32,060 nucleotides of DNA from Nitrospira sp. SB0677_bin_15 (lineage in GTDB: Bacteria > Nitrospirota > Nitrospiria > Nitrospirales > UBA8639), in assembly GCA_009842645.1 (NCBI GenBank), contig VYFB01000071.1, positions 1-32,060 on the forward strand, given 5' to 3'. Under the pieces are notes generated by a model. The model was not told the origin of the DNA, made no database searches, and saw only the letters and a list, made by a program, of their open reading frames with translations. Shown here one piece after another: positions 1-32,060 of this stretch (its first letter is position 1; every line of letters starts with the position of its first letter). The translations under genes and the position numbers were made by a program.

Positions 1-70
1 CGAGGACACAACGCAGCCCTGCGCCCGATAGTGCAGTAAATCAGAGGTTCCTTAAGGCAAGATTGGACGC

Positions 71-147
71 GGGCCCATAGCTCAGTTGGTCAGAGCGGCT
101 GACTCATAATCAGTTGGTCCCAGGTTCAAGTCCTGGTGGGCCCACCA
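71..147 (+). tRNA. tRNA-Ile with CAU anticodon (ileX type)
   Basis: The sequence folds as a complete cloverleaf. The acceptor arm is 71-77 with 137-143 (seven Watson-Crick pairs), the D arm is 80-83 with 93-96, the anticodon stem is 98-102 with 110-114, and the T arm is 120-124 with 132-136. CCA is encoded at 145-147. The anticodon at 105-107 is CAT. The anticodon arm context (GACTCATAATC followed by TTGGTC) resembles the E. coli tRNA-Ile that reads AUA after lysidine modification, so I prefer Ile over elongator Met. The 3' half is the integration site of the island. Confidence 0.93.
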
Positions 148-175
148 TACAATCAATCAGTTATAAAGATTTGAA
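97..175 (+). repeat. attL: left copy of the 79-bp direct repeat
   Basis: Every base matches 16179-16257. Identity begins at G97, in the tRNA anticodon arm, and ends at A175. Tyrosine recombinases of the P4/tRNA-targeting class commonly cross over within the tRNA anticodon or T arms, so the crossover probably lies inside the tRNA part. The left copy keeps the whole tRNA functional. Confidence 0.9.
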
Positions 176-193
176 GAAAGCGAGAAATGGAAA

Positions 194-217
194 AGCTACA
201 AAAAAGCTACAAGCTAC
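194..217 (+). promoter_or_regulatory. Three AGCTAC motifs inside attL (candidate recombinase arm sites)
   Basis: AGCTAC occurs at 194-199, 205-210 and 212-217, in an A-rich context just inside the left attachment repeat. The same motif occurs three more times inside the right end: 16036-16041, 16046-16051, and inverted at 15959-15964. A short motif clustered at both ends of an integrated element is what arm-type integrase or excisionase sites look like. The function is inferred. Confidence 0.45.
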
Positions 218-302
218 AGCAAGGGGCGCGGGGATGGCATGAGCGGGGAATGAACCACGAGACCCGTTGAGGGAAGAAGGATTGCAACGCCATTAGGCCT
301 GA

Positions 303-443
303 CAAGCCCGCCTCCTTCCCTGGCTTCACGCCTGACCACTCCCTCCAATCTCGAATGAGAGTCCCGGACAGCGATGCCGCCCGTTCCGTGGTCTCCTGAG
401 TCGCCCCAGCATAGCCCGTCCGCCGGCCGCTCATGCCCGTTCT
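303..443. repeat. 141-bp repeat, left copy (84% identical to 16287-16427)
   Basis: The two copies align without gaps over 141 bp with 22 mismatches, 18 of them transitions. The left copy lies inside the island near attL. The right copy lies outside attR. In both places the repeat follows the tRNA 3' end and the att repeat; on the left, extra sequence of roughly 75-90 bp separates it from the att repeat. This is the pattern expected if two related elements inserted one after the other at the same tRNA. Confidence 0.8.
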
Positions 444-1052
444 TCGTCGCCCCCACCCGATCACGGTGTGAATGACCGCCTTCGTCAAGTGAACCCCTCA
501 AGCGACGTGCACCTACCTGTCCCTCCCATTCCGCGTCTCGCACTCCTCTGCCTGTCCCTTACCATACAACGCAGTTTCTCAGGGAAACTGGTTGGTTCAT
601 TCCCTAAAACCGTCATCGCCTTGCGGTGCGCCAGGACGGGGCCGCATCACTCGCCATTTTCTCTGACCCGTCCTGGTTCTCGCCCCGTGGCAAGGGCCGT
701 GTTTCGCCCATTCTACCCCTGACGCCACCCCTGATCTTACCCCTGTCATATGTCAGTGGTGATTTCACCGGTGAATGAGGCGGTACATCAACCGCCTCCT
801 TGTCGTCGTCGGTCTCGTGATCGACCCGTGTCCGGTCACGGCCGGGTGCCGGGAGCGCCGGCGCCCGGCGGAGGCTGCGCCTCGTGGCCAACTGCGCGTT
901 TGAACAACGCTTTTTGGCCACTTCACCGTCGGGGCCTGGGAGCGCCAGGCCCCGCCCAGGGGGAGCCCCTCTGGCACCACATGCCCCGCTGGACGCGGAG
1001 GATGTGGGCCATCCACCCCGCTGCGCGGTCCCGGCTGTTGCGAGGGGTCGCC

Positions 1053-1137
1053 AGCCGTGACCACCCCCAAGGGAACCTTCGTTTTCACTCGGGTTCTCGC
1101 CGCTGGACGCGGCTCAGTCTTGGGGGTGGTCACGGCT
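1053..1137. repeat. 19-bp perfect inverted repeat closing a predicted three-way junction
   Basis: Bases 1053-1071 are the exact reverse complement of 1119-1137. The 47-nt interval holds two further hairpins: 1072-1077 with 1092-1097 (five Watson-Crick pairs plus one G-T) and 1099-1103 with 1109-1113 (GCCGC/GCGGC around TGGAC). The whole folds as one closing stem with two arms. Confidence 0.75.
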
Positions 1138-1236
1138 CGCTCCTTCTACACACGGTGGCGCTCAGTTTCCCGCATGTTAAGGGCACATGTTGCCATACTT
1201 TTGGGGCGCATTTGTGCGAGCCGGGACCGCGCAGCC

Positions 1237-1305
1237 GACCAACCCGTGAGGCGTCGCTGGGGCTCCACCTCACGTCGCCTCGACCTGGGGGCCGAGTCGT
1301 TGGTC
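1237..1305. repeat. Second branched stem-loop domain
   Basis: A perfect 7-bp closing stem (GACCAAC at 1237-1243 with GTTGGTC at 1299-1305) encloses two internal hairpins: 1245-1251 with 1268-1274 (7 bp perfect) and 1279-1282 with 1293-1296. It has the same one-stem, two-arm layout as 1053-1137. Confidence 0.55.
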
Positions 1306-1309
1306 TCGC

Positions 1310-1411
1310 GGTCGCCCGTCGCATCGTCTGGGGACGATGGTGCCGGGCTCGTTCACGTCGCATCTGTCGATGCACGTGAACCGCATCGGCGTCCGGGCCG
1401 CTGGGGCGACC
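1310..1411. repeat. Third branched stem-loop domain
   Basis: An 8-bp perfect closing stem (1310-1317 with 1404-1411) encloses two strong hairpins. One is 1322-1328 with 1333-1339 around a TGGG loop. The other is a 13-bp stem with one bulged C, 1351-1364 with 1369-1381, around TGTC. Confidence 0.6.
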
Positions 1412-1424
1412 CTCGCCGCCTGCC

Positions 1425-1635
1425 TCGCTTTGGGAAGCGAGTCTGCGCCGCGGGACAGGGCGGTGAGGACGACTTGGATTTTCGCCTCCAATAATCGAGG
1501 TCCCTTCACAGAAGTCAGAAAGTCGCTGATCTGAGGCCGGGCTGCTTTGTCTAATATGGACTGGATGCGGTCTGGAATTGTGACCTCATCGCCTTCAGAC
1601 AGGCTTGAAAGCGTTTTGAAAAAGGCATCCGTGGA
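1425..1635 (-). pseudogene. Possible fragment of a lost minus-strand gene
   Basis: The minus strand reads open from just after a TGA at 1636-1638. It gives a protein-like stretch (beginning DAFFKTLSSLSEGDEVT and continuing through LLEAKIQVVLTALSRG) with a balanced amphipathic composition. There is no plausible upstream start codon, and the frame runs into the palindrome-rich DNA at about 1440, after which it no longer looks coding. I read it as the interior of a gene cut at both ends. It could also be chance. No family was recognised. Confidence 0.25.
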
Positions 1636-1638
1636 TCA

Positions 1639-1896
1639 GTGAGAGTGGTTTCGAAGACGAAACTGCGGACGCCGATTGAACGGCATCCACCACGCAGGTA
1701 TGATGCTTGCCGAAGTCCTGATTTTAAATGGCTCATTAAACCGCTTGGGCGTTCCTAAGCCGCAATTAACGGAATGCAGGTTAAGCTAACCGCCGGGAAA
1801 CGACGAGTCCGAGGACCAAGGCTCCACCGCAATAGCACTCCGAGTCCTCACTTCGCCGCTTGACTAATAGCCACGCGTAGCCTGAAGGAAGACATA
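1639..1896 (+). other. Leader region before the defence operon
   Basis: No convincing gene is visible. It ends in a purine-rich ribosome-binding stretch (AAGGAAG) a few bases before the ATG at 1897. A TTGACT hexamer lies near 1860, but no good -10 follows at 16-18 bp, so I do not call a promoter. The operon promoter must lie here or further left. Confidence 0.35.
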
Positions 1897-3951
1897 ATGC
1901 CGCTGAGCTATCTGAAATGGAACGATATAATCGCCAGTCACTTCTTTTCCGAGGAGAAAGCGGGAAAGGAAGTTCTTCTCTATGTGAATGAATCCTTGAT
2001 AAAGGAACTAGGCGGACCTCACGGCGTCGGCCTCGATGGATTTGTGGCGGCAGTGAAGACCGGGCCTCCCTGGGCTACGAAGTCTGGCATATGCCAGAAG
2101 GCATTGCAGACCCTCGAAGCGTGGCGCGAGAAGGATCTCAATTACCCTCCATATATCGTATACTTGGCGCTCTACGTACTCGCAGCTGGCTTAGAAGGCA
2201 ACTATGCGCCCCACGCATACTATCCTAGGCTCAACGACCTTCTTGGCGAAGGGGGCGTTACCCAAAAGGGTCGGCCCCCGTCCTTCGAGCAAATGATCGA
2301 CCTCTGGGACGATCTTGAAAAGTGGAGCAGGGAGGACAAAAACGAGAACCTTGGGCGATTCGTCGCCCGCATTCGTGGACAGTGGTGGATGGTCGGCCTC
2401 CCCCTGTCACAAACCCTGATCTCTGAAGACGAGCGCAGGCGGCTACCGCTCTTGCTCAGCGAGCGAGCACTTGACCCCTCAGATCTCCCGTCGCCAGAGG
2501 TTATCCTCCGTCTCCTCCGCCAGGCTGCCGGATCGCTGCTTCAGCGCCGCACGCTTCGAGTCCTTGATAGCCATGACAGCGATGCCATGGTGCTCCGTGC
2601 TGCTCTGGCCGACGTGGTCATCGAAGAACTTGAGGCTTGGGATGGGAGCGTCTTCGAAGAAGATCATCCCGGACGGCGGGTCGAGGCGAAGAGAACCCAG
2701 ACCGCCCTACGTCTTTGCCTGAAGTATGACGCGCTGGCCCAGCTTGTAACCTGCCGCGTGCGTATCAAGACGGCTTCCACCATCCCGGATGACGGCTGCA
2801 CATTCGTACGTGAAGGCAGTGACTGTAATTGGATGTGCAAGGACCTCTTTGGTGGATGGTCGAGCACGCTATACGATCCTGCCGATTCCCGCGATCTTGA
2901 CGGCACGGCCCTCGACTGGAATCACGGCGAACGTTTTCTTGACGTAGATAACCAATGGACCGCCACGCTTCGCCCAGCTACCACCAGAGTCTTCACACCA
3001 GGCTACCCCGAAGGCCTTCCAGACTATATCGAGAGGCAGCGCTTGGAGCGGAACACATCGTTCCTAATCGCCACAAGCAACAATGTTGAAATGATTAAAC
3101 GATGGGGCGATCAGCATTGCAGCAATTTCAAACAACATAGTGCTGACGGACTCCCACCCGGCTGGATACTCTTTTCTGGCGAGAACGCGAGGCACTCATG
3201 TCCTGGCGTGGACGTTCTCACTATCTCCTCCACCATACGTCTGCTTGTAAGAGGGGGCGTCAAGACAGAACGGGGTAACGTGTACCTCAAGGGAGCGCCA
3301 CCCTACATAATGCTTGAAAACGCCCTAGGGACCGAGTCCGTCACTCTGGACACGCAGATTCTCGAAAGGGACGCGCACAGCAACATATGGATGATACCGG
3401 ACGATGCGCCCGAAGGAAGGGCACTTCGGATCGAAGCACATGGACACGAACAGCCCTTACGAAAGATAATCAGGCTAGAAAGCCCCCACCTTCCGTTGCG
3501 GGAAGATTACACTTCATTTTGCCGGAATCCGGCTGGCATGCCCTCGCAGGACAGCCCACAATATGCGTGTGGCGCCGTCGTCCACTACAAGCCAGGTGAT
3601 GGTCCGCCCACATACTCTAAAGACCTGCCGTTACATCTCTCGACACACGTCACTCTGGTCGGCGCGACACCGGGTCAAATTGCTGTCTGGCCTGAGGAGG
3701 ACTTGCCAGATTGGTTGCCAGTGTGGGCAATCGTCAAGACAGGCCGCAAGCAGGGTAAGGCAGTCTTCTGCGGAACAGAAGAACAGGCAGGGCGGCCCTA
3801 TACGAAGAGAAGGCCACAGGGGGAAAGGGCCTTGGTCAAACGATGGAAGGATGTCGTCTGGCACAACCGCAAGCGCATAGTGCCCCCCGAACTCATAATA
3901 CTCCGCAAGAGGTGGCACGAGTACATGGAGGCAGCGAAGGATGTCGAGTGA
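1897..3951 (+). CDS. Defence-operon protein, DruF-like by position (684 aa)
   Basis: This is the first gene of the operon, with a good ribosome-binding site upstream. The 684-residue product has no signal peptide or membrane segment and appears cytoplasmic. I recognise no catalytic motif. The N-terminal third is helical and contains a YYPRLNDLL motif near residue 108. The central part has several Cys and Trp residues (around 300-315, CTFVREGSDCNWMC), and the C-terminal third is predicted mostly beta. The stop overlaps the next gene by 11 bp, so translation is probably coupled. The following 340-aa gene and giant helicase reproduce the DruF-DruG-DruE order of type II Druantia as described by Doron and colleagues, so I infer this is the DruF-like member. 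The assignment rests on gene order and size, not on a sequence match I could verify. Confidence 0.5.
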   Translation: MPLSYLKWNDIIASHFFSEEKAGKEVLLYVNESLIKELGGPHGVGLDGFVAAVKTGPPWATKSGICQKALQTLEAWREKDLNYPPYIVYLALYVLAAGLEGNYAPHAYYPRLNDLLGEGGVTQKGRPPSFEQMIDLWDDLEKWSREDKNENLGRFVARIRGQWWMVGLPLSQTLISEDERRRLPLLLSERALDPSDLPSPEVILRLLRQAAGSLLQRRTLRVLDSHDSDAMVLRAALADVVIEELEAWDGSVFEEDHPGRRVEAKRTQTALRLCLKYDALAQLVTCRVRIKTASTIPDDGCTFVREGSDCNWMCKDLFGGWSSTLYDPADSRDLDGTALDWNHGERFLDVDNQWTATLRPATTRVFTPGYPEGLPDYIERQRLERNTSFLIATSNNVEMIKRWGDQHCSNFKQHSADGLPPGWILFSGENARHSCPGVDVLTISSTIRLLVRGGVKTERGNVYLKGAPPYIMLENALGTESVTLDTQILERDAHSNIWMIPDDAPEGRALRIEAHGHEQPLRKIIRLESPHLPLREDYTSFCRNPAGMPSQDSPQYACGAVVHYKPGDGPPTYSKDLPLHLSTHVTLVGATPGQIAVWPEEDLPDWLPVWAIVKTGRKQGKAVFCGTEEQAGRPYTKRRPQGERALVKRWKDVVWHNRKRIVPPELIILRKRWHEYMEAAKDVE

Positions 3952-4963
3952 ACTCCTTTACGCTATGAGTATATCGGCCTCACTGAGTTTTGACCGTCTC
4001 AATGACCTTTTCAGGATCGTTTGCAAACCATCGCCAGCTCAAGGACGAGGAGTTCAGTGGCCTGGCATCAATATGCGGCAGCAAGTCATAAGTTCCTTCG
4101 TGGCGCTTGGCTTCTTCGAGGTCGATTACTCACATCGTCAGCTACACATGTGCCCACCTGTGCTTGTACTGCTGCCGTCGCCGGGAACACCGTGTGCGTT
4201 GTTCACTGGAGGACGCGTGCCCGAGACTGTCAGGAGCCTACGTGAGGCAGTTCGTAAGACTGCCGGCCACGCACGACTTGTGCAACAGCCCCAGAGCATT
4301 GGATGGATCAATATGCCTGACCGCATCATAGTCGAGGCAGTTGACAAAGAAACGTTGTCAACTATAAGTCAGGAAGCCGGTATCGATTGCGACCTTGACG
4401 AGCCAGCGGCCTGGAAGCTCATCAATCTTTCGCTGTCCATCACAGAGATGAGTGGCAATGTTGCCTTCGAACCAAGGCAAGCGCCTAGCTGGACGTGCAG
4501 GATCTTCCGCGACGACCAGTTGAAGTTCAGCAGCGTAGGGAAACAGCCTGATCATTCCCTGTGGCTCGCGGAGTACGTGAACCCAATCGACAAGCAACGC
4601 AGGCACTGGCTTTGGCGGGCAGCCGATGCAGCGAAAGTAGAGCGCAACTGGGGGAGGTACATCGTACTCGCTGAGCAAGGCAGGAACGTCCTGCTCTATG
4701 AGGGCCGGTCCCGTGCGCTTGTTGTTCCAGCCACTACACCACTTCCAGGCCTGATAGCTCGAGCGGCTGCACTCTCAGCTGGGGCTCATCCGGCCGTCGG
4801 CACAACAAGACGCCCCCTTGCCTCTATCCCAGCAGGGCACCCTATGTTCCTCTACCAGGATGTTCCTTACGCGATAGTTGAAATGATAGCCACTAAGCTC
4901 AAGCAGAAGCTCGTGTGGATTGATATGGAGGATATCGTGCTCAAAGGGAACGACTATGAATGA
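3941..4963 (+). CDS. Defence-operon protein, DruG-like by position (340 aa)
   Basis: The start ATG lies inside the end of the upstream gene (11-bp overlap), behind a GAAGG stretch. The end overlaps the helicase gene by 8 bp (ATGAATGA). The 340-residue protein is soluble. Residues 15-60 (FDRLNDLFR to FFEVDYSHRQL) look like a winged-helix or adaptor fold. This is followed by a beta/alpha segment with LVLLPSPG and an FTGGRVPETVRSLREA stretch around residues 75-105. No nuclease or ATPase motif is visible. Its position between the 684-aa protein and the DruE-like helicase fits DruG of type II Druantia. Tight coupling on both sides suggests it works in a complex with them. The assignment is positional and tentative. 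Confidence 0.48.
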   Translation: MSSELLYAMSISASLSFDRLNDLFRIVCKPSPAQGRGVQWPGINMRQQVISSFVALGFFEVDYSHRQLHMCPPVLVLLPSPGTPCALFTGGRVPETVRSLREAVRKTAGHARLVQQPQSIGWINMPDRIIVEAVDKETLSTISQEAGIDCDLDEPAAWKLINLSLSITEMSGNVAFEPRQAPSWTCRIFRDDQLKFSSVGKQPDHSLWLAEYVNPIDKQRRHWLWRAADAAKVERNWGRYIVLAEQGRNVLLYEGRSRALVVPATTPLPGLIARAAALSAGAHPAVGTTRRPLASIPAGHPMFLYQDVPYAIVEMIATKLKQKLVWIDMEDIVLKGNDYE

Positions 4964-7900
4964 CCCCATCGCTGCTTTTGAAAAAATACGTGACAACTTC
5001 ATCTTGTATGTCAAGACTGCTTTTGGGACACGCTTCCCAGGCTTGGAGGAAGAACGCGAAGAACTTCTCCGGCAGCCCGGCGTCCTGAACCAGGAGCCTT
5101 GGCTCGAACCACTTCCCTCATACCAAAGTTCCGGTAAAACCATCGACGATCTTGACGGGAGCGACCTCCCAGGACTGAATGGTCATCAACAAGATTTGTT
5201 TAAGAGCTTTGTTAAGTGCGGCCTTTTTGGCGACAACAAACTGCATCACCACCAGGTCGTCATGCTGCAGCGAGTCCTCACCGGCCGGCACTGCGTCGTT
5301 ACCGCAGGGACAGGTTCAGGCAAAACCGAAGCCTTTCTACTGCCCCTCTTCGCTCAACTCGTCAAAGAAGTGCCTGGATGGTCACGGCCAGGCCAACCTC
5401 ACGAGCATGTCCATGATTGGTGGAATAACCGCGATTGGCAAGACAGCTGTAAGAAAGGAAATAAGTTAGAAAGATCATTTAGGGTCCCGCAAAGAGGCCA
5501 CGAAGTGCGGAGGTCTGCAGTCCGGGCGCTCATCCTCTATCCCATGAACGCCCTCGTCGAAGACCAGCTCACGCGCCTCAGAAAGGCCCTTAACTCGGAC
5601 CAGGCTCAGACATGGTTCGAAGAGCAATCCCCAGGAAACCGCATCTACCTTGGCAGATACAACGGCTCTACACCCGTTGCGGGCCACGAACTACGGAGAA
5701 CAAGGAATCCACACACGGAAAAAATCCTTGAACTCTGTGAGCGAATGCAGGAAGCCGATAAGGCCTATGAGGCCGCCTGCCAGCATGCACGAAAGAATCC
5801 CCGAGACTGCGAGGTTATCGACTTCTTCCCAAGCCTCAACGGGGCTGAGATGAGAAGCAGATGGGATATGCAAGACCAACCGCCAGACATCCTTATCACA
5901 AACTTCTCGATGTTGAGCATCATGTTGATGCGCGAGGCGGATGAGCCTATTTTCGAGAAAACACGCGAATGGCTCGAAGGCGAGGACCTGCCAGCTGACC
6001 AACGCGCGCAAACCAAAGAATCACGCGTGTTCCACCTCATCGTGGACGAGCTGCACCTTTACAGGGGCACGGCTGGTGCGGAGGTTGCCTACCTTCTCCG
6101 CCTCCTGCTCCATCGGCTCGGCCTCCATCCCGATCATCCCCAGTTACGCATCCTGGCGTCAAGCGCATCGCTCGAGGCACAGGATCAACGGAGCCGCCAG
6201 TTCCTTAAGGACTTCTTCGGATCTGCAGACTTTGATGTTATCGAAGGCATGCAAGAACCGATGCTAAAGCCAAGCACCGCTCTGCCCCTAGCTCCTTTCG
6301 AGCACCTCGCCGTTGCGTCTGAGATCACCGACGCCACACTGGCCGAAGCAGCAGAAATGCTGGGCACTGACAGCACGCCCGTGCGCTTCTTTGATGCCGT
6401 GGACAGCCTCGACCTGCAGGCGCACCTGCTTGACGCCTGCATCATTGATCGTGCAGTACGTGCCGTCTCACTCACTGACATGGCTAAACGACTCTTTCCA
6501 AGCCACAATCTTAATGCGGCCAAGCAGGGGGTCAGAGGAATACTGATGACCAGCTCTCTTTTTGAGCAGTATGAGCGGGAACGGACGGTCCCCTCCTTCA
6601 GGATCCACTGCTTCTTCCGCAACATCGAGGGGCTCTGGGCGTCGTCCAAACCTTTAGCAGGCACGCCTGACAACAGGCCCATTGGTAAGCTCTACCCTGA
6701 CACGCGGATCATCTCAGACGGCGGTCATCGCGTTCTCGAGCTTCTCTACTGTGAACACTGCGGAACAGTATTCCTCGGAGGTCAAAAGCTGGTTACTCCT
6801 GAACAGGAGATAGAGCTTCTCTCGACCACTCCCGACATCGAGGGTATCCCAGAGAGGCAGGCAGCGAGGTTTGTCGAGCGCAGGACGTATCGGGAGTTCG
6901 GTGTCTTTTGGCCCCAAGGAGACCAGGAGTATGATAAACCTTCACGCTGGCGTCATTCTAAGTTCCGAGAAATTCGAAGAGGCCGGAACGCGTGGGGCGA
7001 ATGGCGGCAAGCGAGCCTCAACACCCACACCGGCCACCTCAGGCCCACTCACGAGGATGCAAAAAGACAACCAGAGCAATGGGAAAGAGGCTACATCTTC
7101 CACGTGGAGGCTCCTCGAGACGAAGAAGACGAGTACAGAGCGCTCCCTTGCGTCTGCCCAGCATGCAGCACGGACTTCGGGAGCCGCCAGAACAGGAAGT
7201 CGCCAATCCGTGGATTCAGGACAGGTTTCTCAAAGGTCAGTCAAATCTTCACTAAAGAGCTTTTCTACCAACTGCATTCAGAGTATGCCACAAGCCGAAA
7301 GCTTGTCGTTTTCTCCGATAGCCGTGAGGATGCTGCACAAATTTCGAATGGCGTCGAACGCAATCACTACTCCGACCTTGTCCGGGAGATCGTTTGCGAC
7401 GAACTCCAAGCGGCCATCAAGGGTCTTCCCGCTCTTATCGAAGATCTCGAACAGAAAGTCTCTCTGTCGCTCACCGCACAAGAGTATGTTGACAAACACC
7501 CGGGAGAATATGAACGTTACGGCAACCTCACTCAGATGGCAGACCTCGCAAAGGAGGGCATGCCAAAGCCGGTCCAAGACGAAATAGATAGGGCCCAATA
7601 CAAGATCGTCCAAGCCAAGGCGAGCGGCCGTGACCGCATTGTACCAATATCGGCAGTGCTCCCACCGACAGACGACCTTCGGGATTGTGGAATCCTTATC
7701 AGGCGACTCATTGCTAACGGCGTGAACCCAGCAGGCAATCACGTTCTTCTACAGGAGTTCCTTTGGGAAGAAAAGTACCATCACTGGACAACCCTGTTCG
7801 ACTTCGAGAACCTCACGTGGCAGCAAGGCCTGCCTCAAGGAGCCCACTATGCTAGAGAGAGGATAGTTGGGACACTTACTGCAAAGCTTTGCGATCTCTT

Positions 7901-10646
7901 CTTCGGCCGCCTCTATTTTGGACTGGAAGCTGCAGGGCTTGGATGGATCAAACTGCAGATAGATCCCGCAGAACAGCGGCGATTGGGCACTACAGCAGGG
8001 CTGTCACACCATGAATTTATCGAAGTCTGCGACGCATTTGTCCGCGTCCTCGGCGACAGGTTTCGACATGAGGGGTCAGAATATCCGCAGGTTGACTGGC
8101 CGAACTACGGCGATTGCGCAGCCCGTATTAAGCGCTACGTTCGCCAAATTGCCATCGAGAAAGGTGTACGGGAAATAGCCCTGGGCGATGCGATCTACGC
8201 GGCCCTATGCCAAGGGGGCCACCAGAACGGTATGCTCACAACAGGCAGGCTCAGCGTACGCGTCACAAAAGATGACGATCCTGTATGGGAATGTCCTAGG
8301 TGCGCCCGATACCATCTCCACCATTCCCCAGATATCTGTACCGCATGCCAGGCGAAACTCCCGAAACGTCCGCAGAAGATCTGCCGTGAGCTATGGAATA
8401 ATAATCACCTTTCTTATGCCGTAGCGGAGAAGCGCAAGCCTATTAGACTGCATTGCGAGGAACTGACAGCACAAACTGACAACCAACTCGAACGGCAACG
8501 ACACTTTCGCGGAATCATCGTTGACCTCCCCAATCAGCAACGAATCCGGCATATTGACGAGATCGATACTCTCAGCGTTACAACAACCATGGAAGTCGGG
8601 GTCGACATCGGGAGCCTCCAGTCTGTCTTCCTCGCCAACATGCCGCCCATGAGGTTCAACTACCAACAGCGAGTGGGACGCGCTGGACGTCGGGGCCAGG
8701 CTTTCGCTCTGGCTCTTACCCTCTGCAGGGGCCGCAGCCACGACGAACACTATTTCTCAGCACCCGAACGCATCACCGGTGATCCCCCGCCCGTTCCTTT
8801 TCTCACGATGAACCAGCCCCGGATCGTCCGTCGGCTTCTTGCCAAGGAGTGCCTCCGCCAGGCATTTAAAGGCGCAGGGATGAGATGGTGGCACAGCCCC
8901 ACGCCGCCAGACAGCCACGGGGAGTTCGGGCTCGCTAATGATGATGAAGCCCAGGCTGGGTGGCTGCAAAATCGCGCGGCCGTCGAAGCCTGGCTTGCAC
9001 GAGAGAAGGAAGCACAACGGGCGGTTATTAAAACACTGCTTGGCGACAGTTGCGACGAATACCTACTGTGGCTTGAGCAAGACCTGCCTCAACAGATACA
9101 CCAAGCCCACAATAACCCAGAACTCGCGGGCGAAGGCCTCGCCGAACGGCTCGCTGAGGCAGCCGTCCTCCCCATGTTCGGCATGCCTTCAAGGAGACGG
9201 CTCCTCTACCACCGCCTGACGCGGAAGGGCCAGAAGGGAGAACAAACTATCGATCGCGATCTTGAACTGGCCATCACCGAGTTCGCACCTGGAGCACAGA
9301 AGACCAAGGACAAAGCCGTCCATACCGCGATAGGCTTCACGCCACCAATCTACCGGCAAGGTCAAAAGTGGATGCTATCGTCTGAAAACCCGCTCCCCTT
9401 CAGACGGTGGGTGCAATGGTGCAAGGCCTGCGGTCACATGAGGACCGATGATGTCAGGCGAGAACCACAAGATCACTGTCCGCACTGTGGACACCCAAGA
9501 GGAGAGGACGGCTACTATCGGCAGTTCGAGATCGTAACCCCGCTGGCATTCCGCACAGACCTAACAAGAGGAACGGATGCCAAAGAGGATCAGAACGTCA
9601 TTTTCGGTATCCCGTCGGCGATGGTAGAGGCCAACGAGGAACCACACAGATACACGCTTGACGGGACTAACTGCACCAAGGCGCTTTCCGATCAAGGCAC
9701 CGTCTGGAGGATCAATGATAATGCAGGCAGATTCTACCACGGTGCCTTAGTGACCACTCCCTCTGATAACCAAAGAGGTATACCCCACCTCGATCACCAA
9801 TGGATCGAGGAACAGTATGGAGGCGGGGACCATGACCGGGTTGCTCTTGCAGCCGCCAAGACGACCGAAGTGTTGCGCATCGCACCCGTCGGCGCACCCA
9901 AAGGACTCACACTCAACCCAGCCTCAGCCCACGGCGGGGTCAGGGCCGCACTCTACTCAGCAGCGTTCCTGCTCCAACGTGTGTTGGCCGACCGGTTTGA
10001 CATCGACCCTGAAGAGATCGAAGTAGGAAGCATCACCTCGCGCAATCTCGACGAAAACACGACCGTCGCCGACATCATCCTCAGCGACCGCCTCCCTAAT
10101 GGGGCAGGCTTCGTTAGAGATGCCTACGAGAGCCTAGCGGACATCCTGAAGGGCATCCACAATCCTTACCAGGGCTCGTATGCCGAGAGAATCAACGGAC
10201 ATACACATCAGACTAATTGTGATGCAGCATGCTACGACTGCCTTAAGGTGTACCGCAACATGACCTACCACGGGCTGCTCGACTGGCGCTTGGCAATCGG
10301 TTACCTGAAGGCACTGCAGTATCCAAATTACCGGTCTGGCCTCGACGGCAAGTTCAGCACGCCGGAACTCGAAGGATGGACAAAAACAGCCACGATACTA
10401 AGGGACAACTTGATAGCATACTTCGACGACTACAAGCCGGCGACTTGGGGAGGCGTGCCAGGATTCACCGTGGGAGAAAAGCGCGTCCTTGTCGTCCACC
10501 CGCTCTGGGATACGCGGAATGCGTCCGGTCTCCTCGCAGACGCCATCACGGCAGCAGGAGGTGAAGTCTACGGTTGCATAAACACGTTCAACCTCCTACG
10601 GCGTCCAGCCAAGTGCCGATCCATGTTAATCGAGGGAATTGAATGA
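4956..10646 (+). CDS. druE: Giant SF2 helicase with DUF1998/MZB-type C-terminus, DruE-like
   Basis: I start the gene at ATG 4956, behind AAAGGGA and overlapping the upstream stop; an in-frame ATG at 4920 is less likely. The product is about 1896 aa. Helicase motifs in order: Walker A GTGSGKTE near residue 118, motif Ia ILYPMNALVEDQL, ITNFSMLS, motif II DELH near 363, motif III SSAS, and a second RecA-like lobe beginning around LVVFSDSRED near 785. Motif V (TTMEVGVDIG) and motif VI (QRVGRAGRRG) lie near 1210-1245. Four Cys-rich zinc-ribbon-like clusters lie near 595, 730, 1110 and 1490. The C-terminus carries the DUF1998 signature (CxxxCYDCL, then H..LDW) near 1760. Length and architecture fit DruE, the helicase common to Druantia systems; DISARM DrmA and DrmB split these parts into separate proteins. 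It probably translocates on DNA as the motor of the system. The next gene overlaps by 4 bp. Confidence 0.85.
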   Translation: MNDPIAAFEKIRDNFILYVKTAFGTRFPGLEEEREELLRQPGVLNQEPWLEPLPSYQSSGKTIDDLDGSDLPGLNGHQQDLFKSFVKCGLFGDNKLHHHQVVMLQRVLTGRHCVVTAGTGSGKTEAFLLPLFAQLVKEVPGWSRPGQPHEHVHDWWNNRDWQDSCKKGNKLERSFRVPQRGHEVRRSAVRALILYPMNALVEDQLTRLRKALNSDQAQTWFEEQSPGNRIYLGRYNGSTPVAGHELRRTRNPHTEKILELCERMQEADKAYEAACQHARKNPRDCEVIDFFPSLNGAEMRSRWDMQDQPPDILITNFSMLSIMLMREADEPIFEKTREWLEGEDLPADQRAQTKESRVFHLIVDELHLYRGTAGAEVAYLLRLLLHRLGLHPDHPQLRILASSASLEAQDQRSRQFLKDFFGSADFDVIEGMQEPMLKPSTALPLAPFEHLAVASEITDATLAEAAEMLGTDSTPVRFFDAVDSLDLQAHLLDACIIDRAVRAVSLTDMAKRLFPSHNLNAAKQGVRGILMTSSLFEQYERERTVPSFRIHCFFRNIEGLWASSKPLAGTPDNRPIGKLYPDTRIISDGGHRVLELLYCEHCGTVFLGGQKLVTPEQEIELLSTTPDIEGIPERQAARFVERRTYREFGVFWPQGDQEYDKPSRWRHSKFREIRRGRNAWGEWRQASLNTHTGHLRPTHEDAKRQPEQWERGYIFHVEAPRDEEDEYRALPCVCPACSTDFGSRQNRKSPIRGFRTGFSKVSQIFTKELFYQLHSEYATSRKLVVFSDSREDAAQISNGVERNHYSDLVREIVCDELQAAIKGLPALIEDLEQKVSLSLTAQEYVDKHPGEYERYGNLTQMADLAKEGMPKPVQDEIDRAQYKIVQAKASGRDRIVPISAVLPPTDDLRDCGILIRRLIANGVNPAGNHVLLQEFLWEEKYHHWTTLFDFENLTWQQGLPQGAHYARERIVGTLTAKLCDLFFGRLYFGLEAAGLGWIKLQIDPAEQRRLGTTAGLSHHEFIEVCDAFVRVLGDRFRHEGSEYPQVDWPNYGDCAARIKRYVRQIAIEKGVREIALGDAIYAALCQGGHQNGMLTTGRLSVRVTKDDDPVWECPRCARYHLHHSPDICTACQAKLPKRPQKICRELWNNNHLSYAVAEKRKPIRLHCEELTAQTDNQLERQRHFRGIIVDLPNQQRIRHIDEIDTLSVTTTMEVGVDIGSLQSVFLANMPPMRFNYQQRVGRAGRRGQAFALALTLCRGRSHDEHYFSAPERITGDPPPVPFLTMNQPRIVRRLLAKECLRQAFKGAGMRWWHSPTPPDSHGEFGLANDDEAQAGWLQNRAAVEAWLAREKEAQRAVIKTLLGDSCDEYLLWLEQDLPQQIHQAHNNPELAGEGLAERLAEAAVLPMFGMPSRRRLLYHRLTRKGQKGEQTIDRDLELAITEFAPGAQKTKDKAVHTAIGFTPPIYRQGQKWMLSSENPLPFRRWVQWCKACGHMRTDDVRREPQDHCPHCGHPRGEDGYYRQFEIVTPLAFRTDLTRGTDAKEDQNVIFGIPSAMVEANEEPHRYTLDGTNCTKALSDQGTVWRINDNAGRFYHGALVTTPSDNQRGIPHLDHQWIEEQYGGGDHDRVALAAAKTTEVLRIAPVGAPKGLTLNPASAHGGVRAALYSAAFLLQRVLADRFDIDPEEIEVGSITSRNLDENTTVADIILSDRLPNGAGFVRDAYESLADILKGIHNPYQGSYAERINGHTHQTNCDAACYDCLKVYRNMTYHGLLDWRLAIGYLKALQYPNYRSGLDGKFSTPELEGWTKTATILRDNLIAYFDDYKPATWGGVPGFTVGEKRVLVVHPLWDTRNASGLLADAITAAGGEVYGCINTFNLLRRPAKCRSMLIEGIE

Positions 10647-11734
10647 GTGTGCCAACTGACCCAACAGATCTGCCGGGCCTGTCTCCGTTACGACGGATAT
10701 CCCCCAGCAGTTATTTTCAGTTTAAGCAGTGTACGCTTCGTGCGGTTTGGCAGGCTAACGGGAAAATGTCGATCCTCCCTGTCTCTCCGGCTGCCAGGCT
10801 AGGCTCAGTGGCCCACAGGATTCTCGATCTTGCCGGGCGGGGTCGCATTGATAGCGAAAGTCTATATGAAGCCTGGGAGGATGCAGTAAGCCGTGTTGAA
10901 CGGCAGATGTGTCATGCGGGGGAGGCCCACCTTATTCCGCTGTGCAACGGTGCTCGGAGATATGAAGTCAAGAAAAGCCTTACATTGGCAGCAGCGCGGA
11001 GGATTACCGCCGAGTTCCCAGCGTCCTCCATTTCTGAGGCTACAGTTGGCCACGCCGCCCGTTCCGAGGTCTGGTTAGAGAGCAGCGACGGGCTCTTGGG
11101 CGGATTCGTCGACCGCATCGTGCCCGGCAAACACGGCGTGGAGATCGTCGACTACAAGACCGGCGCGGTGACGGATCAGCGTACAGGGAATGTCAAGGAA
11201 GCGTACGAGGTCCAACTCCTCCTCTATGCGTGGCTTTACCACGAGAACGATGGTGAGTGGCCGGCCCGGCTGACCGTGACGACCCTTGCCGGGGCCAAGC
11301 ACGATGTGCCAATGGACGTTACCCAGGCCTGTCAGCTTGTCGACGAAGCACGTTGCAGGCTCCGGGAGATCATCTTAGCGGGCTCACCTCCCGAAAGTCT
11401 TGCAAACCCCAGTCCCGCCGCTTGTGCCTTCTGTGGCTACAGGCCAGCGTGCAAGAAGTACTGGGAAAAACGAGAACAGAGTCCAAAGTGGCCTACAGAT
11501 GTTTTGGGTACCTTGAGCAGCGTGGAGATGCTCGGTAACGGGACCCTATTCATCGTGCTCGGGACCGGCGAGCAAAGAGTGACAGTTAGGGGACTCTCTC
11601 CAGGACGCTTCGAGTTCCTCATGCAGGCCGTACCAGCCGCAATGCTTTGCAACCTGCGGTCTGATGTAGCAAAGGCTTCGTATAGACAAACGCACCTGAC
11701 CACAGGATACGCTCTCGAGGAATGGAAACCATAG
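10643..11734 (+). CDS. PD-(D/E)XK nuclease, RecB/Cas4-like, probable Fe-S cluster
   Basis: The gene overlaps the helicase stop by ATGA. The 363-aa protein has a RecB-family nuclease core: an SPSSYFQFKQC start, RLGSVAHRILD near residues 54-64, GGFVDRI and VEIVDYKTG (the D...(D/E)XK metal site) near 152-176, and QLLLYAWLYH near 190. One Cys near the N-terminus (QC, about residue 30) and a C-terminal CAFCGYRPAC cluster near 256-265 match the four Cys that hold a 4Fe-4S cluster in Cas4/AddB-type nucleases. The last 80 residues form a separate beta-rich segment that could be an OB-like fold. A DruE-type motor next to a RecB-like nuclease suggests DNA unwinding coupled to cleavage. This gene is not part of the core Druantia set as I know it. 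Confidence 0.85.
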   Translation: MSVPTDPTDLPGLSPLRRISPSSYFQFKQCTLRAVWQANGKMSILPVSPAARLGSVAHRILDLAGRGRIDSESLYEAWEDAVSRVERQMCHAGEAHLIPLCNGARRYEVKKSLTLAAARRITAEFPASSISEATVGHAARSEVWLESSDGLLGGFVDRIVPGKHGVEIVDYKTGAVTDQRTGNVKEAYEVQLLLYAWLYHENDGEWPARLTVTTLAGAKHDVPMDVTQACQLVDEARCRLREIILAGSPPESLANPSPAACAFCGYRPACKKYWEKREQSPKWPTDVLGTLSSVEMLGNGTLFIVLGTGEQRVTVRGLSPGRFEFLMQAVPAAMLCNLRSDVAKASYRQTHLTTGYALEEWKP

Positions 11735-12864
11735 ATAGTGGGGAAACTGTGAGTAAGGCCATTCCGCTCTTGTCGTTTTTCACCGGCGGTGGATTTATGG
11801 ACATCGGGTTTGAGCAGGCAGGCTTCAAGACCGTCTGGACAAACGAGCACAACCCTGTTTTTGCGAGCATGTACGCGTACGGCATGACTCTATGGCGACA
11901 AGCAACTGGCAGGCACATCCTCCCCGCGCGCATTACAAACACCAGGAATGTCCAGCACCTATCTGCGCGGGTGATAGAGAAGCAAGCCTTCCCACAGGGC
12001 AAACCCCTCCTCTTCGGTGTTATTGGCGGGCCGCCCTGTCCTGACTTTAGCAGTGGTGGCAGGCACCAAGGCGGCAATGGCCTGAACGGAAGGCTGACTA
12101 AGACCTACGTTAATCGCATCACGTCACTTATGCCACAATTCTTTGTCTTCGAAAACGTAGCTGGGCTCTACCGCATAAAGGCTAACCGTGCGTACTTGCA
12201 GAAGCTGGAAGAGCAACTCCAAACATCTGGCTATTGTTTGGACCTGCGGATTATGAATGCCCTGGAAATGGGCGTGCCTCAGGACAGGGAGCGCCTCATT
12301 ATGGTCGGAGTGCACCAGCATCTCGCCAAGGTATGCGCTAGTCGCATGATTGAGAAGGCGGAGAGAAATTGGTTCCCGTGGCCGGAACTTTTTGACTTCA
12401 CGGGAGCGAAGACACGCTTTAACTGGCCGCAGAAGGGGCCGTTTGGACGAACTCCATTGCGGCCCAACCGCATCCCCTACCAACTCACGGTTGCCAGCGC
12501 CTTCCGTTCGCTGCCGTCAGAGAACAAGGACGAAGTCTTCAACGCCTACTCAGAGCGCTTCAAAACAGTTCAGGAGGGGGATACCAAGCGCAAGTCCTTC
12601 AAGCGCCTGCATCGCTACCGTTACAGCCCGACGGCCTGCTACGGCCATAATGAAGTGCACCTCCACCCATGGAAAGAGCGCCGCCTGAGTGTCAGGGAGG
12701 CCATGCGCATCCAGGGCATCCCCGATGAATATTCCCTCCAGCCCGACCACTCTCTCAGTGCTAAATTCGCTGTCGTTTCCAATGGCGTTCCGGTACCATT
12801 GGCTTTCCAGGTCGCCAAGAGTCTCAAGGAATTCTTGCGGCCAGCACTCAAGATAACCCGATAA
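11722..12864 (+). CDS. DNA (cytosine-5-)-methyltransferase, DruM-like
   Basis: This 380-aa enzyme transfers a methyl group from S-adenosylmethionine to C5 of cytosine. The conserved m5C motifs appear in order: motif I FFTGGGFMDIGFEQAGF; motif IV GGPPCPDFSSGGR with the catalytic Cys; motif VI ENVAG; motif VIII QDRERLIMVGV; motif IX REAMRIQGIP; motif X SNGVPVPLA. The variable region between VIII and IX, which sets the target sequence, is about 110 residues. The ATG at 11722 overlaps the nuclease gene by 13 bp; a GTG at 11749 is an alternative start. Type II Druantia includes a cytosine methylase (DruM), and this protein may fill that role, marking self DNA. The directly following Vsr gene makes a Dcm-Vsr-like pair. 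The target site cannot be read from sequence. Confidence 0.9.
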   Translation: METIDSGETVSKAIPLLSFFTGGGFMDIGFEQAGFKTVWTNEHNPVFASMYAYGMTLWRQATGRHILPARITNTRNVQHLSARVIEKQAFPQGKPLLFGVIGGPPCPDFSSGGRHQGGNGLNGRLTKTYVNRITSLMPQFFVFENVAGLYRIKANRAYLQKLEEQLQTSGYCLDLRIMNALEMGVPQDRERLIMVGVHQHLAKVCASRMIEKAERNWFPWPELFDFTGAKTRFNWPQKGPFGRTPLRPNRIPYQLTVASAFRSLPSENKDEVFNAYSERFKTVQEGDTKRKSFKRLHRYRYSPTACYGHNEVHLHPWKERRLSVREAMRIQGIPDEYSLQPDHSLSAKFAVVSNGVPVPLAFQVAKSLKEFLRPALKITR

Positions 12865-12871
12865 CGATAAC

Positions 12872-13312
12872 GTGGACATCTGGAGCGAAAAGAAACGCAG
12901 CGAAGTCATGTCGCGTATCCGTAGCGAAGATACGAAACCAGAGCGTATCGTCCGTCGCCTCCTCACAGAAATGGGTTGCCGCTATCGCCTCAACGTGAAG
13001 ACCTTCCCGGGGAAGCCGGATATCATCCTGAAAAAATACAATGCCATCATCTTCGTGCACGGCTGCTTCTGGCATCTCTGTCCCCATTGTAGAGAGGGCC
13101 GCATCCCAGCGACACGATGGGAGTACTGGGAAGAGAAACTCCTGAACAACAAACGCCGTGACCAGAGCAACATCCGCAAGCTCCGGCGGCAAGGGTGGAA
13201 AGTACTAAGACTCTGGGAGTGTGATGTCGAGAAAAAGCCTCAAAAAGTCACCCGGATCCTTCAGAGATTCCTCTCGCACTTTCCTAAGACAAGTAAACAC
13301 ATGAGCCCGTAG
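12872..13312 (+). CDS. vsr: Very short patch repair endonuclease
   Basis: The gene starts at a GTG (12872) 7 bp after the methyltransferase stop; the product is 146 aa, the usual Vsr length. Family landmarks are all present: FPGKPD with the catalytic Asp near residue 50, HGCFWH with His63 and His68, the following C-P-H-C (70-73) of the structural zinc site, PATRWEYWEEKL, and the late WEC Cys. Vsr nicks 5' of the T in T:G mismatches produced when 5-methylcytosine deaminates, which starts short-patch repair. It normally partners a cytosine methylase, as here. It probably protects the host from mutations caused by the upstream methylase, but a nicking role in defence is possible. Confidence 0.92.
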   Translation: MDIWSEKKRSEVMSRIRSEDTKPERIVRRLLTEMGCRYRLNVKTFPGKPDIILKKYNAIIFVHGCFWHLCPHCREGRIPATRWEYWEEKLLNNKRRDQSNIRKLRRQGWKVLRLWECDVEKKPQKVTRILQRFLSHFPKTSKHMSP

Positions 13313-13411
13313 CCGGAAGGAAAAAGACGGGCACTAGCTATTCCAGACTAGTAATGATGGAGAGTTAGTCCCCAGCGGCTGTCCGTGCTGCGGCGAAGCA
13401 TCTGGCGTGTC

Positions 13412-13804
13412 TCAGGCGGAGGGTCTGTCCACGTGGACGGTCACGATATCCGTGTCATAGTATTGCTAGTGGCGGAACGAGGACGCGAGGTGCCGCAACA
13501 GCCGTAGCGACACTTCCTGCTCGATCTTGATCAACTCCCCCGTGGTCCGCGCGCCGAGCAGCGCGATCCGGTCCTGAATGTTTTCTGCGCCGGTGCCGGC
13601 AATGAACTCGAGGTGCGCCCCGTCGTCTTCCTCGTACGCGATCAGCAGCAGGCGCCGTTGTCCACACTCGGCTTTGCTCTTATCCTGGAGGAGCGTCAGC
13701 AACCCTTCCTCGCCCACGGCGTCGAGGCGGTCGGCCATCGCCGTGTCCCACCCCATACGGGAGGCGAGGGCACGCAGAAACTCCCTGAGCCCATGGACTA
13801 AAGA
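13412..13804 (-). pseudogene. 3' remnant of a larger gene with an internal stop
   Basis: The minus strand reads LVHGLREFLRALASRMGW and continues through RLLLIAYEEDDGAHLEF to SLRLLRHLASSFRH, then TAG at 13466-13468. After the TAG the same frame continues with protein-like sequence (QYYDTDIVTVHVD) to a TGA at 13412. This looks like the C-terminal part of a bigger protein, with a nonsense change, probably from CAG. No start or ribosome site precedes it, and the reading frame begins abruptly after a TGA at 13805. The style recalls the C-terminal ATPase-like tail fused to some NCS2 nucleobase permeases; that identification is from memory and weak. It marks decay within the island. Confidence 0.45.
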
Positions 13805-14010
13805 TCAGGGTCCCTTCAGGAGGGAGAACAAATTTTCGCTTCGACTATTCCGTCGCGCGCGCGAATCGCGGCAGCCCTCCCCGCACTTCGCAGAAATCAA
13901 CGGCCAGGACTCACTAAATGACGACCCGCTATTGGATTCAGATGGCGGAGCCAGATGAAGTGGTAGGTCGGTGAGGGGAGCGTACCCCGATACCCTTGTT
14001 GAGACGTCCG
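13805..14010. other. Short non-coding gap between gene remnant and antitoxin
   Basis: I see no gene with a credible start here. A 17-codon plus-strand frame at 13918 lacks a ribosome-binding site. The stretch may hold the antitoxin transcript end, but no clear hairpin followed by a T run is present. Confidence 0.3.
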
Positions 14011-14301
14011 TCAGCCCTGTCCCGTGGCCAGCAAGGCGCGCTTGACGGCCTCCGGTTCCCGTTCGAGCACGCGCAGAAGCGTGGCGGCGGGGCCGCTGAC
14101 CCGACGCGTTCCCTGTTCCCACTTCCGATAACCAGAAAGGCTCATGCCCATCAACGGGGCCATCTGCGCTTGTGTGAGCTTGGCGTGCTTGCGCACCTCA
14201 CGCGGCGCCACGGGGACATGGACGAGGGCCGGGCCTTCGCCGTTGGCATGGGCTAGGGCTTCATGGAGTGATTGGATCAGATCGTCGCCAAAAGTAGTCA
14301 T
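14011..14301 (-). CDS. HTH (XRE-type) antitoxin of a RelE/HigB-like module
   Basis: The 96-aa product has a helix-turn-helix in its C-terminal half (LTQAQMAPLMGMSLSGYRKWEQG, about residues 43-64), of the XRE/HigA type, ending in a helical tail (LLRVLEREPEAVKRAL). It follows the toxin gene with a 4-bp ATGA overlap. Toxin-first order is typical of higBA-like modules. The antitoxin should bind the toxin and repress the shared promoter at 14643-14671. Such pairs often stabilise islands against loss; here it lies between the integrase and the defence operon. Confidence 0.85.
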   Translation of the reverse strand: MTTFGDDLIQSLHEALAHANGEGPALVHVPVAPREVRKHAKLTQAQMAPLMGMSLSGYRKWEQGTRRVSGPAATLLRVLEREPEAVKRALLATGQG

Positions 14302-14636
14302 GTGCTCTCCTTCCGGGTGGCCTTGAGTGCGGCGGCAAGGGCCGCAACCAGGCGCTTTTCGTCTGGCGTCAGATCGGTTTTCGTGGCCTTCGTATAGGCG
14401 AGGAGCGCATAGACCGGCATGGCTTCGTCGAGATAGTAATAAATCACCCGTGCGCCGCCGCGCTTGCCTCGTCCGGAGGTTGAGAAGCGCAGTTTGCGGA
14501 CACCGCCCGTGCCTGGAATGTTATCCCCCGCCAGAGGGTTTTTCGCCAAAAAGTCGATCAGTTCTCGTTTTTCATCCTCGCTGAAGAGCTTGTCGGCCTG
14601 CCGCATGAATGTCGGAGTCTCGACAACTGTCTGCAT
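14298..14636 (-). CDS. RelE/HigB-family toxin
   Basis: I start at ATG 14636 (MQTVVETPTF), giving 112 aa; an ATG 18 bp upstream would place the start upstream of the likely -10 box. The protein has the RelE-like pattern: an N-terminal helix pair (TFMRQADKLFSEDEKRELIDFL), NPLAGDNIPGTGGVRKLRF, then a beta-core GGARVIYYYLDEAMPVYALLAYTKATK and a lysine-rich helical end. This matches the HigB2/RelE-related group that cleaves mRNA on the ribosome. It is coupled to the antitoxin by a 4-bp overlap. Confidence 0.85.
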   Translation of the reverse strand: MQTVVETPTFMRQADKLFSEDEKRELIDFLAKNPLAGDNIPGTGGVRKLRFSTSGRGKRGGARVIYYYLDEAMPVYALLAYTKATKTDLTPDEKRLVAALAAALKATRKEST

Positions 14637-14642
14637 CGTCTC

Positions 14643-14671
14643 ACTATATCCCAATGGGGCAGTTACGGCAA
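14643..14671 (-). promoter_or_regulatory. Candidate promoter of the toxin-antitoxin pair
   Basis: On the minus strand, TTGCCG (14666-14671) and TATAGT (14643-14648) are separated by 17 bp, a good sigma-70-like match. Only six bases lie between the -10 box and the toxin ATG, so transcription would begin at or next to the start codon, giving a leaderless message. Confidence 0.5.
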
Positions 14672-14721
14672 GCCAAGAATGTGGTCACCCACTCTGCCCC
14701 CAAGGGTTTGGCAAAGTCTTT

Positions 14722-15936
14722 TCAGGGAAAAACATAAGATATGGGACCCACCGGGTAATCGTATTCAGGATGCCTTGCCGTCATCTTCTCCAAGACCAAC
14801 GCCGCCCCATGTTCAGCGGTTTGGGATAAGGTCGCGCCTTGTTGGACGTATCGGTTCGCCATTTGTAACGTCTTATGCCCGGCCGCGTCTCGGATTGCGA
14901 AGGCTCCGAAACCGGCCCCGGCCAGCATCGTCAAAAAGGATCGCCGCAAGTCATGTAACCGGCAACCGGAAAGTCCTGCTTGTTCACAAGCCAAAAGGAA
15001 CACCATGCGTGTTTGTCGGTAGGTTGCCGGAACAGAAGGACGGGAAGACGGAAAGACCCACGGACTTCCGTTGATTCGCGGAATTTGTCCAAGAATTTTT
15101 TTAACCGGAATTGCCAAGATGATCGTTCGCTTGCCGACTTTTGTTCGCGGGAGTATGGCCCTGGAAGTTTCAAGGTCAATGTTGGACCATTCGAGACTTA
15201 GTACTTCAGAAATCCGCAATCCGCTCATGGCCGAAACAACAATTGCCCCGACTGCAAACGGGTAAGTCTTTTCCAACTTCAACAAGGCCCCGTTCAACTT
15301 TTTCAGTTCACTCGGAGATAAGACGCGACTCCGGGCTTCCTCTCTTGCCCGTGTAATTCCTTTTGCCGGATTTGAATTTTGATTCCTCCATTCCCATCGT
15401 TCAGCCAAGGTAAATAATCGGGAACAGGTTGCTAAGGCACGATTTCTCAGGATAGGGGTGTTCGTCATACGTCTTGCCATCCCTTCAATATCGTGTTTTG
15501 TGATTGTCTTGACTCTCATCGTTCCCAACCCCGGCAACAAGTGAGTCCGCGCTATATTCCGGTATTCCTTCAACGTCTTTTTCGACATCCGGCCCAAACT
15601 GATCTGTTCCGGTACAAACTCGGTTTCATACCGAGTCCACAAATCGACAAACGTCGGGGCGTTCCTGATCGCGTTCCGTCGCGTCTGGACGCTATCCTCT
15701 CCCGCCTGTACCTTGAGCAGTTCTGATGCGGCCCGAGCGCGTATATCCTTCAATGTCGTTTCTTCGACACGGGCTAGCTTCGCCATGACGCGTTTCCCTC
15801 GGTCCGTGAACATGAGGATGTACGACTTCGCGCCTTTTGGAAAAACTCGTACAGCAAGACCACGGACTTTTTCATCCCACAGGATGTAAGCCGTAGCTTT
15901 TGGTTTCGCCTCTTTGATCATTGCTTCTGTCAACAT
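14722..15936 (-). CDS. int: Tyrosine recombinase (island integrase)
   Basis: The 404-aa protein starts at an ATG behind GGGAGAG. The N-terminal part is an arm-binding/DUF4102-like domain (residues 1-90, AYILWDEKVRGLAVRVFPKGAKSYI). A SAM-like core-binding domain spans about 90-190. The catalytic domain has Arg in SGLRISEVLSLEW (about 240), Lys in RTKVGKRT, HDLRRS (about 320), GHKT and the Tyr nucleophile in MANRYVQ. It is the P4-like, tRNA-targeting type and should integrate and excise the island between 97-175 and 16179-16257. It lies 242 bp from attR and reads into the island. All catalytic residues are present, so it may still be active. No excisionase gene is recognisable. Confidence 0.95.
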   Translation of the reverse strand: MLTEAMIKEAKPKATAYILWDEKVRGLAVRVFPKGAKSYILMFTDRGKRVMAKLARVEETTLKDIRARAASELLKVQAGEDSVQTRRNAIRNAPTFVDLWTRYETEFVPEQISLGRMSKKTLKEYRNIARTHLLPGLGTMRVKTITKHDIEGMARRMTNTPILRNRALATCSRLFTLAERWEWRNQNSNPAKGITRAREEARSRVLSPSELKKLNGALLKLEKTYPFAVGAIVVSAMSGLRISEVLSLEWSNIDLETSRAILPRTKVGKRTIILAIPVKKILGQIPRINGSPWVFPSSRPSVPATYRQTRMVFLLACEQAGLSGCRLHDLRRSFLTMLAGAGFGAFAIRDAAGHKTLQMANRYVQQGATLSQTAEHGAALVLEKMTARHPEYDYPVGPISYVFP

Positions 15937-15958
15937 GCTGCTCTCCCTTCAGTGACGT

Positions 15959-16051
15959 GTAGCTTTTCTCGGCACTTTGTGGCGGACTCACTGTTTTCCA
16001 CTCAGTCGGTTTCGTGTCGTATCGTGTCATAAAAAAGCTACGAAAAGCTAC
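15959..16051. promoter_or_regulatory. Integrase upstream region with AGCTAC motifs
   Basis: AGCTAC lies at 16036-16041 and 16046-16051, and inverted at 15959-15964. A pair of direct GACACGA-type repeats lies between (minus strand, near 16008-16030). The block lies between the integrase start and attR and mirrors the cluster at 194-217. It probably holds arm sites and the integrase promoter. Confidence 0.45.
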
Positions 16052-16178
16052 AGTTTTTGAGAGTATATCGGGGAAACCAAGGGAAAGCAATGGAGAAGAG
16101 AAAAATAGAGATAGCCTGTATTTATGCCATATTTGGAAGATTATGGAAAGAAAGAGAAAATACGAAAAATGGAGTTTT

Positions 16179-16257
16179 GGCTGACTCATAATCAGTTGGT
16201 CCCAGGTTCAAGTCCTGGTGGGCCCACCATACAATCAATCAGTTATAAAGATTTGAA
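16179..16257 (+). repeat. attR: right copy of the 79-bp direct repeat
   Basis: This is identical to 97-175. Only the 3' part of the tRNA is present (from the anticodon stem to CCA plus 28 bp). The upstream sequence cannot form a D arm or acceptor strand, so this copy is not a functional tRNA. Confidence 0.92.
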
Positions 16258-16286
16258 TGAAGTGAGAAAGAGGAAAACTACAAAAA

Positions 16287-16427
16287 CAAGCCCGCCTCCT
16301 TCCTTGGCTCCACGCCTGACCACTCCCTTCGATTTTGAATGATAGTCCCGGACAGCGATGCCGTCTGTTCTGCGGTCTCCTGCCTTGCCACGGCGTAGCC
16401 CGTTTGCCGGTTGCTCATGCCCATTCT
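16287..16427. repeat. 141-bp repeat, right copy (outside the island)
   Basis: It aligns ungapped to 303-443 with 22 differences (84% identity). Only 29 bp separate it from attR, and that short stretch also resembles a shortened form of the sequence after attL. It probably represents the left end of an older element. Confidence 0.8.
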
Positions 16428-16801
16428 GTCATTCGTGCATTTCCTCACTTTCCCGTAGACCTAAATTGTGGGAGGTCAGACCTATTCTCGCTCCTTGGAC
16501 ATGAACGTCCATGCATTGTCTTGATGCTTCCTCCACAATTTGATACGGTTTTCCCGTTACGCTCCTCAGGCGACCCTTGTCGGGTCTCCTGTGAAATACA
16601 AGAGCCTGATCTGGTGATTGCGGGTCGCTCCCGTGCTCGGCAGATTGTTTCACCCACGGTAAATACGCAGGACTTCCTTCACCTGAGGAGGCGTAACAAG
16701 GCCCGACCTGTGTGCCGGGCACGTCTCCTTGGATTTAGAGGTTCCTAAAAGTGCTTCGCCGGGGAGACATCTCTGCGAACCTTGTTATGTAAGGAGGGAC
16801 C
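16428..16801. other. Non-coding stretch with long-range inverted repeats
   Basis: No gene is supported. Two inverted repeats stand out: 16463-16475 with 16530-16541 (12 bp, one bulged G) and 16556-16570 with 16682-16697 (15 bp, one extra base), the latter enclosing further small hairpins (for example GACCC with GGGTC near 16572-16586). The arrangement recalls the structured region at 631-1441. AAGGAGG at 16791-16797 is the ribosome site of the next gene. Confidence 0.5.
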
Positions 16802-19150
16802 ATGATGCAGAATCGGTATATTGCAATAGTTGTCGCGGCGATTTGTCTTATCTCTCTGGCTGCTTGCGGCGGCGGTGGAGGCAGTGGGTCAAGGCCTACC
16901 ATCGTCACTCCGGCTCCCGAGCCCACACCTCCTCCTGATCCTACCGCTAACCCCTCATATCACCTCAACACGGCACGCTTTACGACACACCAACCAAAAG
17001 TACTCGAACAGATCGGGGCGCATCATGCCTACGCCAGGGGCCTCACCGGCAGGAGCGTGCGGATCGGGATCGACGATACTATCGTCGATTACACGCAAAG
17101 CAGTGAATTCGGAAACCGGGTAAGGCTGCGAGAAGCGGATGGGGCGAGCCTTGGTTACGCACGTCCGGATGGAGACCTGATCTTCAGCGATGTCGGCACC
17201 TGCATATTGTTCGACCCATCATGCAGCACGTGGGAGGGCAACAGCGCGGGAGATCCTGAAGCGGTCAACAGATGGGTGCGCCAGATCGTTGACACGGATG
17301 GCTGGCCCACCAGCGATGACTCCGTATTTGTGGTTGATGAGTACTACGACGAAAACGACCTGATCGAGAGGTTGTTTCGCTGGACGGAAGTGCCGACACC
17401 CTATGGTCAAGAAGGATCCCACGGGACCATCGTTGCTTCAGTTGCAGCAGGAGAGAATCTCGGGGTTGCCCCAGGTTCCACCATTATTCCAATCGCGCAA
17501 AATTTATCGGACGACCAAAGAACGAACGCCTTCGCGGACGAAACCTTGCGACGCTGGATCTCAGTGCTCCCGGTTACAGCCCGCAGTACCCTTGATGATG
17601 GACTCGCAAGCGCCCAGCGAGACAACTACGCGAAGTTCGACATTATCAACCGGTCCTACGGAATTCCTTTGTTCGATCCGGATGTGGTCTCCAGCGAGGT
17701 TGGTTCTGAGTTGCAATGGTATAGACGGTACCTACCGAAGTACTTGGATGCCATCTTGCAAGCCGATAGAACGAATGCTGAAAAAACCATACTTGTCTAC
17801 GCCGCAGGCAATGAAGGAGAGCTTTGGTCAGGCTTGGGAGCGGACCTGCCCTACTACATCCCGGAGCTGCGCGGGCACTCCCTTGCTGTCGCCGCTACAA
17901 ATCCTGAAACAGGGGTTATCGCGGACTTTTCAAACAGGTGTGGCCCCCTTCCATCTAACTGGAATGCCGTAAGCCATGGACCGCATTACTGCCTTACGGC
18001 TCCAGGTATCGTGCGAGGTCTCGTGCCCAACCTCAACAGCCCCGGAAGCGGAGACGTTGGGAATGGAATACCAGGCACCAGCTTTGCCGCGCCGCTCGTT
18101 TCGGGCGCGCTCGCCCTGCTGATGGAGCATTTTCGAGGGACCCGAGGCAATACAGAAGTCGTGAGGCGCATGTTGGATACGGCTGATCGCAGCGGCCGGT
18201 ACGCGAACTCGGCCATCTATGGCGCCGGGCACTTGGACCTGGAAGCCGCCCTTTCACCTGTCGGTACGTTGAGTGTGGGACAATCGGCACGTGGGCTCTA
18301 CGATAGTTCGCTTCAAGTGCCGGCAATCTTTGGCTCGATCACGAACCGCGTGGAGGGGCTGGAACTGACGGCCTTTGACGAGCAGAACTTTCCCTTTTGG
18401 GTGCCCCTGTCCTCCAGGGTAAGAAGCGGCACGGCCATACGTTCCACGATTCCCATGTTCCAGAGCCTTCAACGCAATGCTGCACCGGCCCCGGGGTTTG
18501 AATCCATGGGCATGAATTGGACCCCGATTCAGAATACGGGGAAGCTGGGTCTCCCGGAAGGCCAAGACTACGTGGTCGGCTTCGGGCCGTCATCCATGAG
18601 CTTTGCTCGCCAACCCCAACAGGGCGGGTTCGGCTATGGATTCAACGTCAACGATGGGAATTACTTGGGAGCACAAACGTCCGGAGCCTTTGGCCGGAAT
18701 CTGCGGTCCGGGATGGTCTGGACCTCGCATGCGATTGTTCAGGAGTTGGGCTACGGGTTGACGCTCAACGCCACCGGCACGGTGGGGATGAGTCTCCCGG
18801 ACTATGAACAGGATGCGATCTTTCAGGCATCCTCTTCACTCCTTTCTGCCATGGCTATTCGTGTGGGCACCCCGCAAACCGTCCTCATGATTGAGCAACC
18901 CTTACGGGCGGAGACGGGCACCGGCACGTTCCGCATTGAGAATGGGCGCATGGAGAACGGCCGGAAACTGTATGACAAATACCGCATTCGGTTGAGCCCT
19001 GAGGCCAGGGAAATCCGGTTGGCCTTGCATCATGAGCAAGACGCCATCGGGGGGAAGATTGCCGTGGAGGTCGGACAGACCATGAACTCTGGTCATATTC
19101 CCGGCCGGCAGGATTCGCGCCTCGGCTTCGCATACCGGCTGATTTGGTGA
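16802..19150 (+). CDS. Secreted subtilisin-like (S8) serine protease, lipoprotein
   Basis: The 782-aa product begins with a lipoprotein signal (ISLAAC, lipidated Cys22) and a Gly-rich then Pro-rich linker. The S8 peptidase domain follows: Asp in IGIDDTIVDY (about 90), His in GSHGTIVAS (about 205), Asn of the oxyanion hole in YAAGNEG (about 335) and Ser in GTSFAAPLVSGALAL (about 425). After about residue 480 comes a roughly 300-residue beta-rich region ending in LGFAYRLIW. The aromatic end resembles an outer-membrane beta-barrel, as in serine-protease autotransporters. Two adjacent ATGs are possible; the second (16805) has better spacing from AAGGAGG. A small lipoprotein gene follows 4 bp downstream. 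The substrate is unknown. Confidence 0.88.
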   Translation: MMQNRYIAIVVAAICLISLAACGGGGGSGSRPTIVTPAPEPTPPPDPTANPSYHLNTARFTTHQPKVLEQIGAHHAYARGLTGRSVRIGIDDTIVDYTQSSEFGNRVRLREADGASLGYARPDGDLIFSDVGTCILFDPSCSTWEGNSAGDPEAVNRWVRQIVDTDGWPTSDDSVFVVDEYYDENDLIERLFRWTEVPTPYGQEGSHGTIVASVAAGENLGVAPGSTIIPIAQNLSDDQRTNAFADETLRRWISVLPVTARSTLDDGLASAQRDNYAKFDIINRSYGIPLFDPDVVSSEVGSELQWYRRYLPKYLDAILQADRTNAEKTILVYAAGNEGELWSGLGADLPYYIPELRGHSLAVAATNPETGVIADFSNRCGPLPSNWNAVSHGPHYCLTAPGIVRGLVPNLNSPGSGDVGNGIPGTSFAAPLVSGALALLMEHFRGTRGNTEVVRRMLDTADRSGRYANSAIYGAGHLDLEAALSPVGTLSVGQSARGLYDSSLQVPAIFGSITNRVEGLELTAFDEQNFPFWVPLSSRVRSGTAIRSTIPMFQSLQRNAAPAPGFESMGMNWTPIQNTGKLGLPEGQDYVVGFGPSSMSFARQPQQGGFGYGFNVNDGNYLGAQTSGAFGRNLRSGMVWTSHAIVQELGYGLTLNATGTVGMSLPDYEQDAIFQASSSLLSAMAIRVGTPQTVLMIEQPLRAETGTGTFRIENGRMENGRKLYDKYRIRLSPEAREIRLALHHEQDAIGGKIAVEVGQTMNSGHIPGRQDSRLGFAYRLIW

Positions 19151-19154
19151 CGAA

Positions 19155-19451
19155 ATGAATCTTCTCCGCACATGGGTGCTTGGGTCCGTAGCTGTGTTCG
19201 GTATGGCTTGCACAAGTCAACAGGACCCGGAAACGGCACACCCGCCAGACAGCCTGGGTGCTCCGGTCGAGCGAGAAGGCATCATTTACACCCCCGTGAG
19301 CATCGGCTCGCAGGGATGCCTGCTCTACCACATTAAAATCCCGGGCGGCCACGCCCCGGCAGCCTTGGCTTACCAGAACACGGACGGACGATTCAGCTAC
19401 GGACGCCCGGATCACTGTGTCAAGAAGACGACTGGGGACTCATCATTTTAA
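19155..19451 (+). CDS. Small cysteine-containing lipoprotein
   Basis: The gene starts 4 bp after the protease stop, so it is probably cotranscribed. The 98-aa product has a lipoprotein signal (VAVFGMAC, Cys19). The mature part holds two further Cys (SQGCLLY and PDHCVKK) that could form a disulfide. No family was recognised. Linkage to the subtilase suggests an accessory, chaperone or inhibitor role, which is inference. Confidence 0.7.
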   Translation: MNLLRTWVLGSVAVFGMACTSQQDPETAHPPDSLGAPVEREGIIYTPVSIGSQGCLLYHIKIPGGHAPAALAYQNTDGRFSYGRPDHCVKKTTGDSSF

Positions 19452-19452
19452 C

Positions 19453-19481
19453 TTGAGGCTGTAGTTCTCCTCTCGTACACT
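19453..19481 (+). promoter_or_regulatory. Candidate promoter of the M48 protease gene
   Basis: TTGAGG (19453-19458) and TACACT (19476-19481) are 17 bp apart. The ATG at 19490 is only 8 bases past the -10, and no Shine-Dalgarno sequence precedes it, so the message may be leaderless. Confidence 0.4.
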
Positions 19482-19489
19482 CCTTTCCT

Positions 19490-20365
19490 ATGCGTACAGT
19501 TTTCCTTCCTCGGTTTCTTCTCCTCGTTTTCTTCCTAAGTGGCTGTGCGGGTCCCGTGCTGGATCTGCCCGAGCCCACCAACCAGAAACTCACCGAAGCC
19601 CACCGTCTGCTCGATCACCACAAGTTGCCTCCTGTAACCGTGTTCCCTATTACGCGCGAGGATTCGGGATCCTACGTGGACGCCTACAGCCCGACCAAAT
19701 ATCGGATGCGGGACGCCGTGGCTCGCTTCTGTGACCGCACCAACCTGGGCCGTTGCGACGAATTCTCAAGCCTGCCCTATCCGGCCATGGAGTATAACCC
19801 CAAGATGATCAACGCTCATGCCGATCAGCATGACCGGATTATTGTGTACTCCGGCCTCGTCGATACGCTCGGCGTCCAGGACGAACTCGGGGCGGTCCTG
19901 GCGCACGAATACGCCCATGTGTTGTTGGGCCACGTGGACAAGTCCCTGACGAATGCCGCGGTGGGCGGCGTGATTTTCCCACTCCTCTTGGGGGGACTGG
20001 CTGTGGCGGCGGATGTGGACTTGCATCCCAGCACGTATTTCGACGCGGCCGACTTGGGGATGGTTGTCGGGAGCCGGGCCTACAGTCCAGAGATGGAACT
20101 GGAGGCAGATCGGCTCTCTGTCTACATCCTGGAGGAGGCCGGGTATTCTCTCACGGCCATGCGGGATGCCCTGGTCCGGTTGCATCGGGCCCATACTGAC
20201 GCTCAGTCGAGTGGACTGGGAACGGTGGGCTTCTTAGAGACCCACCCGAGCAGTGACCGGCGAATGGCTCATATGCTCGCCACCATCGAGGACGTCCTGG
20301 CCGATGTGCCATGGATGGGGAAGACAGCGCGCGTTGTGGTGGAGGAGGACTTCGAAGAAGATTAG
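19490..20365 (+). CDS. M48-family metalloprotease, lipoprotein
   Basis: The 291-aa protein has a clear lipoprotein signal (FFLSGC, Cys19) and so is membrane-anchored and exported. The zinc site is HEYAH at about residue 138, with the third ligand Glu in MELEADRLS near 202, as in M48/LoiP/BepA-type periplasmic proteases. A hydrophobic stretch (VGGVIFPLLLGGLAVAA) lies between them. A long acidic C-terminus follows. Likely roles are quality control of envelope proteins. It is preceded by two other lipoprotein genes, possibly in a shared envelope function, but has its own promoter-like sequence. Confidence 0.87.
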   Translation: MRTVFLPRFLLLVFFLSGCAGPVLDLPEPTNQKLTEAHRLLDHHKLPPVTVFPITREDSGSYVDAYSPTKYRMRDAVARFCDRTNLGRCDEFSSLPYPAMEYNPKMINAHADQHDRIIVYSGLVDTLGVQDELGAVLAHEYAHVLLGHVDKSLTNAAVGGVIFPLLLGGLAVAADVDLHPSTYFDAADLGMVVGSRAYSPEMELEADRLSVYILEEAGYSLTAMRDALVRLHRAHTDAQSSGLGTVGFLETHPSSDRRMAHMLATIEDVLADVPWMGKTARVVVEEDFEED

Positions 20366-20513
20366 CGCATGCGTTTAGTCGAAAAAGAGGGGGCCGAGAA
20401 CCAGTTGGTTGATTTACCATATTTCAATGAGATGGTCGTCTAGATAGGTATCGCAGGTGGATCGGTCGAGGTTCCACGAGGCTGTGGCTTTTCGTCTGGG
20501 TCCGGCTGCGCTG
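20366..20513. other. Convergent intergenic gap
   Basis: The gap lies between a plus-strand and a minus-strand gene. I see no clear terminator hairpin or other feature in it. Confidence 0.3.
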
Positions 20514-20822
20514 TTAGAGTTTCTGGATGGCTTGCCGGAGGAGGGAAAGCTGGTCGGATGAATTTCCGATTTTTCCCAATTCCGCTTTGAGTTGATCTTT
20601 GAGGTAAGAGGAATAACCTATCCGGTCCAGGAAAAATTCCAGAAACGCGCCTGACAACGCGCTTTCCTTCTTTAAGGTTTCCACGTCCTCATCGCTGATC
20701 GGCACGTACGTGCTTCCGATGTGCAGGATGACTTTGTAATAGTCTCCTTCACCGCGACGTTCGAATCGTATTCCATCCATGTCCGTGACTCTGGTTTCTC
20801 TGGTTAGCAGGATAGCCTCCAT
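20514..20822 (-). CDS. Small hypothetical protein
   Basis: From ATG 20822 this gives 102 aa; a later ATG at 20780 (MDGIRFERRGEG) gives 88 aa and is about equally plausible, as neither start has a strong ribosome site. The protein is soluble, with a short beta region (YYKVILHIGSTYVPIS) followed by helices (ETLKKESALSGAFLEFFLDRIGY and SDQLSLLRQAI). The even coding character and the amphipathic C-terminus support a real gene. No family was recognised. It is transcribed away from serC. Confidence 0.6.
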   Translation of the reverse strand: MEAILLTRETRVTDMDGIRFERRGEGDYYKVILHIGSTYVPISDEDVETLKKESALSGAFLEFFLDRIGYSSYLKDQLKAELGKIGNSSDQLSLLRQAIQKL

Positions 20823-20976
20823 TGTATGCAAACGGCTAACGTGATGACAAGGGACGCACTGGTTCGCGTGATTCTTGACCACCCATAGACCATGTGATAG
20901 CGTACCAACTCCTGATCTTCATCTTCACAACTGATCTACCAGTCTTCAGGTTCTTTATCTCATCCGGGAGTCTTTC

Positions 20977-22059
20977 ATGTCACGAGTGTATAACTTCAGC
21001 GCCGGCCCGGCCATGTTGCCTGAGGCCGTCTTACAACGAGCCCAGGCCGAATTGACGGATTGGCACGGGGCAGGGGCCTCCATTATGGAGGTGAGCCACC
21101 GTGGGAAAGAGTTTGTTTCGGTCCATGCCGAGGCCGAACGGGACGTCCGCGATTTATTGGGCGTGCCGGAGACGTACAAGGTGCTCTTTCTGCAAGGAGG
21201 AGCCACCGGGCAATTTGCCGCTATTCCCATGAACCTGTTGCGCGGGAAAAACAAGGCGGATTACATTCTGACCGGATCCTGGGGAAAAAAAGCCATCAGC
21301 GAGGCCAAGAAATATTGCGAAGTGAACGTCGCGGCTTCGTCCGAGGGCGAGAAATTTACGACCATCCCCCCGTTTGACCATTGGGCGTTGAATACCGATG
21401 CCGCGTATGTCCACTACACGCCCAATGAAACCATTGAAGGCGTTGAATTTCACTGGATTCCCGAGACAGGTGACGTTCCGCTCGTCGGTGATATGTCTTC
21501 GACTATTTTGTCGCGTCCCGTCGACGTCAGCCGGTTTGGGTTGATCTACGCCGGTGCCCAAAAAAACATCGGGCCGGCCGGCGTGACGCTGGTGATCGTG
21601 CGGGAGGATTTGATCGGCAACGTCCTCTTGATGACCCCCGGCGTGTGGGATTACGCACAACAGGCCAAAGCCGATTCCATGTTGAATACTCCACCGACTT
21701 ACAACCTGTATATCGCCGGTTTGGTTTTCAAATGGGTGAAGGAGCAAGGAGGGCTGTCGGTCATGGCCGAATGCAACGAACGCAAGGCCAAGAAGCTGTA
21801 CGCCGCGATCGATGATTCTGGTTTTTATCGCAACCCGGTGGACCCATCGTGCCGGTCATGGATGAACGTGCCGTTCGTCCTGGCCAATCCGGAATTGGAT
21901 GGCGAGTTTCTCACGGGAGCAGCCCAGGCTGGGTTGACCACGTTGCAGGGACATCGTTCGGTGGGCGGCATGCGTGCCAGTATCTATAACGCCATGCCCG
22001 AGTCCGGCGTGGATGCCTTAATCGACTATATGACGGAATTTGAAAAACGGAAAGCGTAG
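20977..22059 (+). CDS. serC: Phosphoserine aminotransferase
   Basis: This PLP enzyme makes 3-phosphoserine from 3-phosphohydroxypyruvate and glutamate, the second step of serine synthesis; it also acts in PLP synthesis in some bacteria. The 360-aa length is normal. The start is MSRVYNFSAGPAMLPEAVL, the standard SerC N-terminus, behind GGGAG. Further landmarks are ASIMEVSHRGKEF (residues 34-46), the ATGQFAAIPMNL substrate region, and the PLP-binding Lys near 196 in YAGAQKNIGPAG. The C-terminus RSVGGMRASIYNAMP is typical. It ends 10 bp before serA, so the two genes form a serine biosynthesis operon. Confidence 0.97.
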   Translation: MSRVYNFSAGPAMLPEAVLQRAQAELTDWHGAGASIMEVSHRGKEFVSVHAEAERDVRDLLGVPETYKVLFLQGGATGQFAAIPMNLLRGKNKADYILTGSWGKKAISEAKKYCEVNVAASSEGEKFTTIPPFDHWALNTDAAYVHYTPNETIEGVEFHWIPETGDVPLVGDMSSTILSRPVDVSRFGLIYAGAQKNIGPAGVTLVIVREDLIGNVLLMTPGVWDYAQQAKADSMLNTPPTYNLYIAGLVFKWVKEQGGLSVMAECNERKAKKLYAAIDDSGFYRNPVDPSCRSWMNVPFVLANPELDGEFLTGAAQAGLTTLQGHRSVGGMRASIYNAMPESGVDALIDYMTEFEKRKA

Positions 22060-22069
22060 GGACAATTCC

Positions 22070-23662
22070 ATGAACATTCTGGTCAGTGACAGTTTGTCAC
22101 CACGAGGAGTGGCCGTTCTTGAGCAGGGCGGGTTTCACGTCGACGTGAAAACCAAGTTACCCAAAGAGCAGCTTCTGGAAGAGATCAAAGCATATGACGG
22201 CATTGTCGTTCGGTCAGGTACGAAAGTGACGGCTGAGGTGATTGAGGCCGGCAGCCGGCTCAAGATCATCGGGCGCGCCGGGACGGGCCTTGACAACGTG
22301 GATTGTGAGGCTGCCACCCGTCGGGGCATTGTCGTGATGAATACGCCCGGTGGTAATACGATTACAACGGCGGAGCACACGATTGCCATGCTGGTGTCCA
22401 TGAGCCGTAGAATTCCCCAAGCCGTCGTATCGACCAAGGCGGGTAAGTGGGAAAAGTCCAAATTCATGGGGACGGAGTTGTACAACAAGACTCTCGGCCT
22501 CGTGGGGTTGGGGCAGATCGGGACTTACGTCACCAAGTTGGCACAGGGCTTGGCCATGCAAGTGATCGGCTATGATCCCTACCTGTCTCCCGGTCGCGCG
22601 CGGGAGTTGGGAATCCAGACCGTGGCCCTGGACGAGTTGTTCAGGCGGGCCGATTTCATCTCGGTCCATACCCCGTTGACCAACGAGACCCGGTCTTTGA
22701 TCAACGCCCAGGCCATTCGGCAGATGAAAGACGGCGTCATGATCGTCAATTGCGCGCGTGGCGGCATCATTCATGAGGAGGATATGTACGAAGCCCTCAA
22801 AAGCAAAAAGGTCGCCGCCGCGGCCTTTGACGTGTTCGAAGAAGAGCCCGTGAAGCCGGATCACCCCTTGCTCACCTTGGACAACTTCATCTGTACGCCT
22901 CACATCGGGGCTTCGACCGAGGAAGCCCAGGAAAGTGTCGCCGTCTCGATTGCCGAACAGTTTGTCGATTATTTCGAGAAAGGCGTGGCCCGGGGCGCGG
23001 TGAATATCCCATCGGTTCCGCCCGATGCCTTGCTTCAACTCCAACCCTATCTCGGCTTGGCCGAACGGATGGGGTTGTTTCAGGCGCAACTCATTGATGA
23101 AGGCATTGAAGAGGTGACGGTGGAGTATCGGGGAGAAGTGACGGAGTTCTCTTTGGTGCCCCTGACGGTCGCAGTCCTGAAGGGTTTGTTGACCCCGATT
23201 CTTCACAATACGGTGAACGCCGTGAACGCACCCTTTATCGCGAAGCAACGCGGCATCGAAGTTAAGGAAGTGAAGTGGAGCGACGCGGGCGATTATACGA
23301 GCTTGATTCGTCTCCACGTGAAAGCCGGCGCGCAGATGCATCAATTAGCCGGGACCCTGTACAACAAAAAGGATGCCCGTATTGTGGAAACCAATGCTTA
23401 CGGGGTCGAGGTGGTTCCCGAAGGCCACATGCTGTTGATCCAAAACGTCGACCGTCCCGGTGTCATCGGCACGGTGGGGCGTATTCTCGGGGAACACGGG
23501 ATCAATATTGCCCGGATGCAATGTTCTCGTGCGCAGAAAGGCAGCAATGCGTTATTAATCCTTGGTTTGGACGCGCCGCCGCCGCTTCACGTGCAGGACA
23601 ACATCAAACGCGAATCGGACATTGTTTCGACTCGCTTGGTGGATCTGTCGGGCGTCTCGTAA
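22070..23662 (+). CDS. serA: D-3-phosphoglycerate dehydrogenase
   Basis: This enzyme oxidises 3-phosphoglycerate to 3-phosphohydroxypyruvate using NAD, the first and regulated step of serine synthesis. I start at ATG 22070 (MNILVSDSLSPRG), 10 bp after serC. The 530-aa length matches the long SerA form, with an intervening (ASB) domain and a C-terminal ACT domain. Visible motifs: RAGTGLDNVD, the NAD loop GLVGLGQIG near 143, NCARGGIIHEE with catalytic Arg near 229, the Glu in FEEEPV, and His in CTPHIGAS near 276. The ACT domain begins near residue 450 (LLIQNVDRPGVIGTVGRIL) and implies feedback control by serine. Confidence 0.97.
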   Translation: MNILVSDSLSPRGVAVLEQGGFHVDVKTKLPKEQLLEEIKAYDGIVVRSGTKVTAEVIEAGSRLKIIGRAGTGLDNVDCEAATRRGIVVMNTPGGNTITTAEHTIAMLVSMSRRIPQAVVSTKAGKWEKSKFMGTELYNKTLGLVGLGQIGTYVTKLAQGLAMQVIGYDPYLSPGRARELGIQTVALDELFRRADFISVHTPLTNETRSLINAQAIRQMKDGVMIVNCARGGIIHEEDMYEALKSKKVAAAAFDVFEEEPVKPDHPLLTLDNFICTPHIGASTEEAQESVAVSIAEQFVDYFEKGVARGAVNIPSVPPDALLQLQPYLGLAERMGLFQAQLIDEGIEEVTVEYRGEVTEFSLVPLTVAVLKGLLTPILHNTVNAVNAPFIAKQRGIEVKEVKWSDAGDYTSLIRLHVKAGAQMHQLAGTLYNKKDARIVETNAYGVEVVPEGHMLLIQNVDRPGVIGTVGRILGEHGINIARMQCSRAQKGSNALLILGLDAPPPLHVQDNIKRESDIVSTRLVDLSGVS

Positions 23663-23679
23663 CGTTCCGCTCTTGTTCG

Positions 23680-25041
23680 ATGGCTCGCCGCCTCCAACCA
23701 CGATCGGAGCGCCACACGGTTTCTGCAGGGACGGCGCCCCGTTCCCTTATCCCGATCGGGATGACGACCCTGTTGCCTGATGCGGCTGAACGCGTCCGTC
23801 ATTTGGAAAGCGCGTTATTCGAAGGGTTTGCCCGATGGGGCTACCGCGAAATCATCCCGCCGACCTTTGAATACCTGGACGTGCTCTCCGTCGGGTTGCC
23901 GGCCGATATTCTCGAAAAGTGTTACAAAGTCGCAGATTGGACGACCGGACGCATTTTGGTGCTTCGACCGGACGTGACCGCGCAGATCGCGAAAATCGTG
24001 GCAATGGGAATGGCCGGGCGACAACTGCCCCTTCGGTTGAGTTATCGCTCCACGGTGTTCCGCTATGAGCCCGAACACGCCGGACGGGAACGGGAAGTGT
24101 TCCAGTTGGGGGTTGAATTGATCGGGGCCGACGACGCGTCAATGGACGCGGAAATTCTGACCTTGCTCATCGAATCACTGAAAGCCGTAGGACTATCCCA
24201 TTTTAAAATTTCACTTGGACACGTCGGTTTCTATCAGGCGTTGCTGGCGCAATCAGGGCTCTCGGAACAGGGGCGTAAGCAAGCGGAACTCGCCGCAGCG
24301 CGTAAGGACTTGCCGAAACTGGAACGCATTTTGAAAACGGAACGTGTCCCCTCAAAGCAGGCCCGGCCTATCCTTGAAGCACCGGGGCGTTATGGGCGGG
24401 AAGAGATGTTGCAATGGGGCCGGACCGTCGCCGGTCGCAATACCCGGTTGCTGCCACCCATTGAACGATTGAGCCGGGTCTATGCGCTGCTCGACGCGGC
24501 CGGCGTCAAAGAGCACCTGCTCCTGGATCTGGGAGAATTTCGCGGCTTCGACTACTATGATGGAGTCGTATTCGACGTTTTTTCCGACAACGTCGGCTGT
24601 GAACTGGGTGGGGGAGGACGCTATAACCATTTGATCGGACAATTCGGACAGGATCTCCCTTCTACGGGATTTGCCTTGGACCTTGATCGCCTGTTCATGG
24701 CATTAGGAAAGGAGGGGGAGAAATGGGCTCCGGAAACGCCCAGCGTGTTGGTCGCGGCTCCTCATGCTCATTTTGGAGAAGCGTTCCACGTGAGCCAGTT
24801 CCTTCGTTCGCACGGGTTGGTGGTGTACCAGGAAACCGTGCCACGGTGGGATTCCACCCGACTTCACAAGATTCGGACGCGACTTAGGGCTTCCGGCGCG
24901 TCCTGGGCCGTGATGGTGGGCCTGTCTGCCCTTTCGAGCCGGGAAGTCGGGGTGTTGGCGAAACAGGCCAAGACTTCACGAACCGTTCGTATCCATGACC
25001 TTCCTACCCTGATTCTCAATGGTGCGCATGCTCACGTCTGA
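23680..25041 (+). CDS. hisZ: ATP phosphoribosyltransferase regulatory subunit
   Basis: HisZ is a catalytically inactive histidyl-tRNA synthetase paralog that binds and regulates short-form HisG in the first step of histidine synthesis. From ATG 23680 the product is 453 aa. Landmarks: PIGMTTLLPDAAERVRHLE, PTFEYLDV, VLRPDVTAQIAKI, RYEPEHAGREREVFQLGVELIG and ELGGGGRYNHLIGQFG. The class II synthetase fold is retained. The C-terminal 90 residues (PSVLVAAPHAHFGEAF onward) resemble an anticodon-binding domain. No strong ribosome site precedes the ATG; MTTLLP at 23761 would be too late, since family members have residues before it. HisS is the alternative, but the LPTLIL end and neighbours favour HisZ. 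It overlaps dnaB by 23 bp. Confidence 0.85.
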   Translation: MARRLQPRSERHTVSAGTAPRSLIPIGMTTLLPDAAERVRHLESALFEGFARWGYREIIPPTFEYLDVLSVGLPADILEKCYKVADWTTGRILVLRPDVTAQIAKIVAMGMAGRQLPLRLSYRSTVFRYEPEHAGREREVFQLGVELIGADDASMDAEILTLLIESLKAVGLSHFKISLGHVGFYQALLAQSGLSEQGRKQAELAAARKDLPKLERILKTERVPSKQARPILEAPGRYGREEMLQWGRTVAGRNTRLLPPIERLSRVYALLDAAGVKEHLLLDLGEFRGFDYYDGVVFDVFSDNVGCELGGGGRYNHLIGQFGQDLPSTGFALDLDRLFMALGKEGEKWAPETPSVLVAAPHAHFGEAFHVSQFLRSHGLVVYQETVPRWDSTRLHKIRTRLRASGASWAVMVGLSALSSREVGVLAKQAKTSRTVRIHDLPTLILNGAHAHV

Positions 25042-26377
25042 CGTTTCCGATCTCCGGTTGCCGCCTCAGAATCTCGATGCCGAGCAATCCATCCTCGGGG
25101 CCGTTCTGTTGGAAAATAGTGCGCTCAATAAGGCGCTTGAAGTCATCATCGAAGAAGACTTTCATCGCGGGGCGCATCGAACCATTTTTACGGGGATGAT
25201 CGAACTGGCTGACCGCAATGAAGTGGTTGATCAGATCACCTTGACCGAATTGTTGAAAACCAAAGGTCAATTGGAGCAGGTCGGCGGTGCGGCGTACGTG
25301 GCTGAATTGGTGCAAGCGGTGCCTAGTGCGTCGAATATCCGGTATCACTGCAAAATCGTCCGGGAAAAATCCCTGTTGCGCGGGTTGATCCGCACCGCTA
25401 CGGAAATTGTGACCAAGGGATATGACGGACTTGGGGAGTCGGAAGACCTCCTGGAATACGCGGAACGGGAGATCTTCAGGTTGGCGCAGGGTCGTTTGGG
25501 CCGGTCGTTTGAATCCATGAAACAAGCCGTCATAGAAAGCATGGAGATTGTTGATCGATTATATTACCGAAAAGAAAAAATTACGGGCGTGCCGACCGGA
25601 TATCACGTGATTGACAATATCACGGCCGGGCTTCAGCCGTCCGATCTCATTATCATTGCCGGTCGCCCGAGCATGGGGAAAACCAGCCTGGCCTTGGGTA
25701 TGGCCGAACATGCCGCGATTCGCGCGAATCTGACCGTGGGGATTTTCAGCCTGGAAATGTCAAAAGTCCAGCTCGTGCTTCGGATGCTCAGTTCCCAGGC
25801 GAGCCTCGATTCTCATGCCTTGAGGACGGGGCAACTCGATCGTCACGCGGAGTGGAGTCAACTGGTTGACGCGGCAAATCGCTTGGCCAGTGCCAAGATT
25901 TTCATTGATGATTCCGGGGGGATGACGGTCCAGCAAATGCGGGGCAAGGCCCGTCGCCTCAAGGCCGAACACGGCCTGGACCTGTTGATCATCGATTACC
26001 TGCAACTCATGCAGGGACGCAGTGATTCCGAATCGCGACAGCAGGAAATTTCCGACATCAGCCGGTCACTCAAAGCGTTAGCCAAGGAATTGGATATTCC
26101 GGTGGTGGCGCTTTCCCAGTTGAGCCGGGCCGTGGAAAACAGGACCGATAAACGGCCCGTCCTCTCTGATCTTCGTGAATCCGGGGCCATTGAACAGGAT
26201 GCGGACGTGGTGATGTTCATTTATCGTGAAGAGGTTTATAATCCGGATACAGAGGAAAAAAGAAACATTGCCGATATTTTGATTCGGAAACATCGCAATG
26301 GCCCGACGGGCGACCGTCAACTGACGTTCTTGGAGCAGTATGCAAAATTTGGCAATCTTGAGACTGAGCATCTCTAG
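25019..26377 (+). CDS. dnaB: Replicative DNA helicase
   Basis: This is the hexameric 5'-3' helicase of the replication fork. The 452-aa length is standard. The N-terminal domain starts LPPQNLDAEQSILGAVLLEN. The RecA-like core has Walker A GRPSMGKTSLALGMAEHA near 215, SLEMSKVQLVLRMLSSQA, Walker B LLIIDYLQLM near 322, ALSQLSRAVENR, and LRESGAIEQDADVVMFIYR. The ATG at 25019 lies inside hisZ (23-bp overlap), so the two are coupled; a second ATG at 25028 is possible. No intein interrupts it. A TPR-protein gene follows directly. Confidence 0.96.
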   Translation: MVRMLTSDVSDLRLPPQNLDAEQSILGAVLLENSALNKALEVIIEEDFHRGAHRTIFTGMIELADRNEVVDQITLTELLKTKGQLEQVGGAAYVAELVQAVPSASNIRYHCKIVREKSLLRGLIRTATEIVTKGYDGLGESEDLLEYAEREIFRLAQGRLGRSFESMKQAVIESMEIVDRLYYRKEKITGVPTGYHVIDNITAGLQPSDLIIIAGRPSMGKTSLALGMAEHAAIRANLTVGIFSLEMSKVQLVLRMLSSQASLDSHALRTGQLDRHAEWSQLVDAANRLASAKIFIDDSGGMTVQQMRGKARRLKAEHGLDLLIIDYLQLMQGRSDSESRQQEISDISRSLKALAKELDIPVVALSQLSRAVENRTDKRPVLSDLRESGAIEQDADVVMFIYREEVYNPDTEEKRNIADILIRKHRNGPTGDRQLTFLEQYAKFGNLETEHL

Positions 26378-26399
26378 TGCTTCGGATGATAAACGGTTC

Positions 26400-28229
26400 A
26401 TGAGACGTCCGGAACGCACCCAAAGAAGTTGTGCCGGAGGCGTGGGCCCAAGGTCCGGGGGATGGCAGGAACGGGTGTTAGTCGCGTTCCTCCTTATTCC
26501 CCTGCTGGTGGTGTCTTGTGCCGCTGTGCCCAAATCCGGGGACGACGCCGTCGTTCAACCTGAATCCGTCCCTCTTCCGTCTCCGGCGTACTATCATTTT
26601 TTGCAAGGCTACCTGGCGGAACTCGCGAATGACGTTCCCAGGGCCGTTGCCGAGTATCGAGCCGCGCTGCACTTTGACCCGAAATCTGCATTCCTGCGCG
26701 TGCGGTTGGCCGCCTTGCAATTTTTGTCGGGGAACATGCAAAACGCCATGGCCATGTTGGATCAAATCGATTCAGCGCAGGTGCGGGGGGCGATTGTGTT
26801 GGTTGAAATGGCCAAGATTTACGCAGGCGGAGGCCAGTTTGACCGTGCATTGGGGTTGTATGACGAAGCGGTTCGTTTGAATCCTGAGCGAGGGGAGATC
26901 TATTTTGACAAGGGCGTCTTGCTGCTGAATCTCAAGCGGCCTCAACAGGCCGAAACGGTCTTCACCCAAGGTCTTGAGCATGCCCCGGAGTCCCATTTCG
27001 GACACTTCTACCAAGGAAAAGCCTTGGAAAACCAAGAGAAAAGAGTGGAGGCCAAGGAAGCCTATCGCCGGGCGATCAACCGGGCCAAACAGTTTGAACC
27101 CGCCTATCAGGCCTTGCTGAAGTTGCATGAGTTCGACGAGGACCTTCAGGCAGCGATTCAGCTCTACCATGAGTTCGAGGTATCGGTGACGCCTCGCGAC
27201 AATACGTTCCGCAAGGACTTTGTCCGTTTTCTGGTCAAACAAAAAGACTATGGGCAAGCCTTGGATATTCTGGAGCAGATGATCGTGGATGATCCCCAGG
27301 ACGTTAAGCTGCAAATCCAAAGGGCCTTGGTCTACGTCGAAATGCAAGAACCTCACCGCGCCGTAACGGAGTTGAAGGGAATCCTGCAAGCGCATCCCTC
27401 CGAGCTGCGTGTTCGAGACTACCTGGGATGGCTGTACGAACAAATCGACGACGTTGAAAAAGCGTTGGATACCTATAGGACGAATATCGATCTGGATGCG
27501 ACGTTTTACGACAGTCGCCTTCACCTCGGAATCTTACTGTATCGACTCACGCGCTATGATGAAGCCGTGCAGCATTTGACCCGGGCTGCCGGGCTGAAAC
27601 CCGGGGACTCGGAAGTCCATCTTTTGCTGGGATTGAGCTACCTGCAAGCCAATGAATTTGAACGGGCCACGTCTGCATTTGAAAAGGGACTGGAATATCA
27701 CCCCAACGATGAAGACTTGCGATTTAACCTTGGGGCCGCCTATGACAAGCTCGATCGGTTCCCCGACGTAGTTCGGGAAATGGAAGCGGTGCTGGCCCTC
27801 AACCCCGATCATACCGACGCGCTCAATTACCTCGGCTATAGCTATGCCGATCGGGGTATCAATGGGGAAGAGGCCGTGGAATTGACGCGCCGCGCCGTGG
27901 CGCTCAAGCCGGACAATGGTGCGTACGTCGATAGCTTGGGGTGGGCGCTCTTCAAAGTCGGAAAAGTGGCTGAAGCCCTTCGGGAACTTCAGCGAGCGGC
28001 TGAACTCGTCGAAGACGACCCGGTCATTTTTGAGCATTTGGGAGAAATTTATTTGATCCAGGAGCACCGGGACGCGGCCAAGGCTGCGTGGGTCCGTGCG
28101 CTGCAATTGGATCCTCACAATGAAAGACTCATCAAACGATTTCGTGAAGCGGGCTTTGGCGGACGGCGGGACGGTGGGCAGGCACAAGGGCCTGCCTCTA
28201 CAAATAATACGGGCTCTCCCGGCCCGTAG
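26400..28229 (+). CDS. TPR-repeat lipoprotein
   Basis: The product is about 609 aa from ATG 26400. The true start is uncertain: ATG 26340 lies inside dnaB, and a GTG at 26475 follows AGGAA but leaves no basic n-region. A lipobox (LLVVSC, Cys about 40) predicts an exported lipoprotein. The rest is an array of about twelve TPR units, visible as recurring A-x-x-x-Y/F and L-x-P spacings (for example GLYDEAVRLNPERGEIYFDKG, trimmed here, and LEYHPNDEDLRFNLG). TPR lipoproteins scaffold envelope complexes, such as those for pili, exopolysaccharide or BAM. A pilin-like gene follows. The last 20 residues (Gly/Pro/Asn-rich) come from a palindromic repeat cluster and look like a late addition. Confidence 0.82.
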   Translation: MRRPERTQRSCAGGVGPRSGGWQERVLVAFLLIPLLVVSCAAVPKSGDDAVVQPESVPLPSPAYYHFLQGYLAELANDVPRAVAEYRAALHFDPKSAFLRVRLAALQFLSGNMQNAMAMLDQIDSAQVRGAIVLVEMAKIYAGGGQFDRALGLYDEAVRLNPERGEIYFDKGVLLLNLKRPQQAETVFTQGLEHAPESHFGHFYQGKALENQEKRVEAKEAYRRAINRAKQFEPAYQALLKLHEFDEDLQAAIQLYHEFEVSVTPRDNTFRKDFVRFLVKQKDYGQALDILEQMIVDDPQDVKLQIQRALVYVEMQEPHRAVTELKGILQAHPSELRVRDYLGWLYEQIDDVEKALDTYRTNIDLDATFYDSRLHLGILLYRLTRYDEAVQHLTRAAGLKPGDSEVHLLLGLSYLQANEFERATSAFEKGLEYHPNDEDLRFNLGAAYDKLDRFPDVVREMEAVLALNPDHTDALNYLGYSYADRGINGEEAVELTRRAVALKPDNGAYVDSLGWALFKVGKVAEALRELQRAAELVEDDPVIFEHLGEIYLIQEHRDAAKAAWVRALQLDPHNERLIKRFREAGFGGRRDGGQAQGPASTNNTGSPGP

Positions 28230-28251
28230 GGGACGGCCCCTGTGCCGTCCC
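28177..28251. repeat. Three tandem palindromic hairpins at the end of the TPR gene
   Basis: The stems are GGCAGGC/GCCTGCC (28177-28183, 28190-28196), ACGGGC/GCCCGT (28209-28214, 28222-28227) and GGGACGGC/GCCGTCCC (28230-28237, 28244-28251). The TPR stop codon lies between stems two and three. The style matches interspersed intergenic palindromes common in GC-rich genomes. No T run follows, so it is not a typical terminator. Confidence 0.65.
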
Positions 28252-28322
28252 GAATGGATGGTGCTGCTACACCGGAGTGAACCGGGCATTCATTGTCGTA
28301 CTAATCGTAGCGGAGGACACGG

Positions 28323-28769
28323 ATGTTTCACATCATTCGCAATGGACGAGGGTTCAGTTTGACGGAGTTGATGATCGTCGTGGCTATCATCGGCATTTTG
28401 GCCGTGATTGCCATTCCGAATTTTCTGAAATATCAAGCCCGGGCCAAACAATCGGAAGCCAAAACCAACCTAGTGGCGATTCATACCAGTGAGATGGCCT
28501 ATTTTGCCGAAAACAATGCCTACGTCGATGATTTCAATGCGATAGGGTTTGCCGTCACCGGCTCCTCCCAATTGTATTACTACGAATTGGGGAGCAGCAG
28601 TTTCGGAACTCTGCCGCCAGGATGTACGGCTTCGACCTTGGACAACGTGTCGGACACGGGATTTACGGCCGTGGCAACCGCCAATATCGACGGCGATTCA
28701 ACCTGTGACGTGTGGACCATCGACGAGAAGAAAACGTTGGTGAACGTCACGAATGACGTGGCCTTGTAG
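28323..28769 (+). CDS. Type IV pilin-like prepilin
   Basis: The 148-aa protein has a class III signal: a short basic leader ending in RG, cleaved before FSLTELMIVVAIIGILAVIAIP, trimmed here to its key residues. Phe is +1 and Glu is +5, the residue needed for assembly. The hydrophobic helix is followed by FLKYQARAKQSEAKTNL, typical of PilA/type IVa pilins and GspG-like pseudopilins. Two Cys (PPGC and DSTC) near residues 101 and 123 could form the C-terminal disulfide loop. A good GGAGG site precedes the ATG. No pilus assembly genes are nearby, so they must lie elsewhere. It could be a major pilin, a minor pilin or a pseudopilin. Confidence 0.9.
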   Translation: MFHIIRNGRGFSLTELMIVVAIIGILAVIAIPNFLKYQARAKQSEAKTNLVAIHTSEMAYFAENNAYVDDFNAIGFAVTGSSQLYYYELGSSSFGTLPPGCTASTLDNVSDTGFTAVATANIDGDSTCDVWTIDEKKTLVNVTNDVAL

Positions 28770-28827
28770 CCGATCTTCCGTTGAAAAAACCCGGCCCCTC
28801 TTTTCCTTCTTCCAGTGGGTAATATCC

Positions 28828-28857
28828 TTGACTCTCTTCAAGGGGGTCTGTTATAAG
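28828..28857 (+). promoter_or_regulatory. Candidate promoter of the hopanoid genes
   Basis: TTGACT (28828-28833) and TATAAG (28852-28857) are separated by 18 bp. This is the best sigma-70-like match in the window. It would give a leader of about 90 nt before the shc ATG. It lies downstream of the pilin stop, so it serves shc and hpnG. Confidence 0.5.
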
Positions 28858-28956
28858 CCATCAACCCTCAATCATGGGGGTTCATGAGTCACGTTCTTAG
28901 TCGTTGGACCTGCACACGTCTCTCGACGTACCCTGTCGATACCAGTTAGTCTGCAC

Positions 28957-31122
28957 ATGGATCTTCTGATAAATTTTCTGGGGCGGTTGTCCCAGAGTTT
29001 TTTCCCCCCTGCCCCCCACAAGGCTCAACCTCGTCATTGGAATCCGCGCACTCCTTCCCTGAAGCTTGTCTCCGGCAACCGTGGAGTAGCGGGAGACGTG
29101 GAATGCGTGCAGAGCCGAACCGCCCCAGCAACCGTTGGCCACGCGGAAGCCGTAGAAGAAGCTTTGTCGCGGAGTGCGAGGTGGCTTCTTGGCCAACAAC
29201 ATCCTGAACAGGGCTATTGGGTGCAGGAATTGGAGGCGGATACGACGTTGACCTCGGAATATGTCATGTTGCGCCGGTATATCGGGGCCGTTGATACGGA
29301 GCAGGAAGCCAGAATGGTTCGCTATCTTCAAGGCGCGCAACTTGAAGACGGGGGATGGCCGATTTATACCGGAGCTCCCATGGACGTCAGCGCCTCGGTC
29401 AAAGCCTACTTTGCCTTAAAATTGGCCGGGGTCCCACAGGATGATCCGGGGATGCGTCGGGCCCGGCAAGCGATCCTGGACAAGGGTGGCGTGGTGTCAG
29501 CCAACGTCTTTACAAAAATTGCGTTGGCCTTGTTCGGACAATACGATTGGAAAGGGCTTCCGAGCATGCCTCCCGAAGTCGTGTTGGCACCCAAGAAATT
29601 TGCCTTTAACATGTACGCTATCTCGTACTGGTCCAGGGCCGTCGTCATTCCCCTGCTGATTGTGTTTGCCGTTCGCCGGGAATGCCGGATTCCCGCGGAA
29701 CGAGGGATTGAAGAGTTGTTCTGTACGCCTCGCGATCAAATCAACTATCGCTATGCGCCGCCGTTTCAAAAAGATCCCGAATTCATCAGTTGGCGGAATT
29801 TTTTTGTCTGGATTGATCGGATTCTGAAGGTTTATGAGAAATATCCGCTTCGGTCCGTACGGAAAAAAGCGATGAAGCGAGCCGAGGCGTGGTTGCTGGA
29901 ACATATGCAGGGTGACGGGGGACTTGGGGCAATTTACCCGGCCATGGCCAATTCGATCTTTGCCTTGATGGCTCTTGGGTACCCGGCGTCGCATCCGTTA
30001 GTCCAGAAAGCTCTTCGAGAAATCGAGGCGTTGGAAATCGACACGCCGGACTCAGCGGAGGGCCCGTCTACGCTTCACCTGCAGCCGTGTCATTCTCCGA
30101 TATGGGATACGGCGTTAACCATCAACGCGCTCATTGAAAGAGGCTTGCCCGTTGACCATGAAGCGCTGTCGCATGCCTCTTCCTGGTTGCGTTCCCGACA
30201 AACGCAGAAGGTGGGAGATTGGGTTGTGTCTTCTCCCGGGGCTACGCCAGGCGGATGGTATTTTCAGTTTGAAAATGAATTGTATCCCGACGTCGATGAT
30301 ACGGCCGCTGTCCTGACCGCCTTGGCGAAAGTTTCGCCTCTCCAGCCTGCCGACCGGGATGAGGTCATTCAGCGTGGGCTGAAGTGGGCGTTGGCCATGC
30401 AAAGCTCCAACGGCGGGTGGGGTGCCTATGACCGGGACAATGATCAACTGATTTTCAACAAGATTCCCTTCGCGGATCATCAGTCGTTGCTTGATCCTCC
30501 CACGGCGGACCTTACGGGCCGGTGTCTGGAGATGCTCGGCGCCTTGGGCTATGATCGATCCCATCCTGCCGTGGCCCCGGCGCTTGAGTTTCTTCGACGA
30601 GAACAGGAAGCCGACGGCAGTTGGTATGGGCGATGGGGCGTCAATTACCTCTACGGGACTTGGTGCGTCGTCGTCGGCCTTCAGGCTATCGGAGAGGACA
30701 TGTCCGCGCCGTGGATTCGACGCGCCGTTGCGTGGGTTGAATCCAAACAGAATATAGACGGCGGATGGGGGGAATCCTGCTTGTCGTATGCCGACCGGGC
30801 ATGGGCTGGGAAAGGCGAAAGCACCCCCTCGCAAACGGCGTGGGCCCTTTTGACCTTATTGACAGCGGGTTTGTCCGATTCCTTGAGCATCGCAAGAGGC
30901 GTCAATTTTTTGCTTCGCCATCAACTTGATAATGGGACGTGGTACGAGCCGTACCACGTCGGCACTGGGTTTCCCAGGGTGTTCTATCTTCGATATCACG
31001 GCTACAGCAAATATTTCCCCATGTGGGCGCTGGCCATGTATCGTAACGTTCGGATGCACGGTCAGACGAGATCTCAAGCGTTGCAGGACGTTGCGCAATC
31101 AGCCAGGCAACGGCAATCCTGA
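28957..31122 (+). CDS. shc: Squalene-hopene cyclase
   Basis: This membrane-associated enzyme cyclises squalene to hopene/hopanol, the core step of hopanoid synthesis. The product is 721 aa, with an N-terminal extension of about 60 residues compared with common SHCs. The catalytic DXDD (DVDD) motif is at about residue 444 in ELYPDVDDTAAVLTAL. QW repeats typical of the family appear as QLEDGGW, QSSNGGWGAYDRDN, QEADGSWYGRWG, QNIDGGWGESC and QLDNGTW. The C-terminus FYLRYHGYSKYFPMWALAMY is characteristic. A promoter lies at 28828-28857. A HpnG-like gene follows within 50 bp, so the two form a hopanoid operon. No SHC-typical motif is missing. Confidence 0.96.
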   Translation: MDLLINFLGRLSQSFFPPAPHKAQPRHWNPRTPSLKLVSGNRGVAGDVECVQSRTAPATVGHAEAVEEALSRSARWLLGQQHPEQGYWVQELEADTTLTSEYVMLRRYIGAVDTEQEARMVRYLQGAQLEDGGWPIYTGAPMDVSASVKAYFALKLAGVPQDDPGMRRARQAILDKGGVVSANVFTKIALALFGQYDWKGLPSMPPEVVLAPKKFAFNMYAISYWSRAVVIPLLIVFAVRRECRIPAERGIEELFCTPRDQINYRYAPPFQKDPEFISWRNFFVWIDRILKVYEKYPLRSVRKKAMKRAEAWLLEHMQGDGGLGAIYPAMANSIFALMALGYPASHPLVQKALREIEALEIDTPDSAEGPSTLHLQPCHSPIWDTALTINALIERGLPVDHEALSHASSWLRSRQTQKVGDWVVSSPGATPGGWYFQFENELYPDVDDTAAVLTALAKVSPLQPADRDEVIQRGLKWALAMQSSNGGWGAYDRDNDQLIFNKIPFADHQSLLDPPTADLTGRCLEMLGALGYDRSHPAVAPALEFLRREQEADGSWYGRWGVNYLYGTWCVVVGLQAIGEDMSAPWIRRAVAWVESKQNIDGGWGESCLSYADRAWAGKGESTPSQTAWALLTLLTAGLSDSLSIARGVNFLLRHQLDNGTWYEPYHVGTGFPRVFYLRYHGYSKYFPMWALAMYRNVRMHGQTRSQALQDVAQSARQRQS

Positions 31123-31165
31123 TTGGCGTCGTCTTTTTTCATTTCAACGGTTTCCGGAGTCCTTC

Positions 31166-31927
31166 CTGGAAAATATCGCCGTCTTTGCCGCGACTCCTTG
31201 GGAGTTTAACGCCATTGGGCGCGCGTTGCCTGCGAGCCGCGTTGAACGGATCAACGGGGTCAAGTGGCGTCAATGGGCAAACGCTTCCCGTTTTGTTGCC
31301 GTCATTCAAACTGGGATCGGGTTGGTAAACGCGCGGGCCGCGTGTGAGGCGGTGTGCCAGAAAAGACCCTGGACCGTGTTTATTTCATCGGGGTTTGCGG
31401 GCGCCTTGGTTCCTTCACGAATCGGCGACGTGGTGATTCCCGAACAGGTCGTCTGTGCGGATTCGGGCCTCACGGGTTCCGTTCCCGGTTCCTCGATTGT
31501 CTGTAGTGCTTCGTATCGGCAACAAGCGTACAAAGCGGCGCAGTTGGCCGGGAACGCGGTGCTCTCCGGACGTTTGGTCACAGTCGGAAGTATCGTCTGG
31601 TTGACTAGAGACAAGCTGGCCATTGGCAGGACCTTTGAGTCAAGCAGTCTGGACATGGAAAGTGCGGCTATCGGGTCGATGGCTGCCCTCCACGGTATCC
31701 CGTTCTGCGTGACCCGGTCGGTTTCTGACCGCTTGGAGGAAGATTTACCCTTCGACCTCAATCTGTTTCGCCGGGCGGGTACGTTCGCGCAAGGGGTATG
31801 GGCCGTTGCCGCAACTCCCGGAAAATGGTCGGGTTTCAATCAATTGCGTCGGCAAAAGAACGTGGCCTCGGCCCGGCTGGCTCAATTCTTTGAAATCTTT
31901 TTCTCCATGACGGAAAATAGTCCCTGA
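31166..31927 (+). CDS. hpnG: Hopanoid-associated nucleosidase/phosphorylase, HpnG-like
   Basis: HpnG removes adenine from adenosylhopane to give ribosylhopane on the way to extended hopanoids. The frame encodes a PNP/UDP phosphorylase fold: NIAVFAATPWEFNAI at the N-terminus, GIGLVNARAA, SSGFAGALVPSRIGDVVIP, TVGSIVW and LDMESAAIGSMA, where ME contacts the nucleoside ribose in this superfamily. No ATG or GTG is well placed. The best-fitting start is CTG 31166 behind CGGAG (253 aa). TTG 31091, inside the end of shc, is the alternative (278 aa). Location right after shc supports the assignment. The fold alone could also fit a futalosine or MTA nucleosidase. Confidence 0.82.
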   Translation: MENIAVFAATPWEFNAIGRALPASRVERINGVKWRQWANASRFVAVIQTGIGLVNARAACEAVCQKRPWTVFISSGFAGALVPSRIGDVVIPEQVVCADSGLTGSVPGSSIVCSASYRQQAYKAAQLAGNAVLSGRLVTVGSIVWLTRDKLAIGRTFESSSLDMESAAIGSMAALHGIPFCVTRSVSDRLEEDLPFDLNLFRRAGTFAQGVWAVAATPGKWSGFNQLRRQKNVASARLAQFFEIFFSMTENSP

Positions 31928-31973
31928 AGCTTAGACGCGAGTTGAGACGGGGCTGCCAGGAAAGGAAAGGGTT

Positions 31974-32060
31974 ATGCCTGAGCTATTTCCAGGAATAATG
32001 AGAACAGTTGAATTACGTGCCTCCATCTTGATCGGCGCACTGATTCTTGGGCCGTTGGTC
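31974..32060 (+). CDS. Start of a gene cut by the window end
   Basis: An ATG follows AAGGAAAGG with good spacing and the frame stays open for 29 codons to the edge. The N-terminus carries a basic residue, then a hydrophobic run (ASILIGALILGPLV), so the product is either exported or membrane-bound. Its position after hpnG suggests a hopanoid or envelope role. The visible part is too short to identify. Confidence 0.6.
   Translation, partial: MPELFPGIMRTVELRASILIGALILGPLV

Follow-up and report, generated by a model that had tools for sequence, protein, structure and literature searches.

A type IV-like Druantia operon with DruM and a separately encoded, predicted Fe-S nuclease beside a helicase with a degenerate nuclease-like domain

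The locus described here raises the question of how a Druantia system whose helicase DruE carries a degenerate C-terminal nuclease-like domain could cut DNA. The window analysed, 32,060 nucleotides from a Nitrospira genome, corresponds to a complete contig (G000:C94) in an assembly of 2.55 Mb that is 99% complete. Six intact open reading frames were read on the plus strand between positions 1897 and 13312. A sequence-only reading had taken them for a type II Druantia operon extended with a nuclease and a Vsr protein, which could supply the missing cleavage activity. The features of the locus are as follows.

71-147: tRNA-Met gene, its 3' part lying inside attL
97-204: direct repeat attL, the first 79 bp identical to attR
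1897-3951, plus strand: druF, 684 aa (PADLOC DruF4, 678 bits; DruF2, 651 bits)
3941-4963, plus strand: druL, 340 aa (PADLOC DruL4, 266 bits, residues 1-330)
4956-10646, plus strand: druE, about 1.9 kaa (PADLOC DruE2, 1881 bits; DruE4, 1843 bits; both full length)
10643-11734, plus strand: druK, 363 aa (PADLOC DruK profile PDLC00060, 103.5 bits; PF12705)
11722-12864, plus strand: druM, 380 aa (PADLOC DruM2 profile PDLC00030, 411.5 bits; PF00145)
12872-13312, plus strand: vsr, 146 aa, GTG start (TIGR00632, 126.9 bits; PADLOC Vsr, 99.9 bits)
14722-15936, minus strand: tyrosine integrase gene adjoining attR (PF00589, 71 bits; PF13356)
16179-16286: direct repeat attR

When druE is started at the ATG at 4956, the spacings between the six genes are -11, -8, -4, -13 and +7 bp, and the tight operon first described was thereby reproduced. 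An alternative TTG start of druE lies upstream at 4920; the homologues align from the Met at 4956, and the TTG is probably unused. Each of the six proteins matched a PADLOC family profile with an E-value no higher than 1e-29, which excludes chance. For the helicase, the nuclease, the methylase and Vsr, Pfam and NCBIfam agreed with PADLOC, and the druF and druL products matched no Pfam or NCBIfam family. The Druantia identity of the operon, with DruF first, a single-chain DruE, a DruM-type methylase, a PD-(D/E)XK nuclease and Vsr, was thus confirmed by these matches. Promoter and terminator scans gave results no better than those of shuffled sequences.

Judging from the attachment repeats and the integrase, the operon is cargo of an island of about 16 kb at the tRNA-Met gene. 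To the right of the island lie housekeeping genes (an aminotransferase gene, serA, the histidyl-tRNA synthetase gene and dnaB). None of the 13 further genomes available for the genus yielded a DruE, which points to horizontal acquisition. Several further elements were observed in and around the island. Beside the attachment repeats there is a second pair of direct repeats (302-443 and 16286-16427; 142 nt, 85% identical), perhaps left by a previous insertion at the tRNA-Met site. Inverted repeats with arms of 22 nt and 17 nt occupy positions 1020-1235, where the DNA between tRNA-Met and druF is rich in GC. Inside the island, a toxin-antitoxin pair consisting of a RelE-type toxin and a helix-turn-helix antitoxin is encoded on the minus strand (14011-14301 and 14298-14654), after vsr and before the integrase gene. 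Just outside the island, 16802-19150 encodes a large protein that looks secreted, with subtilase-like motifs and an N-terminus resembling that of a lipoprotein (read by eye), possibly an autotransporter.

The assignment to type II stood only in part. The matches to DruF2, DruE2 and DruM2 speak for it. The second protein, however, which had been taken for DruG, matched the DruL4 profile, a marker of type IV, and none of the six proteins gave a match to a DruG profile with an E-value of 0.01 or lower. Since DruG is absent and DruL present, the type II label was rejected. Type IV in PADLOC comprises DruE, DruF and DruL and is described as lacking the DruM and DruG of type II (PMC8565338). In its DruE, DruF and DruL, in the absence of DruG and in its tight arrangement, the present operon is like type IV; against the wording of that description, it nevertheless has a DruM2-class methylase, and it has DruK and Vsr in addition. 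Type II (DruM-DruF-DruG-DruE) is resembled in the slightly higher score of DruE2 over DruE4, in the DruF2 match and in the DruM2-type methylase. It differs in that the present operon has DruL in place of DruG, has DruK, and has its methylase gene not in first position but after those of the helicase and the nuclease. With type III (DruH-DruE) the operon shares a central YprA-like helicase, but it has no DruH, its nuclease is a separate gene, and its DruE is without the PLD nuclease domains that type III DruE is reported to carry at the C-terminus. The likeness to class 2 DISARM is one of concept (helicase, DUF1998 module, nuclease and cytosine methylase): there, the helicase and DUF1998 are two proteins and the nuclease is of the PLD type, whereas here they form one chain and the nuclease is of the PD-(D/E)XK type. 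By its profile matches, the operon is a type IV-like member, with DruM, of the known Druantia family.

From its Pfam domains (DEAD, Helicase_C and MZB, the DUF1998/MrfA zinc-binding domain), DruE is a YprA/MrfA-like SF2 helicase, and its match to the Druantia profiles extends through the DUF1998-type C-terminal region. The residues of Walker A, DELH and motif VI are kept in essentially every aligned sequence. A solved DruE-like helicase in the PDB (9wae) matched DruE with 786 bits, and there are six more such entries; a literature search found no paper describing 9wae. The C-terminal domain is, as read from the alignment, a degenerate Vsr/PD-(D/E)XK-like domain. The (D/E)xK motif is missing from it in 83 of 83 aligned sequences, and the position aligned by eye with the catalytic Asp of Vsr is Gly, Ala, Ile, Val or Met, and never Asp, in these sequences. 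This result is in line with the independent prediction by Bell et al. (PMC12458937) that type I and type II DruE end in Vsr domains that are inactivated. Cutting by DruE through its own C-terminus was rejected on the basis of the missing motif.

The gene adjoining druE, with an overlap of 4 bp, is druK. Its product matches the DruK profile PDLC00060 and is predicted to be a PD-(D/E)XK nuclease of the Cas4/AddB/Dna2 type with a 4Fe-4S site formed by C30, C261, C264 and C270. These four cysteines, together with H58, D157, D170, K172, Q191 and Y195, are invariant in 43 of 43 aligned homologues. We take this arrangement to be that of the AddB, Cas4 and Dna2 nucleases with a 4Fe-4S cluster. A search of the PDB with the DruK profile matched UvrD/Rep-type helicase-nucleases and Dna2. 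The view that the nuclease lies outside the known core set did not hold, since PADLOC-DB 2.0.0 already contains DruK profiles; for the same reason, and because the gene recurs beside DruE, an unknown add-on was rejected. In the literature search, no paper turned up that treats DruK as part of Druantia, and no experiment on any DruL- or DruK-containing system was found in the searchable literature.

Relatives of the operon were collected by scanning 84,980 species genomes with an alignment of four DruE sequences. The scan gave 428 relatives, from which we retained the 80 best loci. These represent the top-scoring portion of the DruE2/DruE4 branch and were not sampled at random. Every locus was searched for homologues of DruF, DruL, DruK, DruM and Vsr with iterated profiles from the window proteins, and the adjacency and fusion counts take in the window as well as six loci that came from plasmids and from class relatives. 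Among the best 80 of the 428, DruF-DruL-DruE-DruK-DruM(-Vsr) is a recurrent gene order, seen in different bacterial phyla as well as in archaea, and the genes often overlap. The full order from DruF to DruM was found in Omnitrophica, Aminicenantes, Fischerbacteria, Planctomycetes and Methanophagales, and in fused form in Bacteroidota. DruK directly follows DruE on the same strand in 49 loci (gap of 30 bp or less in 45, usually with an overlap), DruM directly follows DruK in 26 (30 bp or less in 23), and Vsr directly follows DruM in 12. In the DruE tree, the nearest relatives of the window belong to Omnitrophica (61% identity), Fischerbacteria, Aminicenantes and Planctomycetes, and one is archaeal. 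Those on long enough contigs have the same order from DruF to DruM, and three have Vsr. The first two proteins thus proved to be related to Druantia families, and the gene order is conserved elsewhere. The suggestion that the nuclease and Vsr genes both accompany DruE in other genomes was borne out for DruK and only partly for Vsr, which is present in 33 of 81 loci and tied to the methylase.

The tree distances of the proteins were compared with those of DruE. Spearman rho was 0.92 (DruF), 0.91 (DruL), 0.85 (DruK), 0.62 (DruM) and 0.59 (Vsr), and the maxima reached by permutation were 0.20-0.41; rho between DruK and DruM was 0.735. In the common set of 36 loci that have DruE, DruF, DruK and DruM, the values were 0.937 for DruF, 0.915 for DruK and 0.734 for DruM, and DruK exceeded DruM in 200 of 200 subsamples of this set. 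The contrast was smaller in the 21 loci that also have Vsr (DruK 0.89, DruM 0.78, Vsr 0.79). The invariant catalytic residues, the position next to DruE and the co-variation with DruE suggest that the cleavage is probably supplied by the predicted nuclease DruK, one of the two sources first proposed. DruK is missing from the cyanobacterial DruF-DruL-DruE clade (L049, L050, L057, L081, L084 and others, with no DruK beside DruE) and from some loci of Alphaproteobacteria and of Acidobacteria type whose flanking sequence is long enough, and in three Bacteroidota loci DruE is followed directly by DruM. DruK is therefore not strictly required everywhere, and the helicase may work without it.

A fusion of DruF with DruL occurs in 30 loci, the majority from Bacteroidota, among the 80 fetched loci, the window and a few earlier ones; in one such fusion (locus L058), PADLOC recognises both halves. 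These fusions suggest that the two proteins work together, probably as one unit. Hints at their roles from the predicted folds are weak. The model of DruL (pLDDT 92.6) has a winged-helix-like N-terminus (residues 1-72; weak match, Z 5.0-6.5, VIA) and also ferredoxin-like parts (weak Z only, VIA). The model of DruF (pLDDT 84.9) has a helical N-terminus and a beta-rich middle, and residues 445-530 form a weakly Ig-like domain (Z 8.0, VIA). Foldseek searches of the PDB with both models gave nothing at E 0.001 or better, and profile searches against PDB sequences gave no credible match. On DruL in Druantia, the literature search returned only the PADLOC paper (PMC8565338).

We propose the following course of events, which as a whole seems to us rather probable. 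DruF and DruL would recognise the infection or the invading DNA and load DruE, which as an ATP-driven, MrfA-like helicase would translocate on the foreign DNA and unwind it. Because the nuclease-like domain of DruE itself is degenerate, the exposed strand would be degraded by the separate Fe-S nuclease DruK. DruM would methylate host cytosines, perhaps as a self mark, and Vsr would repair T:G mismatches that arise by deamination of the 5-methylcytosine made by DruM. That DruM may mark self is suggested by its place in the operon; its weaker co-variation with DruE lends little support to this role. It is only tentatively that we entertain the reading in which DruF, DruL, DruE and DruK form one machine, with cutting outsourced to a Cas4/AddB-like Fe-S nuclease, and methylation by DruM sets self apart from non-self. 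The literature search found no paper on a methylation-gated helicase-nuclease branch of Druantia.

It is worth considering whether the same proteins could instead act by abortive infection, DruF and DruL sensing a late phage protein, DruE and DruK destroying host and phage DNA, and DruM having no part in self/non-self discrimination. Druantia III has been reported to be late-acting or abortive and to be triggered by phage structural proteins (PMC13192584; PMC13316683), and the Ig-like part of DruF recalls the Ig-like region of DruH. That fold match is weak, however, and the methylase inside the operon points to modification-based discrimination. Moreover, the related ARMADA system was reported to be non-abortive (PMC12458937). 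We thus regard abortive infection as a doubtful explanation.

Another reading concerns the composition of the machine. DruF, DruL and DruE might constitute the whole of it, and DruK, DruM and Vsr might be a modular restriction-modification-like cassette that travels along and acts separately. The cyanobacterial loci with only DruF, DruL and DruE would fit such a cassette, as would the lower co-variation of DruM and Vsr with DruE and a type II-like locus of Rhizobium in which Vsr, DruM and a type II restriction-enzyme-like gene lie upstream of the Druantia genes. DruK, however, co-varies with DruE nearly as DruF does and more closely than DruM, and lies directly behind DruE, usually overlapping it. 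A separately acting cassette therefore appears unlikely, and we retain DruK as the nuclease that would act with the DruF-DruL-DruE machine.

As to the last two genes, DruM is, by its PPC and ENV motifs and its family matches, a DNA cytosine-5 methyltransferase, and its best solved relative is M.HaeIII (1dct, 108 bits by phmmer). The vsr product is predicted to be a very-short-patch-repair T:G mismatch nickase. It scores well above the TIGR00632 cut-off of 97.85 bits, matches E. coli Vsr (1cw0) with 105 bits, and has the catalytic residues E24, D50 and H68, which are invariant in 35 of 35 aligned sequences. A cytosine methylase lies within 10 kb in 33 of 33 loci with Vsr, compared with 28 of 48 loci without it (Fisher P 3.8e-6, a statistic that ignores shared ancestry). 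Since Vsr never occurs without a cytosine methylase in these loci, it is most likely a companion of the methylase that repairs its mismatches. The only other Vsr gene of the genome overlaps the cytosine methylase gene of a second defence operon, which is Mza-like (L133, G000:C102, 444-7608, minus strand) and encodes the methylase, Vsr, MzaB, MzaC with a Z1 domain, and MzaD. No paper on Vsr in Druantia was found in the literature search. That Vsr is an additional defence nuclease supplying the cleavage, as had been suggested along with DruK and as its conserved catalytic residues and the Vsr-type domains fused to a helicase in ARMADA systems (PMC12458937) might indicate, is very improbable and was disfavoured, given its strong match to the E. 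coli mismatch endonuclease, its absence from more than half of the loci, its dependence on a methylase, and the same pairing in the unrelated Mza-like operon.

The published work that we found on the mechanism of Druantia concerns type III, in which the nuclease is fused to DruE. For the branch in which the C-terminus of DruE is degenerate, the present locus and its relatives offer a testable answer to the question of how DNA could be cut: the candidate cutter is the Fe-S nuclease of the neighbouring gene, which is conserved and co-evolves. The same loci are also a reason to see Vsr as a companion of the methylase and not as an effector.
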